From Aminobacter sp. HY435 (GTDB taxonomy: Bacteria; Pseudomonadota; Alphaproteobacteria; Rhizobiales; Rhizobiaceae), in contig NZ_JANKZL010000008.1 of NCBI RefSeq assembly GCF_027568395.1, positions 62,001-126,000 on the forward strand: a stretch of 64,000 nucleotides of DNA, in the 5' to 3' direction. This document shows positions 1 to 64,000 of the stretch, in pieces. The position numbers were made by a program, and so were the translations under genes. How positions within the stretch are numbered: position 1 is the stretch's first letter; each line of letters begins with the position of its first letter. The notes under the pieces were generated by a model. It did not search any database and was not told where the DNA came from. It saw only the letters and a program-made list of their open reading frames with translations.

Positions 1-443
1 CGCCGCGGGCCGAGACGCTTAATCCGGAATACCGGGCTGCGATCGAGCGGCTCGGCGCTACAGGCCCGCTGATCATCGGCGGCAAGTCGATGGGCGGGCG
101 GGTCGCCAGCATGATCGCCGACGAACTCCACGGCGCCGGCAAGGTCGCCGGGCTGTTGTGCCTCGGCTATCCGTTCCATCCGCCGGCCAAGCCCGAACAG
201 TTGCGCACGAAACACCTGGCCGGGCTCAGGACGCCGGCGCTGATCGTGCAAGGCACGCGCGACGAGTTCGGCACGCGCGAGGAGGTTTCGGGCTACACGC
301 TTTCCGACGGCATAGAGTTGCTATGGCTGGAAGACGGCGATCACGATCTCAAGCCGCGCAAGACAGTCTCGGGTTTCACCGCCGCGGATCATCTCAAGAC
401 GATGGCCGAAGCTGCGGCGGCCTGGGCGCGGATCACCAGCTAG
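1..443 (+). CDS. Alpha/beta-hydrolase family protein (KANL3/Tex30-like), 5' truncated
   Basis: The reading frame is open from base 3 and enters from the left edge, so the N-terminus is missing; an internal ATG at 90 is not the true start. The nucleophile elbow GKSMGG lies at about bases 78-95, giving a Gly-x-Ser-x-Gly serine. An Asp in VQGTRDEFG and a His in EDGDHDLKP follow in the order expected for an alpha/beta-hydrolase catalytic triad. Proteins of this type (KANL3/Tex30 family, dienelactone-hydrolase-like) are mostly of unknown substrate. It ends 8 bases before xthA and may be co-transcribed with it. Family call fairly sure, substrate unknown. Confidence 0.7.
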   Translation, partial: PRAETLNPEYRAAIERLGATGPLIIGGKSMGGRVASMIADELHGAGKVAGLLCLGYPFHPPAKPEQLRTKHLAGLRTPALIVQGTRDEFGTREEVSGYTLSDGIELLWLEDGDHDLKPRKTVSGFTAADHLKTMAEAAAAWARITS

Positions 444-451
444 CGGGCCGC

Positions 452-1222
452 ATGAAGATTGCCAGCTTCAACATCAACAACGTCAACCGCAGGCTTGAAA
501 ACCTGCTGGCGTGGCTGAAACAGGCGAAGCCCGATGTCGTGTGCCTGCAGGAGCTGAAGGCGACGGACGGGCAGTTCCCGCGGGCCGCGCTGGAGGCTGC
601 GGGCTATGGCGCGGTGTGGCGCGGACAGTCGACCTGGAACGGCGTGGCCATTCTCGCCCGCGACACAAAGCCCGTGGTGACACAATGGGCGCTGCCGGGC
701 GACCCCGACGATGCGCAGTGCCGCTACATCGAGGCGGCGGTCGACGGCGTGCTCGTCGCTTCGCTCTATGCCCCCAACGGCAATCCGCAGCCGGGGCCGA
801 AATTCGACTACAAGCTTGCCTGGCACGCCCGGCTGAGCGCCCATGCGGCGGGCCTGATAACGGCTGAAATTCCGGTCGTGCTCGCCGGCGACTACAACGT
901 CGCGCCCGGCGCGCTGGACGTCTATGCGACCAAATCCTACGACGACAACGCGCTGGTGCAGCCACAAAGCCGGGCGGCTTTCCGCGAGCTGCTCGACCAG
1001 GGCTGGACGGATGCCGTGCGCAAGGCGTTTCCGGCCGAGGCCGTCTATACGTTCTGGGACTACCGGCGCAACCGCTGGCCGCGCAATGCCGGTCTCAGGC
1101 TCGACCACCTTTTGGTGAGCAAGCCGCTGGCCAAGCGGCTCAAGTCGGTGGGCATAGATCGCGACACGCGCGGTCTCGACGATGCCAGCGACCATGCGCC
1201 GGTCTGGATCGAGCTGAAGTAG
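452..1222 (+). CDS. xthA: Exodeoxyribonuclease III (AP endonuclease, EEP superfamily)
   Basis: A 256-residue protein, the usual length for XthA. It cleaves abasic sites and degrades one strand of duplex DNA 3' to 5' in base-excision repair. Visible endonuclease/exonuclease/phosphatase motifs are N7 in SFNINN, the metal-binding Glu34 in LQELKA, Tyr106 in LYAPNG, Asp147 and Asn149 in GDYNV, Asp218-His219 in LDHLL, and the catalytic Asp247-His248 in SDHAP. The start at ATG 452 gives the canonical MKIASFNIN beginning; a longer upstream frame is discarded because it overlaps the hydrolase gene. It could be expressed from the promoter of the preceding gene. Confidence 0.93.
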   Translation: MKIASFNINNVNRRLENLLAWLKQAKPDVVCLQELKATDGQFPRAALEAAGYGAVWRGQSTWNGVAILARDTKPVVTQWALPGDPDDAQCRYIEAAVDGVLVASLYAPNGNPQPGPKFDYKLAWHARLSAHAAGLITAEIPVVLAGDYNVAPGALDVYATKSYDDNALVQPQSRAAFRELLDQGWTDAVRKAFPAEAVYTFWDYRRNRWPRNAGLRLDHLLVSKPLAKRLKSVGIDRDTRGLDDASDHAPVWIELK

Positions 1223-1540
1223 AAGCAGGCCAATCGTGCGGCAATGCTCGCCCAGTGCGTAGGCTTCGCGCGCGACATCGTGGATCGAATTATCGTGCCG
1301 CGTCCAAGGCCCGTCGGGCATTCGGCTTCAGGCAACATCGCCCCGCCTGTCTTGTTCCGGCCTTCGCTAGGGCAGTGGCCTCGACGAAGAACGGCACCTC
1401 GAACATTCCGTCATGGCCAATAAAGCGGAGCGCCTCGGGCGCGGGCGTCGATGGCGTCAGGCTCGTGCAGTCGCTACCATGGCTCGACGTCCGGCCTATC
1501 TACTCTCGGACGGCATTCGGTCTGGAGGGACGCCGCGAGC
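1223..1540. other. Intergenic stretch, no confirmed gene
   Basis: About 318 bases between xthA and the cardiolipin synthase gene. No complete ORF with a start and ribosome site was found. On the minus strand short frames read like protein, for example one translating FIGHDGMFEVPFFVEAT around 1370-1440, but they are broken by stops and frame changes, so a decayed gene is possible. No strong terminator hairpin was seen. Confidence 0.4.
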
Positions 1541-2998
1541 ATGAACGCATCCGCCTATTTTGGCTGGGCACTGGTTGTCGTACCCATCGCGTTGCAGGTT
1601 ATCTATTCGGTTCGAGCGCTGCTGAGGCCGCATCGCGAACCGGCCTCGCGTCTGGCCTGGGTGGTGGTGATCGTGGTCGCGCCGGTGGTCGGCGTGGTCG
1701 CCTACATATTGTTCGGCGACACGAATGTCGGCAGGCGCCGGATCGCCAGGCTGCGCGACGCGCTCAAGCGGCTGCCGTCTCTCGCCGAGATCAACGCCGT
1801 GGATCTGGACGGGCGTGGGCAGCCGCAGGTGCCCGAACGCTACGCTCCGCTGTTCCGGGTTGGCGAATCGATCAGCAACTATCCGCCGGTCGGCGCCAAC
1901 CGGGCGCAGCTGATGCACGATTCCGATAGCACCATCGACGCCATCGTCGCCGACATCGATGCCGCCACCGACCATGTCCATCTGCTGTTCTACATCTGGC
2001 TGCCCGACGGCAACGGCGTGAAGATGGTCGAGGCGGTCAAGCGCGCGGCGATGCGCGGCGTGATCTGCCGGGTGATGGTCGACGACATCGGTTCGCGTCG
2101 GCTGATCCGCTCGCCGCACTGGCGCGACATGGCCTCGGCCAAGGTCCGGCTGGCCCGCGCCTTGCCCGTCGGCATTGCCTTGCTACGACCGCTCAAGGGG
2201 CGGGTCGACATGCGCAACCACCGCAAGATCGTCGTCATCGACAACAGCGTCACCTATTGCGGCAGCCAGAATTGCGCCGACCCGGCCTTCGCGATCAAGG
2301 CGAAATACGCGCCCTGGGTCGACGTGATGATGCGTTTCGAAGGTCCGATCGTGCTGCAGAACCAGCACCTGTTCGCCAGCGACTGGATGGCTCAGATCAA
2401 GGAAGACCTGAGCGAGCTCATGCGCCAACCTTTGCGCCAGGAAAAAGCGGGGTTCACGGCGCAGGTGATCGGCACGGGGGCCACCGTGCGCTATTCGGCG
2501 ATGCCGGAAATGTTCATATCGCTGATGAACGCCGCGCGGCACGAGCTGGTCATCTCGACGCCTTACTACGTGCCCGACGAGCCGCTGCAGGCGGCTTTGT
2601 GCGCCTGCGCTCATCGCGGCATCGCGACGTCGATCATTTTCCCGCAGCGCAACGATTCCTGGATCGTCGCCGCCGCCAGCCGTAGCTACTACCGCGAGCT
2701 TCTCGACGCAGGCGTGCGGATCTACGAATATGCCGGCGGGCTGCTGCACGCCAAGACGCTGACCGTCGATGGCGAAGTGATGCTGATCGGCTCGGCCAAT
2801 CTCGACCGGCGCAGTTTTGAACTGAACTTCGAAAACAACATACTGCTGCACGATCGGGGAATGACCGCCCGGCTGCGCGCCCGCCAGCAGACCTACATCG
2901 ATGCCGCCGTGCCCATCGACGACCGTACGGTCGCGAGATGGAGCAAGCCGCACCAGCTCTGGAACAACGCCATCGCCATGCTCGGGCCGGTATTGTAG
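1541..2998 (+). CDS. cls: Cardiolipin synthase (phospholipase D family)
   Basis: A 485-residue membrane protein that would condense two phosphatidylglycerols into cardiolipin at the inner membrane. Two N-terminal transmembrane segments (about residues 5-25 and 38-58) form the PLDNc hairpin. Two HKD motifs follow: H227-x-K229...D234 in NHRKIVVID and H403-x-K405...D410 in HAKTLTVD, each followed by the Gly-Ser and Asn/Asp positions typical of phospholipase D enzymes (GSQN, GSANLDRRS). ATG 1541 is chosen because GGAGGG lies about 12 bases upstream and translation begins directly before the first membrane helix; an upstream extension is Ser/Arg-rich and unlikely. Only 12 bases separate its stop from the convergent fucose operon. 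Confidence 0.9.
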   Translation: MNASAYFGWALVVVPIALQVIYSVRALLRPHREPASRLAWVVVIVVAPVVGVVAYILFGDTNVGRRRIARLRDALKRLPSLAEINAVDLDGRGQPQVPERYAPLFRVGESISNYPPVGANRAQLMHDSDSTIDAIVADIDAATDHVHLLFYIWLPDGNGVKMVEAVKRAAMRGVICRVMVDDIGSRRLIRSPHWRDMASAKVRLARALPVGIALLRPLKGRVDMRNHRKIVVIDNSVTYCGSQNCADPAFAIKAKYAPWVDVMMRFEGPIVLQNQHLFASDWMAQIKEDLSELMRQPLRQEKAGFTAQVIGTGATVRYSAMPEMFISLMNAARHELVISTPYYVPDEPLQAALCACAHRGIATSIIFPQRNDSWIVAAASRSYYRELLDAGVRIYEYAGGLLHAKTLTVDGEVMLIGSANLDRRSFELNFENNILLHDRGMTARLRARQQTYIDAAVPIDDRTVARWSKPHQLWNNAIAMLGPVL

Positions 2999-3010
2999 GC
3001 GGCCAATTTT

Positions 3011-5076
<2,066 letters not shown>

Positions 5077-5091
5077 GGTCTGGGGTCCTCT

Positions 5092-5187
5092 GAGCGTGAT
5101 CCCGAAAGGGCGAAGACCTTTCGGCCAAGGTCATGCGGCTGAAACAAGAGCGAGATGGCGGCTCGGAGAGGCCGCATCTCGCTCCAA
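5092..5187. repeat. REP-like double hairpin between fucD and the FAH hydrolase gene
   Basis: Two stem-loops occupy the only sizeable gap between catabolic genes of this operon. The first pairs CCGAAAGG (5102-5109) with CCTTTCGG (5117-5124), flanked by outer arms GCGTGATC (5094-5101) and GGTCATGC (5129-5136). The second pairs GAGCGAGATGGCGGC (5148-5162) with GCCGCATCTCGCTC (5171-5184), with one bulged base. The outer GCRTGA...TCATGC arms recur at 16548-16580. This resembles rhizobial dispersed intergenic palindromes; it could affect mRNA stability between cistrons. Confidence 0.6.
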
Positions 5188-5191
5188 AAGG

Positions 5192-6046
5192 TCAGGCGGC
5201 GACGACGCACTGCCTCTGGGTGCCGAGACCTTCGATGCCGAGGGTCATGGTCTGGCCGGCCCTGAGATAGACGGGCGGTTTCTGGCCGAGGCCGACGCCG
5301 GGCGGGGTGCCGGTGGAGATGACGTCGCCGGCCTGCAGGCTCATGAAGCGGCTGAGATAGGATACGACCTGCTGCACCGAGAAGATCATGGTCCTGGTCG
5401 AACCGTCCTGGAAGCGCTTGCCGTCGACGTCGAGCCACATCTTGAGGTTTTGGGGGTCGGCAATCTCGTCAGCGGTCACCATCCACGGGCCGGTCGGGCC
5501 GAAGGTGTCGCATCCCTTGCCCTTGTCCCAGGTGCCGCCGCGCTCGATCTGGTATTCGCGCTCGGAGACGTCGTTGATGACGCAATAGCCGGCGACGTGG
5601 CTCATCGCGTCGGCCTCGTCGATGTAGCGGCCGGGCTTGCCGATGACGACGCCAAGCTCGACCTCCCAGTCGGTCTTGACCGAGCCGCGCGGAATTTCGA
5701 CGTCGTCGTCGGGACCGACGATGGCCGACGTCCACTTGTTGAAGACGATGGGTTCGGCCGGGATGGCGGCACCCGTTTCGGCGGCATGGTCGGCATAGTT
5801 GAGGCCGATGCAGACGAACTTGCCGATGCGGCCGACGCAGGCGCCGAGGCGCAGGTCCTGCTGCGGGGTGCCGGCAACCACGGGCAGGCTTGCGGGATCG
5901 ATGCCGCGCAGACGGGCGAGGCCTTCCGGCGTCAGCACGTCGCCGGCGATGTCGGCGACGATGCTCGAGAGGTCGCGGACGCGGCCGGCGTCGTCGAGCA
6001 GGCCGGGCTTCTCATTGCCCATCGGGCCATAGCGGAGCAGTTTCAT
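5192..6046 (-). CDS. Fumarylacetoacetate-hydrolase-family enzyme, likely 2,4-diketo-3-deoxy-L-fuconate hydrolase
   Basis: A 284-residue FAH-fold protein. The metal-binding acidic residues of the family appear at Glu128 and Glu130 in DWEVELGVVIG and Asp159 in INDVSERE; NYADHAAETG at about 83-92 carries the conserved His. In the oxidative L-fucose route the last enzyme of this family cleaves 2,4-diketo-3-deoxy-L-fuconate to pyruvate and L-lactate, and every preceding step is encoded next to it, so that role is inferred. Automatic pipelines often call such proteins ureidoglycolate lyase. It lies 68 bases after the sugar-binding protein gene in the same operon. Confidence 0.82.
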   Translation of the reverse strand: MKLLRYGPMGNEKPGLLDDAGRVRDLSSIVADIAGDVLTPEGLARLRGIDPASLPVVAGTPQQDLRLGACVGRIGKFVCIGLNYADHAAETGAAIPAEPIVFNKWTSAIVGPDDDVEIPRGSVKTDWEVELGVVIGKPGRYIDEADAMSHVAGYCVINDVSEREYQIERGGTWDKGKGCDTFGPTGPWMVTADEIADPQNLKMWLDVDGKRFQDGSTRTMIFSVQQVVSYLSRFMSLQAGDVISTGTPPGVGLGQKPPVYLRAGQTMTLGIEGLGTQRQCVVAA

Positions 6047-6114
6047 CTGATGTCACCTTAGATTGAAAGAAGCCGGAGGCGGCGAACCGCCCCCGGGAGC
6101 CAAGTTGTACAGGA

Positions 6115-7062
6115 TCAGTCGTACAGCACCGCTGCGATTTCGGGCTGATCGATGTTCGACTTGTCGTAGTAGTAGAAGCCGGTGTCGATGTTCTTCTCGA
6201 CCGCTTCGCCCTTGGCCGCCTTGACGGCCGCCTCGACGGTCTTGTAGCCGATGCCGACCGGGTTCTGGGTGATGGCGCCAGCCATCTGGCCGTCGCGGAT
6301 CGCCTGCTTCTGCTGGGCGCCGGAGTCATAGCCGATGATCACCAGCTGGCGGCCGAGCTCCTTGGCGCCGTTGACGACGCCGATGGCCGAGCCTTCATTG
6401 GCGCCGAACATGCCCTTGAGATCAGGATTGGCCTGCAGGATCGCCTTGGTGATCTCGGTCGACTTGAGATGATCGCCCTCGCCGTATTCGATGGCGACGA
6501 TCTCGACCTTCGGATGGGCTTCCTTCATGCGGTTGACGAAGCCGTCACGGCGATCGATGCCGGTGCGGCTGGTCTGGTCGTGGACGACGAGCGCCACCTT
6601 GCCTTCGCCGCCGATCAACTCCGACATCTTGTCGGCGGCAAGGGCTGCCGCGGCGATGTTGTTGGTCGAGGCGGTGGCGACGGGGATGTCGCTGTCGACG
6701 CCGGAGTCGAAGGCGACGACCGCGATCTTGGCGTCCTTGGCCTGCTGCAGCAGCGGGATGGCCGCCTGGCTGTCGAGCGCTGCAAAGCCGATTGCCGCCG
6801 GCTTCTTGGCAAGCGCGGCCGACAGCATGTCGATCTGGCGGTCGACCTGCGATTCCGAATCCGGCCCTTCGAAGGTGACTTCGACGCCGAGATCGGCGGC
6901 GGCCTTGTCGGCGCCCGCCTTCACGGCCTGCCAGAACTGGTGCTGGAAGCCCTTGGAGATGAGCGGGATGTACAGCTTGTCCTGGGCCATTGCCATGGTC
7001 GAGCCGTAGCCGAGGATTGTCATGGCGCTGAGGGCGCCGAGCACGGTGCGTCTGGTAAACAT
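6115..7062 (-). CDS. Sugar ABC transporter periplasmic binding protein (RbsB-like), probable L-fucose binder
   Basis: A 315-residue type-I sugar-binding lipoprotein-free exported protein. Residues 1-26 form a signal peptide with a twin-arginine-like start (MFTRRTVLGA) and a cleavage site near AMA-Q. The mature part begins KLYIPLISKGFQHQFWQAV, the beta strand and helix opening of the ribose/galactose-binding family, and contains the IGYDSGAQQ and GAITQNPVGIGY segments typical of the C-terminal lobe. ATG 7062 is preceded by GGAGGAA and matches the signal peptide; the 30-residue longer frame has neither. Together with the permease and ATPase it forms a CUT2-type importer. Fucose specificity is inferred from context. 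Confidence 0.85.
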   Translation of the reverse strand: MFTRRTVLGALSAMTILGYGSTMAMAQDKLYIPLISKGFQHQFWQAVKAGADKAAADLGVEVTFEGPDSESQVDRQIDMLSAALAKKPAAIGFAALDSQAAIPLLQQAKDAKIAVVAFDSGVDSDIPVATASTNNIAAAALAADKMSELIGGEGKVALVVHDQTSRTGIDRRDGFVNRMKEAHPKVEIVAIEYGEGDHLKSTEITKAILQANPDLKGMFGANEGSAIGVVNGAKELGRQLVIIGYDSGAQQKQAIRDGQMAGAITQNPVGIGYKTVEAAVKAAKGEAVEKNIDTGFYYYDKSNIDQPEIAAVLYD

Positions 7063-7128
7063 GTTTCCTCCGATTGAACCTTGGTTGATCGTTGCTGGTG
7101 GAGCGCTTTCGCTCTCTTCTTGGTGTTG

Positions 7129-7150
7129 GCGCAGCGCGAAAATGCTGCGC
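7129..7150. other. Intercistronic hairpin before the binding-protein gene
   Basis: GCGCAGC (7129-7135) pairs with GCTGCGC (7144-7150) in the gap between the permease stop and the binding-protein start; a second small stem, GAGCG/CGCTC, is at 7101-7114. Hairpins at this position commonly protect the binding-protein part of an ABC operon mRNA and raise its level. No U-run follows, so it is not read as a terminator. Confidence 0.4.
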
Positions 7151-7164
7151 AAAGCAAGCCTTCC

Positions 7165-8160
7165 TCAAAGCCTGCGGCGCCGCAGAATGTCGGTGTAGAC
7201 GGCGAGAATGATGATCGAGCCGGTGACCACGGTCTGCCATTCCTGGGCGACCGAAAGAATGCGCAGGCCGTTGGCGAGAACCGAGATGATGAGCGCGCCA
7301 ATCAGCGTGCCGATGATCGTGCCGCGCCCGCCAGACAGCGAGGTGCCGCCGATGACGACGGCTGCGATGGCGTCGAGCTCGTAGCCCTGGCCCAGCGCCG
7401 GCTGGGCCGAATTCAGGCGCGAGGCGATGAGCAGGCCGGCGATGCCGCAGATGCTGCCGGCGAGCGCGTAGACGGCGATCTTCCAGCGGTCGGTGTTGAC
7501 ACCCGAGAGCCGGACCGCCTCCTCGTTTGAGCCGAGCGCGAAGGTGAAGCGGCCGAGAATGGTTCGCTCGAGGATGAAGCTCGTGGCGATTGCCACCAGA
7601 AACAGGATCAGCACGCCGTTGGGGATGGGCAGGCCGGGAATGACGCTTCCGATCAGCGAGCCTTGCGAGATCTGGGTGAAGCCCGGCGTGTTGTTGAAAT
7701 AGATCGGCCGCGTGCCCGAGATCACCAGCGACAGGCCCTTGAGGATCAGCATCATGCCGAGCGTGGCGATGAAGGGCGGGATCTTGAGCTTGGCGACGAA
7801 GGTGCCCGAGAGGGTTCCGCTGGCGGCACCGGCGAGGATGGCCGCCAGCACGCCGAGGCCGAGCGGCATGCCCCAGAAGGTCAGCACCACGCCCGCGATG
7901 ACGGCGCAGAAGGTCATCAGCGTGCCGACCGACAGGTCGATGCCGCCTGTGATGATGACCAGGGTCGCTGCGATCGCCAGCACGCCGTTGACCGACGTCG
8001 CCTGCAGGATGGCGATGATGTTGGAGGTCTGCATGAAGTTGGGCGAGGCGAGGCTGAACACCAGGATCAGCGCGATCAGGCTGGCAAAGGCGAGCAGCCT
8101 GTGGGCGCCGGAGAATTTCGAGCCTATCGAGGCAGTTCCGGTGGATGCGGTCGCACTCAT
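7165..8160 (-). CDS. Sugar ABC transporter permease (RbsC-like)
   Basis: A 331-residue polytopic inner-membrane protein of the BPD_transp_2 family. About eight to ten hydrophobic helices are visible, with the family signature [12 protein letters not shown] near residues 70-80 and [20 protein letters not shown], the cytoplasmic loop that docks on the ATPase, near 205. The ATPase stop and this start share four bases (ATGA, 8157-8160), showing translational coupling. It would form the channel for the sugar delivered by the binding protein encoded downstream. Substrate is inferred as L-fucose or a related 6-deoxy sugar. Confidence 0.88.
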
Positions 8161-9695
8161 TTGGCCTCTCCATTAGCCGGCTTATTGTTATGGTTGGCGC
8201 CTTCACCGCGCAGCGTTGCGAGGTGCATGATTTCTTCCTGGCTGGCGCCGCCTGAAAGAATGCCGGTCAGCCGGCCCTCGCACATGACGGCGATGCGGTG
8301 GCTGAGACGAAGCACTTCAGGCAGCTCGGACGAGATGACGATGATGGCGCGGCCCTGCTGGGCGAGCGCGTTGAGCAGCTTGTAGATCTCGTTCTTGGCG
8401 CCGACATCGATGCCGCGCGTCGGCTCGTCGAAGATCAGCACCTCGCAGTCGCGCAAAAGCCATTTGGCGATGACGATCTTCTGCTGGTTGCCGCCCGAAA
8501 GCAGTCGAACTTCCTGGCGGTCGGACGGGGTCTTGATCGCGAGCTGGTCGATGTAGCGTCTTGCGGCGTCTTGCATCGCCGCTTCCTTCAGCAGCCCGCC
8601 GGGGCCGGTGAAGCGGCGAAGGCTCGCCAGCACGACGTTGTTGCGCACGTCCATGCCGGTGGCGAGGCCGAAATGCTTGCGGTCCTCGGAGAGGTAGCCG
8701 ATGCCGGCGCGCACGGCGTCCTGCGGCATGCGGATGTCGACCTTGTTGCCGTGCATGAAGATGTCGCCGCTGTCGCGGCGGTCGGCGCCGAAGATGGCGC
8801 GGGCGACCTCGGTGCGGCCCGCACCCATCAGCCCGGCGAAACCGAGGATCTCGCCCTTGCGCACGGAGAAGGAGACGTCGCGGATGACAGTGCCACGATT
8901 GAGGTTGTTGACCGCGAGCACGACCTCCGAATTCGCATGGTCGGGCACGTCAGGGCGCTCGTCGGTAAGCGCTCGGCCGACCATCATCGAGATGATCTTT
9001 TCCACCGGCGTCGTCTCGGCCGGCACGGTGCCGATATATTCGCCGTCGCGCATGACCGTGACGCGGTCGGCGATGCGCTTCAGCTCGTCCATCTTGTGCG
9101 AGATGTAGACGATGCCGACGCCCTCGGCCTTGAGCCGGGCGATGATGGCGAAAAGCTCGTTGATCTCGGCGTCGTTCAGGGCGGCTGTCGGCTCGTCCAT
9201 GATCAAGACGCGAGAACGGTAGGACAGCGCCTTGGCGATCTCGACCATCTGCTGGCGGGCGATGGTCAACCCGCCGACCAGGGTGCGCGGATCGAGCTTG
9301 AGATGCATGCTGGCGAAGATTTCGGTGGCCTGGGCGTTGAGCTTGCCTTCATCGAGCAGCAGGCCGGCGGCCTTGCGCGGCTCGCGGCCGATGAACATGT
9401 TTTGCGCCGCCGTCAGATGCGGCATCAGGTTGAGTTCCTGATGGATGATGCCGATGCCAAGGTCCTGCGCCTGGCGCGGCGAGTTGATCTCGACCGGCTT
9501 GCCGTCGAGGAGGATTTCGCCGCCGTCGCGGCGGTAGATGCCGGCGAGGATCTTCATCATCGTCGACTTGCCAGCGCCGTTCTCGCCCATCAGCGCATGG
9601 ACTTCGCCCGAGCGCAGTTCGAGCTGGGCGTTGTGCAGCGCGCGCACGCCGGGGAACGACTTCTCGATGTCCTTCATCGAAACGAGGGCGCTCAT
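8157..9695 (-). CDS. Sugar ABC transporter ATP-binding protein (RbsA/MglA-like, two ATPase domains)
   Basis: A 512-residue protein with two ABC modules. Module 1 has Walker [10 protein letters not shown] (residues 37-45), a degenerate signature [15 protein letters not shown] and Walker [14 protein letters not shown]. Module 2 has the shortened Walker [10 protein letters not shown] typical of this class, signature [17 protein letters not shown] near 405, and Walker [13 protein letters not shown]. That asymmetry, one full and one degenerate site, is normal for monosaccharide importers. It overlaps its neighbours by four bases on both sides (permease gene and lactonase gene), so it is tightly coupled in the fucose operon. 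It energises uptake from the cytoplasmic face. Confidence 0.9.
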
Positions 9696-10576
9696 GCGCG
9701 TCCTCCTTCGAGGCCGTAGAAGCGCTGCGCCGTCGCAGACAGGATCTGCTCCCGTTCGTTCGTGCTGAGACCTTCGAGCAAGAGTTCGGTGACCTCGATC
9801 CAGAAGCCGAAGCTCGCAGCCAAGGTCAGTACCGGCCAGTCCGATCCCCAGACGATGCGGCGCGGGCCGAACCAGTCGAGCAACTTCTCCACTGTCGGCC
9901 TGAGAGCCGCGGCGGCTTTTTCAGGTGTGGAGCGGCGGTCGGCGGGCAGTTCGGTGAGCAGGCCAGAAAGCTTGCAATGCACCTGCGGGTGCCGAGCAAG
10001 TGCTGCCATGCCTGTCTCCCACATGGCGTGGCGGGTATCGCTGGATTCGGCCGCAAGTGCTGGCTTGGCGGCATGGTCGATGATGACTGCTAGCTCGGGG
10101 TGTGCCTCGACGAAACGCTTCAGCGCCTGAAGATGCCGGGGCATGACCAGCGCGTCGAAGCGCAGGCCGAGCCGCTTCAACGCGGTGATGGCTTCAGGAT
10201 GCGGATTTGTTGCGATCCAGTCGATGTCAGGCAAATCCTGCAGCATCGGCCGGACCCCCTTGAACAGCGGGTTTTTGGCCAGGCGCTCCAGAGAGGCCAC
10301 GCCTTGCGCCGTCGACAGATCAACCCAACCGACGACGCCGGCGACCGCTTTGTCCTCGCGTCCCTGATCGAGCAGGAATTCCGTCTCCGCTTCCGTGGGC
10401 GCGGCCTGGACCAGTATGCGCTGGCCTATGCCCGCCGTCTCAGCGAGGGGCAGCATGTCGGCTGCGCCGAAGTCGCGATGGATCGGCGCGAGATGGGTGG
10501 CCTCAGGCGTCAGCCAGGCATAGTCGCCGCGCTGGAGCGTCCAGTAATGGCAGTGGCCGTCGATCCTTTCGATCAT
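9692..10576 (-). CDS. L-fuconolactonase (amidohydrolase superfamily)
   Basis: A 294-residue amidohydrolase_2 protein. The metal-binding HxH motif is His8-x-His10 in DGHCHYW, a further His lies in VIIDHAAKP, and the terminal Asp in WGSDWPV. These are the hallmarks of COG3618 lactonases. In this operon it would open L-fucono-lactone to L-fuconate between the dehydrogenase and dehydratase steps. It follows the SDR gene by 14 bases and overlaps the ATPase gene by four. Relatives also act on other sugar lactones, so the exact substrate rests on context. Confidence 0.85.
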
Positions 10577-10590
10577 GGCCGCCGCTCCGC

Positions 10591-11340
10591 CTAGATGGTA
10601 ACGCCGCCGTCGACCAGGACAGCCTGGCCGGTGACGAAGCGCGATTCATCCGACAGCAGGTAGACCACCAGCGGGGCGATGTCGTCGACGGTCGCGAGGC
10701 GGCCGATCGGTTGGCGGGCGATGAAGTCCTTTTCGGCCTGCACCGGATCGGCGGCAGCGGCAATGCGGCCACGCAGCGAGGGCGTGTCGACCGTGCCGGG
10801 GCACAAAGCGTTGCAACGGATGCCGCGTCGGACGTAATCGGCGGCCATGCCCTTGGTGAAGCCGATGACCGCCGCCTTGGTGGCGCCATAGAGCAGCCGG
10901 TTGGGGAAGCCTTTGATCGACGAGGCCATCGACGCCATGTTGAGGATCGACACGCCACCGGTCTTTTCCGCCTGCTCCAGCATGCCGGGCAGGAAGGCCC
11001 GGGTGGTGCGGTACATGCTTTTGACGTTGAGGTCGAAGCTGAAGTCCCAGTCGTCGTCGTTGCAGTCCAGGATCGTGCCGTTGTGAACGAAACCGGCGCA
11101 GTTGAAGAGGCCGTCGAGCGGCGCCTGACCGGCGGCGAAAGCGGCGACGGCCTTGCTGTCGCGGACATCGAGGCGATGGGTCTCGATGCTGCTGCTTTCC
11201 TCCGCCAGCGCCGCGAGCGCCTCCGCGTTGATGTCCGTCGCGATGACGTGGGCGCCTTCCTTGGCGCAGGCAAGTGCGCTGGCGCGGCCGATGCCTTGCG
11301 CCGCGGCGGAAATGAAAATGCGTTTCCCGCTCAATCGCAT
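10591..11340 (-). CDS. SDR oxidoreductase, probable 2-keto-3-deoxy-L-fuconate dehydrogenase
   Basis: A 249-residue SDR. The cofactor turn SAAAQGIG is at residues 11-18, NCAG at 80-83, and the catalytic Tyr151-x3-Lys155 lies in LLYGATKAAVIG, preceded by SIKGFPNR. This segment resembles the BDH2/2-keto-3-deoxy-L-fuconate dehydrogenase group. It would oxidise C4 of 2-keto-3-deoxy-L-fuconate with NAD+, giving the diketo acid split by the FAH enzyme. ATG 11340 is chosen because GGGAGGAGG lies just upstream; a 20-residue extension begins outside the promoter logic. It is the first gene of the operon, divergent from the IclR regulator gene. Confidence 0.83.
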   Translation of the reverse strand: MRLSGKRIFISAAAQGIGRASALACAKEGAHVIATDINAEALAALAEESSSIETHRLDVRDSKAVAAFAAGQAPLDGLFNCAGFVHNGTILDCNDDDWDFSFDLNVKSMYRTTRAFLPGMLEQAEKTGGVSILNMASMASSIKGFPNRLLYGATKAAVIGFTKGMAADYVRRGIRCNALCPGTVDTPSLRGRIAAAADPVQAEKDFIARQPIGRLATVDDIAPLVVYLLSDESRFVTGQAVLVDGGVTI

Positions 11341-11378
11341 GACCGTTGCCTCCTCCCAGCAAACTGCTTGCGTCTGTC

Positions 11379-11407
11379 TATATACGAACATACTATTCAT
11401 AAATGAA
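11379..11407 (-). promoter_or_regulatory. Candidate fucose-operon promoter with overlapping IclR-type operator
   Basis: In the 120-base divergent gap, the minus strand offers TTCATT (11402-11407) and TATATA (11379-11384) separated by 17 bases, a plausible -35/-10 pair. An exact inverted repeat, TTCAT-AA-ATGAA (11396-11407), covers the -35 box. IclR-family proteins commonly bind such short AT-rich palindromes, so repression of the fucose operon by the adjacent regulator is a reasonable inference. No experimental support. Confidence 0.5.
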
Positions 11408-11460
11408 CCGGCCTTGCAATGGGGTAATGCGAGGATGGTGACGAGGGAGGATTTCGAGCG

Positions 11461-12237
11461 ATGCCAAAACGGCCGATTAACGCCGCCAATGACAAGGACG
11501 AGCGCTATCGCGCCCCGGCGCTGGACAAGGGGCTCGACATCCTGGAGTTGCTGTCGGAGCAGCCGGGCGGGCTGACGCGCGCCGAAATCGTCAAGGCGAT
11601 GGGGCGCGGGCCGAGCGAGGTCTACCGCATGCTCGAGCGGCTGGTGGCGCGCGACTATGTCAGCCGCTCACCGGAAGGCGACCGCTACGCGCTGACCATG
11701 AAGCTGTTCATCCTCGCCCACCGCCACCCACCGGTGCGCCGCCTTGTGGCGCGCGCCTTGCCGCTGATGGACGCTTTCGCCAGCGAGGCCGGGCAGTCCT
11801 GCCATCTCGTCGTTCCCGAAGGCGGCGCGGCGCTCGTCGTCGCGCATGCCAGTTGCCCCGGCAACTGGGAGTTCGGCATCCGCATCGGCGCCCATATCGA
11901 GCTTTTGACCACCAGTTCCGGCCACATCCTGCTCGCCTTCCTGGATGAGCAGGCGCAGTCGGAGCTGGCGATGCGCTGGGAAGGCACTGCGATGGCCGAG
12001 GCGCGGGAAAAACTGGAGCCGGTTCTGAAAGCCTATCGTCAGGCCGGCCACCGTGTCGGGCCGAGCCAGCAGATGCGCGCCATCGACGACATCTCGGTGC
12101 CGATCCTGTCGCCGGACGGCTATGCGATCGCCGTGCTGACCTGCCCCTATATCCAGCGCATCGACGACAAACAGGCCGACATCGACCAGACGCTGGCACT
12201 GCTGAAGGACGTCGCGGCGAAGCTGTCGCTGTCATAG
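11461..12237 (+). CDS. IclR-family transcriptional regulator of the fucose locus
   Basis: A 258-residue protein. The N-terminal winged helix-turn-helix spans roughly residues 18-80 (ALDKGLDILELLSEQPGG, then LTRAEIVKAMGRGPSEVYRML), followed by the IclR effector domain with the segment TTSSGHILLAFLDE typical of the ligand pocket. GGGAGG stands about ten bases before ATG 11461. It is divergent from the fucose operon across a 120-base gap holding a palindromic site, the usual arrangement for a local regulator responding to a pathway sugar or acid. Whether it represses or activates cannot be told from sequence. Confidence 0.88.
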   Translation: MPKRPINAANDKDERYRAPALDKGLDILELLSEQPGGLTRAEIVKAMGRGPSEVYRMLERLVARDYVSRSPEGDRYALTMKLFILAHRHPPVRRLVARALPLMDAFASEAGQSCHLVVPEGGAALVVAHASCPGNWEFGIRIGAHIELLTTSSGHILLAFLDEQAQSELAMRWEGTAMAEAREKLEPVLKAYRQAGHRVGPSQQMRAIDDISVPILSPDGYAIAVLTCPYIQRIDDKQADIDQTLALLKDVAAKLSLS

Positions 12238-12268
12238 AGGGCGCCGGCAGGTCGGGGAGCTCGGCGCT

Positions 12269-12380
12269 GCCCCTCACCCTTACCCTCTCCCCGTAAGGAC
12301 GGGGAGAGGGGGCGTCGGCGTATCCGCTTGTCCCTTCTCCCCGTCATTACGGGGAGAAGGTCCGGCAGGGGATGAGGGGC
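12269..12380. repeat. Rhizobial palindromic repeat with two C/G-rich hairpins
   Basis: Two near-identical hairpins lie tail-to-tail between the IclR gene and fucU: CCCTCTCCCCGT-aagg-ACGGGGAGAGGG (12283-12310) and CCTTCTCCCCGT-catt-ACGGGGAGAAGG (12333-12360). Outer arms GCCCCTC (12269-12275) and GAGGGGC (12374-12380) enclose both. Related elements sit at 51831-51946, 52221-52352, 55958-56099 and 63417-63447. It may also end transcription of both convergent genes. Confidence 0.75.
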
Positions 12381-12464
12381 GGCTGGGCCCTGTCAGGACA
12401 AGGCCGCAGACGACGTTGCGCCATCAGGTCTGGATGGGTGGTGGCTCCATATTGGAGCCGAACC

Positions 12465-12905
12465 TCAAGCCTCCGGCGGGATGACGCCCTTGCGCACGGC
12501 GAAGTCGGCGTAGAAGCGGCGTTCCTGCGTCTGGATGACCGCATATGCCTTCTTGGCGCGGTCGTAGAAGGCGAAGCGTTCGATGCCGACCATCCTCGTG
12601 CCGGTCCCCTCGATCAGCCTGCCGACCTGACGCTGCACCTCGGGAATCTCGTCGGGCTTGCCCACCACCTCCATGCGGCCGAAGGCGTCGTCGACGAAGG
12701 TGTCGACGGGCATCACCGACAGCACCGCCTGCATCACCCTGACAATGTCGGCGTCGATGCGCAGCGGGCGGCCATGGACGGTCTGGCGCGAGATCGCCTC
12801 GGCCGGAAAGTTGGCGTCGGCGACGATCAGGTCGTCGCCGTGGCCCATCGAGCGCAGCACGTGGAGGACGTCGGCGTTGAGCAGAGGATCGATACCCAGA
12901 AGCAT
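12465..12905 (-). CDS. fucU: L-fucose mutarotase (RbsD/FucU family)
   Basis: A 146-residue protein of the RbsD/FucU fold, which interconverts alpha and beta anomers of L-fucose. His22 and Asp30 in GHGDDLIVADANFP are the conserved N-terminal active-site region, and the family Tyr lies in YAVIQTQERRFYADF near the C-terminus. The start at 12905 gives the standard MLLGIDPLLNADVLHVL opening; the longer open frame upstream is Arg-rich and spurious. It is separated from the fucose operon by the IclR gene and a repeat, and has the same orientation as the peptide transporter, 68 bases after the last ATPase gene. It supplies the anomer used by the dehydrogenase. Confidence 0.9.
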   Translation of the reverse strand: MLLGIDPLLNADVLHVLRSMGHGDDLIVADANFPAEAISRQTVHGRPLRIDADIVRVMQAVLSVMPVDTFVDDAFGRMEVVGKPDEIPEVQRQVGRLIEGTGTRMVGIERFAFYDRAKKAYAVIQTQERRFYADFAVRKGVIPPEA

Positions 12906-12973
12906 GGTCGGACACCTGTCGGTAAGCGTTGCAAGTTCAGTGTGCAGGCGCGTATGAAAACAGGCAAGCGAGC

Positions 12974-13732
12974 TCAAGGCTCGCGGACGAAGCCTTCGCT
13001 GGCGACCAGAAGATTGCGCGTGTAATCCTTGGTGACGTCGCGGCTGGCGAGCGCCTCGGCTTCGAGCCGCTCGACCTCCTGGCCGTTCTGCATGACCATC
13101 AGGCGCTCGCACATGTGGGTGATAACGCCGAGATCGTGGCTGACCATGACGAAGGTCAGCTTGCGGTCGCGGCGGATCTGTTCGAGCAGGTTGAGCACCT
13201 CGGCCTGCACCGAGGCGTCGAGCGCCGATGTTGGCTCGTCGAGCAGAAGCACCGACGGCTCGAGAATCAGCGCACGCGCGATGGCGACGCGCTGGCGCTG
13301 GCCGCCGGAGAGCTGGTGCGAATAGCGGAAGCGGAAGCTTGAGCCGAGGCCGACCTCGTCGAGCGCCCTGAGGATACGCTTTTCGGTGTCGGCGAAACCA
13401 TGGATGTCGAGCGGCTCGAGCAGCAGCCGGTCGACCGTCTGGCGCGGATGCAGAGAACCGTAGGGATCCTGGAAGACCATCTGGACCTGGCGGTAGAAGG
13501 CCTTGTCCCTGAACTTGCCGAGGCGCTTGCCATCGACGTCGATGGTGCCAGAGGCGACAGGCGCAAGACCGGCGACGGCGCGCAGCAGCGTCGACTTGCC
13601 GGAGCCGGATTCGCCGACGAGACCGAAGGATTCGCCCCTGGCGACGGTCAGCGATACGTCCTTGAGAGCCACGAATTCGTCGTAGACGACGCGCAGCTTG
13701 TCCAGTGAAAGGGCAGGGGTCACAGCAGCCAC
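12974..13732 (-). CDS. Dipeptide/oligopeptide ABC transporter ATP-binding protein (DppF-like)
   Basis: A 252-residue ABC ATPase. Walker A is GESGSGKST, the signature [15 protein letters not shown], Walker [13 protein letters not shown] and the switch His in MVSHDLG. It is a little shorter than typical DppF/OppF (about 300 or more) because the C-terminal oligopeptide domain is brief. Its start overlaps the end of the other ATPase gene by 13 bases. It is the last gene of a dipeptidase-SBP-permease-permease-ATPase-ATPase operon and would pair with the 277-residue ATPase to drive import. Confidence 0.87.
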   Translation of the reverse strand: MAAVTPALSLDKLRVVYDEFVALKDVSLTVARGESFGLVGESGSGKSTLLRAVAGLAPVASGTIDVDGKRLGKFRDKAFYRQVQMVFQDPYGSLHPRQTVDRLLLEPLDIHGFADTEKRILRALDEVGLGSSFRFRYSHQLSGGQRQRVAIARALILEPSVLLLDEPTSALDASVQAEVLNLLEQIRRDRKLTFVMVSHDLGVITHMCERLMVMQNGQEVERLEAEALASRDVTKDYTRNLLVASEGFVREP

Positions 13733-14553
13733 TCCGGCTGGCGGTCGAGCACCGGCAGAGGATGCCGGTCGGCGCCGATCTTGGGCATGCAGTTCAGCAG
13801 GCCTTGCGTGTAGGGATGTTTGGCTTGCGACAGCTCGGAGGCCTTGAGTTCCTCGACCACCTTGCCGGCATACATGACGATGACCCGGTCGCAGAAGGTC
13901 GAGACCAGGCGCAGGTCGTGCGAAATGAAGATCAGGCCCATGCCGCGATCGATCACCAGCCGGTCGAGGATGCGCAGGATGTCGAGCTGAACGGTGACGT
14001 CGAGCGCCGAGGTCGGCTCGTCGGCGATCAGCAGTTCCGGCCCGGCGATCAGCATCATGGCGATCATGGCGCGCTGGCCCATGCCGCCCGAGACCTCGTG
14101 CGGGTAAAGATCGAAGACGCGCTTGGGGTCGCGGATCTGCACTGCAGCCAGCATGTCGAGCGCGCGTTCGCGCGCCTCGGAGCGGCCGATGCTTTCATGG
14201 GTGCGCAGTGTCTCGACAATCTGTCGACCGATGGTCATGACCGGGTCGAGCGAATATTTCGGGTCCTGCAGAATCATCGCGACGCGGTTGCCGCGCAGCG
14301 AGCGGCGGGTCGCGGGCGTGGCCTTCAGCAGGTCGATGCCGGAGAACTCGAGCCTGTTGGCTGCGACCTTGGCGTGCTGCGGTGTCAGGCCCATGATGGC
14401 GCGGCCGGTCTGCGACTTGCCGGAGCCGGATTCGCCGACGATGCCGAGGCGTTCCTGGCCGAGCGTGAAGGATACGCCGCGCACGGCCTCCACCACCCCG
14501 GTGCGTGTGGGGAAGGAAACACGCAGGTCTTCGACGTGAAGCATCGTGCTCAT
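13720..14553 (-). CDS. Dipeptide/oligopeptide ABC transporter ATP-binding protein (DppD-like)
   Basis: A 277-residue ABC ATPase with Walker [10 protein letters not shown] (the final Thr/Ser position is Gln-Thr shifted), signature [15 protein letters not shown], Walker [13 protein letters not shown] and ISHDLR. The C-terminal segment [16 protein letters not shown] is the oligopeptide-ATPase motif. ATG 14553 overlaps the permease stop by four bases (ATGA), supporting this start over a long upstream frame that runs through the permease gene. It works as a heterodimer with the product of the next gene. Confidence 0.88.
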
Positions 14554-15467
14554 TGGCCACCGCCACGGGTGTCGAGCGCGTCGCGCAGGCCGTCGCCGAG
14601 CAAATTGAAGCCGAGGCTGACGATCAGGATCGCCGCGCCCGGTGCTGCGGCGACCCACCACTGGTCGAGGATGAAGCGGCGGCCCGAGGCGATCATCGCG
14701 CCCCATTCGGGCAGCGGCGGCTGGGCGCCGAGACCAAGGAAGCCGAGGCCGGCGGCGGTCAGGATGATGCCGGCCATGTCCAGGGTGACGCGGACGATCA
14801 GCGAGGAAATGCACAAAGGCATGATGTGGCGCAGGACGATGCGCAACGGCGACGCGCCCATCAGCTTGACCGCGGCGATATAGTCCGAATTGCGCACGGT
14901 CAGGGTTTCGGCGCGGGCGATGCGGGCATAGGGCGGCCACGAGGTCAGCGCGATGGCGATGATGGCGTTTTCAATGCCGGGTCCAAGTGCTGCGACAAAG
15001 GCCAGAGCCAGCACCAGCTTCGGGAACGCCAGGAAGATGTCGGTGATGCGCATCAGTACGGCATCGAGCCAGCCGCCGGCATAACCGGCGACGGTGCCGA
15101 CGAGCAGCCCGATCGGCGCGGCGATGATCGCCACCAGCACGATGACCTGCAGGGTCAGGCGCGAGCCGTAGATCAGGCGCGAGAGGATGTCGCGCCCCTG
15201 GTCGTCGGTGCCGAGCCAGTAGGTCGAGCTTGGCGGCAGCAGGCGGGCGTTCTTGAGGTCGCCGAGATAGGGCGAGTAGGGCGCCAGAAGCGGCGCGAAA
15301 GCGGCGACGAACAGCAGCGCCAGGATGATGGCGAGGCCGATCACCGCGAGCTTGTTCGCGGCGAAGCGGCTCCACGTCAGGTAGGCGCGGCCGAGCCGCG
15401 CCTGAAGGCGCGACTGGGGACGGTCGGTGAGCAGCCACTCGCGGCGGGTCATTGTTGCTTGGCTCAT
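14550..15467 (-). CDS. Dipeptide ABC transporter permease (DppC-like)
   Basis: A 305-residue inner-membrane permease. It has an N-terminal helix (about 38-58), the short periplasmic segment with HWLGTDDQGRD-like TYWLGTDDQGRDILSR, and a BPD_transp_1 domain of five helices with the EAA loop around DYIAAVKLMGASPLRIVLRH. DppC proteins open with this N-terminal extension before the channel domain. Start ATG 15467 overlaps the upstream permease stop by four bases. It forms the channel with the DppB-like partner. Confidence 0.9.
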   Translation of the reverse strand: MSQATMTRREWLLTDRPQSRLQARLGRAYLTWSRFAANKLAVIGLAIILALLFVAAFAPLLAPYSPYLGDLKNARLLPPSSTYWLGTDDQGRDILSRLIYGSRLTLQVIVLVAIIAAPIGLLVGTVAGYAGGWLDAVLMRITDIFLAFPKLVLALAFVAALGPGIENAIIAIALTSWPPYARIARAETLTVRNSDYIAAVKLMGASPLRIVLRHIMPLCISSLIVRVTLDMAGIILTAAGLGFLGLGAQPPLPEWGAMIASGRRFILDQWWVAAAPGAAILIVSLGFNLLGDGLRDALDTRGGGQ

Positions 15468-16522
15468 CTGATCCGCGTCCTTGGGTCGAGCAGGCGATAG
15501 AGCAGATCCGACAAAAGGTTGATGGCGATGAACACCGAACCGATGATGATCGTGCCGCCGAGCACGGCGTTCATGTCGGCGTTCTGCAGCGAATTGGTGA
15601 TGTAGAGGCCGAGACCGGGCCAGGCGAAGACCGTTTCGGTCAGCACCGAGCCTTCGAGCAGGCCGGCGTAGGACAGCGCGATCACCGTCACCAGCGGCAC
15701 GGCGGCGTTGCGCAGCGCGTGGCCCCAGATGATGCGGGTTTCCGACAGGCCCTTGGCGCGGGCGGCGACGATGTATTCCTGGCTCAGTTCGTTGAGCATG
15801 AACGAGCGCGTCATGCGGCTGATATAGGCGAGCGAGAAATATCCAAGCAGCGAGGCCGGCAGGATGATGTGGGCGAAGATGTCCTTGAACGCCGCCCAGT
15901 CGCGGTTGAGCACCGCGTCGAGCAGGTAGAAACCGGTGATCGGCGTGAACGTATATTCGAACACCACATCGATGCGGCCGGGGCCGGCGGTCCAGCCGAG
16001 ACGGGCGTAAAACACCAGAAGCGCCAGCAGGCCGAGCCAGAAAATGGGCACCGAATAGCCGACGAGGCCGACGATGCGCACGATCTGGTCGGCGAGGCTG
16101 CCGCGCTTGACGGCGGCGAGCACGCCGAGCGGGATGCCAAGGGCTGCGCCGATGATGGTGCCGACGGTGGCCAGTTCCATGGTTGCCGGGAAGACGCGGC
16201 GGATGTCGGCCATGACCGGATTGGTGGTCAGCACCGATGTGCCGAAATCGCCCTGCAGCACGCCTTTCACATAGAGAAAGAACTGCTGGTAATAGGGCAG
16301 GTTGAAGCCCATTTCCTCGCGGGTGCGCTCGACGACGTGGGCCGGCGCCCGGTCGCCGACGATGGCGAGCACCGGATCGATCGGCACGACGCGGCCGATG
16401 AAGAAGGTGACGGCCAACAGGCCGAGATAGGTCGTTGCCACGATCACCGCGAAACTGGCGACCGCCTTGAGAATGGCGGAGGCGCGCTTGTTGGCGCGCC
16501 TCGCCGGCATCTGGGTTTCCAT
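15464..16522 (-). CDS. Dipeptide ABC transporter permease (DppB-like)
   Basis: A membrane protein of 352 residues from ATG 16522, or 362 from ATG 16552. It shows an N-terminal helix, the DppB-type periplasmic loop, and a channel domain with EYIVAARAKGLSETRIIWGH as the ATPase-docking EAA loop. Neither start has a strong ribosome site; 16522 is preferred because 16552 falls inside the hairpin repeat at 16548-16580. It follows the solute-binding protein gene and is coupled by four overlapping bases to the DppC-like gene. Confidence 0.85.
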   Translation of the reverse strand: METQMPARRANKRASAILKAVASFAVIVATTYLGLLAVTFFIGRVVPIDPVLAIVGDRAPAHVVERTREEMGFNLPYYQQFFLYVKGVLQGDFGTSVLTTNPVMADIRRVFPATMELATVGTIIGAALGIPLGVLAAVKRGSLADQIVRIVGLVGYSVPIFWLGLLALLVFYARLGWTAGPGRIDVVFEYTFTPITGFYLLDAVLNRDWAAFKDIFAHIILPASLLGYFSLAYISRMTRSFMLNELSQEYIVAARAKGLSETRIIWGHALRNAAVPLVTVIALSYAGLLEGSVLTETVFAWPGLGLYITNSLQNADMNAVLGGTIIIGSVFIAINLLSDLLYRLLDPRTRIR

Positions 16523-16547
16523 GCTGCTCAATGGACCGATCCTTTGG

Positions 16548-16580
16548 TGCATGACCCCGATTTCGGGCAGGGATCATGCA
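16548..16580. repeat. REP-like palindrome between binding-protein and permease genes
   Basis: TGCATGA (16548-16554) and TCATGCA (16574-16580) pair, extended inward by CCC/GGG and by CCGA-TTTCGG. The same GCRTGA...TCATGC arms occur at 5094-5136. The intercistronic position suggests a role in differential mRNA stability, keeping binding-protein transcripts more abundant; this is inference. Confidence 0.5.
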
Positions 16581-16641
16581 CGGACTCAAATTGTCACAGC
16601 GCCCGTTGCGCGCCCAATTGGACGCGCGGCGCTGTCATGGA

Positions 16642-18282
16642 TCAGTCCTTCGTCACGGGAGCGACGAAGTTCGAGTCGAAGTTCGGCCCGAGCTTGTAGT
16701 TCTTGACGTTGCCGCGCAGGCCGGCGACCTCGGTCTGCTGGAACACGAGGACGAACGGGCTGGTGTCGAGGGCTGCCTGCTGCAGTTCCTTGTACATGGC
16801 GGCGCGCTTGTCGTTGTCACGCTCCAGAAGAGCTGCCTTGGTCTTTTCGGTCAGTTCCGGCACGTCCCAGGCGTTGCGCCAGGCCAGTGTCTTCACCGTG
16901 CCATCGTCGGCATTGTTGGGGTTGGAGGTGAAGGTCTCGGCGTTGGAGTTCGGATCCCAGTAGTCCATGCCCCACTGGCCGATATACATGTCGTGGTTGC
17001 GGGCGCGGTACTTGGTCAGCGTCTGCTTGCCGTCGCCGGGGATGATCTCGACCTTGACGCCGGCCTGGCCAGCGGTCTGCTGGAAGGCTTCGGCGATGCC
17101 GGTCACCGGCTGGGTGTTGCGGACATCCATGGTGATCGAGAAGCCGTCCTTGAGGCCGGCCTTTTCGAGCAGTTCCTTGGCCTTGGCGACGTCGAACTTG
17201 AACGGATCGGAATCGAGCGCGCCGAGAACGCCCTTGGGCTGGTAGGTCTGGCGGATCTCGCCGATGCCCTTGATCAGGGTCGAGCCGATGGCGTCGTAGT
17301 CGACGAGATACTTCAGCGCCTGGCGAACTTCCGGCTTGGCCAGGTTCTCGTTCTTCTGGTTAAGGCTGATGTAGTACATCGTGCCCTTGGGCGCGCTGGT
17401 CGTGGCCAGGTCGGCATTCTTGGAAATGGCTTCCAGATCGCCCGGCTCGAGGTTGCGGGCGACGTCGACATCACCGCTTTCCAGCATCAGGCGCTGGGTC
17501 GCGCTTTCCTTGACGTGGCGATAGATGACGCGGGCGAGTGCTGCCTTTTCGCCATAGTAGTTGTCGTTGCGCTCGAGCACGAGGATTTCGTTGGCGCGCC
17601 AGTCGCGGATCTTGAACGGACCCGAGCCGGCATAGCCGGTCTTCAGCCAGCCATTGCCGAAGTCGTTGTCGAACTTGTAGTCGTCGGTCGGCGTGACCGG
17701 CGCGACGTGCTCGAGCACCAGTTTCTTGTCCATGACGGCGCCGACGGTGGCGGTCAGGCAGTTGAGCACGAAGGACGGCGCATAGGACTTGTCGACGGTG
17801 AAGACGAAGGTGCTTGCGTCGACGGCCTTGGCCTTCTCGGTGACGTTGTCCTTGGTCAGGCCGAACTGGGTGACGATGAAGGCCGGGCTCTTGTCGAGCT
17901 TGACGACGCGCTCGAACGACCAGGCGACGTCCTCGGCGGTGATCGGGTTGCCGGAGGCGAACTTCAGGCCCGGCTTGAGCTTGAAGGTGTAGGTCAGGCC
18001 GTCATCCGACACGGTCCAGCTTTCGGCGACGCCGGGGCGCACCTTGGTGGTGTCGTTGATGTCGAGGCGCACCAGCATGTCGTAGGCGTTGCCGAGGAAT
18101 TCGGCCGGGCTCAGCTCGAACGACTCTGCCGGGTCAAGCGTGATGGTGTCGTCGATGGCCCAGGCCTGGACCAGCGTGTCGGCCGGCGTCACGGCCAGCG
18201 CGGGCGCCGAAAGCGCCATGACCGACAGCGCGGCGCCGGTGAGCATCAGGCGGAAATGTCCGTTGAGTTTTCCGATAAACAT
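16642..18282 (-). CDS. Dipeptide/oligopeptide ABC transporter substrate-binding protein (SBP_bac_5)
   Basis: A 546-residue exported protein of the DppA/OppA class. A signal peptide of about 30 residues ends at ALA-V. The mature protein begins ADTLVQAWAIDDTITLDPAESF and has the family segment LTYTFKLKPGLKFASGNPITAEDVAWSFER. It would capture peptides in the periplasm for the two permeases encoded next. It is preceded by the dipeptidase gene 34 bases upstream in the same direction, suggesting the imported ligand is a dipeptide. The precise ligand cannot be read from sequence. Confidence 0.88.
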   Translation of the reverse strand: MFIGKLNGHFRLMLTGAALSVMALSAPALAVTPADTLVQAWAIDDTITLDPAESFELSPAEFLGNAYDMLVRLDINDTTKVRPGVAESWTVSDDGLTYTFKLKPGLKFASGNPITAEDVAWSFERVVKLDKSPAFIVTQFGLTKDNVTEKAKAVDASTFVFTVDKSYAPSFVLNCLTATVGAVMDKKLVLEHVAPVTPTDDYKFDNDFGNGWLKTGYAGSGPFKIRDWRANEILVLERNDNYYGEKAALARVIYRHVKESATQRLMLESGDVDVARNLEPGDLEAISKNADLATTSAPKGTMYYISLNQKNENLAKPEVRQALKYLVDYDAIGSTLIKGIGEIRQTYQPKGVLGALDSDPFKFDVAKAKELLEKAGLKDGFSITMDVRNTQPVTGIAEAFQQTAGQAGVKVEIIPGDGKQTLTKYRARNHDMYIGQWGMDYWDPNSNAETFTSNPNNADDGTVKTLAWRNAWDVPELTEKTKAALLERDNDKRAAMYKELQQAALDTSPFVLVFQQTEVAGLRGNVKNYKLGPNFDSNFVAPVTKD

Positions 18283-18316
18283 GTCTTTCAGTTCCCCAAG
18301 TTGACGAAAATTATTG

Positions 18317-19375
18317 TTAAACGGCTGCTTCGTGCCAAGCAGAGCGCAATACTCTCAGCCAGTTGTCGCGGCAGATTTTCTTCACGTCATCGGCACCATA
18401 TCCAGCCTCCCGCAGGGCGGCAACGAGCTTCTGCAGGCCGGCAGCGTCGCTGATCTCGGCCGGAATGGTGGCGCCGTCGAAATCCGACCCCAATGCCACG
18501 CCGTCGATGCCGACATGCCCGACGAGATAGTCGATGTGGCGGATCATGTCCGACATCGGTGTGTCGGCGCGCTTGGCGCCGTCCGCGCGCAGCATGGTGA
18601 CGGCGAAGTTCAGCCCGACCAGGCCGTTGCTCTCGCGCACGGCGGCGAGCTGCTTGTCGGTCAGGTTGCGGCTGATCGGGGTCAGCACGTGCGCGTTCGA
18701 GTGGCTGACGATCAGCGGCTGGTCGGACAGCTTGGCGACATCCCAGAAACCCTTCTCGGTGATGTGGGCGAGGTCGATGGCAATGCCGATGCGGTTGCAT
18801 TCCCTGACCAGCCTATTGCCGGCGTCGGTCAGGCCGGGACCGGTGTCGGGGCTCGAGGGGAAGGCAAACGGCACGCCATGTCCGAAAATGGTGTTGCGGC
18901 TCCACACCGGACCAAGCGAGCGCAGGCCGGCGGCATAGAACATCTCAAGCGCGGCGAGATCGGCATCGATGGGCTCGCAGCCTTCCATGTGCAGCACTGC
19001 GGCAAACTTGCCTTCGGCTTCCGCGGCCTCGATCTCGGCTCCCGTGCGGCAGATTTTCCAGCCGCCGGCGCGATCCAGCCTGAAGGCGATCGCCGCCATC
19101 TCCAGGGCGATGTCGAGCGACGGCGCGCGTTCGAGCGGCTCCGACAGCGGGATGGCGTAGTGGCCGTTGGCGTCGCGCGTCTCGTCGGGCAGGTCGCCCG
19201 AGGTGATGTAGATGGCACAAAGACCGCCGGTCAGGCCGCCCTTCCTGGCGCGCGGCATGTCGATATGACCCTGGTGGGTGCCTTCCATGAACTCGGCAAC
19301 CGGATCCGCACCCTTCGCGGCGTTCTGCCACAAACGGAAAAGCACATCGTTGTGGCCGTCGAATACTGGCTGCAT
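18317..19375 (-). CDS. Membrane-type dipeptidase (M19 renal dipeptidase family)
   Basis: A 352-residue zinc peptidase. Metal ligands are visible as His8 and Asp10 in DGHND, Glu in LHMEGCEPID near residue 130, and His in IVSHSNAHVL; DFDGA follows near the C-terminus. No signal peptide is present, so a cytoplasmic enzyme is likely. M19 enzymes cleave dipeptides, often with a C-terminal D-residue. As first gene of the peptide-transport operon it would hydrolyse the imported dipeptides. Confidence 0.9.
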   Translation of the reverse strand: MQPVFDGHNDVLFRLWQNAAKGADPVAEFMEGTHQGHIDMPRARKGGLTGGLCAIYITSGDLPDETRDANGHYAIPLSEPLERAPSLDIALEMAAIAFRLDRAGGWKICRTGAEIEAAEAEGKFAAVLHMEGCEPIDADLAALEMFYAAGLRSLGPVWSRNTIFGHGVPFAFPSSPDTGPGLTDAGNRLVRECNRIGIAIDLAHITEKGFWDVAKLSDQPLIVSHSNAHVLTPISRNLTDKQLAAVRESNGLVGLNFAVTMLRADGAKRADTPMSDMIRHIDYLVGHVGIDGVALGSDFDGATIPAEISDAAGLQKLVAALREAGYGADDVKKICRDNWLRVLRSAWHEAAV

Positions 19376-19725
19376 TGCCCACTCCTCAAAGCGAGGCGAG
19401 TTGAAGGATGTGTCGTTGCAGAGTCAATCGGCCTGGGACGCGCATTTGCGTCGCAATGCCGTAGTTCCGCTTGGTAACGCAGTGCCAGGACCAACAGTAA
19501 TCCGTGCTTGGACCAGCGCCGGCGCCGAATTGCCGGTTGCGCCCAAAAACGAAACGATTCGGGCCGGTTGAACAACGGCGTGCGCCGGCCGCTGTTGACC
19601 TGACGTCAGGGTGCGACTTTGTTCGTTATTGAGTTCTGCCGCAAATTTGTGCAGTCGAACTGCGGGCGGCTGCACAGCTGCTCTCCACATTGCAAAACCA
19701 TTCATCACGACGGGAAATTTTGATA
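19376..19725. promoter_or_regulatory. Divergent intergenic region with three inverted repeats
   Basis: This 350-base gap separates the dipeptidase operon from the amino-acid dehydrogenase gene. It holds a perfect 12-base palindrome CCTGACGTCAGG (19599-19610) directly after a TTGACC box, a nested GCAGT-CGA-ACTGC (19651-19663), and TGTGCAG (19648-19654) mirrored by CTGCACA (19670-19676). All three lie within about 130 bases of the gdh start. They look like protein-binding sites; the cognate regulator is not known. Confidence 0.45.
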
Positions 19726-20991
19726 ATGTCAGAAGGCAGTCTTCTTGATCATGCACTCGTGCGCCTCGATGAGGCAGCAAAACATCTGAGCGTCGACGCC
19801 GACGTGATCGAGAAACTGAAATTCGCCCGAGAAACGACCAAAGCCCGCCTGATGATCCGCATGGACGACGGCTCGCGAAAATCGTTCCTGTCGTGGCGCT
19901 GCCGCTATGACGACACGCGCGGACCGACCAAGGGCGGCATCCGCTTCCATCCGGAATCGACGGCCGACGAGGTCGAGATGCTGGCGTTCTGGATGACCTT
20001 CAAGTGCGCTGTCATGAACCTGCCCTATGGCGGCGGCAAGGGCGCCGTCCAGGTCGACCCGCGCAAGCTGTCGAAGGCCGAGCTGGAACGTCTTTCTCGC
20101 GCCTACATCCAGGCCTTCGCCCGCATCATCGGCCCGGACCGCGATATCCCTGCGCCCGACGTCTACACCAATTCGATGATCATGGGCTGGATGGCCGACG
20201 AGTACGGCCAGATCGTTGGCCAGGCTTCGCCCGCCGTCATTACCGGCAAGCCGCTGGCGCTCGGCGGTTCGCTTGGCCGCGGTGACGCGACTGCCCGCGG
20301 CGGCTTCTACCTGGTCCGCCATCTCGCCGACGAGCTTGGCCTCAAGGGCAGCCTGCGCATCGCCGTGCAGGGCTTCGGCAATGCCGGCCAGCATATCGCC
20401 CGCCTGCTCGCCTCGGACGGCCACAAGATCGTCGCGGTGTCGGATTCCGAAGGCGCGGTGCGCGCGGCCGACGGCCTCGACCTCGACCGGCTGTTCGCGG
20501 CCAAGGACAGCGGCCGCTCGGTGACTTCGACCGCAGGCCAAGGCGGCCATGAACTGCTCGCCGGCGATGCGCTCGTCGGCGTCGAATGCGACATCCTGGT
20601 TCCGTCGGCGCTTGAGAACATGATCCGCATCGACAACGCCGAGATGGTCAAGGCGCGTATCGTGCTCGAACTGGCAAACGGCCCGGTGACTTCGGAAGCC
20701 GACGCCATCCTGGAAAAGAAGGGCATCGTCGTCCTGCCTGACATTCTGGCCAACGCCGGCGGCGTGACTGTGTCCTATTTCGAGTGGGTCCAGAACCGCC
20801 AGGGCTTTTATTGGCAGATCGAGGAAATCCATGACCGGTTGCGCGCCATCATGGAGCGTGAAGGCCGCGCCATCTGGGACGTCGCCAAGGCGAAGAATGT
20901 CTCGGTGCGCACCGCAGCCTATGTGCACGCGCTCGGCCGCCTCGCCGAAGCCATCGAGGCGCACGGCACGCAGAACTACTTCGCGAGCTAA
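19726..20991 (+). CDS. gdhA: Glu/Leu/Phe/Val dehydrogenase
   Basis: A 421-residue NAD(P)-dependent amino-acid dehydrogenase. The dimerisation domain carries GPTKGGIRFHP (residues 67-77) and the catalytic Lys105 in PYGGGKGA; the Rossmann domain shows GFGNAGQH near residue 217. These match the glutamate dehydrogenase subgroup, which interconverts glutamate and 2-oxoglutarate plus ammonia. ATG 19726 is preferred over an in-frame TTG at 19690. It appears monocistronic, followed by a hairpin at 21004. Leucine or phenylalanine specificity cannot be excluded from sequence alone. Confidence 0.88.
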   Translation: MSEGSLLDHALVRLDEAAKHLSVDADVIEKLKFARETTKARLMIRMDDGSRKSFLSWRCRYDDTRGPTKGGIRFHPESTADEVEMLAFWMTFKCAVMNLPYGGGKGAVQVDPRKLSKAELERLSRAYIQAFARIIGPDRDIPAPDVYTNSMIMGWMADEYGQIVGQASPAVITGKPLALGGSLGRGDATARGGFYLVRHLADELGLKGSLRIAVQGFGNAGQHIARLLASDGHKIVAVSDSEGAVRAADGLDLDRLFAAKDSGRSVTSTAGQGGHELLAGDALVGVECDILVPSALENMIRIDNAEMVKARIVLELANGPVTSEADAILEKKGIVVLPDILANAGGVTVSYFEWVQNRQGFYWQIEEIHDRLRAIMEREGRAIWDVAKAKNVSVRTAAYVHALGRLAEAIEAHGTQNYFAS

Positions 20992-21003
20992 CCGATTGAG
21001 CCA

Positions 21004-21032
21004 CGCCGCCGGATCGAATTGGTCCGGCGGCG
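21004..21032 (+). terminator. Hairpin after the amino-acid dehydrogenase gene
   Basis: CGCCGCCGGA (21004-21013) pairs exactly with TCCGGCGGCG (21023-21032) around a nine-base loop, 13 bases after the stop codon. No T-run follows, so it is a terminator or transcript-end stabiliser only by position. Confidence 0.5.
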
Positions 21033-21140
21033 CGGATTCCAACTTTCCAGTTGAAGCGCCAATTGGGCGGGCGTAGGTCTCTATCCCCCGACAGTTCCCC
21101 CTCCAAACCTTGCCTTCACGGCAGAACCGGCGAAACGACA

Positions 21141-21782
21141 ATGTCCTTCATTCCAGACTGGTCGACCATCCTTCAGTTTGCGGTCGCCACCTTCATCATC
21201 GCCATCACGCCCGGCCCGGACATGACCCTGTTTGTCGGGCGTGCGCTGTCGGAAGGCCGCAAGGCGGGTTTTGCCTGCATGGCGGGTGCGATGACCGGCA
21301 TCGTCATCCACACATCGCTGGTTGCGCTGGGCCTCTCGGCGCTGATCGTGGCCTCGCCGCAGGCCTTCATGGCGCTCAAGATCGTCGGCGCCGGCTATCT
21401 CGTCTGGCTCGCCTTCCAGGCGATATCAAAGGGCTCGGCGTTTTCGCCCGACACCACCAAGCGTGCGTCGCGCTCGTTCTTCCAGAACTGGGCGACCGGG
21501 CTCGGCATCAACCTGCTCAACCCGAAGATCATCCTGTTCTTCATGACTTTCCTGCCGCAGTTCGTGTCTGTCCACGACACCAACGCGCCGGGCAAGCTGT
21601 TCTTCCTGGGAGCAATGTTCATCGTGCTGTCGCTGCCGGTGACCGCACCGATGGTCATCGCGGCCGACAAGTTCGCAGGTTTGCTGAAGAAGAGCCCGCG
21701 CGTGACGCGCATCGTCGACTATCTGTTCGCCGGCGTGTTCTCCGCCTTCGCGCTGAAGATCCTCACGGCGCAGGCGAAGTAG
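21141..21782 (+). CDS. LysE/RhtB-family amino-acid exporter
   Basis: A 213-residue membrane protein of about six helices. The LysE signature is near the start: ITPGPDMTLFVGRALSEGRKAG (Pro-Gly-Pro after helix 1), followed by NLLNPKIILFFMTFLPQF near residue 130. ATG 21141 places MSFIPDWSTILQFAVATFI at the first helix; the longer frame upstream is not membrane-like. Such proteins export amino acids or related small molecules. Its 3' end overlaps the convergent membrane-protein gene by 20 bases. Confidence 0.88.
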   Translation: MSFIPDWSTILQFAVATFIIAITPGPDMTLFVGRALSEGRKAGFACMAGAMTGIVIHTSLVALGLSALIVASPQAFMALKIVGAGYLVWLAFQAISKGSAFSPDTTKRASRSFFQNWATGLGINLLNPKIILFFMTFLPQFVSVHDTNAPGKLFFLGAMFIVLSLPVTAPMVIAADKFAGLLKKSPRVTRIVDYLFAGVFSAFALKILTAQAK

Positions 21783-22224
21783 GGCGCAATGTCCCGGCGA
21801 ACCGGCCGGTGACGAACCAGTAGGCGATGCCGCCGATCAGGCCGCTGCCGATGATCGAGACCGGCAGCAGCGGATCGCGATAGGCAAAACCCTGGTCGCC
21901 GCCCTGGTAGGCGAAGCCGATGAACACCAGCGCCACGAAGCCGCCGGCCAGCGCGTAGAAGAGCCAGTCGCGCTTGCCGAGCAGTTCGGCGAGCAGCATG
22001 ACGATCACTGCCGGCACGAAGGCAAAATAGGCGACAAAGAGGGCGGTGAAGGGGATGGTGAAGACCATCGATCCGGTCGCCACTTCCGGCGGGATATCGG
22101 CGGCCATCAGGCCGGCCGCGCCAAGGAAGATCACGTTGAGGAATGCGGAGGCGGCAAGCGACGCCGCCAGATAGCCCAGAACCATGTGGGCGAATTTGCC
22201 GAGATAGAGCAGGAAGCGGCTCAC
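21763..22224 (-). CDS. Conserved hypothetical membrane protein
   Basis: A 153-residue protein with four hydrophobic segments (about 10-42, 55-78, 87-103 and 118-137). I do not recognise a characterised family. Its start overlaps the rlmN stop by four bases (22221-22224), so it is translationally coupled to rlmN, which is transcribed first. The C-terminal 20 bases overlap lysE tail to tail. Confidence 0.7.
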
Positions 22225-23456
22225 GCCTCGCCGTGTCCTGATATCATCATCGCCTCGAGCGCCAGGCGCTCGCTTTTCTTCATCCGCTCGGATTCCGACT
22301 TGAGCTGGCCGCAGGCGGCCAGGATATCGCGGCCGCGCGGGGTGCGGATCGGCGAGGCGTAGCCGGCATTGTTGATGTAGTCGGCGAACTTCTCGATCGT
22401 CTCCCAGTCAGAGCACTGATAGTTGGTGCCGGGCCACGGGTTGAACGGGATCAGGTTGATCTTGGCCGGCACGCCCCTGAGCAGCTTGACCAGCGCCTTG
22501 GCGTCCTCGAGGCTGTCGTTGACGTCCTTGAGCATGACATACTCGAAGGTGATGCGGCGGGCGTTGGACAGGCCGGGATAGGCGCGGCAGGCGTCGATCA
22601 GGTCTTTCAGCGGATACTTCTTGTTGATCGGCACCAGAAGGTCGCGCAGGTCGTCGTTGGTGGCATGCAGAGAGATCGCCAGCATGACGCCGATCTCCTC
22701 GCCGGTGCGGAAGATTTCCGGCACGACACCAGAGGTCGACAGCGTGATGCGTCGCTTGGACAGCGCCAGGCCGTCGCCGTCAGAGGCGATCAGCAGCGCC
22801 TTCTTCACCGCCTCGAAATTGTAGAGCGGCTCGCCCATGCCCATCATCACGATGTTGGAGATTTTCCGCCCCTCGGCCGGCACGATGGCGCCGGCAGGCG
22901 TGTTGCGGTCGGGGAAATCGCCGAGCCGGTCGCGCGCCGTCATCAGCTGGGTGAGGATTTCCTCTGATGTCAGGTTGCGCACCAGCTTTTGCGTGCCGGT
23001 GTGGCAGAACGAGCAGGTCAGCGTGCAGCCGACCTGGGACGAGATGCAGAGCGTGCCGCGGCCTTCCTCGGGGATGTAGACGGTCTCGATCTCGACCGGG
23101 CGGCCAGCACCACGCGGCGGAAAGCGGAACAGCCACTTGCGCGTGCCGTCGGACGAGATCTGCTCCTCGACGATCTCGGGCCGCGCGATGGTGAAATGCT
23201 TGGCCAGTTCGGCGCGCAGGTCCTTGGAGATGTTGAACATGTCGGCGAAGTCGGAGACGCCGCGGACATAGAGCCAGTGCCAGAGCTGCTGGACGCGCAT
23301 CTTGGCCTGGCGCTCGGGGACGACGCCCGAGCTGACGAGCGCTTCGGCAAGCTCGTCGCGGGTGAGGCCGATCAGCTCGCCCTTGGCGGGGTAGGCCGCA
23401 CGGGCGCGCAAGGCGTCGCGCGTGGCATCGGTGGTGAGGTCGAGCGAAAGGGTCAT
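22221..23456 (-). CDS. rlmN: 23S rRNA (adenine-2503-C2)-methyltransferase, radical SAM
   Basis: A 411-residue radical-SAM enzyme that methylates A2503 of 23S rRNA and A37 of some tRNAs. The [4Fe-4S] motif is Cys144-x3-Cys148-x2-Cys151 in [12 protein letters not shown]. The methyl-carrying Cys lies near the C-terminus in DILAACGQL and the neighbouring catalytic region includes [10 protein letters not shown]. An N-terminal region of about 100 residues binds RNA. Housekeeping gene; upstream gap 23457-23617 holds its promoter. Confidence 0.95.
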
Positions 23457-23617
23457 CAGGGCTCAGCTAGGTTCATATCGCGGCAAATGTTGGGTCCGCG
23501 TCAAATGTAGGATTTTGCGCGACATATCACAGGTCTGTCGCCACGTCACGTTTGGGCGGCCATGCATTTGTGCCGCAGCTTCGCAAACTGTTAGGCAATG
23601 GTTGCGATGCTTGGCCC

Positions 23618-23950
23618 ATGAGCAACATCCTTCAAATCGTCCTGGTGGTGCTCGCCGTCAACGGCACGGCGTTCCTCGCCTTCTGGCGCGACAAGCGCCT
23701 GGCTCGCACTGGCGCGCGGCGCATCCCGGAAAAGACCCTGCTCTGGCTGGCGCTTGTCGGTGGTAGCGTCGGCGCTGTCATCGCCCAGCAGATGTTCCGG
23801 CACAAGACGCGCAAGGAGCCGTTCCGCAGCAGGCTTTATGCCATCGTGGCGCTGCATGCGGTCGCCGTCGCCATGCTGGCGATCTGGCTGATCGCCCCGC
23901 ACTGGGCGTCGGGGCTGCTTCACGTGGTACGCGGACCGGCGGTTTCGTAA
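23618..23950 (+). CDS. DUF1294 membrane protein
   Basis: A 110-residue protein with an N-terminal helix (about residues 5-20), the DUF1294 core FWRDKRLARTGARRIPEKTLLWLALVGGSVGA, and a C-terminal helix. The RHKTRK segment after helix 2 is diagnostic of the family. ATG 23618 is chosen because it begins directly at the first helix. Function unknown; in other bacteria the domain is sometimes fused to a cold-shock domain, which is absent here. Ends before a bidirectional terminator. Confidence 0.8.
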   Translation: MSNILQIVLVVLAVNGTAFLAFWRDKRLARTGARRIPEKTLLWLALVGGSVGAVIAQQMFRHKTRKEPFRSRLYAIVALHAVAVAMLAIWLIAPHWASGLLHVVRGPAVS

Positions 23951-23979
23951 GGGCCGGCCGCGCCGCGGTTCCGGATACG

Positions 23980-24010
23980 AAAAGGCCGGACGACAGGCGC
24001 CCGGCCTTTT
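23980..24010. terminator. Bidirectional intrinsic terminator
   Basis: AAAAGGCCGG (23980-23989) and CCGGCCTTTT (24001-24010) form a ten-pair stem, A-rich on one side and T-rich on the other, between the convergent DUF1294 and IalB-type genes. It serves both strands. Confidence 0.85.
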
Positions 24011-24030
24011 CCATCAATTTCGCAAGCTGG

Positions 24031-24534
24031 CTACTTGCAGTTGGTGATCGACGTCAGTGCCGCCGAGATGCCCTTCAGCGAGAAGACGTAGCTGGTCGGG
24101 TTGCCGCGGCCGGACTTGGCGGAGACCTTCATGTCCGAGCCGCCCTTCATGGCGGCGATCAGCGCGGGCTCCTCGGCAGCGTTTTCGACCCAGGCCGACT
24201 TGCCCTTGGTGAACATCGAAAACGTCTTGTCGCCGATGGTGACCGCGACCTTGGAATTGTCCTGGAAGTTGTAGCCGGCGATGAACTGCGGCTCGAAGGA
24301 TACCTTCTGGCCGGGGCGCTGGCTGACGAAGAAGAACATGTCGCCGTGATCGAGCGTCGGCGGCTGCTTGTCCGTGGGCACCGTCAGCACGTAGCAGACC
24401 TTGCCGTTCTGGGTCTGGTAGCTGTAGGTGCCCCAGGAGTTGTGCTGGCCGATCTTGGTTGCCGACTGGGCGAGTGCGGGCATCGCCGACACTGCAAGCA
24501 CCAGACCTGAAAGAGTAGCTATCAATCCGCGCAT
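24031..24534 (-). CDS. Invasion-associated locus B (IalB) family exported protein
   Basis: A 167-residue protein with a signal peptide (residues 1-22, ending ALA-Q) and the IalB domain core: NSWGTYSYQTQNGKVCYVL, the Cys near residue 47, a second Cys at the C-terminus, and FFFVSQRP. IalB was named from Bartonella erythrocyte invasion, but homologues are widespread in free-living Rhizobiales and are not virulence genes there. Probably periplasmic or outer-membrane associated, with one disulfide. Monocistronic. Confidence 0.82.
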   Translation of the reverse strand: MRGLIATLSGLVLAVSAMPALAQSATKIGQHNSWGTYSYQTQNGKVCYVLTVPTDKQPPTLDHGDMFFFVSQRPGQKVSFEPQFIAGYNFQDNSKVAVTIGDKTFSMFTKGKSAWVENAAEEPALIAAMKGGSDMKVSAKSGRGNPTSYVFSLKGISAALTSITNCK

Positions 24535-24776
24535 CGCTTTTCCTGTACTTCAAATGGAGCGGGGCGGGCCGGCCAGCGGTCGCCCGTTCGCTTCATTTTG
24601 ATTTAATCTGGGTTACCAAAAGGTGAATCGCCTCGCAGAAAGGACGCTCGCCGCATGGAACCCCGCCAAACCGCCCGTTGTGAGCGGGCCACTTGTCCCT
24701 GTCGCGGTTGAAAACCACGAAAGCGGCAAGAGTTTGACTTTTGATTTCAGTCTGAAACAGGAGCGCGCGGCCGCCC

Positions 24777-25142
24777 TTACCAATCGCGCAGGCTTTCCTT
24801 CGCGGCAAGCCGGTGCGCCGGGGTCATATGGGCGCGCACGGCGGCCAACGCGGCGGTCAGCACCGCTACGTCGTCGGTGAAGCCGAGCCCCAGGACGATG
24901 TCGGGAATGGTGTCGACCGGCAGGATGAAATAGGCCAGCGCCGCCATAAGGATGCCCTTGGCGCGCAGCGGCGTGTTCTTGTCCATGGCGCAATAGTAGC
25001 CGGCCACCACCTCTTCCATGAACGGAACGTGGCGGGCCGTTGCCCTGGCCTTGCGCCAGAACTTCTCACGCACCTCGCCTTCGTCGGCGGAGGCTTCGCC
25101 CGCGCCGCTGCGGAAATGGTCAAAACCTGGAATTTTCACCAT
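24777..25142 (-). CDS. DUF1232 (YkvA-like) protein
   Basis: A 121-residue protein with the DUF1232 signature AALAYFILPVDTIPDIVLGLGFTDDVAVL (residues about 68-96; quoted in part: YFILPVDTIPD). The motif forms one or two membrane-inserting helices. Function unknown. The 242-base gap on its downstream side (24535-24776) shows no further gene. ATG 25142 gives a compact start. Confidence 0.82.
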   Translation of the reverse strand: MVKIPGFDHFRSGAGEASADEGEVREKFWRKARATARHVPFMEEVVAGYYCAMDKNTPLRAKGILMAALAYFILPVDTIPDIVLGLGFTDDVAVLTAALAAVRAHMTPAHRLAAKESLRDW

Positions 25143-25203
25143 CTGGACACTCTCCTTCGCGCAATGATGTGGGAAGGTTCTGCCCCCTCTGCAAGGTGGA
25201 TTT

Positions 25204-25500
25204 TCAAGAACCGAAATAGGCGTTCATGCGCTTGGCCAGCTTCATGTCGAGTTCGGTCAGGCCGCCGGCGTCGTGCGTGTTCAGCTTGACGTCGACGGTC
25301 TTGTAGACGTTCGACCAGTCGGGGTGGTGGTCGAGCTTTTCCGCCGCCATCGCAACCCTGGTCATGAAGGCGAAGGCCTCGCTGAAATTCCTGAAGACGA
25401 AGCTGCGCGCAATCGACAGCCCGTCCGATGCCAGCGCCCAGCCCTCGAGCGAGGCCAGCGCCTCCTTCACTTCAGCCGCGCCAAGTTTCTCTCTGGCCAT
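25204..25500 (-). CDS. phhB: Pterin-4a-carbinolamine dehydratase
   Basis: A 98-residue protein of the PCD/DCoH family. The active-site histidines are in [22 protein letters not shown] (cited in part: DHHPDW and LNTHD). It regenerates pterin cofactor for phenylalanine hydroxylase, though many bacteria carry it without that enzyme for molybdopterin or other pterin chemistry. No hydroxylase gene is in this window. It lies 61 bases upstream of the DUF1232 gene in transcription order. Confidence 0.93.
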
Positions 25501-25552
25501 TTCGCACTCCCGTGGTAATCGAGGATCGTCCCATCAGCATAGCGCGGGTCCG

Positions 25553-26071
25553 ATGAACGAGAAGCCGGTAAAATCGATCCTGTTCGTTTGCCTGGGCAAC
25601 ATCTGCCGTTCGCCGCTGGCCGAAGGGGTGTTTCGCGCGGTCCTGGCCGAGCGTGGCGTCGAGGCCGAATTCGTCGTCGATTCGGCCGGCACCGGCGGCT
25701 GGCATGCCGGCTCGGCGCCCGATCCGCGCTCGATCGCGATTGCCGCGCAATATGGCGTCGACATAACCGCGCAGCAGGCCCGCAAGGTGGTTCCCGCCGA
25801 TTTCGAGCGGTTCGACCTGATCCTCGGCATGGATCGCTCAAACGTCGACGATCTCAAGGCCAGCGCGCCGGCCAAGGCCGCCGGACGCGTCGAACTTTTC
25901 CTCGGCCACGCCACGGGACGGACCAGGGATGTTCCCGATCCCTACTATGGCGGGGACGATGGTTTCGCGGCTGTCTACCGCATGATCCGCGAAGCTTCGG
26001 AAGCGCTCGCCGACCGGCTCGCCAGCCGCGAATCCGCGCTGCGCAGCGGCCAGGCTTCCTCGACGACATAG
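25553..26071 (+). CDS. Low-molecular-weight protein-tyrosine phosphatase
   Basis: A 172-residue phosphatase. The P-loop C(x)5R is Cys13-Arg19 in FVCLGNICRSP, and the general-acid Asp129 is in VPDPYYGG. ATG 25553 places the P-loop at the expected distance from the N-terminus. The protein has a tail of about 15 Ser/Arg-rich residues after the normal end of the domain; this tail is antisense to the thpR 3' end, with a 97-base convergent overlap. Confidence 0.93.
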   Translation: MNEKPVKSILFVCLGNICRSPLAEGVFRAVLAERGVEAEFVVDSAGTGGWHAGSAPDPRSIAIAAQYGVDITAQQARKVVPADFERFDLILGMDRSNVDDLKASAPAKAAGRVELFLGHATGRTRDVPDPYYGGDDGFAAVYRMIREASEALADRLASRESALRSGQASSTT

Positions 26072-26571
26072 GGGCCGCCGCCGACCGAGTCGCGTGACGA
26101 CATCAGCACGAAGCGGCCGACCTTGAAGGGCAGTGCCGCGAAATTGCCGCGCGCCGAAAGGTAATGCGCGACATCGAGCGGGCTGGTGTTGCGCAGCCGC
26201 GCCAATGTGACGTGCGGGGTGAACTTGCGCGGATCCTTGGGGACGCCGAGACGCTGGCAGATGCGCTCGATCTCGGCCTGCAGGGTGTTGAGTTCGGGCG
26301 AGGGGATCATCCCGGCCCACACCGAATGCGGCTTCTTCTGGCCAAAGGCGCCGACGCCCGACAACTCCAGCTGGAAACCGGGCCTGTCGACACGGTCGAG
26401 GGCTTCGACGATCTCGTCGGCGAGATGGCCTTCGACATCCCCGATGAAGCGCAAGGTGAGGTGATAGTTCTCGACGTCTATCCAGCGCGCCCCGGGCAGG
26501 CCTCCCCGCAACAGGGACAGGGAAAGTGCCGCATCGCGCGGGATTTCGAGGGCGGTGAAAAGTCGCGGCAT
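25975..26571 (-). CDS. thpR: RNA 2',3'-cyclic phosphodiesterase (2H family)
   Basis: A 198-residue 2H phosphoesterase. Both HxT motifs are present: His37-x-Thr39 in YHLTLRF and His120-x-Thr122 in PHVTLAR. It opens 2',3'-cyclic phosphates at RNA ends. ATG 26571 is preceded by GGAGAAGGGAG; a 23-residue longer frame lacks such a site. The final 20 or so residues (after EEAWPLR) exceed the normal domain and are encoded antisense to the phosphatase gene. Confidence 0.9.
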   Translation of the reverse strand: MPRLFTALEIPRDAALSLSLLRGGLPGARWIDVENYHLTLRFIGDVEGHLADEIVEALDRVDRPGFQLELSGVGAFGQKKPHSVWAGMIPSPELNTLQAEIERICQRLGVPKDPRKFTPHVTLARLRNTSPLDVAHYLSARGNFAALPFKVGRFVLMSSRDSVGGGPYVVEEAWPLRSADSRLASRSASASEASRIMR

Positions 26572-26711
26572 GGCCAGGCTCCCTTCTCCTCGAATCGAAA
26601 TTCGCAAGCTCAGCGAATCATCGTTCGCAACAACGGGCAAGCTGTTTGTTCAGCGCTTGCTGTTGATGCAACGATTACGCAAGGGAAGTGTTGCAACCCG
26701 GCATGGATGCA

Positions 26712-27344
26712 TCACTTGCCGGCAATGGCCTTTTCGACCGTCGGCAAAGCACGTTCCACCATGCGCTCGATGCCTGCTGCGTTGGGGTGCATGCCATCCT
26801 CGAGCAGCAGTCTGGGATCGCCGGCGACGCCGTCGAGGAAGAAGGGATAGAGGGCCGTGCCGTATTTTTCGGCCAGCTTCGGATAGATGGTGCCGAACTG
26901 TTCGCCATAGGCGTGGCCGAGATTGGGCGCGGCGACCATGCCCGCCAGCAGCACCGGAATGTTGCGCTGCTTGAGCCGGGCCAGCATCTTGTCGAGGTTC
27001 TGCTCGACGAGGGCCGGATCGATGCCGCGCAGCATGTCGTTGGCGCCGAGCTCGAGGATAACCAGCTGCGTGCCATCGGGGATCGACCAGTCGAGACGGG
27101 ACAACCCGCCACTCGTCGTATCGCCTGAAACGCCGGCATTGGCGATCACCACATCGTGACCGCGGGCGCGTAGCGCGGCCTGCAATTTTTCGGGAAAACC
27201 CTCGCCGGGGCCAAGGCCATAGCCGGCCATCAGGCTGTCGCCGAAACCGACGATGCGGAACGGTTCGGCGTTCGCCGTCAGCGGCGCTGCGGCGTTCGCT
27301 GCGAAGATGAACAGAGCGGCGGCAAGAAGTTGTTTGAAAGCCAT
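26712..27344 (-). CDS. Arylesterase / TesA-like SGNH hydrolase
   Basis: A 210-residue exported esterase. A signal peptide of about 26 residues (to ANA-E) precedes the SGNH blocks: Ser37 in FGDSLMAGYG, Gly73 block in NAGVSGDT, Asn102 in LGANDMLRG, and Asp183-His186 in DGMHPN. It hydrolyses acyl-thioesters or aryl esters in the periplasm. It is divergent from the ybbA-ybbP pair, the same neighbourhood as tesA in Escherichia coli, which supports a TesA orthology. Confidence 0.9.
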   Translation of the reverse strand: MAFKQLLAAALFIFAANAAAPLTANAEPFRIVGFGDSLMAGYGLGPGEGFPEKLQAALRARGHDVVIANAGVSGDTTSGGLSRLDWSIPDGTQLVILELGANDMLRGIDPALVEQNLDKMLARLKQRNIPVLLAGMVAAPNLGHAYGEQFGTIYPKLAEKYGTALYPFFLDGVAGDPRLLLEDGMHPNAAGIERMVERALPTVEKAIAGK

Positions 27345-27409
27345 AAAGTCGGACCCGATATGACGAAGACAGTCCCCGCCCTGACGTTTCCATATAGGAT
27401 AGATTTGCC

Positions 27410-28117
27410 GTGACAGAAGCCGTCATTGAACTGCGGGATGTATCGCTGACATTGGGCCAGGGGGCGTCGTCCGTCCATGTTCTGAAGGGTGTCAGTCTCG
27501 ATGTGGCTGCGGGCGAGGCCGCGGGGATCGTCGGTCCGTCCGGTTCAGGCAAGTCGACGCTGCTTATGGTGCTGGCCGGGCTCGAGCGTGTCGATTCCGG
27601 CACCGTCAAGATTGCCGGCGAGCTGATGAACGGTCGCAGCGAGGACCAGATCGCGGCCTTCCGCGGCCGCAACATCGGCATCGTGTTCCAGTCGTTCCAT
27701 CTCATTCCCAACATGACCGCGCTGGAAAATGTCGCCGTGCCGCTGGAACTTGCGGGCAAGCGCGATGCATTCGCCATTGCCGAGCGCGAACTCGCCGCCG
27801 TCGGGCTGGCCGACCGCGTCACGCATTATCCGGGCGAGCTTTCGGGCGGCGAGCAGCAGCGTGTTGCGATCGCGCGTGCGCTGGCGCCGGAGCCGCGCAT
27901 TCTCATCGCCGACGAGCCGACCGGCAATCTCGACCAGGCCACCGGCCGTCAGATCGCCGACCTGTTGTTCGCCAAGGCGGCTGAGCGCCAAATGACGCTG
28001 GTGCTGGTGACGCACGATCCGGCGCTTGCCGCGCGCTGCGATCGCCAGGTGGCGATGCGCTCGGGACGGATCGAGACGGCGACGCTTGCGCCGCTGGCCG
28101 AAAAGGTCAGGGCGTGA
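27410..28117 (+). CDS. ybbA: ABC transporter ATP-binding protein (YbbA/LolD-like)
   Basis: A 235-residue ATPase of the MacB/LolD class, starting at GTG 27410. Walker [10 protein letters not shown] is at residues 42-50, the signature [15 protein letters not shown] follows, and Walker [13 protein letters not shown] includes the GNLD typical of the class. It is ten bases from the permease gene and forms one operon with it. Divergence from a tesA-like gene matches E. coli tesA/ybbA-ybbP. Substrate is unknown; the class usually extrudes lipids or peptides or transmits force across the membrane. Confidence 0.88.
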
Positions 28118-28127
28118 GGGCGCCCGC

Positions 28128-30671
28128 ATGCTGAAGGACCTGCCTCTCGCCTTCCGCTTCGCCTCGCGAGAAATGCGTGGCGGCCTGCGCGGCTTCATGA
28201 TCTTCCTGACCTGCATCGCGCTCGGAGTGGCGGCGATCGGCGGCGTCAACTCGGTCGCCCGGGCGATTACCGCCGGAGTCGCCGGCGAAGGCCAGGCGCT
28301 GCTGGGCGGCGACATACGCTTCCAGTTGATCCAGCGCGAGGCGACCGGCAAGGAGCGCGCCTTCCTCGAAACGCTTGGCACTGTATCGCACAATGCCGGC
28401 ATGCGCTCGATGGCGCGGCTGGAAGACGGTTCCGACCAGTCGCTGGTCGAAGCCAAGGCGGTCGACGATGCCTATCCGCTGTACGGCCAACTGGTGACCG
28501 AGCCGGCACTGCCGCGCACCGAATTGTTTGCCGAAAAGGCTGGCGCCTTTGGCGCAGCTGCCCCCGATCTTCTGTTCGAGCGCCTGAAGCTCCAGCTCGG
28601 CGACCGCATCAAGCTGGGCGGGACGACCTTCGAACTGCGCGCCAGGCTCGTCACCGAGCCGGACGCCGTCTCCGACGGCTTCGGCTTTGCGCCACGGCTT
28701 CTGGTGTCGATGGAGGGCCTCACGGCATCCGGGTTGATCCAGCCGGGCAGTCTGGTCGAGCACGCCTACAAGGTTCGCTTGCCGGTCGGGACCAGCGAGG
28801 CCCAAATCACCGCGGTGCGCGAGCGGACCAATGCCGCGTTTCCCGAAGCCGGCTGGAGCGTGCGCACGCGCACCAACGCAGCGCCTGCCCTGTCGGCCAA
28901 CATCGAGCGCTTCTCGCAGTTCCTGACGCTGGTCGGGTTGACTTCGCTGGTGGTCGGCGGCGTCGGCGTGGCGAATGCCGTGCGCGCCTATCTCGACGGC
29001 AAGCGCGGTGTCATTGCCACCTTCAAGAGCCTTGGCGCGTCGGGCGGCTTCGTTCTGTCGGTCTACCTGATCCAGATATTGCTGATCGCCGGCATCGGCA
29101 TCGCCATCGGTCTCGTGCTCGGAGCGCTGATGCCGTTCGCGGCAAGTGCCGCACTGCAATCGGTCATTCCGGTGCCGGCGGAAGCGGGGATCTATCCCGC
29201 CGCGCTGGCGATGGCTGCTCTGTTCGGCGTTCTGGTGACGCTGGCTTTCGCCATCCTGCCGCTGGGCCGCGCCCGCGACGTGCCGGCGACGGCGCTGTTT
29301 CGCGAGATGGGCTTCGAGGGCCGTGGCCTGCCGCGTCTCGTCTACATCGCAACGGCGCTCGGCATCGCCGCAGCGCTTGCGCTTCTCTCCATCTGGTTCG
29401 CCGGCGACCGGCGCATTGCCACGACCTTCGTCGGTGCGACGATCTTTGCTTTCCTGGTGCTGCGCGCCGTTGCGGTCGGCGTGCAGTGGCTGGCACGCAA
29501 GAGCCCACGCGTGCGTTCGACCGCACTTCGCCTCGCCATCGGCAACATCCATCGGCCCGGCGCGCTGACGCCGTCGGTAGTGCTGTCGCTGGGGCTGGGA
29601 CTGACGCTGCTGGTGACGCTGGCGCTGATCGACGGCAATCTGCGCCGCCAGATATCAGGCAGCCTGCCGGAACGCGCGCCGAACTTCTTCTTCGTCGACA
29701 TCCAGCCGGGCGAGGTCGACTACTTCGCCAGGCTGGTCGAGGCCGAGGCGCCCGGCGGCAAGCTGGTGCGCGTGCCGATGCTGCGCGGGCGGGTGATGGC
29801 GCTCAACGGCATCGAGGTGCAGAAACTCAACGTGCCTCCTGAGGGCGCATGGGTGCTGCGCGGCGACCGTGGCTTGACCTACGCAAGGAATATTCCCGAG
29901 AATTCGACCCTGTCGCAGGGTGCGTGGTGGCCGGCCGACTATTCCGGCGAGCCTTTGGTGTCGTTTTCGGCGCAGGAGGCGCGCGAGCTCGGCCTCAAGC
30001 TCGGCGATACGGTGACGGTCAACGTGCTTGGCCGCAACGTGACGGCCAAGATCGCCAGCTTCCGCGAAGTGCAGTGGGAATCGATGGGCATCAACTTCGT
30101 CATGGTGTTCTCGCCCAATACCTTTGCCGGTGCGCCGCACAGCTGGCTGGCGACGTTGACGGAGGAGAAGGCGAACCCGGCCGACGAATCCAAGATCCTC
30201 AACGCTGTGACGCGCAGCTATCCGGCGATCACCACCGTTCGGGTCAAGGACGCGCTCGACGTGGTCAACCGGCTCGTCGCCCAGCTCGGCACGGCGATCC
30301 GCGCGGCGGCAGGCGTGGCGCTGATCGCCTCGGTGCTGGTGCTGGCCGGGGCGCTCGCCGCCGGCAACCGTGCCCGTATCCACGATGCGGTGATCCTGAA
30401 AACGCTAGGGGCGACACGCAGGACGCTGATCGCGGCCTTCTCGCTCGAATACATGCTGATCGGGCTTGCTACGGCGGTGTTTGCGCTCGCCGCAGGTGGC
30501 CTGGCCGCGTGGTTCGTGGTGGCCAGGATCATGTCGCTGCCATCGAGCTTCCTGCCCGAGGTGGCGGTGGCGACGATCGTCGCGGCACTGGTGCTGACCG
30601 TCGGATTCGGCCTCATCGGCACGTGGCGCGTGCTGGGTCACAAGGCGGCGCCGGTGCTGCGAACGGAATAG
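28128..30671 (+). CDS. ybbP: FtsX-like ABC permease (YbbP family)
   Basis: A large 847-residue inner-membrane protein. One N-terminal helix (about residues 22-45) precedes a periplasmic domain of roughly 200 residues; three or four helices follow around 275-400, then another three around 430-500, a second large periplasmic domain, and three C-terminal helices (about 705-840) forming the second FtsX domain with ILKTLGATRRTL. This duplicated FtsX layout is YbbP-like. ATG 28128 directly precedes the basic segment before helix 1. Confidence 0.88.
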   Translation: MLKDLPLAFRFASREMRGGLRGFMIFLTCIALGVAAIGGVNSVARAITAGVAGEGQALLGGDIRFQLIQREATGKERAFLETLGTVSHNAGMRSMARLEDGSDQSLVEAKAVDDAYPLYGQLVTEPALPRTELFAEKAGAFGAAAPDLLFERLKLQLGDRIKLGGTTFELRARLVTEPDAVSDGFGFAPRLLVSMEGLTASGLIQPGSLVEHAYKVRLPVGTSEAQITAVRERTNAAFPEAGWSVRTRTNAAPALSANIERFSQFLTLVGLTSLVVGGVGVANAVRAYLDGKRGVIATFKSLGASGGFVLSVYLIQILLIAGIGIAIGLVLGALMPFAASAALQSVIPVPAEAGIYPAALAMAALFGVLVTLAFAILPLGRARDVPATALFREMGFEGRGLPRLVYIATALGIAAALALLSIWFAGDRRIATTFVGATIFAFLVLRAVAVGVQWLARKSPRVRSTALRLAIGNIHRPGALTPSVVLSLGLGLTLLVTLALIDGNLRRQISGSLPERAPNFFFVDIQPGEVDYFARLVEAEAPGGKLVRVPMLRGRVMALNGIEVQKLNVPPEGAWVLRGDRGLTYARNIPENSTLSQGAWWPADYSGEPLVSFSAQEARELGLKLGDTVTVNVLGRNVTAKIASFREVQWESMGINFVMVFSPNTFAGAPHSWLATLTEEKANPADESKILNAVTRSYPAITTVRVKDALDVVNRLVAQLGTAIRAAAGVALIASVLVLAGALAAGNRARIHDAVILKTLGATRRTLIAAFSLEYMLIGLATAVFALAAGGLAAWFVVARIMSLPSSFLPEVAVATIVAALVLTVGFGLIGTWRVLGHKAAPVLRTE

Positions 30672-30860
30672 CCAGGCCGGCAACGCCGGGTGATCTCAAA
30701 TACATTTGTATGAGAAATGTTGCCTCACGGCGGGTTTCAAAGCGTTACGGGCCTTGTTCTGGCCCGAAAGAAGCATCATATTTCGCCGCAGGCATGCTGG
30801 AGTCCCGCCAGCGGAGCCTGGGTCTCGACCCGACACCCGACGGGGCAGAAGCAACAGAGG
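30672..30860 (+). promoter_or_regulatory. Structured 5' region of the Bax-inhibitor gene, candidate ybhL leader
   Basis: The gap upstream of the BI-1 gene contains ATACA-TT-TGTAT (30700-30711), likely a promoter-proximal palindrome, then CGGGCC/GGCCCG (30748-30753 with 30761-30766), GCTGG/CCAGC around 30796-30815 and GGGT/ACCC around 30821-30832. In alphaproteobacteria a conserved RNA called the ybhL motif is known upstream of ybhL (BI-1) genes. Gene context fits; I could not check the covariance consensus. Confidence 0.45.
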
Positions 30861-30865
30861 AAACC

Positions 30866-31645
30866 ATGTCTGACTTCAGAAATTACCAGACGCGCATGGC
30901 GACCGCCGGTGCCCGTGCCGACGCGTCGATCGACGAAGGCCTGCGCGCCTACATGCTCAAGGTCTACAACCTTATGGCGCTTGGCCTGGTCATCACCGGT
31001 CTCGCCGCGTTCGGTACCATGATGCTGGCGACCACCAATGATCCGGCAACCGCTGTCGCCACGATGGGCAACGGCAAGATGCTGACCAGCCTGGGCGTCG
31101 CGCTCTATGGCTCGCCGCTGAAGTGGGTCGTCATGCTGGCGCCGCTCGGAATGGTGTTCTTCCTGAGCGCCCGCATCCAGTCGATGAGCACTTCCGGCGC
31201 GCAGACCGCGTTCTGGGTCTTCGCCGGCCTGATGGGCCTGTCGCTGTCGTCGATCTTCCTGGTCTATACCAGCGCAAGCATCGTGCAGACCTTCTTCATC
31301 ACCGCCACCGCCTTTGGCGGACTGTCGCTGTTCGGCTACACGACCAAGCGCGACCTGACGGCCATGGGCACGTTCTTCGCCATGGGCGTGATCGGTCTGC
31401 TGATCGCCATGGTGGTCAACATCTTCCTGCAGTCGTCGGCCCTGCAGTTCGCCATTTCGGCGATCGGCGTGCTGGTGTTTGCGGGCCTGACCGCCTACGA
31501 CACGCAGAAGATCAAGGAGATGTATTTCGAGGGCGACGACGTGCTCGTCTCCGGCCGCAAGGCGATCATGGGCGCGCTCACGCTCTATCTCGACTTCATC
31601 AACCTGTTCTCGTTCCTGCTGTCGTTCCTGGGCAACCGCGAGTAA
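30866..31645 (+). CDS. Bax inhibitor-1/YccA-family membrane protein
   Basis: A 259-residue protein with seven predicted helices. The BI-1 signature is seen in the last third, FAGLTAYDTQKIKEMYFEG, where the Asp pair senses pH/calcium in characterised homologues. ATG 30866 follows AGAGGAAACC. BI-1 homologues act as pH-sensitive calcium leak channels or interact with FtsH; the bacterial role is not settled. A terminator follows directly. Confidence 0.9.
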   Translation: MSDFRNYQTRMATAGARADASIDEGLRAYMLKVYNLMALGLVITGLAAFGTMMLATTNDPATAVATMGNGKMLTSLGVALYGSPLKWVVMLAPLGMVFFLSARIQSMSTSGAQTAFWVFAGLMGLSLSSIFLVYTSASIVQTFFITATAFGGLSLFGYTTKRDLTAMGTFFAMGVIGLLIAMVVNIFLQSSALQFAISAIGVLVFAGLTAYDTQKIKEMYFEGDDVLVSGRKAIMGALTLYLDFINLFSFLLSFLGNRE

Positions 31646-31670
31646 GCAGGTCAGAGCGAAATCATGCGAA

Positions 31671-31693
31671 GGGCGGCCATCGGCCGCCCTTTT
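31671..31693 (+). terminator. Intrinsic terminator of the Bax-inhibitor gene
   Basis: GGGCGGCC (31671-31678) and GGCCGCCC (31682-31689) form a perfect eight-pair stem with a three-base loop, followed by TTTT (31690-31693). Confidence 0.9.
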
Positions 31694-31747
31694 CATTTGG
31701 GCAGCGCTCTGCTCTTATGGATGGCAGTAAACTGGATTGCCTAAATT

Positions 31748-32320
31748 ATGAGCATGTCGATACGCCACGCTTTGCCCGACGACCTCGGCCGCATTACCGA
31801 AATCTATGCCGACGCGGTGCTGAACGGGACCGCCACCTACGAGTTGGACCCGCCAGACCGGTTGGAAATGGCCGCGCGGTTCGAGACGCTGATGCAGGGC
31901 GGATATCCGTATCTGGTGGCCGAGCGCGACGGCGCGATCCTTGGCTATGCCTACGCCGGACCCTTCCGGGCGCGGCCGGCCTATCGCTTCATCGTCGAGG
32001 ATTCGATCTACATCGCGCCGGAGGCCAAGGGTGCGGGGCTCGGCAGGGGGCTGATGCTGGCGCTGATCGGGGAGTGCACCCGGCTCGGCTTCCGCCAGAT
32101 CGTCGCCGTCATCGGCGACGGCCACGCCGACAGCGCCTCGGTCAAGCTGCATGAGCGGCTGGGCTTCCACCACACCGGCCGCATGGAAGGCTCGGGCTAC
32201 AAGCATGGCCGCTGGCTCGACACGGTGTTGATGCAACTGGCGATGAATGGCGGCGCGACCACGCAGCCGGATGCCAACTCGATGCCGGAACGCAAGTTCC
32301 AGGCGACAAAAGTCGCCTGA
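31748..32320 (+). CDS. GNAT acetyltransferase (phosphinothricin acetyltransferase-like)
   Basis: A 190-residue N-acetyltransferase. The opening SIRHALPDDLGRITEIYADAVLNGTATYELDPP resembles the Pat/Bar/YncA group (quoted in pieces), and the acetyl-CoA loop is GAGLGRGLM near residue 98. A second ATG at 31754 (MSIRH) is an equally good start. Members acetylate phosphinothricin-like amines or methionine derivatives; actual substrate unknown. The last 20 residues extend past the usual domain end. Confidence 0.82.
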   Translation: MSMSIRHALPDDLGRITEIYADAVLNGTATYELDPPDRLEMAARFETLMQGGYPYLVAERDGAILGYAYAGPFRARPAYRFIVEDSIYIAPEAKGAGLGRGLMLALIGECTRLGFRQIVAVIGDGHADSASVKLHERLGFHHTGRMEGSGYKHGRWLDTVLMQLAMNGGATTQPDANSMPERKFQATKVA

Positions 32321-32422
32321 ATTTCCAGGATTTTCACCGGAAAAGTCGCGAGATTTCGGCAAAATCGAACGACTTTTGCATGGATTTGAGCGCAAAACCC
32401 ACGGGTTCTTGTGCTGCTGCGA

Positions 32423-33061
32423 TCATCCGGTGCCGCCGAGCAGGGGCACGAAGCGCACAGCCGCTAGCGATGTCTCGGCAAATTCGCTGTCGGTGACGCG
32501 CACCAGCCTGATCAGCTGCTGGTCGCCGGGCGGCCCAAGCGGCATGACCAGTCGCCCGCCGATCGCAAGCTGGTCCTTCCAGGCTTCGGGGATGGAGCGT
32601 GCGCCGGCGGCGGACAGGATGGCGTCGTAGGGCGCCTGTTCCGGATGTCCGCCGGCGCCGTCACCCGTTATTACCTCGACGTTCCGGTAGCGGAGCCGCC
32701 GCAGGCGAGCGCGGGCCTGTTCGGCGAGCTTCGCGATGCGTTCGATGGTGACCACCTTGCCGGCGATCCCGGACAACACCGCGGCGGCGTAGCCGGATCC
32801 GGCGCCGATTTCCAGGACCTTGCTGCCCGGACGAATTGCGGCCGCCGAAATCATCAGGGCGACGATATAGGGCTGGGAGATGGTTTGGCCGGCCTCGATT
32901 GGCAAAGCGGTGTCGTCATAGGCCTGCCGGCGTAGCGGCGGCGGCACGAAATCCTCGCGCGGCACGCTGCGCATTGCCTGCAGCACCGCAAGATCGACGA
33001 TGCCGCGCCGGACGATCTGCTGCTCCACCATGTCAAGGCGAGCCAACTTGAAGCTGCTCAT
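32423..33061 (-). CDS. pcm: Protein-L-isoaspartate O-methyltransferase
   Basis: A 212-residue SAM-dependent methyltransferase that starts repair of isoaspartyl residues. SAM motif I is [15 protein letters not shown] near residue 80; the upstream LPIEAGQTISQPYIVALM is the Pcm-specific substrate loop with the conserved Thr-Ile-Ser. It is divergent from the CCUCCUCCC small-RNA cluster. In enterobacteria pcm sits beside surE; here it is alone. Confidence 0.92.
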   Translation of the reverse strand: MSSFKLARLDMVEQQIVRRGIVDLAVLQAMRSVPREDFVPPPLRRQAYDDTALPIEAGQTISQPYIVALMISAAAIRPGSKVLEIGAGSGYAAAVLSGIAGKVVTIERIAKLAEQARARLRRLRYRNVEVITGDGAGGHPEQAPYDAILSAAGARSIPEAWKDQLAIGGRLVMPLGPPGDQQLIRLVRVTDSEFAETSLAAVRFVPLLGGTG

Positions 33062-33271
33062 GGGCTGCCTCTTGCGTTTTGTTTTCGCCTAGCTTTCGCG
33101 TTTGCGCGCGGCGGCAGAGCCTGGCACCTGCGGCGGCCCGCCGCAGGTGCCGTAGCGTCCGTCGCGTGTTGCGGCGCGATGCGAACTTGCTGCATTGCAC
33201 AAAACGCAAAGCTCCTATGCAATATCAACACTTTAAATCAGAGCGCGGCGGAGCTAAATATCACTCATCGA
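33062..33271. promoter_or_regulatory. Divergent promoter region between pcm and the small-RNA cluster
   Basis: This part of the 570-base gap has no ORF with a credible start. It becomes AT-richer toward the RNA cluster. A TGC-rich element TTGCTGCATTGCA (33187-33199) and CCTATG (33214-33219) recur upstream of the DUF1127 gene at 54082-54094 and 54121-54126. A promoter for the RNA cluster is expected here; -35/-10 boxes are not clear. Confidence 0.4.
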
Positions 33272-33309
33272 ATTTGTCGGGCCTACCTCCTCCCAGGTTT
33301 CCGACGAAT
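33272..33309 (+). ncRNA. CCUCCUCCC-loop small RNA, unit 1 (cuckoo/CcsR-like)
   Basis: ATTTGTCGG (33272-33280) pairs with CCGACGAAT (33301-33309), with one G-U pair; inside, GCCT pairs with AGGT, leaving the loop ACCTCCTCCC (33285-33294). Presentation of CCUCCUCCC in a hairpin loop is the defining feature of the cuckoo RNA family of alphaproteobacteria, which includes the stress-induced CcsR RNAs of Rhodobacter sphaeroides. The loop is complementary to Shine-Dalgarno-like sequence. Confidence 0.8.
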
Positions 33310-33310
33310 A

Positions 33311-33342
33311 GGTCAGCGCCTACCTCCTCCCAGACGCTGGCC
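33311..33342 (+). ncRNA. CCUCCUCCC-loop small RNA, unit 2
   Basis: GGTCAGCG (33311-33318) pairs with CGCTGGCC (33335-33342), with one G-U pair. The loop again contains the identical ten bases ACCTCCTCCC (33322-33331), though the stem sequence differs from unit 1. Different stems with an identical loop indicate selection on the loop. Only one base separates it from unit 1. Confidence 0.8.
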
Positions 33343-33351
33343 ACCAATACG

Positions 33352-33392
33352 ACACCCGCCGGACCTCCTCCCCCGGCGGGTGTTGTTTTTTT
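33352..33392 (+). ncRNA. CCUCCUCCC-loop small RNA, unit 3, doubling as the intrinsic terminator
   Basis: ACACCCGCCGG (33352-33362) pairs perfectly with CCGGCGGGTGT (33373-33383) around the ten-base loop ACCTCCTCCC (33363-33372). A T-run follows at 33386-33392, so this third hairpin also ends transcription. The three units probably derive from one plus-strand transcript ending near 33392 that is processed, as for Rhodobacter CcsR1-4. No DUF1127 gene lies directly upstream here, unlike in Rhodobacter. Confidence 0.82.
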
Positions 33393-33631
33393 AAGCTCCC
33401 CCCAGAGACACGTTCCGCCCGCGCTTTCGACGCCTGGATGGACCACAGCCGGCCAAAGCGCCGGACAGCGCCAGCACTGCAACGAGCGGTGTGGCGTTCG
33501 GGTGGCCTTACAGGCTATAGGCAGTGCCAAGCACCTTCAGGTCATGGCCGCGGAGGGACGATATGATGGCCGCCGCGGCTTGCGATCGAGCGCCGACGGC
33601 GGCTGGTGAGGAACGAGGAAAGGAATTCAGC

Positions 33632-35146
33632 ATGAACGTGACAAGCGAAACCGCTGCCCTTCTCGAGCGGCTCGGCGTCGCCAAGGCCGATTTCACCGGC
33701 GGCGACCTGGTCGTGCGCAGCCCGGTGACCGGCGAGCAGATCGGCGCCTTGAAGTCGATTTCGCCTGCCGAAGCCGGCAAGGCCATCGAGCGTGCCGACA
33801 AGGCCTTCAGGACCTGGCGTAACGTGCCTGCACCGAAGCGCGGCGAGCTGGTGCGCCTGCTCGGAGAGGAATTGCGCGCCGCCAAGACCGATCTCGGACG
33901 TCTTGTGTCGATCGAAGTCGGCAAGATTCCGTCGGAAGGCCTGGGCGAAGTCCAGGAAATGATCGACATCTGCGACTTTGCCGTCGGCCTGTCGCGCCAG
34001 CTCTACGGCCTGACCATTGCTACCGAACGCGCCGGCCATCGCATGATGGAAACCTGGCACCCGCTCGGCGTCATTGGCGTTATCTCGGCCTTCAACTTCC
34101 CGGTCGCGGTGTGGTCGTGGAACGCAGCGCTCGCTTTTGTCTGCGGCAACTCGGTGATGTGGAAGCCGTCGGAAAAGACGCCGCTGACAGCACTTGCCTG
34201 CGACGCCATCTTCAAGCGCGCCGCCGCCCGCTTCGGCGCGGACGCTCCCGAGGGCCTGTCGCAGGTGCTGATCGGCGACCGCGCCGTCGGCGAAGTGCTG
34301 GTCGACAATCCGAAGGTGCCGCTGGTGTCGGCCACCGGCTCGACCCGCATGGGCCGCGATGTCGGTCCGCGCCTGGCCAAGCGCTTTGCCCGCGCCATCC
34401 TCGAGCTCGGCGGCAACAATGCCGGCATCGTCTGCCCGTCGGCCAATCTCGACATGGCGCTGCGCGCCATTGCCTTCGGCGCCATGGGCACCGCCGGCCA
34501 GCGCTGCACCACCATGCGCCGGCTGTTCGTTCACGACAGCGTCTACGATGCGCTCGTTCCCCGTCTCAAGAAGGCCTATGACAGCGTCTCGGTCGGAAGC
34601 CCGCTGGAAAGCGCGGCGCTGGTCGGTCCGCTGATCGACAAGGCGGCCTTCGACGGCATGCAGAAGGCGCTGACGGAAGCCGGCGAGCACGGCGGCAAGA
34701 TCACCGGCGGCATTCGTGTCGACCAGGGTCATGTCGGCGCCTATTACGTCAAGCCGGCGCTCGTCGAGATGCCCGGCCAGGTTGGCCCGGTGCTTGAAGA
34801 GACCTTCGCGCCGATCCTCTATGTCATGAAGTACTCGGACTTCGACCAGGTGCTCGACCTGCACAATGCGGTCGGCGCTGGCCTGTCGTCGTCGATCTTC
34901 ACGCTCGACCTGCAGGAAGCCGAGCGCTTCCTGTCGGTCGAAGGGTCGGACTGCGGCATCGCCAACGTCAATATCGGCACCTCGGGCGCCGAGATCGGCG
35001 GCGCGTTCGGCGGCGAGAAGGAAACCGGCGGCGGCCGCGAGAGCGGCTCCGATGCGTGGAAGGCCTATATGCGCCGCGCCACCAACACGGTGAACTACTC
35101 CAAGGCGCTGCCGCTGGCGCAGGGCGTGTCGTTCGACATCGACTGA
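33632..35146 (+). CDS. amaB: ALDH7-type aldehyde dehydrogenase (alpha-aminoadipic semialdehyde / piperideine-6-carboxylate dehydrogenase)
   Basis: A 504-residue aldehyde dehydrogenase of the antiquitin group. Active-site residues are Asn155 in SAFNFPVA, Lys178 in WKPSEKTP, Glu258 in LELGGNNAG and the nucleophile Cys292 in TAGQRCTT. ALDH7 enzymes oxidise 2-aminoadipate 6-semialdehyde to 2-aminoadipate in lysine breakdown. AGGAAAGGAA precedes ATG 33632. It stands alone between the small-RNA cluster (240 bases upstream) and a terminator. The enzyme family is sure; the lysine role is inferred. Confidence 0.87.
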   Translation: MNVTSETAALLERLGVAKADFTGGDLVVRSPVTGEQIGALKSISPAEAGKAIERADKAFRTWRNVPAPKRGELVRLLGEELRAAKTDLGRLVSIEVGKIPSEGLGEVQEMIDICDFAVGLSRQLYGLTIATERAGHRMMETWHPLGVIGVISAFNFPVAVWSWNAALAFVCGNSVMWKPSEKTPLTALACDAIFKRAAARFGADAPEGLSQVLIGDRAVGEVLVDNPKVPLVSATGSTRMGRDVGPRLAKRFARAILELGGNNAGIVCPSANLDMALRAIAFGAMGTAGQRCTTMRRLFVHDSVYDALVPRLKKAYDSVSVGSPLESAALVGPLIDKAAFDGMQKALTEAGEHGGKITGGIRVDQGHVGAYYVKPALVEMPGQVGPVLEETFAPILYVMKYSDFDQVLDLHNAVGAGLSSSIFTLDLQEAERFLSVEGSDCGIANVNIGTSGAEIGGAFGGEKETGGGRESGSDAWKAYMRRATNTVNYSKALPLAQGVSFDID

Positions 35147-35168
35147 TCGGCTTGGCTGCTTGAAATCA

Positions 35169-35201
35169 GGCGCTGCCCGCGAAAGCGGGTGGCGCCTTTT
35201 T
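35169..35201 (+). terminator. Intrinsic terminator of the ALDH gene
   Basis: GGCGC-tg-CCCGC (35169-35180), loop GAAA, GCGGG-tg-GCGCC (35185-35196) then TTTTT (35197-35201). A stable tetraloop hairpin with T-run, five bases before the convergent thioesterase gene. Confidence 0.9.
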
Positions 35202-35206
35202 CGTGC

Positions 35207-36151
35207 TCAGAGCGCCAGCGTCGGCACTACCCAGCCGTCGAGCTCCTCAAGCGCCGCAGCGCTGATGGGCATCAGCTTGCGCGCCTCGAGATCGAAGCAG
35301 ATGGCGATGACCTGCATCGCGCCGAAGCTGCGCCCGGTGAACGGATCGAGCATCCAGTTGATCAGCGACTGGGTCCGCGCGTCGGCCCTTTCGATGCCGG
35401 CGCGGATCTCGTAGCAGTCGCCGGCGCGGGGCCAGCCCGAATTGACGACCTGGAATTCGAGGGCGGCGGAGCCGAAATGCGGGCCGGGCCTGCCGCTGTG
35501 CCGCTCCGCCAGCTGGCGCAATGGGGTGATGATGTTGCGCACGCCGTCGGCCATGGCACCGACGAAGGCGTGCGGCAGCATTTGTCCGAACCGATCGCAG
35601 CCCGCAGTGTCGACCGCCCCCATGCCGACACTGACCAGATTGAGCGCATCGGCCCGCCACAGGGAGGCCGAGGTGGCGCTTGGCGCGTCGCTGACGCCGC
35701 GGGGCAGGGCGATTGCCGGCACCTCGACTAGCTGGCCGCCCGCCCGCTCCATGAAATGGGCGGGCCACGGCCGAGCCGTGCCGTCGTCGCTCGCCGCATA
35801 CCGGATTTCGATGCGAAATGTCGCCGCCTGTTCGCCGGTCTGGCTGTTGTACATCACCGCAACGATCGAGGCGCTGTCGCCGCCGATCGCGGTGAAGCCA
35901 GCGCTGACATGCACGCAGGCTGCTGCGCGCAGTTCACGCAGGAAGCGGATGTGCATGCTGGCGACCGTAAGGGTAGTGGCAGTGTCGGGCGCGAACAGCC
36001 GGGGCAGGCCGGCGAGCCCGAAGAGCATGGCAACACCCTCCATGCAGCGCGCCATATAGAAGCGCGTGTTCATGTGACCCATCTCGTCGCATTCCCAGGT
36101 GGCGACGCCGCCACGCCAGACGTCGCGCAACTCGAAGAAGCCCGCTGTCAT
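35207..36151 (-). CDS. Acyl-CoA thioesterase, tandem hotdog domains
   Basis: A 314-residue protein of two 4HBT-like hotdog domains. The first has DEMGHMNTRFYMARCMEG (residues about 21-38), the Asp/Asn helix region typical of hotdog thioesterases; the second begins near residue 190 with DRFGQMLPHAFVGAMADG. ATG 36151 follows GGGAGGCAAGG; the 18-residue extension upstream is not supported. Likely cleaves or binds acyl-CoA in the cytoplasm; substrate unknown. Confidence 0.78.
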   Translation of the reverse strand: MTAGFFELRDVWRGGVATWECDEMGHMNTRFYMARCMEGVAMLFGLAGLPRLFAPDTATTLTVASMHIRFLRELRAAACVHVSAGFTAIGGDSASIVAVMYNSQTGEQAATFRIEIRYAASDDGTARPWPAHFMERAGGQLVEVPAIALPRGVSDAPSATSASLWRADALNLVSVGMGAVDTAGCDRFGQMLPHAFVGAMADGVRNIITPLRQLAERHSGRPGPHFGSAALEFQVVNSGWPRAGDCYEIRAGIERADARTQSLINWMLDPFTGRSFGAMQVIAICFDLEARKLMPISAAALEELDGWVVPTLAL

Positions 36152-36333
36152 GCCTTGCCTCCCATGATCAGGCAAAAGCGTAGCCGGCACCGTTGCCGGC
36201 CTCATCGTCGCATCGGACGATACCGGCCTAGCAACGCCTCAGGGTTCAACTTCGCCGGCTGCTGCGGAACAGGTGCCTTCTTCGGGACAAAGAATTTGTC
36301 GCAGCCGGACGCAATTCCGCAGCCGCGCCATCG

Positions 36334-36753
36334 ATGCTATCTGTGGGTGATCGAGGAACAAGGTCGCGACGCTTGGCCGGATTTCGCCGCAGGGGAACAG
36401 GGTTCGGGGTCGCGCTTGCCGCGGCGCTGTTGTTCGTCCTGCAGACGGCTGCCGGCGCCCTCGCGATCGGGCAGGGCCAGCCGCCACTCGACATCTTCGG
36501 CAATCCGCTGTGCATCACAACGGCGACCGATCACACCGCCCCCGCCAAGAGCGACCATCCGAGCCTGCCCGAATGCTGCACGCTCGGCTGCAACATGGTC
36601 TCGTCGGCAGCGGTTTCGCCGCCGCAAGGTCACGAGGTGGCGCTTGCCTCGCCGATCGAAATTCCCGCGCCGTTCCTGCCGATGCTGCTCGATCCGCCAA
36701 CGGACGCCAAGCACGATCCCGGAAATCCGCGCGCGCCGCCGCTGGCCGCCTGA
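36334..36753 (+). CDS. DUF2946-like Cys/His-rich exported protein
   Basis: A 139-residue protein, possibly DUF2946. A basic N-terminus and hydrophobic helix (about residues 24-44) look like a signal sequence; the mature part has Cys60 in GNPLCITT, a His, and the close cluster ECCTLGC near residue 80, plausible metal ligands. The start is uncertain: ATG 36334 has no clear ribosome site. It precedes a PCu(A)C chaperone and a CopC-CopD fusion by 90 bases, so a periplasmic copper role is inferred from context. Confidence 0.6.
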   Translation: MLSVGDRGTRSRRLAGFRRRGTGFGVALAAALLFVLQTAAGALAIGQGQPPLDIFGNPLCITTATDHTAPAKSDHPSLPECCTLGCNMVSSAAVSPPQGHEVALASPIEIPAPFLPMLLDPPTDAKHDPGNPRAPPLAA

Positions 36754-36843
36754 CGCCTGCCGCTGATGCGGCCCACCCGACTTTTCCGGAACTATCGGCC
36801 ACGCTCGAGGCGTCGGCCATTCCATTCGATTTTGGAGACATCC

Positions 36844-37374
36844 ATGAGCTTTTTCACACGCGCGCTGTCGCGCCCGCTCTTCCGCAGCCTCGAGGAGCGC
36901 GTCAGCGTTGCCCTCTTTGCCCTGCTTCTGTTGTTCGCCTCGACCCATCAGCTGCTCGCCCACGGCTTCAAGCTCGGCGATCTCGAAATCGGCCACCCGT
37001 GGTCGCGGGCAACGCCCGCCGGCGCGAAGGTTGCCGCCGGCTATCTGGTCGTCAAGAACACCGGCAGCCAGCCGGACCGGCTGGTGTCGATCCAGTCCGA
37101 CGTATCGGAAAAGGCCGAAATCCATGAAATGGCCGTCGACGCCGCCGGTGTCATGAAGATGCGCCAGATTGGCGAAGGCGTGGAAATCCCCGCCGGCGGC
37201 GAGGTCGCGTTCAAGCCGGGCTCGTACCACATCATGTTCGTCGGCTTGAAAGCGCCGGTGAAAGAAGGTGAGAAATTCGCGGGGACGCTGACCTTCGAAA
37301 AGGCCGGGGCAGTGACGGTCGAGTTCGCCGTCGACGCCATGGGCGGACAGACCCAGGACCATTCGGGTCACTGA
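36844..37374 (+). CDS. PCu(A)C periplasmic copper chaperone
   Basis: A 176-residue exported protein of DUF461/PCu(A)C. After a signal sequence (to about residue 39, LLAH) the copper motif appears: His94-x-Met96 in EIHEMA, Met106 in MKMRQ, and His129-x-Met131 in SYHIMF, fitting the H(M)x10Mx21HxM pattern of copper(I) chaperones for cytochrome oxidase. A His/Asp tail (QDHSGH) ends the protein. It is four bases from the CopC-CopD gene and coupled to it. Confidence 0.88.
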   Translation: MSFFTRALSRPLFRSLEERVSVALFALLLLFASTHQLLAHGFKLGDLEIGHPWSRATPAGAKVAAGYLVVKNTGSQPDRLVSIQSDVSEKAEIHEMAVDAAGVMKMRQIGEGVEIPAGGEVAFKPGSYHIMFVGLKAPVKEGEKFAGTLTFEKAGAVTVEFAVDAMGGQTQDHSGH

Positions 37375-37377
37375 GCG

Positions 37378-38970
37378 GTGCGCTTGCAGCACAGGCTTGC
37401 GACGCTGCTGATCGCAGCCGTCGCCCTTCTCGGGGTGACGGCGGCGGCGTCGGCGCATGCCTCGCTGCTGCGTTCGGCACCTGCCGAGGGAGCGGTCATC
37501 GATGCCTGGCCGGCGCAGGTGACACTCTCCTTCAGCGAGCCGGTGCGGCCGCTGGTGCTCCGGCTCATCGGGCCGGACGGGACCAGCCGGCCGCTTGACG
37601 CCGTCGCTTCGGATTCCATGCTCGCCATCGATCCGCCGAATGCCAGCAATGCCGCCGGCAGCTATCTGCTGGCGTGGCGGGTCGTGTCGTCGGACGGACA
37701 TCCGGTCGGCGGAACCGTAGCCTTTGCGGTCGGGGCGCCGAGCGCCACGCCGCCGACCTTGCCGCAGCTCGACGACCGGGTGCTCGACGGCGTGTTGTGG
37801 AGCACGCGGCTTGCGCTCTATCTGTGCCTGTTCTTTGGTGCGGGCGGCGCTTTCGCGCACTCGTGGCTCATCTCGCGCGGCCATGACGGCGAGGGCACGG
37901 TGGCGACGTTTGCCGCGCTCGGGCTTGTTGCGGCTGCGCTGGCGTTCGGCCTGCATGGCGTCGATGCGCTTGGCGCGCCGCTCGGCCTTGTCGGCGATTC
38001 GGTGGCGTGGCGGGCGGCCGCGGCGACCAGCTACAGCCTGACCACCGTGCTTGCCGTGGTCGCGCTGGCGCTGACGTTGCTGACGCTGGTGAGCGACGGC
38101 ATCCTGGCTCGGGCGCTTTCGCTCGGCGCGCTGGCATGTGTCGGCGCCGCGCTCGCCGCCAGCGGCCACGCCAGTTCGGCCCAGCCGCAGTGGCTGATGC
38201 GCCCGATGGTTTTCGTGCACGGTGTCGGCGTGGCCATCTGGGCCGGCGCGCTGTTGCCGCTGGGGCTCGCCTATGGCCGCGGCACGCCGGAGGCCGGCGA
38301 GGCGCTGCGCCGGTTTTCCGCCTCCATCCCTTATGTCGTTGCAGCGCTGATCGGGGCCGGCATTGTGCTGGCGTTCGTCCAGGTCGAAACGCCTTCAGCG
38401 CTGTGGCGGACCGCATATGGCCGCGTGCTGCTGGCCAAGCTGGCGCTGGTGGTTCCCCTGCTGCTGCTTGCCGCCGCCAACCGCTGGCGGCTGACCGGGC
38501 CGACGCTTGCGGGCGAGGCGGACGCAACGCGGCGGCTGGTGCGCAACATCGCATGGGAGACGCTGGCTGTGGCCGCGATCCTTGCCGTGGTCGCGGGGTT
38601 TCGCTTCACACCGCCGCCGCGCATCCTGGCGATCGAGGCAGCCGAACCGGCTGCGATCCATATCCATACCGCCGAGGCCATGGCCGACCTGACCCTGAGC
38701 CCCGGCAGGGCGGGCAAGGTTGCCGCCACGATCATGCTGATGACGGGAGATTTCGGGCCGCTCGACGCCGGCAGCGTGCAACTGCGGCTCAGCAAAGGCG
38801 ACACCGCGACCGTGCCGGTCGTCGCCGCTGCCCACAAACCCGGCGACGGCACCTGGCGTGTCGATGCAGTCGAGCTGCCTGCCGCGGGCACCTGGGACGC
38901 GGCTATCGAGGTCGCAATGCCAGACGGCAGCCAGGCCACGCTCACCGGCACGATCGTCATTCGCCCCTGA
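37378..38970 (+). CDS. CopC-CopD fusion copper transport protein (YcnJ-like)
   Basis: A 530-residue protein starting at GTG 37378, four bases after the chaperone stop. After a signal peptide the mature CopC domain starts at His27 in AHASLLRSAPAEG, the N-terminal copper-binding His, with a second His in SSDGHPVGGTVAF. Eight CopD helices follow (about 135-400) with HASSAQ and FVHGVGVAIWAGAL. A C-terminal periplasmic domain of about 110 residues resembles YtkA. Likely takes up copper for cuproenzymes. Confidence 0.88.
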   Translation: MRLQHRLATLLIAAVALLGVTAAASAHASLLRSAPAEGAVIDAWPAQVTLSFSEPVRPLVLRLIGPDGTSRPLDAVASDSMLAIDPPNASNAAGSYLLAWRVVSSDGHPVGGTVAFAVGAPSATPPTLPQLDDRVLDGVLWSTRLALYLCLFFGAGGAFAHSWLISRGHDGEGTVATFAALGLVAAALAFGLHGVDALGAPLGLVGDSVAWRAAAATSYSLTTVLAVVALALTLLTLVSDGILARALSLGALACVGAALAASGHASSAQPQWLMRPMVFVHGVGVAIWAGALLPLGLAYGRGTPEAGEALRRFSASIPYVVAALIGAGIVLAFVQVETPSALWRTAYGRVLLAKLALVVPLLLLAAANRWRLTGPTLAGEADATRRLVRNIAWETLAVAAILAVVAGFRFTPPPRILAIEAAEPAAIHIHTAEAMADLTLSPGRAGKVAATIMLMTGDFGPLDAGSVQLRLSKGDTATVPVVAAAHKPGDGTWRVDAVELPAAGTWDAAIEVAMPDGSQATLTGTIVIRP

Positions 38971-39081
38971 TACGCCTGCCGTCGCATAGATGGTCCTGTA
39001 GTCGATACGGACGATGTCGCTCCGGGCTTGCCGCCTATCGTCCGCGCATCGAATTTTGCTGAATGCCGCGGGAGAGTGCGC

Positions 39082-39987
39082 ATGAAAATCCTCATCATTG
39101 GCGGAACGGGCATGATCGGCGGCCACACCGCGGCTCATCTCAAGGCGCAGGGCAACGACGTGGTGCTGGCGGCGCGCAAGCCGGCGCCGGAAACTACGCC
39201 GATGGCTTCCTATCCGACCATCTATGGCGACTACACCAAGGGCGACTTTTCGGCCGCCGACCTGGCGCCGTTCGACGGCATCCTGTTTGCCGCGGGCAAT
39301 GACATCCGCCACCTGCCCAAGGGCGTCGACGAGAACGAATTCTGGACCAAGATGCAGATCGAGGGGGTTCCGGCCTTTGTCGAGCTGGCGCGCAAGGCAG
39401 GCGTCCGCCGCGTCGTCCATATCGGCAGCTACTACCATCAGGTGATGCCCAACCTCGTTGACACCAACGCCTATGTCCGCGGCCGCAGCCTGGCCGACGA
39501 GGGCGTGCGCGCGCTGGCGACCGACGATTTCAACGTCTCGACGCTCAACCCGCCGTCGATCGTCGGCTACGTCAAGGGCCTGCCGACCAAGCGCTACGAG
39601 ACGCTGATGGCCTATGCCCGCGGCGAACTCGACCTGCCGATCTTCGCGCCGCCCGGCGGCACCAACTACATGTCTGTGCAGTCGCTGGCCGAAGCCATTT
39701 GGGGCGCGTTCCAGAACGCCGAGAGCGGCAAGGCCTATCTGGTCGGCGACGAGAACCTGACCTTCCAGCAGTATTTCCAGGCGCTGTTCGACGCGGTCGG
39801 CAATCCGCATCAGGTCGAGGAGCGCAACGAAGAGCATCCGCTGCTACCCGACATGTTCATTGTGCCGGGACGTGGCAATATCCTCGCCTATGAGCCGGAT
39901 GCCGAAGAAACCAAGACCCTCGGCTACCGCCGCAACGACGTCCAGCGAGCGATCCGCGAGGTGTTCGCGCAGGTTTCGGGCAAGTAA
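39082..39987 (+). CDS. NAD-dependent epimerase/dehydratase-family protein
   Basis: A 301-residue extended SDR. The nucleotide motif is GGTGMIGGHTA near residues 6-16; a Tyr-rich stretch HIGSYYHQVMP near 115-125 stands where the catalytic Tyr-x3-Lys would be, but no Lys follows Tyr at the correct spacing, so catalysis may differ. ATG 39082 follows GGGAGAG. It heads an apparent operon with a SnoaL-like protein gene (20 bases on) and another SDR. Function unknown. Confidence 0.72.
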   Translation: MKILIIGGTGMIGGHTAAHLKAQGNDVVLAARKPAPETTPMASYPTIYGDYTKGDFSAADLAPFDGILFAAGNDIRHLPKGVDENEFWTKMQIEGVPAFVELARKAGVRRVVHIGSYYHQVMPNLVDTNAYVRGRSLADEGVRALATDDFNVSTLNPPSIVGYVKGLPTKRYETLMAYARGELDLPIFAPPGGTNYMSVQSLAEAIWGAFQNAESGKAYLVGDENLTFQQYFQALFDAVGNPHQVEERNEEHPLLPDMFIVPGRGNILAYEPDAEETKTLGYRRNDVQRAIREVFAQVSGK

Positions 39988-40007
39988 CGCGCATAGGGGA
40001 GGGCAGC

Positions 40008-40451
40008 ATGGCGGACGATCAGGCGGCACTGCTGATGGCGATCGCGCTCAGGCGCGTGTCCGAGCGCTACGCTTATGCGGTGGACAGCGGCGACGGCGAC
40101 CTGCTCGCCGCGCAGTTCACGGCTGACGGCGTCGTCGAATCGCCGCGCGGAAAGTTCGAAGGCCGCGAACAGCTGCACGGCATCCCGGCAATGGTCGCCG
40201 GGCGCTATCTCAAGACCTTCCATGCGGTGCTCAACCAGGTGGTCGAGCCGATCGACGGCGGTGCCGAGGGCGAGACCTACTGCATCGCGCGGCATTACTT
40301 TCGCGATCCGGCCGGACGCTACCTCTGCTACGAGATGACGATCCGCTACCAGGACCGTTTCGCCCGTACGTCCGACGGCTGGAAGCTGGCCCGTCGCGCC
40401 CTGACTGTCGTCGGCACGCACACCTACGAGGCGCAGGAAACGCCGAACTAG
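40008..40451 (+). CDS. SnoaL-like (NTF2-fold) protein
   Basis: A 147-residue NTF2-fold protein. The pattern ALRRVSERYAYAVDSGD-LLAAQFTADGVVESPRG, then a central strand and a C-terminal WKLARRALTVVGTH, matches SnoaL_4 family members, which are small hydrolases, isomerases or dehydratases. Located between two oxidoreductases on the same strand. Substrate unknown. Confidence 0.78.
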   Translation: MADDQAALLMAIALRRVSERYAYAVDSGDGDLLAAQFTADGVVESPRGKFEGREQLHGIPAMVAGRYLKTFHAVLNQVVEPIDGGAEGETYCIARHYFRDPAGRYLCYEMTIRYQDRFARTSDGWKLARRALTVVGTHTYEAQETPN

Positions 40452-40584
40452 CTCGGAGCCAGGCGAGGCCGGCCTGCGGCCTTCAGCGCTTCCGGACCTC
40501 TCGAGGCCCATCATTTTCGGATCGGCTTGACCTGAATTCGGATCGCGCCAGGCAAGAAAAATGACACAGACCGTGGAGGACAGC

Positions 40585-41451
40585 ATGTCGGACGAACTCT
40601 CCATTCTCGGGCTCGCCGGCAAGGTGGCGCTGGTGACGGGCGGCGGCGCCGGCATCGGCCGGGCGACCGCCGAGCTGTACGCGCGTGCCGGCATGAAGGT
40701 TGCGGTCGCCGAGATCGACCCGACCCGCGTGGCTTCGGTGCGCGAGGCGCTCGGCGACGGGCACCTGGTCGTCGAGGCTGACGTGCGCAAGGCAGCCGAT
40801 GTCGCCAGCGTGATCGGAGCGGTCGAGGCGCGCTTCGGCCGGCTCGACGTGCTGGTCAACAATGTCGGCGATTATCTCGGCTACAAGACCGAGTTCGAGC
40901 ATTCGACCGAAGCGGAATGGGAAGCGCTGTACGGCGTCAACCTGCTGCACATGTTTCACATGAGCAAGGCGGCGATACCGCTGATGCGGGCAGGCGGTAG
41001 CGGCGGCAGCATCATCAACGTCTCGACCATCGAGGCCTTTCGCGGCATCCCGATGACGGTTGTCTATTCGGCCTTCAAGGCGGCGATCACCGGCTTTACC
41101 CAGAGCCTGGCGGTCGAGCTCGGCCAACATGGCATTCGGGTCAACGCCATTGCGCCCGAGACCACCAATTCGGCGCAGATCGTGGCGACGCCGCGCGTGC
41201 CCAAGGAAAACCGTGACTATCTCAAGCGGTGGTTCCCGATCGGCCGCTTCGGCGAAGGGGCGGATTCAGCGGGGGCGGCGCTGTTCCTGGCCTCGGATAC
41301 CTTGTCGGGCTGGGTGTCGGGCACGACGATCCATGTCGATGGCGGCGTGCTTGCCGCCGGCGCCTGGTCACGCCTGCCCGGCGATGCCGGCTGGACGCAT
41401 CTGCCGGTCATCGAATCGGACGGCTACACGCCGCGCCCCCACGCGAAATAG
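40585..41451 (+). CDS. SDR-family oxidoreductase
   Basis: A 288-residue classical SDR from ATG 40585, which has GGAGGA upstream (40561 is a weaker alternative). Motifs: [15 protein letters not shown] (with Val for the usual Ala), and Ser...Tyr-x3-Lys in VVYSAFKAA; the Lys is present. A C-terminal extension WSRLPGDAGWTHLPVIESDGYTP (cited in part) is unusual. Last gene of the putative three-gene operon starting at 39082. Confidence 0.83.
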   Translation: MSDELSILGLAGKVALVTGGGAGIGRATAELYARAGMKVAVAEIDPTRVASVREALGDGHLVVEADVRKAADVASVIGAVEARFGRLDVLVNNVGDYLGYKTEFEHSTEAEWEALYGVNLLHMFHMSKAAIPLMRAGGSGGSIINVSTIEAFRGIPMTVVYSAFKAAITGFTQSLAVELGQHGIRVNAIAPETTNSAQIVATPRVPKENRDYLKRWFPIGRFGEGADSAGAALFLASDTLSGWVSGTTIHVDGGVLAAGAWSRLPGDAGWTHLPVIESDGYTPRPHAK

Positions 41452-41458
41452 GGGCGCT

Positions 41459-43567
41459 TCAGGCGGCGCTCTGCTGCCTGCTTCGCGCTTCATCCTTGCC
41501 GCGCTGGTCGGCTGAGGTCTTCGCTGCCTGGTGCGAGCGGATCTCGCTGCGCCCGACGAGGCTGGCGATTTCGGATAGCGGCTGCGGACGGCCGAATAGG
41601 AAACCTTGCACCTCGGCGCAGCCTTCGGCGCGCAGGAAGTCGAGGCTGTCCTGCTTTTCGACGCCTTCGGCGAGCACCGGAATGTTGAGCTGGTTGGCGA
41701 GAAGGATCGTCGCGCGCACGATTGCCGCCGCCGCGCTGTTGGTGGCGACGTCCTCGACGAAGGAACGGTCGATCTTGACCCGGTCGAACGGGAAAATCTG
41801 CAAGGTCGACAGCGACGAGTAGCCGACGCCATAGTCATCCATGGCGATCGAGACGCCGAGCGACTTGAGCTGGCGCACGACATGAAGCGCCCTTTCGCGA
41901 TCCTCGATGATGCTCGCCTCGGTGACCTCCAGCTCAAGCCTCGATGCCGCAAGGCCGGTAGCGAGCAGCGTTTCGTGCACCACTTTGGGCAGGTCGGTAT
42001 GGGTCAGCTGGGCGGTCGCGATGTTGACGCAGATCTTGTAGGGGCTGCGCCATCCGGCCACCTCGGCACATGCGGTCTTGAGCACCCACTCGCCGATCGG
42101 AATGATCAACCCGTTTTCCTCGGCGATCGGGATGAACTCTTCCGGCGGAACAAAGCCGCGTTCGCGGTGGTGCCAGCGCAACAGGGCCTCATAGGCGCTG
42201 ACTTCGCCGCTGCGCACGTCGTGCTGCGGCTGGTAATAGAGCTCGAACTCGTCGCGCTCGAGGGCATGCCTCAGCTCCATGGCCAAGGCGCTGCGTTCAC
42301 GTCTGCCTTCATCCATCGAACGGTCGTAGTAGCAGACCCTGTCACCCATCGAGCGCTTGGCGCGATACATGGCCAGGTCGGCCGCGCCGATCAGTTCGTC
42401 GACGGTGCCGGCATCGTCGGGGAAAACGCTGACACCGACGCTTGCGCCGACAGACAAGGTCTTTGACTTGTTTTCGATCGGATCGAGGACTGCGTCGATC
42501 AGGCTGGCGACAAAGCTGTCGATGTCGGCGCTGTCGGTGATGCCCTGCTTGACGGCGACGAACTCGTCGCCGCCGACGCGGGTGACAAGCTCTCCGGCGC
42601 CGAGCAAGCCCTTGAACCTGTCGGCCAGGGTCTGCAGCAACAGGTCGCCGGCGTGGTGGCCGTGCACGTCGTTGATTTCCTTGAAGCGATCAAGGTCGAC
42701 GACGATGACCGCGGCCTTGCGGCCGGCCGTCGCGCTCTGCTCGAGCATGCCAGGCAGGCTTTCGGACAGGAAGGCGCGATTGGGCAGTCCCGTCAGCGGA
42801 TCGTGCTGGGCGGCGTGGCGGAAGCTGTCGACCAGCTCGCGCTGCGAGCGGGCATCCATCGCCGACAGCGTCAGCCCAGCAATGATCGCCATCGTGGCAA
42901 GCACCAGAACCGCCAGGAGCTCGCTCGAGATCACCTGCGTCGGCACCGGGACCGACGGATCGGGGACTATGGTGGCCGCGCCCATGGCGGTGAAGTGCAT
43001 GGCGCAGATGGCGAGCACCAACGCCACCACCGAAAGAAGCTTCGAGTGGCGGATGGGCTGTCGCGCCGCCAAGTGCATGGCCAGCGCGCCAAAGGCCAGC
43101 GCGAACACAATCGACGCTTGAACGAGCGTCCGGTCCCATTCGATACGTCCGGCGACCTCGAAGCCGCGCATGCCGGTGAAGTGCATGACCACGATTCCCA
43201 CGCCGATGACAGCGCCGCCTGCTTCAACCGGCAGGCCTCGCAGGGGGCTGGCGGCCAGATACAGGCCGGCGGCGACGAATGCGATGGCAAGCAGCAGCGA
43301 TGCTATGGTCAGAAGCGGATTGAAGGCGACATCGAGGGGCAGCTGAAAGCCCAGCATGGCGACGAAGTGCGTGGTCCAGATGGCAGAACCGCAGGCGACC
43401 CCCGAGAGCATGATCCAGGCGAAGCGGCTTTCGGCCGAAATACGCTTGGCGCGATCGAACAGCCGCATCGTCATTACTGCGCCGGCCAGGCAAACAATCG
43501 CCGCGACCACCACGAACGAGTAGTCGTGCTCGTAAGCCAGACAAGAAATGACCCTAAGCATTGCCAC
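41459..43567 (-). CDS. MHYT-GGDEF-EAL cyclic-di-GMP enzyme
   Basis: A 702-residue membrane protein. Seven helices in residues 1-235 carry three MHYT-type motifs (TTHFVAMLGF near 66, VMHFTGMRGF near 128, AMHFTAMGA near 190), proposed to bind a metal and sense gas. The GGDEF domain has an intact GGDEF at 332-336; the inhibitory RxxD site is replaced by GAGE at 323-326. The EAL domain has EAL at 460-462, DDYGVGYSSL and KIDRSFV, so the phosphodiesterase looks complete. Thus both synthesis and breakdown may occur without product inhibition. Confidence 0.9.
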   Translation of the reverse strand: MAMLRVISCLAYEHDYSFVVVAAIVCLAGAVMTMRLFDRAKRISAESRFAWIMLSGVACGSAIWTTHFVAMLGFQLPLDVAFNPLLTIASLLLAIAFVAAGLYLAASPLRGLPVEAGGAVIGVGIVVMHFTGMRGFEVAGRIEWDRTLVQASIVFALAFGALAMHLAARQPIRHSKLLSVVALVLAICAMHFTAMGAATIVPDPSVPVPTQVISSELLAVLVLATMAIIAGLTLSAMDARSQRELVDSFRHAAQHDPLTGLPNRAFLSESLPGMLEQSATAGRKAAVIVVDLDRFKEINDVHGHHAGDLLLQTLADRFKGLLGAGELVTRVGGDEFVAVKQGITDSADIDSFVASLIDAVLDPIENKSKTLSVGASVGVSVFPDDAGTVDELIGAADLAMYRAKRSMGDRVCYYDRSMDEGRRERSALAMELRHALERDEFELYYQPQHDVRSGEVSAYEALLRWHHRERGFVPPEEFIPIAEENGLIIPIGEWVLKTACAEVAGWRSPYKICVNIATAQLTHTDLPKVVHETLLATGLAASRLELEVTEASIIEDRERALHVVRQLKSLGVSIAMDDYGVGYSSLSTLQIFPFDRVKIDRSFVEDVATNSAAAAIVRATILLANQLNIPVLAEGVEKQDSLDFLRAEGCAEVQGFLFGRPQPLSEIASLVGRSEIRSHQAAKTSADQRGKDEARSRQQSAA

Positions 43568-43906
43568 GTCCTCGCCACCGGCAGTCGTATTGCCGATCCC
43601 CTAGGGGGTAAGTCTTCCCTGCAAAATTGAAAGAAATTCCTAATGTAGCGTCAGATTCCGGGCGCGTCGGCGAAGGGGTCGTCGGCCTGTTGATAGCCGG
43701 AACCCGCCGCCACCGATGCTGCCGTCACACGGCCGTTGAAATCGGTTGCCATTGTCCCGCTTATCTTCGACAAATGTGCATGCTCGCAGCGCGGTGGTCC
43801 TGCCGGACGCGCAAGGGACGCTGCGGGATAGCGAAGGGGGCGTGTTGCCTGAGAGGGCTGATCCAGGTCTTCGAGGACATGCGCAGGAGCTCTGGCGGAG
43901 ACAGGC
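43568..43906. promoter_or_regulatory. Divergent intergenic region between the MHYT gene and hdeD-like gene
   Basis: About 339 bases. It has a perfect palindrome CCCCTAGGGG (43598-43607) 31 bases before the MHYT gene start, and an AT-rich stretch around 43620-43660, likely promoters. No ORF with a plausible start or known RNA was found. Confidence 0.4.
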
Positions 43907-44458
43907 ATGGCAGAGGGAAAGAGCAAACGTTTCGAGGCGACGCTGACGGCTTTGCGCGGCGTGCTGATAGCGGCGGCGGCGCTGGTTGCGTTCTTCTATC
44001 CAACGCAGGCGGTGCAATTGCTGGTGCTGGTCGGCGGCGGCCTTTTGCTGGTCGATGGTGTGCTGGGGCTGGCGACGATCGACTATGCCGGGCCGCGTGA
44101 CAACAACCATTGGCTCGTGCTGGCGCGCAACCTCTTGTCGATTCTCGCCGGCTTGATCGTGCTCGGTTCCGGATTCCTGGTGAGTGTCTTTACCCTGTCG
44201 TTCCTGACCAGCCTGGTCGGCGTGCTGGCGCTGCTGGTGGGCCTCATCGAGATGGCTTCGAGCTTTTTCGACAGCGAACGCCAGACGCGGCTGTGGCCGA
44301 CGCTGGTTGGCGGCGCGGTCTACGCGGCGTTCGGCCTTGCCCTGATGTTCGTGCCGCTGACCAGCGCAGCGACGCTGATCCGCATCGCGATGATCCTGAT
44401 GCTGTTCTACGCGCTGCTGCTGTTCTACCGCGCCTGGCGGACACGCGCCACCGGCTGA
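43907..44458 (+). CDS. HdeD-like DUF308 membrane protein
   Basis: A 183-residue protein with six hydrophobic helices arranged as three pairs, the DUF308 repeat (LRGVLIAAAALVAFF, GVLALLVGLIEMASSFF and related). HdeD in E. coli is an acid-resistance membrane protein, but most relatives are uncharacterised. ATG 43907 precedes a basic KSKRFEATLTALRG segment that would face the cytoplasm. It overlaps the convergent GNAT gene by 34 bases at the end. Confidence 0.8.
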   Translation: MAEGKSKRFEATLTALRGVLIAAAALVAFFYPTQAVQLLVLVGGGLLLVDGVLGLATIDYAGPRDNNHWLVLARNLLSILAGLIVLGSGFLVSVFTLSFLTSLVGVLALLVGLIEMASSFFDSERQTRLWPTLVGGAVYAAFGLALMFVPLTSAATLIRIAMILMLFYALLLFYRAWRTRATG

Positions 44459-44946
44459 GTCATGCCTTCGCCGGCAAGTGCGGCGAAGGCATCGCCTTGG
44501 GCGATGTATGAGCGCTGGTCGTGCGAATGGACCAGGCCGAGATCCAGATAGAAGCCGTGGGCGCGGCGATTGTCCTCGTCGACGGACAGCCTGAGATAGA
44601 CGCCGCCATGCTTGTGAGCAAGCTGCGCCACGTGGCGCAGCAGGCGTTCGCCGATGCCTTGGCTGCGGAAGGCCGGCTCCACGTAAAGATCCTGCACGAA
44701 CATGCCGGGCTTGCCGTACCAGGTCGAAAAGATCGGGAAGAACACGGACATTCCGGCAAAAGCGCCGCCGGCCTCGGCGACGGCCGCCTGGAAGGCCGGC
44801 TGGGGGCCGAAGCCATGCGCGCGCAGATCCGCCTCGGTGCAGACGAGTTCGCCGGTTTCGCCGAGATGTTCGGCAATGCCCCTGAGGCCGCGCATCAGAA
44901 GCGGCACGTCGTCCGCGGTTGCGGCGCGAATGACGATGTCTCGCAT
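44425..44946 (-). CDS. GNAT-family N-acetyltransferase
   Basis: A 173-residue acetyltransferase. It opens IVIRAATADDVPLLMRGLRGIAEHL (cited in part) and the acetyl-CoA loop is FRSQGIGERLLRH near residue 92; VDEDNRRAHGFYLDLGL is the C-terminal motif of spermidine/diamine-type GNATs. ATG 44946 is the start supported by GAGG ten bases before; the longer frame is a shadow. Substrate unknown. Confidence 0.85.
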   Translation of the reverse strand: MRDIVIRAATADDVPLLMRGLRGIAEHLGETGELVCTEADLRAHGFGPQPAFQAAVAEAGGAFAGMSVFFPIFSTWYGKPGMFVQDLYVEPAFRSQGIGERLLRHVAQLAHKHGGVYLRLSVDEDNRRAHGFYLDLGLVHSHDQRSYIAQGDAFAALAGEGMTQPVARVRQAR

Positions 44947-45041
44947 GAAATCAGCCCTCGATCGGAAACGCCCACGCAGGGCGGGGATGGCCATGGAACA
45001 TGCCGGGCGCCGCTTTGTCTTGGGGCAGCGGCGGTGCGGGA

Positions 45042-45425
45042 TCAGGCCTCGACCAGTTGCAGCCGCTTGTCGAAGACGCCGAGCACCCGGGCGAGTTCGT
45101 GGCCGCGTTTCAGGATGAGGCCGCCGGCGGCGATGACGCTGAAGGCGCCTTGCTTGCGCGCGAGCCTGGGATCCTTGACGATCTGGAAAAGCGGCGTCTC
45201 GCTGGTTCGGCGAAAGACGGAGAAGACGGCCCGGTCGCTCAAATGGTCGATTGCATAGTCGCGCCACTCGTTGGCGGCCACCATTCGGCTGTAGAGCCTG
45301 AGGATCAGGTCGAGTTCCCGCCTCTCGAATGCCACCGGCAGGCCCTGCTCCCCCCGGCGAACTTGATGGAGCGGGATGACCTGGGATGGTTCGCCATCCT
45401 CCGCTCCAGCAGCGCGATCCGTCAT
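45042..45425 (-). CDS. DUF2794 protein
   Basis: A 127-residue protein of DUF2794, which is common in Alphaproteobacteria. The core FERRELDLILRLYSRMVAANEWRDYAIDHL (cited in part: LYSRMVAANEWRDYAID) and the FSVFRRTSETPLFQI strand are family-diagnostic. Start ATG 45425 has AAGGGAA upstream. No function is known. Transcribed in the same direction as the following GNAT gene, 95 bases apart. Confidence 0.83.
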   Translation of the reverse strand: MTDRAAGAEDGEPSQVIPLHQVRRGEQGLPVAFERRELDLILRLYSRMVAANEWRDYAIDHLSDRAVFSVFRRTSETPLFQIVKDPRLARKQGAFSVIAAGGLILKRGHELARVLGVFDKRLQLVEA

Positions 45426-45769
45426 AAATCGTTCCCTTCGCAGGTTCTGATCCGTCCGAAGGGTCGCGCTTTCAGGCCCGAAATGCAACCCCGGCTAAGA
45501 ATCGCCGCAGCAGCAAAGGCTTTTTGCAAGGTTACCGCAGCGGTAACGATTGCGAGACAATCTGTTGGAATTGGTGATGACTCGCCACATTGCTGCCGTT
45601 TTTTATCCGCGCTAGCGCCCCAATGTCCGACGAATTTACCCCTGTTGCCTGAGACGGTTCGGTCCGGCACCGGCTCGTAAACCCCAAGCCCCCCGCCCAC
45701 GGGTCAGCGTCGGATCGAACCAACCTCGGCTCTCTTCAACAGAGCCATCGCAACGATCCCAAAATTACA
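45426..45769. other. Intergenic region with palindrome and possible unannotated plus-strand transcript
   Basis: No protein gene is visible. GTTACCGC-A-GCGGTAAC (45531-45547) is a perfect odd palindrome, suggesting an operator, followed by ATTG...CAAT. The plus strand ends in a strong terminator at 45770-45805 although no plus-strand gene precedes it. A short RNA beginning somewhere in 45550-45700 is possible. A near T-arm-like sequence around 45658 lacks the invariant loop A, so no tRNA is called. Confidence 0.35.
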
Positions 45770-45805
45770 GGCCGGTGTCAGAAGCAATCTGGCGTCGGCC
45801 TTTTT
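45770..45805 (+). terminator. Orphan plus-strand intrinsic terminator
   Basis: GGCCGGTGTCAG (45770-45781) pairs over all 12 positions with CTGGCGTCGGCC (45789-45800), three of them G-U in plus-strand RNA; TTTTT follows (45801-45805). On the minus strand those three pairs become A-C mismatches, so the hairpin is directional. It lies directly after the end of the convergent DUF1223 gene. Confidence 0.75.
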
Positions 45806-45808
45806 GCT

Positions 45809-46564
45809 TCAGATGGTCGGCCTGCGCACTATGGTCGCGCCGAGGATCGGGCCGGGCAGGCCATCCTTGCCGACGGCCTGCAGCAGCACGGCGCAGCCAC
45901 CCTTCTTTTCCAGTTCGCTCTTCGGCAATTCGTAGCGTTGTGCCTTGCCGTGCCACATGCCTGCGGCATGAGCGTCGGTCACGGCATTCCAGTAGGTGAT
46001 CTGGCGGCCGCTGTTTTCGCCCTGCTCGAGATCGACGACCTGCGGCGGCTGGAAATGCACGATCATGACGTGGGCGGCGCTGGCCGGCCCATCAGCCGCC
46101 CCGACGTTGATGGTGACGGTGTCGTTGTTCTGGACAACGCCGATGTCGACATTCATGCCCTGGCCGGTCCTGGCGAGATTGTCGAGCGCGCCCGTCACAT
46201 CCTCGCGCTTGGCGCCGTTGACATGGGTCCGGCCATTGATGACGGCTTGCGGGGTATAGACGGAGCGTCCGCCGAAGGCGCGCATATAGGCGTATTGACG
46301 GTCGGTGTTGTCGCTGCTCGCCAGCTTGTCCTGCCAGCCGAGATAATCCCAGTAGGTGACATGATAGGCCAGCGCGACCATGTTCTTGTCGGCGGCGAAC
46401 TCGGCGAACAGTTCATCCGCAGGAGGGCAGGAGTTGCAGCCCTGGCTGGTAAAGAGCTCGATCACCCCCAGGGGACGTTCCGCTGTGTCGGCCCGAACCG
46501 CGCCGGCAAAACCAGCAAGGACCAGCCCCAGCGCCGCCAGCCGAAAATATCCGCGAAACTCCAT
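45809..46564 (-). CDS. DUF1223 thioredoxin-like exported protein
   Basis: A 251-residue protein with a signal peptide (residues 1-25, VRA-D) and the DUF1223 motif ELFTSQGCNSCPPADELF, a Cys-x2-Cys in a thioredoxin-like fold. It then has YHVTYWDYLGWQD and TPQAVINGRTHV, the cis-Pro region. Likely periplasmic redox or secretion-related. The longer frame to 46636 is discarded because the signal peptide begins at 46564. Confidence 0.82.
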   Translation of the reverse strand: MEFRGYFRLAALGLVLAGFAGAVRADTAERPLGVIELFTSQGCNSCPPADELFAEFAADKNMVALAYHVTYWDYLGWQDKLASSDNTDRQYAYMRAFGGRSVYTPQAVINGRTHVNGAKREDVTGALDNLARTGQGMNVDIGVVQNNDTVTINVGAADGPASAAHVMIVHFQPPQVVDLEQGENSGRQITYWNAVTDAHAAGMWHGKAQRYELPKSELEKKGGCAVLLQAVGKDGLPGPILGATIVRRPTI

Positions 46565-46767
46565 GTCCAATCCAGCTTGTGTGCCGGCATGACCGGCCTT
46601 TTTTATGGTTGGCGAGATATGTGGCAGATGCGCCATTCAACGGGAAGTCACGTTGCGGTGAAACTTTGCCTGCCGGCGATTTCCGCTACGTCACCCCGGG
46701 ATCGGCGATATTTCTGTCGAAACCGGCATGCGAATCGTTAAAGGTCGAAGCCAGCGGGAGACGTCGG

Positions 46768-47448
46768 ATGCTCGAAAATCTAGGTCAGAATGTCGATCTG
46801 TATTGCGAGCGCCTGGGCCTGGGGCTCTGGGCCGAACCGCTCAATGCGCTCAGCAACCTGGCGTTCCTTGCTGCCGGCTTCTGGGGGCTTGGCGAGGCAC
46901 GGCGGCGCAATGCCGGAACCTTCGCCGAAGTGCTGTGCTGGTGGGTGGTGGCGATCGGTGTCGGCTCGGCGCTGTTTCATACTTTCGCCACGGAAGCCAC
47001 GAAGTGGGCCGACATCCTGCCGATTGCCGGCTTCACCCTTGCCTATACGCTGTTTAACCTGCGCCGCTTCGCCGGCATGGCCTGGCCGCGGGCGCTTGTG
47101 ATCTTCTTCGGCTTCTACATTGTTGTCGGGTTTCTGACCTATTTGGTGCCCGACTGGCTGCGCGCCGCGTCGAATGGCACGACAGGCTACCTGCCGCCGT
47201 TCCTGGCGCTGATCTTCTTCGGCGGCGTGGTCATCGCCAAGGGCAACCCTGCCGGCTGGTACAACATCGTCGCTGCCTGCATCTTCGTCGGCTCGGTGAC
47301 GTTCCGCGTCATCGATCCCGTGCTCTGCGACAGCTGGCCGCTCGGCACCCATTTCATGTGGCATGTGCTCAACGGGCTGATGCTCGGCGTGTTGCTGGCG
47401 GCAACCGCCAGATACGCCCATTCGGCCGAGGCGCCGTCCGGCGCCTGA
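46768..47448 (+). CDS. Ceramidase-like (CREST) membrane protein
   Basis: A 226-residue protein of about seven helices. The alkaline ceramidase/CREST motifs are visible: Ser-x3-His in GSALFHTF near residue 70, Asp and His-x3-His in VLCDSWPLGTHFMWHVLN near 192-209, which coordinate zinc in eukaryotic ceramidases. ATG 46768 is preceded by GGGAGA. Bacterial members are amidases or receptors of unknown substrate; rhizobial acyl-amide lipids are possible targets. Starts divergently from the DUF1223 gene. Confidence 0.8.
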   Translation: MLENLGQNVDLYCERLGLGLWAEPLNALSNLAFLAAGFWGLGEARRRNAGTFAEVLCWWVVAIGVGSALFHTFATEATKWADILPIAGFTLAYTLFNLRRFAGMAWPRALVIFFGFYIVVGFLTYLVPDWLRAASNGTTGYLPPFLALIFFGGVVIAKGNPAGWYNIVAACIFVGSVTFRVIDPVLCDSWPLGTHFMWHVLNGLMLGVLLAATARYAHSAEAPSGA

Positions 47449-47453
47449 ACAGG

Positions 47454-48653
47454 TCAGGAGGCTGCGACCACCGGGCTCGCGCCGCCGGCCTCGGGGTGGC
47501 GCCCGGTCCAGGCTTCCAGCCATTCGGCGCCCTGCATCTCGATCAGACGCGAAGACGTGCGGTCGAACTCGAAAGCCTCGTGCCCGCGCTTGCCGACATA
47601 GAGCTTGTCGGGCGTGGCAGCCGCGCTCAGGACCAGGCGCACATGCTGGTCGTAGACTGTATCGATGAACAGGATGAAACGCTTGGCCTCGTTGCGGTTG
47701 GCGTCATCCATGACCGGGACGTGGTCGACGAGGATCGTCTTGTACTGCGCCGTGATCGCCAGGTAGTCGCGCGCCGCCAGCGGCCTGTCGCAGAGATCGG
47801 CGAAGGCAAAGCGCGCCGCCGAAGCGGTGGCGGCCGGGACCTGGACCTTGCGGCCCTTGACGGCGACGGTTGCCGGCGCGGCCGTCTCGCCATCGGTGAT
47901 CCTGGCCCAGGCCTTGTCCATGGCCTTGTCGGCGGCTTCGCCCAGCGGCGTCAGATAGACCGGCACGCGGTCGAGCTTTTCGAGCCGATAGTCGGTGTCG
48001 GCGTCGAGGTTCAGCACATTGGCGTTTTGCTCGAGCAGGCCGATGAAGGGCAGGAACAGCTGGCGGTTGAGGCCGTCGCGGTAGAGGTCGCGCGGCGCGA
48101 CGTTCGAGGTGGCGACCAGCACCACGCCAAGCCCGAAAAGCGCGGAAAACAGCCTGGACAGGATCATCGCATCGGCGATGTCGGTGACCGAGAACTCATC
48201 GAAGCAGAGCACCCAGGCCTCCTCGGCCAGCTGGGCCGCAACGGGAGGAATGGGGTCGTCGTCGCGCGAGGAGCCGTTCTTGCGCGCCGCCCGCTGCTTC
48301 TGGATGCGGTCGTGCACGTCGGCCATGAAGTCGTTGAAGTGGACGCGGCGCTTGTGCCTGACCGGGACAAGCTCGAAGAACATGTCCATCAGCATGGTCT
48401 TGCCGCGGCCGACGCCGCCATGGACATAGAGCCCCTTGACCGGGGCGTGCTGGGGCTTGCGCCTGGCGAAAAGCCAGCCGAGCGCGCTCGACTTGCGCGC
48501 CAGCCGCTTGTCGGAAATCTCGTCGATCAGCAGATCGAGCGCGGCAACGATCTTGAGCTGGGCCGGGTCGCGCCGCACGCTATCGAGCTCGACGAGATGG
48601 TCGTAGCGCTGCCGGACGGTCACATGGGTTTGCAGGCCGTCACGCAGGTGCAT
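47454..48653 (-). CDS. zapE: Cell-division ATPase ZapE (AFG1-like)
   Basis: A 399-residue P-loop ATPase. Walker A is GGVGRGKTM near residues 79-87, Walker B LCFDEFSVTDIADA near 150, with VATSNVAPRDLY and FLPFIGLLE later; this matches ZapE/AFG1. In E. coli it modulates FtsZ polymer stability; in mitochondria the homologue helps degrade respiratory subunits. Convergent with the ceramidase-like gene (5 bases) and 83 bases downstream of the lipoprotein gene. Confidence 0.92.
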   Translation of the reverse strand: MHLRDGLQTHVTVRQRYDHLVELDSVRRDPAQLKIVAALDLLIDEISDKRLARKSSALGWLFARRKPQHAPVKGLYVHGGVGRGKTMLMDMFFELVPVRHKRRVHFNDFMADVHDRIQKQRAARKNGSSRDDDPIPPVAAQLAEEAWVLCFDEFSVTDIADAMILSRLFSALFGLGVVLVATSNVAPRDLYRDGLNRQLFLPFIGLLEQNANVLNLDADTDYRLEKLDRVPVYLTPLGEAADKAMDKAWARITDGETAAPATVAVKGRKVQVPAATASAARFAFADLCDRPLAARDYLAITAQYKTILVDHVPVMDDANRNEAKRFILFIDTVYDQHVRLVLSAAATPDKLYVGKRGHEAFEFDRTSSRLIEMQGAEWLEAWTGRHPEAGGASPVVAAS

Positions 48654-48736
48654 GGTCTACTCTGGACAACGTTCGAAAATCTGTCTTGCAGCGTGCGCGG
48701 CAGAAGCTGCGCGCGCTGCAACATCTTGAGCCTGGA

Positions 48737-49273
48737 TCAGCGGTTGAGCGAGATCGGCAGGCCGTTGGAGGTCTGGCCGTCGAAACGGCCTGCGCCGGAC
48801 GAATAGAGCCTGGCCAGCGGCGAACCGCTTTCGTCGAACAGGGTCAGCTGCTTGCCGGCGACATTCCACGACTTGACGCCGTCGATGGGGGCCGGGCAGC
48901 GCAGCGGGCCGGCGCGGAAGCCCTGGCCGAACTTGGTCTGCGGCGTCGCCACCTTGCAGCTCTGGCCCGAAACCGTGGCGCTCCAGACGCCGGCAACCGA
49001 GGTTGCCGTCAGGTCGGGCGCGTTGGCAGCGGCAGCGCCGCCGTCGGCCGGCAGCGCCGCGACCTGGGTCTGCTGCTGGGGCGCGGCCGGAAACTGCGAG
49101 GCGCCCGGCGCCGAAGGAGGCGGCAGCTGGCCGCTGGTTACCGTGCCGGCCGGAGCCGCGGGCAGCGGTGCCGGCTGGGTGTCCATCGAGGACATGCGTG
49201 TGCTGCTACAGCCCGCCGCCGCCAACAGTGCGACCAGCGATGCGGCCAGCAGGCCGGTTTTCGAAAAAGCCAT
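48737..49273 (-). CDS. Omp19-like outer-membrane lipoprotein (AprI/Inh protease-inhibitor family)
   Basis: A 178-residue lipoprotein. The lipobox LLAAAGC puts the lipidated Cys at residue 22, followed by a Pro/Ala/Gln-rich linker to about residue 85 and the AprI/Inh beta-barrel domain (VAGVWSATVSGQSCKVATPQ, with a disulfide Cys pair). Brucella Omp19 has the same layout and inhibits proteases. ATG 49273 follows GGAGGG. Probably constitutive. Confidence 0.86.
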   Translation of the reverse strand: MAFSKTGLLAASLVALLAAAGCSSTRMSSMDTQPAPLPAAPAGTVTSGQLPPPSAPGASQFPAAPQQQTQVAALPADGGAAAANAPDLTATSVAGVWSATVSGQSCKVATPQTKFGQGFRAGPLRCPAPIDGVKSWNVAGKQLTLFDESGSPLARLYSSGAGRFDGQTSNGLPISLNR

Positions 49274-49492
49274 TGCATTCCCTCCGTCGGGCAGGTCTGG
49301 GGGGCGTCCCCGCGCGATCATCAACGCCTCTAAAGCGGCGAAGTTGGCAGAATTTCAACCGGATATGGTTAAAATAGGGTTTGCACATGAACTTGTTGCA
49401 AAATTGTCTCAACAGAGCAGGTCGCCGCGAGACTGGTAATTCGGCGATGTTTCCGCCATATAGGCCCCAAACAGCCGCGAGACCTATCGACC

Positions 49493-50377
49493 ATGGCCAC
49501 GGAGGCCCCTTTCGCCAAGATGAACGGGCTCGGCAACGACATCATCGTTGCCGACATGCGCGGCCGCGCGGATCGCGTCACGCCCGCCGCGGCGATCGCG
49601 CTGGCGGCCGATCCGGCAACCAAGTTCGACCAGATCATGGCGATCCACGATGCGCGTACGCCGGGCACCGCCAACTATATCGAGATCATCAATTCCGACG
49701 GCACCCATGCCCAGGCCTGCGGCAACGGCACGCGCTGCGTGGTGCAGGCGCTGGCTGCAGAAACCGGGCAGAAGGTGTTCACCTTCGAGACGGTTGCCGG
49801 CATCCTCAATGCCGAGGAGCATGAGGACGGTTCGATCTCCGTCGACATGGGCATTCCGCGCTTCGGCTGGCAGGACATTCCGCTGGCCGAGGAGTTCCGC
49901 GACACGCGCGCCATCGAGCTGCAGATCGGCCCGATCGACGCGCCGGTGCTGCATTCGCCGTCGGTCGCCTCGATGGGCAATCCCCACGCCATCTTCTGGG
50001 TCGACGAGGATGTCTGGTCCTACGAGCTCGACCGTTTCGGGCCGCTGCTCGAAAACCATCCGATCTTTCCCGAGCGCGCCAACATCTCGATCGCCCAGGT
50101 GACATCGCGCGAGACGCTCAACCTGCGCACCTGGGAGCGCGGCGCCGGCCTGACGCTGGCCTGCGGCTCGGCAACCTGCGCCGCAGCCGTCTCCGCCGCG
50201 CGCACCGGCCGCACCGGCCGCAAGGTCATGGTCACCGTGCCGAGCGGCGGGACGCTTGACATCGACTGGCGTGCCGACGACCACGTGGTCATGACCGGGC
50301 CGGCCGAGTGGGAATTCTCCGGCAGCTTCAATCCGGCCACGGGCGCGTGGGTGCGTGACCAGCAGGATGTCGCCTGA
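49493..50377 (+). CDS. dapF: Diaminopimelate epimerase
   Basis: A 294-residue enzyme that converts LL- to meso-diaminopimelate for lysine and peptidoglycan. The two catalytic cysteines are Cys76 in ACGNGTRC and Cys224 in [21 protein letters not shown] near residue 9 is the N-terminal signature. Its stop TGA overlaps the mtaB ATG, and the order dapF-mtaB-ftsY-yciB is conserved in Rhizobiales. Confidence 0.96.
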
Positions 50378-51660
50378 TGGCGGTCGATGTCGTTACCTTC
50401 GGCTGCCGTCTCAACACCTACGAATCCGAGGTGATGAAGCGCGAGGCCAAGGCCGCCGGGCTCGAGGAACTCAAGGGCGGCGCGGTGATCTTCAACACCT
50501 GCGCGGTGACCAGCGAAGCCGTGCGCCAGGCCAAGCAGTCGATCCGCAAGGCGCGGCGCGAAAACCCGGATGCACGCATCATCGTCACCGGCTGTGCCGC
50601 CCAGACCGATCCGGCCGCCTTTGCCGACATGGCCGAGGTCGATCTCGTGCTCGGCAACGAGGAGAAGCTCAAGGCGCACAACTATCGCGCGCTGCCCGAC
50701 TTCGGCGTCAACGACTTCGAGAAGGCCCGCGTCAACGACATCTTTTCGGTGCGCGAGACGGCAGGCCATATGGTCGACGCCATCGAGGGACGGGCGCGCG
50801 CCTTCGTGCAGGTCCAGAACGGCTGCGACCATCGCTGCACCTTCTGCATCATCCCCTACGGACGCGGCAATTCGCGCTCGGTGCCGATGGGGGCTGTTGT
50901 CGAGCAGATCAAGCGGCTCGCCGGCAATGGCTATGCCGAGGTGGTGCTGTCGGGCGTCGACATGACCAGCTACGGCGCCGACCTGCCGGGCGCACCGCGC
51001 CTCGGCAAGCTGGTCAAGACGATCCTGCGCCAGGTCCCCGATGTCAGGCGGCTGCGCCTTTCATCCATCGATTCGATCGAGGCCGACGAGGAGCTGCTCG
51101 AGGCCGTCGCCACCGAAAACAGGCTGATGCCGCATCTGCATCTGTCGCTGCAATCGGGCGACGACATGATCCTGAAGCGCATGAAGCGCCGCCATTTGCG
51201 CGACCAGTCGATCCAGTTCTGCCAGGACGTCCGCAAGTTACGCCCCGACATCGTGTTCGGTGCCGACATCATCGCGGGCTTCCCGACCGAGACCGACGAG
51301 ATGTTTACGAATTCGATCCGCATTGTCGAGGAATGCGGGCTGACCCATCTCCACGTCTTCCCGTTCAGCCCGCGCGAGGGCACGCCCGCCGCACGCATGC
51401 CGCAGGTCCGGCGCGACATCGTCAAGCAGCGCGCCGCGCGCTTGCGCGCCGCCGGCGACACTGCCTACACGCGCCACCTCGAAAGCCTCAAGGGTTCGCG
51501 CCAGAAGGTGCTGGTCGAACGCGAGGGGCTTGGCCGGACGGAAGGCTTTACGCTCGTCGCGCTCGACAGGGGTGCGCCGGGCGAAATTCTGGAAGTCGAG
51601 ATCGCCGGACATGACGGCGAGCGGCTGACAGCGGCACCGGCCGCCGCGCGCGCGGCCTGA
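50377..51660 (+). CDS. mtaB: tRNA t6A37 methylthiotransferase MtaB
   Basis: A 427-residue radical-SAM methylthiotransferase that converts t6A37 to ms2t6A37. UPF0004 cysteines are Cys10, Cys42 and Cys73; the radical-SAM cluster is Cys150-x3-Cys154-x2-Cys157 in GCDHRCTFCIIPYGRGNSRS (cited in full, 20 residues). A TRAM domain closes the C-terminus. Coupled to dapF by the TGATG overlap and 13 bases before ftsY. Confidence 0.95.
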   Translation: MAVDVVTFGCRLNTYESEVMKREAKAAGLEELKGGAVIFNTCAVTSEAVRQAKQSIRKARRENPDARIIVTGCAAQTDPAAFADMAEVDLVLGNEEKLKAHNYRALPDFGVNDFEKARVNDIFSVRETAGHMVDAIEGRARAFVQVQNGCDHRCTFCIIPYGRGNSRSVPMGAVVEQIKRLAGNGYAEVVLSGVDMTSYGADLPGAPRLGKLVKTILRQVPDVRRLRLSSIDSIEADEELLEAVATENRLMPHLHLSLQSGDDMILKRMKRRHLRDQSIQFCQDVRKLRPDIVFGADIIAGFPTETDEMFTNSIRIVEECGLTHLHVFPFSPREGTPAARMPQVRRDIVKQRAARLRAAGDTAYTRHLESLKGSRQKVLVEREGLGRTEGFTLVALDRGAPGEILEVEIAGHDGERLTAAPAAARAA

Positions 51661-51673
51661 CGAAAGCGACCGC

Positions 51674-53395
51674 ATGGCATTCGGGTTCATCAAGAAAGTC
51701 TTCTCCTTCGGCAAGAAGGAGGCTGAAGAGCAGCCGGCCGAGAACGAGGTTCTGCCGCCGCTGAATTTCGAGGCGCTGGAAGCGCTGAAACCGGCGGAAG
51801 AGGCGGTTGAGCGGGAGCCTGCGCTCGAGTCTCCCTCCCCCTTGAGGGGAGGGTCGATCGACGAAGTCGATCGGGGTGGGGTCGTCGCCGAGCTGGAGGC
51901 AACCCCCTCTGGTCCTTCGGACCATCTCCCCCTCAAGGGGGGAGAAGAGACCGCATCGGAAACACTGCCGGCGCCGCCGGAAGAGCCGACGCCCGCGCCT
52001 GAAGTGCCGGAGCCGGCACCCGAGAAGCCCAAGGAGCAGCCGGTCCCCGAACCGACCCCGGCCGAGCCCGAACCACTTCCTGTGGAAGTGCCGGTGCCGC
52101 CTGCCGAGCCGGCCCCGCCTGAACTCCCCGAGGAAATTCCCGCTCAGCCGGTGCCCCCGGCATCCGAACCGACGATGCGCGTTCCCGAACCGGAGCCGGT
52201 TGTCGAAGAGCCCGCGATTGCCCTCCCCCTTGAGGGGAGGGTGGCTGCGGAGCGGCCGGGTGGGGTCGCCCAATCGTCGGACGCGACGTCCAGCGCTGCC
52301 GAGGCAACCCCCTCTGGTCCTACGGACCATCTGCCCCTCAAGGGGGGAGAGGACGCCCAGCCGTCGCCCTTTGCCGAAGCCCCGGCTCAAAAGCCCTCCG
52401 CCGGCAAGGTCACCGTCCAGAAGAAGGTCGAGCAGAAGGCCGAGGCCGAGGTCGTGGACGTGGCCGCGCCCGCGCCGAGGCAGAGCTGGTTCCAGCGCCT
52501 GCGCCAGGGCCTGTCGCGCTCATCCAAGGAGCTGTCGGGCAACATCGCCGGCATCTTCACCAAGCGAAAGCTCGACGAAGACACGCTGCAGGACCTCGAA
52601 GACGTGCTGATCCGCGCCGATCTCGGCGTCGAGACAGCGCTTCGCGTCACCGACGCGCTGGCTGCCAGCCGCTACGGCAAGGATGTTTCGGACCACGAGG
52701 TCCGCTCGATCATGGCGGTCGAGGTCGAGAAGGTCCTGAAGCCGGTGGCGCTGCCGCTGGAACTCGACCTGTCGCACAAGCCGCATGTCATCCTGGTCGT
52801 CGGCGTCAACGGCACCGGCAAGACCACGACAATCGGCAAGCTCGCAGCCAAGCTGACCGAAGGCGGGCTGTCGGTGATGCTTGCCGCGGGCGACACCTTC
52901 CGCGCTGCTGCGATCGAACAGCTGAAGATCTGGGGCGAGCGCACCAAGTCGCCTGTTATCGCCACCAAGCTCGGCGCGGATGCCGCCGGTCTCGCCTATG
53001 ATGCCTTCGAAAAGGCCAAGGAAGCCGGGTCCGACGTGCTGATCATCGACACGGCTGGCCGCCTGCAGAACAAGGCGGAGTTGATGGCGGAACTCGAAAA
53101 GATCGTGCGCGTGCTCGGCAAGCTCGATCCCGAGGCGCCGCACACCGTGCTGCAGACGGTCGACGCCACCACCGGCCAGAACGCGCTCAACCAGGTCGAG
53201 ATCTTCCGCAACATCGCCGGTGTGAACGGCCTGGTGATGACCAAGCTCGACGGCACGGCGCGCGGCGGTATTTTGGTCGCAATCGCCGCCAAGCATAAGC
53301 TACCGGTCTATTTCATCGGCGTCGGCGAACAGGTTGACGACCTCGAACCTTTTTCGGCAAGCGATTTCGCCAAAGCCATCGCAGGAGTCGCCTGA
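51674..53395 (+). CDS. ftsY: Signal recognition particle receptor FtsY
   Basis: A 573-residue SRP-docking GTPase, longer than usual. Residues 1 to about 260 are an acidic, Pro/Glu-rich region; from about 265 the NG domain follows, with P-loop GVNGTGKTTTIGKL near 377, DTAGRLQNKAEL and TKLDGTARGG. Within the N-terminal region two copies of a dispersed palindromic repeat (residues about 53-91 and 183-226) are translated, each ending in the near-identical peptide EATPSGP(S/T)DHLPLKGGE. The G-domain is intact, so function should be kept. Follows mtaB in the operon. Confidence 0.95.
   Translation: MAFGFIKKVFSFGKKEAEEQPAENEVLPPLNFEALEALKPAEEAVEREPALESPSPLRGGSIDEVDRGGVVAELEATPSGPSDHLPLKGGEETASETLPAPPEEPTPAPEVPEPAPEKPKEQPVPEPTPAEPEPLPVEVPVPPAEPAPPELPEEIPAQPVPPASEPTMRVPEPEPVVEEPAIALPLEGRVAAERPGGVAQSSDATSSAAEATPSGPTDHLPLKGGEDAQPSPFAEAPAQKPSAGKVTVQKKVEQKAEAEVVDVAAPAPRQSWFQRLRQGLSRSSKELSGNIAGIFTKRKLDEDTLQDLEDVLIRADLGVETALRVTDALAASRYGKDVSDHEVRSIMAVEVEKVLKPVALPLELDLSHKPHVILVVGVNGTGKTTTIGKLAAKLTEGGLSVMLAAGDTFRAAAIEQLKIWGERTKSPVIATKLGADAAGLAYDAFEKAKEAGSDVLIIDTAGRLQNKAELMAELEKIVRVLGKLDPEAPHTVLQTVDATTGQNALNQVEIFRNIAGVNGLVMTKLDGTARGGILVAIAAKHKLPVYFIGVGEQVDDLEPFSASDFAKAIAGVA
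51831..51946 (+). repeat. Palindromic repeat inside ftsY, copy 1
   Basis: The stretch opens with CTCCCCCTTGAGGGGAGGG, runs through GGGGTGGGGTC and closes with CCCCCTCTGGTCC...GGACCAT-CTCCCCCTCAAGGGGGGAG. It is in frame and encodes about 39 residues of FtsY. The same 3' half recurs at 52301-52352 with few differences. This design is typical of rhizobial intergenic palindromes, here translated. Confidence 0.85.
52221..52352 (+). repeat. Palindromic repeat inside ftsY, copy 2
   Basis: Begins CCCTCCCCCTTGAGGGGAGG and ends CCCCTCAAGGGGGGAGAGG. Its first palindrome is read in a different frame from copy 1 (PLEGRV against PLRGGS), but by GGTGGGGTCG both copies share the frame and the 3' halves translate almost identically. 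The middle is longer than in copy 1. Confidence 0.85.
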
Positions 53396-53398
53396 GCC

Positions 53399-54052
53399 AT
53401 GAACGCACCGATCCTCGAAAGCGACCCGACGGACCCCAAAACCAAGAAGCAAGAGGTCAATCCGCTGCTGAAGCTGGTGCTGGAACTCGGGCCGCTGGTG
53501 GTGTTCTTTTTCGCCAATGCACGGGGTGCATGGCTGGCGTCGCAGTTTCCTGTTCTGGCGGAGCTCGGTGAACCGATCTTCATCGCCACCGGCCTGTTCA
53601 TGGCGGCAACCGCGGTAGCGCTCGCGGCATCGTGGATGCTGACCCGAACGCTGCCCATCATGCCGCTGGTGTCGGGCGTGGTCGTCTTCGTCTTCGGGGC
53701 ACTGACGCTCTACCTGCAGAACGACATCTTCATCAAGATGAAGCCGACGATCATCAACACGCTGTTCGGCGTCGTGCTGCTTGGCGGTCTCGCCTTTGGC
53801 AAGTCGCTGCTTGGCTATGTCTTCGACTCCGCCTTCCGGCTCGATGCCGAAGGCTGGCGCAAGCTGACCTTGCGCTGGGGCCTGTTCTTCCTGTTCCTTG
53901 CCGTGGTCAACGAGGTTGTCTGGCGGTCGTTTTCGACCGACGCCTGGGTGGCGTTCAAGGTGTGGGGCATCATGCCGATCACTTTGCTGTTCACTTTCAG
54001 CCAGATGCCGTTGATCATGCGCCATTCGCTGGACGAGCAGCCGTCAAAGTAG
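53399..54052 (+). CDS. yciB: Inner-membrane protein YciB (septation protein A)
   Basis: A 217-residue protein of about six helices. Family blocks are [20 protein letters not shown] near the N-terminus, [19 protein letters not shown] and [24 protein letters not shown] (cited in part). Four bases after ftsY. YciB influences cell envelope and septation in Shigella and E. coli. Last gene of the dapF-mtaB-ftsY-yciB run. Confidence 0.93.
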
Positions 54053-54081
54053 GCGGCAACGCAACCCATGCGCTTCGTGCA

Positions 54082-54126
54082 TTGCTGCATTGCAGCATAT
54101 CATTTTGCAGCGCAGTAGTTCCTATG
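54082..54126 (+). promoter_or_regulatory. TGC-rich element upstream of the DUF1127 gene
   Basis: TTGCTGCATTGCA (54082-54094) and CCTATG (54121-54126) also occur upstream of the CCUCCUCCC RNA cluster (33187-33199, 33214-33219). Further TGCA/GCAG units follow (54106-54114). Such TGC-rich palindromic DNA resembles sites described for PhaR-type regulators, a weak inference. Confidence 0.4.
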
Positions 54127-54192
54127 TCATGTTCGGATCGATCAGGGAGGTCGGTTCAAGCCGCATCGGGCGGCAGACGAAAGGAACGCAAG

Positions 54193-54360
54193 ATGTTGTT
54201 CGACAGCCTTCTGACCCGCGCTCGCCAGAGCGCCGCCAAGCGCAAGCAGTACAAGCGCCTCGTTGCCGAGATCGACAGCTTCTCGGGCCGCGACCTGGCC
54301 GACATGCGCGCCGACCGCGGCGAGATGCTGTACCAGGCCTACAAGCACGTCTACGGCTGA
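54193..54360 (+). CDS. DUF1127 small protein
   Basis: A 55-residue basic protein ending in the DUF1127 core LVAEIDSFSGRDLADMRADRGEM. In Rhodobacter the related CcaF1 (DUF1127) is an RNA-binding protein co-transcribed with CcsR small RNAs. Here gene and RNAs are 21 kb apart but share a 13-base upstream element. ATG 54193 has AGGAACGCAAG before it. A GC-rich hairpin follows the stop (around 54371-54391). Confidence 0.85.
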   Translation: MLFDSLLTRARQSAAKRKQYKRLVAEIDSFSGRDLADMRADRGEMLYQAYKHVYG

Positions 54361-54397
54361 GCTTGTCAGTCCGGCCGGCGATGGGCCGGCCAATGCG

Positions 54398-54973
54398 CTA
54401 CTGCGATGCCGCCAGCGCCTTTTCGATTGCCGGCATGAGCGAGGCCTTCACCGCCTCGGGCGATAGCGGCCCGACATGCTTGAAGGCGATCTTGCCGTCC
54501 TTGCCGACAAGAAAAGTCTCGGGAACGCCATAGACGCCCCAGTCGATGGTGGTGCGGCCGTGCTGGTCGACGCCGATGGCCTTGTAGGGATTGCCGAGGT
54601 CGCCGAGGAAGCGGCGCGCATTCTCCGGCTTGTCCTTGTAGTTGAGGCCGGCGACGACGATACGCGAATCCTTCGACAGTTCGAGCAGAACCGGATGCTC
54701 CTCGCGGCAAGGCGCGCACCACGACGCCCAGACATTGACCAGCGTGACCTTGCCTCCGAACTCCGCCGAGTTGAGGCCGGGCAGGGACATGCCTTCGAGC
54801 GGCGGCAGTTCGGTCCGTGGCGCGTCGTGGCCGATCAGCGCCGACGGGATGACCGAGAGGTCGCGGCCCGAGAGCAACTGCATCAGGAACACTGCCGCCA
54901 AGGCCAGGAAAACCAGCAGCGGCAACAGCACGAACAGTTTGCGCGGCCGCGCCTGGGGCGGCAGTTCGCTCAT
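54398..54973 (-). CDS. ccmG: Cytochrome c biogenesis thiol:disulfide interchange protein CcmG/DsbE
   Basis: A 191-residue membrane-anchored thioredoxin. One helix (about residues 13-33) precedes the periplasmic domain, with the redox Cys86-x2-Cys89 in WASWCAPCREEHP and the cis-Pro region YGVPETFLV. It reduces apocytochrome or CcmH disulfides before haem attachment. ATG 54973 overlaps ccmD's stop by four bases, confirming coupling. Confidence 0.93.
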   Translation of the reverse strand: MSELPPQARPRKLFVLLPLLVFLALAAVFLMQLLSGRDLSVIPSALIGHDAPRTELPPLEGMSLPGLNSAEFGGKVTLVNVWASWCAPCREEHPVLLELSKDSRIVVAGLNYKDKPENARRFLGDLGNPYKAIGVDQHGRTTIDWGVYGVPETFLVGKDGKIAFKHVGPLSPEAVKASLMPAIEKALAASQ

Positions 54974-55140
54974 TTGGCAACTCCGTTCTTGTCGGAACGG
55001 CGGCGGTGGCCGGCGGCTTCCAGTTCCGCCATCTCGCGCTTGCGGGCGCGCTGGTCGGCCAATATCCACAGGATCAGGCCGGCAATAGCAAGGGCGGAAA
55101 GGCCATAGGCGGCGGTAACGTAGAGTGCATGGGCGCTCAT
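54970..55140 (-). CDS. ccmD: Haem exporter accessory protein CcmD
   Basis: A 56-residue protein, too short for most ORF finders. One helix (about residues 7-27, VTAAYGLSALAIAGLILWIL) is followed by a basic cytoplasmic tail, the CcmD design. It releases holo-CcmE from the CcmABC complex. Its last bases overlap ccmG (ATGA). The gene directly upstream should be ccmC, but only about 126 non-coding bases separate it from ccmB. Confidence 0.85.
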   Translation of the reverse strand: MSAHALYVTAAYGLSALAIAGLILWILADQRARKREMAELEAAGHRRRSDKNGVAK

Positions 55141-55266
55141 CTTGCGCGCTTCCTCGCGATGACTTCTCTCATGTCGACGTTTTCGGCCATGCGGCTCACT
55201 TAGCGTTCGTGGGCTTCAGGTGCAATCGGACGCCGCGCCGCACCGTTGCAGTTGAAGGAAACGTGA
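55141..55266. other. Gap where ccmC is expected
   Basis: Rhizobial ccm operons usually run A-B-C-D-G. Here only 126 bases lie between the ccmB stop and the ccmD start. A 17-codon minus-strand frame (MAENVDMREVIARKRAR, starting near 55191) overlaps the ccmD ATG but does not look like CcmC. No WWD-domain remnant was recognised. Confidence 0.6.
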
Positions 55267-55932
55267 TCAGTCGGTTCCCGAGCGCAGCGCGACCGCCGCG
55301 GCGAGCGGGCCGATGACGGCCAAGAACATGGTCAGCGCGCAGAGGATCAGGAAGGGCGGCGTGAACGGGTCCGGGTCGTTGACCGCGCCATAGCTTGCTG
55401 TGACGCCGAAGATCAGCACCGGGATCACCAGCGGCAGCACCAGCACCGAGATCAGCAGGCCGCCGCGCGGCAGGGCGACTGTCACCGCGGCGCCGGCGGC
55501 GCCGATGAAGACGATGGCCGGCGTGCCGACGAGCAGGGTCAATGCGGCGGCGCCGATGCCTACAGGTTCCATGTTCATGAACAGGCCGAGCAGTGGGGCG
55601 GCGGCGACCAGCGGCAGAACGCTTGCGGTCCAGTGGGCAAGGCATTTGACGAATACCGTCAGGGCCAGCATGTGGCGGTCGGCGTTGAGGACCAGAAGAT
55701 CGAGCGAGCCGTCCTCGCGATCGGCCTGGAACAGCCGGTCGAGGCCGAGCAGGCCGGCGAGCAGCGCGCCGATCCACAGGATCGCCGGGCCGATGCGGGC
55801 GAGCAGGTTGAGGTCGGGGCCGACGCCGAAGGGAATGGTGACGATCACGGCGAGGAAGAACAGCACGCCGGTCAGCGCTCCGCCGCCGGCGCGGACGCCC
55901 ATCCTGAGGTCGCGGAGGTAGAGGGCTAGCAT
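55267..55932 (-). CDS. ccmB: Haem exporter permease CcmB
   Basis: A 221-residue membrane protein with six helices, the standard size for CcmB. Start ATG 55932 opens MLALYLRDLRMGVRAGGGAL, the conserved N-terminus; the longer frame to 56040 translates the repeat and is rejected. RLFQADREDGSLDLL is the CcmB signature. It forms the haem ABC transporter with CcmA and normally CcmC. Confidence 0.93.
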   Translation of the reverse strand: MLALYLRDLRMGVRAGGGALTGVLFFLAVIVTIPFGVGPDLNLLARIGPAILWIGALLAGLLGLDRLFQADREDGSLDLLVLNADRHMLALTVFVKCLAHWTASVLPLVAAAPLLGLFMNMEPVGIGAAALTLLVGTPAIVFIGAAGAAVTVALPRGGLLISVLVLPLVIPVLIFGVTASYGAVNDPDPFTPPFLILCALTMFLAVIGPLAAAVALRSGTD

Positions 55933-55957
55933 GGGGGGACTCTCAAGGAGAGGTCGA

Positions 55958-56099
55958 CCCCCACTCCGCCTCGCTGCGCTCGGCACCTCTCCCCCGATCG
56001 ACGGGGGGGAGGAAACGCGCTTGGCAACGAGGCTTTGCATTTTTCCTCTTCCCCGGGCAGGGGGAGAGGTGCCTCGCGCAGCGAGGCGGAGCGGGGGTG
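55958..56099. repeat. Large inverted repeat between ccmA and ccmB
   Basis: Left arm 55958-55995 and right arm 56060-56099 are complementary over about 38 bases (CTCCGCCTCGCTGCGC against GCGCAGCGAGGCGGAG, then CACCTCTCCCCC against GGGGGAGAGGTG). A smaller CCGATCGACGGGGGG element lies in the loop. It separates two genes that are normally coupled, and belongs to the window's C/G-rich repeat class. Confidence 0.85.
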
Positions 56100-56113
56100 C
56101 TTCATCTTTGCTT

Positions 56114-56722
56114 TCAAGCCACCCGCCCCATCTCCAACGTCTTTGTCCGGTCCAGTCCGAGCGGCAGGTGCGTTGCGGCGACGATGATGCCGCCTGCGGC
56201 GCAATGCGCTTTCATGAGGCCGGCGAACTGCGCCTCCGAGGCCTTGTCGAGCCCGGCGGTGGGTTCGTCGAGCAGCCAGACCGGGCGGTGGCTGATGAGC
56301 AGCTTGGCGATCGCGGCACGGCGCTTCTGGCCGGTCGAAAGGTAGCCGAAGGGCAGGTGACCGAGGCCGCCAAGCCCGACGTCCTCGAGCGCCTCGCCGA
56401 TGCCGAGCCTTTCGCTGCCGGAGAAGTCGCGCCAGAAGGCGAGGTTTTCCGAGACGGTCAGGGCCGACTTCATCGCGTTCTGGTGGCCCAGATAGTGGCA
56501 GGCGGCCGGAACCGTCGCGAAATCCTCGCTTGCGCCTTCGACGCTGATTCGTCCCGACGCGTACGGCAACAGGCCGGCGACGATGCGCAGCAGCGTCGAC
56601 TTGCCGGAGCCGTTGGGGCCGGTGACGACAAGGGCTGCACCGTCCTCGAGCGAAAAGCCAATGCCGGAGAATATCGTCTCGCCGCCCCGTTCCCCACTCA
56701 GATTCTCGGCAATCAGCCGCAT
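56114..56722 (-). CDS. ccmA: Haem exporter ATP-binding protein CcmA
   Basis: A 202-residue ABC ATPase. Walker A GPNGSGKST is at residues 35-43, the signature YLSTGQKRRAAIAKLL carries the CcmA-specific STGQ, and Walker B is VWLLDEPTAGLD. It powers release of haem-bound CcmE. First gene of the ccm operon; 181 bases holding a repeat separate it from ccmB, an unusual gap. Divergent from acnA. Confidence 0.93.
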   Translation of the reverse strand: MRLIAENLSGERGGETIFSGIGFSLEDGAALVVTGPNGSGKSTLLRIVAGLLPYASGRISVEGASEDFATVPAACHYLGHQNAMKSALTVSENLAFWRDFSGSERLGIGEALEDVGLGGLGHLPFGYLSTGQKRRAAIAKLLISHRPVWLLDEPTAGLDKASEAQFAGLMKAHCAAGGIIVAATHLPLGLDRTKTLEMGRVA

Positions 56723-56785
56723 TCAACCTCCGTCATCGAAGCCCTGCACCCGCACTTTCGCCGCGACAAAATAGGCGAATCTCCG

Positions 56786-56802
56786 TCTAGAACTATTCCA
56801 AT
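56786..56802. promoter_or_regulatory. Candidate Irr (ICE) box upstream of acnA
   Basis: TCTAGAA-CTA-TTCCAAT matches the rhizobial iron-control element TTTAGAA-N3-TTCTAAA at 11 of 14 positions. Irr represses iron-rich enzymes, including aconitase, under iron limitation in several Rhizobiales. About 200 bases upstream of the acnA start, in the ccmA-acnA divergent gap. A hairpin CCATGCC/GGCATGG (56825-56845) follows in the likely leader. Confidence 0.4.
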
Positions 56803-57004
56803 AAATTCTCTATATGCCACTCGACCATGCCAGCGGTCGGCATGGAAACAGAATTTGCGCCGAACCAGCGCACGCGCCGCCTTGAACGGCTCGGGTTGCT
56901 TGGGAGCGGACAGCGGAAATGGCCGTACCCGCACCTTTGCGCGTGATTGCATGCCCATCGGAGTCCGTTCCCGCGTAGGCTGAACAGACAAGGATGGATC
57001 GCAC

Positions 57005-59695
57005 GTGTCCAAATCACTCGATAGTTTCAACTGCCGCCGCACACTGACGGCTGCCGGCACGGACTATGTTTATTACAGCCTCATCGAGGCGGAAAAGAAC
57101 GGCCTGACCGGCATCTCCCAGCTGCCCTATTCGATGAAGGTGCTGCTGGAAAACCTGCTTCGCAATGAAGACGGCCGCACCGTCACCAAGGAAGCCATCC
57201 AGGCGGTTGCCGGCTGGCTGGTCGACAAGGGCACCGCCGGCGTCGAAATCGCCTATCGTCCGGCGCGCGTGCTGATGCAGGACTTCACCGGCGTTCCCGC
57301 CGTCGTCGACCTTGCCGCCATGCGCGATGGCATCAAGACCCTCGGCGGCGATCCCGAAAAGATCAACCCGCTGGTTCCTGTCGACCTGGTCATCGACCAC
57401 TCGGTCATCGTCGACGAGTTCGGCTCGCCGATGGCGTTTGCCCGCAACGTCGAGCTCGAATACGAGCGCAACGAAGAGCGCTACAAGTTCCTGAAGTGGG
57501 GCCAGCAGGCGTTCCGCAACTTCCGCGTCGTGCCGCCCGGCACCGGCATCTGCCATCAGGTCAACCTCGAATACCTGGCCCAGACCGTCTGGACGAACAC
57601 CGAGGACGGCGTGACGACGGCCTATCCCGACACCTGCGTCGGCACCGACTCGCACACCACCATGGTCAACGGCCTGGGTGTGCTGGGCTGGGGCGTCGGC
57701 GGCATCGAGGCTGAAGCCGCGATGCTCGGCCAGCCGGTCTCGATGCTTTTGCCCGAGGTCATCGGCTTCCGCCTGACCGGCAAGCTCAGGGAAGGCGTTA
57801 CCGCCACCGACCTGGTGCTGACCGTCACCCAGATGCTGCGCAAGAAGGGCGTCGTCGGCAAGTTTGTCGAGTTCTTCGGCCCGGGCCTGTCCAACATGAC
57901 GCTGGCCGACCGCGCCACCATCGGCAACATGGCGCCCGAATATGGCGCGACCTGCGGCTTCTTCCCGGTCGATGTCGAAACGATCCGCTACCTCAACATG
58001 TCTGGCCGCGCCGAAAACCGCATCGCGCTCGTTGAGGAGTTCTCCAAGGCGCAGGGCATGTGGCGCGACGCGTCGTCGGCCGATCCCGTCTTCACCGACC
58101 TGCTCGAGCTCGACATGGCGACCGTCGTTCCGTCGATGGCCGGCCCGAAGCGTCCCGAAGGCCGCATCCCGCTCGAAGGCATCGCCTCGGGCTTCGCGAC
58201 CGCGCTCGAAGCCGAGTACAAGAAGACCGTCGACCAGTCGAAGCGCTACGCCGTCGAAGGCGAAAACTTCGATCTCGGCCATGGCGACGTGGTGATCGCC
58301 GCGATCACGTCGTGCACCAACACCTCGAACCCGAGCGTGCTGATCGGTGCTGGCCTGCTCGCCCGCAACGCCAACCGCATCGGCCTGAAGCAGAAGCCGT
58401 GGGTCAAGACCTCGCTGGCGCCAGGGTCGCAGGTGGTCGCCGAGTATCTCGAGAAGTCGGGCCTGCAGAAGGAGCTCGACCAGATCGGCTTCAACCTCGT
58501 CGGCTTCGGCTGCACGACCTGCATCGGCAATTCCGGCCCGCTGCCGGCGCCGATCTCCAAGACCATCAACGACAAGGGCCTGATCGGCGCGGCCGTGCTT
58601 TCGGGCAACCGCAACTTCGAAGGCCGCGTGTCGCCCGACGTGCAGGCCAACTACCTGGCCTCGCCGCCGCTGGTCGTCGCCTACGCGCTCGCCGGTTCGG
58701 TGACCAAGGATTTGACCACCGAGCCGCTGGGCGAGGATCGCGACGGCAAGCCGGTGTTCCTGAGGGATATCTGGCCGACCAATGTCGAGATCGAGCAGTT
58801 CATCGCCGAAAACGTCACCCGCGAGCTGTTTGCCCGCAAATATGCCGACGTCTTCAAGGGCGACGAGAACTGGCAGAACGTGCAGGCGCCTGAGGGCCAG
58901 ACCTACACCTGGGACGACAACTCGACCTATGTGCAGAACCCGCCTTACTTCGTCGGCATGGGCTCCAAGCCGGGCCAGATCGGCAAGATCCAGGGCGCGC
59001 GCGTGCTCGGCCTGTTCGGCGACAAGATCACCACCGACCACATCTCGCCAGCCGGTTCGATCAAGGCGGCTTCGCCCGCCGGCAAGTACCTGACCGACAA
59101 CGGCGTCGGTGTCGCCGACTTCAACCAGTACGGCACGCGTCGTGGCAACCACGAAGTGATGATGCGCGGCACGTTTGCCAACATCCGCATCCGCAACCAC
59201 ATGCTGGGCGAGAACGGCCGCGAGGGTGGCTACACCTTCCACTATCCGTCGAAGGAAGAGATGCCGATCTACGATGCTGCCATGCAGTATCGCAGCGAAG
59301 GCACGCCGCTGGTGATCTTCGCCGGCGTCGAGTACGGCAACGGCTCGTCGCGCGACTGGGCTGCCAAGGGCACCAACCTGCTCGGCGTCCGCGCGGTCAT
59401 CGCCCAGTCCTTCGAGCGTATCCACCGCTCGAACCTGGTCGGCATGGGCGTCATCCCCTTCACCTTCGAAGAGGGCACGTCGTGGAAGACGCTCGGCCTC
59501 AAGGGTGACGAGCAGGTGACGATCGACGGCCTCGAGACGATCAAGCCGCGCCAGAAGATGGTTGCCAAGGTCACTTTCGCCGACGGTTCGGTGAAGGATG
59601 TCCCGATCCTCTGCCGCATCGATACGCTCGACGAACTCGACTACTTCAAGAACGGCGGCATCCTGCAGTACGTGCTGCGCGACCTCGCCGCGTAA
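57005..59695 (+). CDS. acnA: Aconitate hydratase A
   Basis: An 896-residue [4Fe-4S] enzyme interconverting citrate and isocitrate. The cluster ligands are visible as the Cys in TSCTNTSNP (about residue 437) and the two Cys in [11 protein letters not shown] (about 503 and 506). The C-terminal swivelling domain has [12 protein letters not shown]. Start is GTG 57005, with AAGGATGG upstream. A candidate Irr site precedes it and a terminator follows at 59723. Monocistronic. Confidence 0.96.
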
Positions 59696-61232
<1,537 letters not shown>

Positions 61233-61241
61233 GGGGTTCAG

Positions 61242-62438
<1,197 letters not shown>

Positions 62439-62442
62439 ATCC

Positions 62443-63345
62443 ATGTCCATTCTCATCGACAAGAACACCAAGATCCTGGTGCAGGGCCTGACCGGCAAGA
62501 CCGGCACGTTCCACACCGAACAGGCGCTGGCCTATCACGGCACCAAGATGGTCGGCGGCATCCACCCCAAGAAGGGCGGCGAGAACTGGACCGGCGCCAA
62601 GGGCGAGACCCTGCCGATCTTCGCTTCGGTTGCCGAAGGCAAGGAAAAGACCGGCGCCAATGCGTCCGTGGTCTATGTCCCGCCGGCAGGCGCAGCCGAG
62701 GCTATCATCGAGGCGATCGAAGCCGAGATCCCGCTGATCGTCTGCATCACCGAGGGCATCCCGGTGACCGACATGATCAAGGTCAAGGCGCGCCTCGACC
62801 GTTCGGCCTCGCGCCTGATCGGCCCGAACTGCCCGGGCATCGTCACCCCCGACCAGTGCAAGATCGGCATCATGCCGGGCAACATCTTCCGCAAGGGTTC
62901 GGTCGGCGTTGTCTCGCGCTCGGGAACGCTTACCTATGAAGCGGTGTTCCAGACCACCAATGCGGGCCTCGGCCAGTCGACGGCTGTCGGCATCGGCGGC
63001 GACCCGGTCAAGGGCACGGAATTCATCGACATGCTCGAGATGTTCCTGGCCGACGACGAGACCAAGTCGATCATCATGATCGGCGAGATCGGCGGCTCGG
63101 CCGAAGAGGACGCAGCGCAGTTCCTCATCGACGAAGCCAAGCGCGGCCGCAAGAAGCCGATGGCCGGCTTCATCGCCGGACGCACCGCACCGGAAGGCCG
63201 CACCATGGGCCATGCGGGTGCTGTGATCTCCGGCGGCAAGGGCGGCGCGGAAGACAAGATCGCGGCCATGGAGGCAGCGGGCATCCGCGTGTCGCCGTCG
63301 CCGGCACGTCTCGGCACCACGCTGGTCGAGGCGATCAAGGGCTGA
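62443..63345 (+). CDS. sucD: Succinyl-CoA ligase alpha subunit
   Basis: A 300-residue subunit carrying the CoA site ([15 protein letters not shown], residues about 14-28) and the phosphorylated His in [15 protein letters not shown] near residue 248. NCPGI and SRSGTLTYE are further conserved blocks. Four bases after sucC; sucA follows 195 bases later after a repeat. Confidence 0.97.
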
Positions 63346-63416
63346 AAAGGGCCTGACGGCTCATACTGAGAAGGAGTCTTTCGCGGCGCAAGCCCGCCAG
63401 CCATCTCACCTGAAAT

Positions 63417-63447
63417 GCCCTCTCCCTGCATATCGCGGGGGGAGGGC
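63417..63447. repeat. Palindromic repeat between sucD and sucA
   Basis: GCCCTCTCCCTGC (63417-63429) pairs with GCGGGGGGAGGGC (63435-63447), with two G-U-type pairs, and is followed by GTCGGCG as in the element at 12283-12317. It belongs to the same repeat class and lies inside the TCA operon. Confidence 0.7.
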
Positions 63448-63539
63448 GTCGGCGCTTGAACCCCAGGGGGTGACGCGGCGGCAGGGCGAGGCGGCGCGAA
63501 GGACCAAAACAAGGAGACGGAGCAGAGCTCCGAGATCAG

Positions 63540-64000
63540 ATGGCACGATCAGATCAGGCCAACGACCAATTTTCCCTCACTTCGTTCCTCTATGGCGGCA
63601 ACGCCGACTACATCGAGGCCCTGCACGCCGCCTATCTCGACGATCCTGAATCGGTCGATCGCGAGTGGCAGGACTTCTTCGGCGCGCTGAAGGACGACGC
63701 GGGCGACATCCGCAAGAACGCCAAGGGCGCGTCCTGGTCGACGCCGAGCTGGCCGCTGCAGGCCAATGGCGAGCTGGTTTCCGCACTCGACGGCAACTGG
63801 GGCATGGTCGAGAAGCTCATCGAAAAGAAGGTCAAGGACAAGGCCGCGGCCGAAGGCGTGAAGCCCTCGCCGGTCGATGTCCTGCAAGCGACCCGCGACT
63901 CGGTTCGCGCCATCATGATGATCCGCGCCTACCGCATGCGCGGGCACTTGCACGCCAATCTCGACCCGCTCGGCATCGCCAAGCCGCTCGAGGACTACAA
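63540..64000 (+). CDS. sucA: 2-oxoglutarate dehydrogenase E1, 3' truncated by window end
   Basis: The first 153 residues are present. The start MARSDQANDQFSLTSFLYGGNADYIE (cited in part) is at ATG 63540 and AYLDDPESVDREWQDFF is the E1-typical N-terminal motif that binds E2. The thiamine-diphosphate domain lies beyond the edge. Fourth gene of mdh-sucC-sucD-sucA. The complex makes succinyl-CoA from 2-oxoglutarate. Confidence 0.95.
   Translation, partial: MARSDQANDQFSLTSFLYGGNADYIEALHAAYLDDPESVDREWQDFFGALKDDAGDIRKNAKGASWSTPSWPLQANGELVSALDGNWGMVEKLIEKKVKDKAAAEGVKPSPVDVLQATRDSVRAIMMIRAYRMRGHLHANLDPLGIAKPLEDY

Follow-up and report, generated by a model that had tools for sequence, protein, structure and literature searches.

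Several described small RNAs resemble the locus studied here. According to two accounts, NfeR1 of Sinorhizobium meliloti (Smr14C2/SmelC397) consists of three hairpins, each with CCUCCUCCC, and has a sigma-70 promoter of its own (PMC10746234, PMC7143759). It is driven by LsrB through a box, TGCA-N6-GCAT, at -72 to -60, and the alpha-r14 promoters follow the pattern CTTAGAC-N17-CTATAT (PMC10746234, in part). NfeR1 is also described there as repressed by NtrC and as silencing ntrB and two ABC-transporter mRNAs (PMC10746234, PMC7143759). The CcsR1-4 or cuckoo RNAs of Rhodobacter, which are encoded with ccaF1 (DUF1127), share the loop motif; the CcsR/ccaF1 operon is reported to have an RpoHI/RpoHII promoter and to be processed by RNase E. 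AbcR1 and AbcR2 (ar15) are likewise anti-Shine-Dalgarno RNAs, aimed at transporter mRNAs, and AbcR1 of S. meliloti is reported to be LsrB-driven. They belong to a separate Rfam family and, in the genome studied here, to a separate locus beside a LysR gene. Lastly, the gene for the sRNA MmgR of S. meliloti carries a PhaR (AniA) site, and MmgR is tied to PHB metabolism (PMC12542648 and PMC7143759, both in part). Rfam assigns the present locus to a different family, and what MmgR offers is a precedent for the control circuit alone.

The window is the whole 64,000-nucleotide stretch of Aminobacter sp. HY435 DNA that was analysed. Its ar14 locus shares with NfeR1 the three CCUCCUCCC hairpins, the terminator in the third of them, the stand-alone gene, the sigma-70-like spacing, and an LsrB-like box at about the equal position. 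In contrast to NfeR1, it has a PhaR-type box, which goes unmentioned in the available portions of the NfeR1 accounts. The putative ntrB leader of this genome also differs, since it lacks a GGAGG, and the upstream TGC-N11-GCA, lying in a GC-rich inverted repeat, is unconvincing as an NtrC site.

Structure, family, and conservation of the RNA

The loop ACCTCCTCCC occurs three times in the window sequence (Table 1). Three of the window's four CCTCCTCCC copies lie within 87 nt, while 0.75 copies are expected in the 64 kb and a count of four was reached in 2 of 100 shuffles. The predicted fold of -57.6 kcal/mol consists of three hairpins (z = -6.85; none of 200 shuffles was equally good), and the three loops lie at the positions given in an earlier, sequence-only reading of this DNA. 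In the minimum-energy fold, loop 1 is partly closed (ACCU with AGGU), while loops 2 and 3 are open. A T run (33386-33392) directly follows hairpin 3 on its 3′ side, and the two together are predicted to be an intrinsic terminator, as that reading had also recognized. Hairpin 3 was absent from the output of a simple terminator scan that allows a loop of 3-8, and generic promoter and terminator scans of 33060-33650, sigma-70 included, found nothing. The sequence-only reading had counted three separate small RNAs. The putative promoter and the terminator are read here as delimiting one RNA of ~120 nt with three loops.

Table 1. Features of the ar14 locus (window positions)
Feature	Position	Strand	Basis or remark
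Conserved upstream block, putative control region	33187..33235	+	49 nt; 44/49 identical in 9 rows
Near-palindrome	33188-33202		fits PhaR consensus on both strands
PhaR(AniA)-type box TGCATTGCACAA	33191..33202	+	full consensus match
LsrB-like box TGCA-N6-GCAA	33196..33209	+	overlaps PhaR-type box
-35-like CTTTAA	33231..33236	+	17-nt spacer to -10-like site
-10-like CTAAAT	33254..33259	+	7/8 positions of 33254-33261 conserved
Likely ar14 transcript	about 33266 to 33392	+	predicted from promoter and terminator
ar14 (NfeR1-type) sRNA	33269..33388	+	Rfam RF02344, 90 bits, E 5.1e-15
Hairpin 1	33272..33309	+	loop ACCTCCTCCC 33285-33294, partly closed in minimum-energy fold
Hairpin 2	33311..33342	+	loop ACCTCCTCCC 33322-33331; fold, covariation
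Hairpin 3 and T run, predicted intrinsic terminator	33349..33392	+	loop ACCTCCTCCC 33363-33372; fold, covariation

The Rfam scan that had been proposed with the sequence-only reading gave a score of 90 bits for RF02344 (ar14, the NfeR1 family), above the cut-off of 58.8. The locus also has the ar14/NfeR1 trait of three CCUCCUCCC-loop hairpins with divergent stems and compensation (counted for hairpins 2 and 3). The element is thus most likely one anti-Shine-Dalgarno sRNA of the known ar14 family, and the RNA of this locus is a further instance of that family, ordinary for ar14.

The locus is kept in all nine Aminobacter congeners searched. The alignment has nine rows (own and eight congeners), because the locus of the ninth congener (L047) is cut by a contig end and was left out. 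In these rows, 118 of the 123 positions of the RNA (33266-33388) are identical. The upstream block is identical at 44 of its 49 positions (33187-33235) and the -10-like region at 7 of 8 (33254-33261). Identity is lower in the spacer (6 of 18), in the 66 positions just before the block (15 of 66), and past the terminator, where it drops to 2 of 26. Copies of ar14 above the cut-off were found in 10/10 genus genomes searched (own included) and in 37/61 genomes overall.

Covariation was counted for hairpins 2 and 3, as hairpin 1 aligned too poorly for counting. The 43 family sequences were hand-picked from 70 non-redundant candidates, the other 27 being four-hairpin overlaps or strongly divergent; since the candidates had been selected for three CCTCCTCC loops, the invariance of the loops in this set is by construction. 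For the two hairpins, 94.9% of the cells pair, and 194 two-sided changes were counted, compared with 53.3 in 500 shuffles, none of which had as many. When the alignment was slid by 1-3 columns, pairing fell to 34-51% of the cells. The earlier claims that the stems differ yet pair with compensation, and that a small RNA is under selection on its anti-Shine-Dalgarno loops, are upheld, the former for hairpins 2 and 3. In single-sequence folds, every loop is at least 75% open in 41 of the 43 sequences; the window sequence is one of the two exceptions, with a first loop 62% open.

PhaR-type boxes at the window copy and elsewhere

It is the promoter where the new information of this locus lies. The sequence-only reading had suspected that promoter control could differ, which fits the presence of a PhaR-type box and an LsrB-like box in the conserved upstream block. 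The box TGCATTGCACAA matches the PhaR consensus TGCRNYGCASMA in full and also the core of the S. meliloti PhaR motif. The former was deduced in Bradyrhizobium from footprints and a promoter alignment (PMC6201568, in part) and the latter was taken from the available part of PMC12542648. The LsrB-like box is one letter off the TGCA-N6-GCAT published for NfeR1. The promoter-like -35/-10 pair has the N17 spacing of alpha-r14, while the generic sigma-70 scan was negative. An NtrC site as in NfeR1 was rejected, the sole TGC-N11-GCA match (33129) lying in a GC-rich inverted repeat. This repeat, GGCACCTGCGGC/GCCGCAGGTGCC at 33123-33151, is situated between pcm and the conserved block, and a considerable part of it is a gap in the congeners.

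A PhaR matrix was made from 17 S. meliloti sites in EMSA-positive ('Efficient') promoters, that is, from a species other than the host; as given in the accessible part of the source, exoH has four sites, one of which was used. The segment 33185-33205 scores 22.4, the second best in the 64-kb window after position 54080 (24.5), while the training sites score 16.2-28.5. For the looser PhaR consensus, the window shows no enrichment (5 occurrences vs 4.06 expected) and the genome only a mild one (245 vs 162 for the reversed motif). The strict pattern TGCRNTGCACAA has 16 occurrences at 15 places in the genome, and the reversed pattern has one. Among these places are all three ar14 units of the genome and a second phasin gene, as well as a 3-hydroxybutyryl-CoA dehydrogenase gene and the intergenic region that separates phaR from a divergent thiolase gene. 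Boxes at the phasin, phaR/thiolase, and dehydrogenase genes are as expected of a PhaR regulon. At several of the 15 places, the adjoining gene (rimP or an inositol-monophosphatase gene, for instance) has no obvious connection with PHB. The phaR gene itself is present (TIGR01848, 147 bits; cut-off 109.45).

The genome has five ar14 copies above the cut-off, which form three units. On contig C22, three tandem copies with 157-nt spacing lie behind two DUF1127 genes. On contig C5 (L043, G000:C5:77500-83500), ar14 directly follows a Phasin_2 gene and is itself followed by a tRNA gene; this phasin-linked layout recurs in congeners and in three genomes of other genera. All three units carry a strong PhaR-type box, with scores of 22.4, 24.6, and 22.1. 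At another locus (L044, G000:C23:356500-364500), ar15, an AbcR-type sRNA, lies beside a LysR gene and trxB, which is the lsrB neighbourhood, and overlaps a weak ar14 match of 29 bits. By its place beside trxB and ar15, the LysR gene is a candidate lsrB.

Is the box common in the ar14 family? I sorted 92 ar14 units, 64 of which have a site scoring at least 14. After one unit with less than 80 nt upstream (L100) was dropped, this amounts to 64 of 91 units from 38 genomes with such a site within 250 nt upstream, and 27 of 91 without a site at that score. With 200 column-permuted matrices, the mean was 0.48 units and the maximum was 7. Random stretches of the same loci reach 14 in 53 of 3069 cases (1.7%); being mostly coding, they make a poorer control than the permuted matrices. 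Two loci (L002 and L005) are duplicates of L042 and L043 and do not enter the unit counts. Six loci that lack CCTCCTC clusters (L090, L091, L097, L101, L102, and L103) were placed at their Rfam coordinates, and weak ar14 matches were mostly left out of the set. In the genus Aminobacter, whose rows are not independent, the three conserved units are boxed in each of the 10 genomes. Outside the genus, 22 of the 28 genomes whose loci were analysed have at least one boxed unit and 6 have none, among them the genome with the best-scoring ar14 of all (G026). Sites of at least 14 precede phasin-led units in 10/10 cases in the genus and 3/3 outside, DUF1127-led units in 10/10 and 16/24, and units led by ar14 itself in 11/16 and 14/29. 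The upstream region of AbcR/ar15, taken as a non-ar14 control, has a site of 14.2 (at -212) that barely passes, and this weakens the case for specificity at scores close to 14.

In a consensus test of the 250 nt before the first loop, the box was found in 21 of 43 stand-alone, 2 of 33 DUF1127-linked, and 0 of 11 phasin-linked clusters, and the reversed motif was found in none; this test is post hoc, as the PhaR idea arose from inspecting these promoters. A scan of 84,980 species for TGCANTGCACAA at 66-96 nt before CCTCCTCCC gave 87 stretches, and among the 80 listed, 73 are from Hyphomicrobiales by title and 7 from other taxa. In 21 of the 62 matches with a further loop behind, TGCA-N6-GCAT is also nearby (39/3100 in random stretches), and in 17 of those 21 the PhaR-type box follows it at a distance of exactly 31 nt. 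The remaining 26 of 88 matches, with no further loop within 140 nt, include some ar14 genes caught at the second loop (L132 and L136), while others, from unrelated taxa, look like chance. By position count, S. kostiense has an LsrB box near -70, as in the published NfeR1, and a PhaR-type box over the -35 region; the S. medicae LsrB box differs by one letter. In Aminobacter, in contrast to the 31-nt separation in the 17 stretches, the LsrB-like and PhaR-type boxes overlap. With either arrangement, PhaR would be able to counteract LsrB.

A possible link to PHB storage

The locus is probably a gene for a trans-acting ar14 (NfeR1-type) sRNA with its own promoter and terminator, which would be activated by LsrB, repressed by PhaR, and released by PHB granules. 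On the basis of sequence, I infer binding by PhaR and LsrB, the sign of their regulation, transcription, and the targets of ar14. LsrB would activate and PhaR (AniA) repress ar14 at the overlapping boxes in 33187-33235, and PhaR would repress the phasin genes as well as the ar14 genes. When PHB builds up, the granules would bind PhaR and draw it off the DNA, and LsrB would then drive ar14. All three units, stand-alone, DUF1127-linked, and phasin-linked, would be expressed along with phasin. By base-pairing of their CCUCCUCCC loops with Shine-Dalgarno sequences, the RNAs would keep a group of mRNAs, those of ABC transporters probably among them, from being translated, so that nutrient uptake would be lowered while the cell stores carbon. 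More broadly, and with somewhat less confidence, I favour the idea that, in Hyphomicrobiales, the ar14/cuckoo sRNAs as a family form the RNA arm of the PHB-storage regulon, with PhaR acting against LsrB on the stand-alone promoter.

Alternatively, the factor acting at the box may be LsrB, or some other protein that recognises TGCA, rather than PhaR, and the locus may be an LsrB-driven relative of NfeR1 with no PHB link. The overlap of the two boxes at the window copy is in keeping with this, as are the LsrB control of NfeR1 in S. meliloti (PMC10746234, in part) and the borderline site of 14.2 upstream of AbcR/ar15, which is described as LsrB-driven in the same species. However, the same box stands before phasin genes and beside phaR, which are PhaR-regulated in relatives according to the available parts of PMC12542648 and PMC6201568, and the 17 stretches have the two boxes apart rather than overlapping. 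A reading by such a factor without PhaR is rather unlikely.

If control by PhaR is true, a widespread sRNA family with roles in symbiosis and stress would gain the carbon-storage state as an input, the nitrogen role of NfeR1 would become part of a carbon/nitrogen balance, and nutrient uptake would be tied to the storage of carbon in bioplastic granules. The frequent PhaR-type box would also account for ar14 copies that follow phasin or DUF1127 genes. NfeR1 is absent from the main text of PMC12542648, on PhaR of S. meliloti, and PHB from that of the NfeR1 study (PMC10746234). In the literature searched, whose scope did not extend to the original NfeR1, alpha-r14, and cuckoo papers, a PhaR-ar14 link was not found. 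A DUF1127-PhaR link was not found by title and abstract, and for CcsR with phasin or PhaR, CcsR was absent among the matches listed. The PhaR-ar14 link is a new inference, and this literature scope is no proof of its being unpublished.

As for targets, perfect GGGAGGAGG-N2-10-ATG sites number three in the genome, compared with one for the reversed motif, too few to mean much. They belong to two ABC-transporter genes and one SDR gene, the last being a candidate ar14 target. The fourth CCTCCTCCC of the window, at 11338-11357 on the minus strand, is the complement of the perfect GGGAGGAGG ribosome-binding site of this SDR gene; among solved structures, human DHRS6 (2ag5) is its best relative. A conserved NfeR1-ntrB pairing was rejected: the kinase ORF that precedes ntrC has the leader AAAGGAACGCCGCATG, with no GGAGG, this ORF being named ntrB by its place and look, without a family model.

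Neighbouring genes and transcript origin

The sequence-only reading had seen a cuckoo/CcsR signature and had pointed to the lone position of the hairpins. What stands is a related anti-Shine-Dalgarno loop RNA with no adjoining DUF1127 gene. At E<=0.01, the DUF1127 profile has five matches in the genome, none of them on the contig of the window. What does not stand is CcsR membership, which was rejected because the CcsR1 covariance model (RF02791) gives 33.2 bits, below its cut-off of 65.3, while ar14 reaches 90 bits; nor is the position unusual, since 45 of the 92 sorted units are led by ar14 itself and a stand-alone ar14 gene without a DUF1127 neighbour is common in the family. Could the RNAs nevertheless be of the CcsR type and, as in Rhodobacter, be cut out of a longer transcript, one that formerly included a DUF1127 gene? 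The loop is identical to that of the cuckoo/CcsR RNAs, and the C22 array of the same genome, behind its two DUF1127 genes, resembles the Rhodobacter layout and has the DUF1127 trait of CcsR/cuckoo (CIN1-type) RNAs. The window copy lacks that trait and stays under the CcsR1 cut-off. Moreover, a conserved promoter-like block lies immediately upstream of it, from which pcm diverges, and such an origin is highly improbable. Still less credible, and rejected, is a cis-acting leader or attenuator of the ALDH gene downstream, because conservation ends at the terminator (2/26 positions right behind it), other neighbours flank ar14 units elsewhere, and Rfam classes ar14 as an sRNA gene, even though the RNA is on the same strand about 240 nt upstream and its association with the gene is kept in 9/9 congeners.

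The ALDH gene codes for an L-piperidine-6-carboxylate dehydrogenase (NCBIfam, 810 bits; cut-off 730) and forms a unit of its own downstream of the terminator. As the sequence-only reading had noted, the RNA lies upstream of it; the gene starts at 33632, about 240 nt 3′ of the terminator. It follows ar14 in 9/9 congeners, and pcm is divergent upstream in 8/8 congeners whose flank extends there. Elsewhere in the window, a ybhL leader (RF00520) at 30789-30850 on the plus strand scores 51.5 bits, barely over its cut-off of 50.

A DUF1127-like gene of 55 amino acids lies 21 kb away from the locus (54193-54360, plus strand), with a profile match of 15.2 bits (E 0.019), below the Pfam cut-off. Before it, in 54080-54120 on the plus strand, there are two PhaR-type sites, 24.5 (54080) and 15.7 (54100). 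An Rfam search around the former gave one match only, far below its cut-off. On contig C22, another PhaR-type box (L111, score 26.5; G000:C22:137824-137835) lies about 100 nt before a weak DUF1127 match (137937-138017) without ar14. Small DUF1127 proteins as such may belong to the PhaR regulon.
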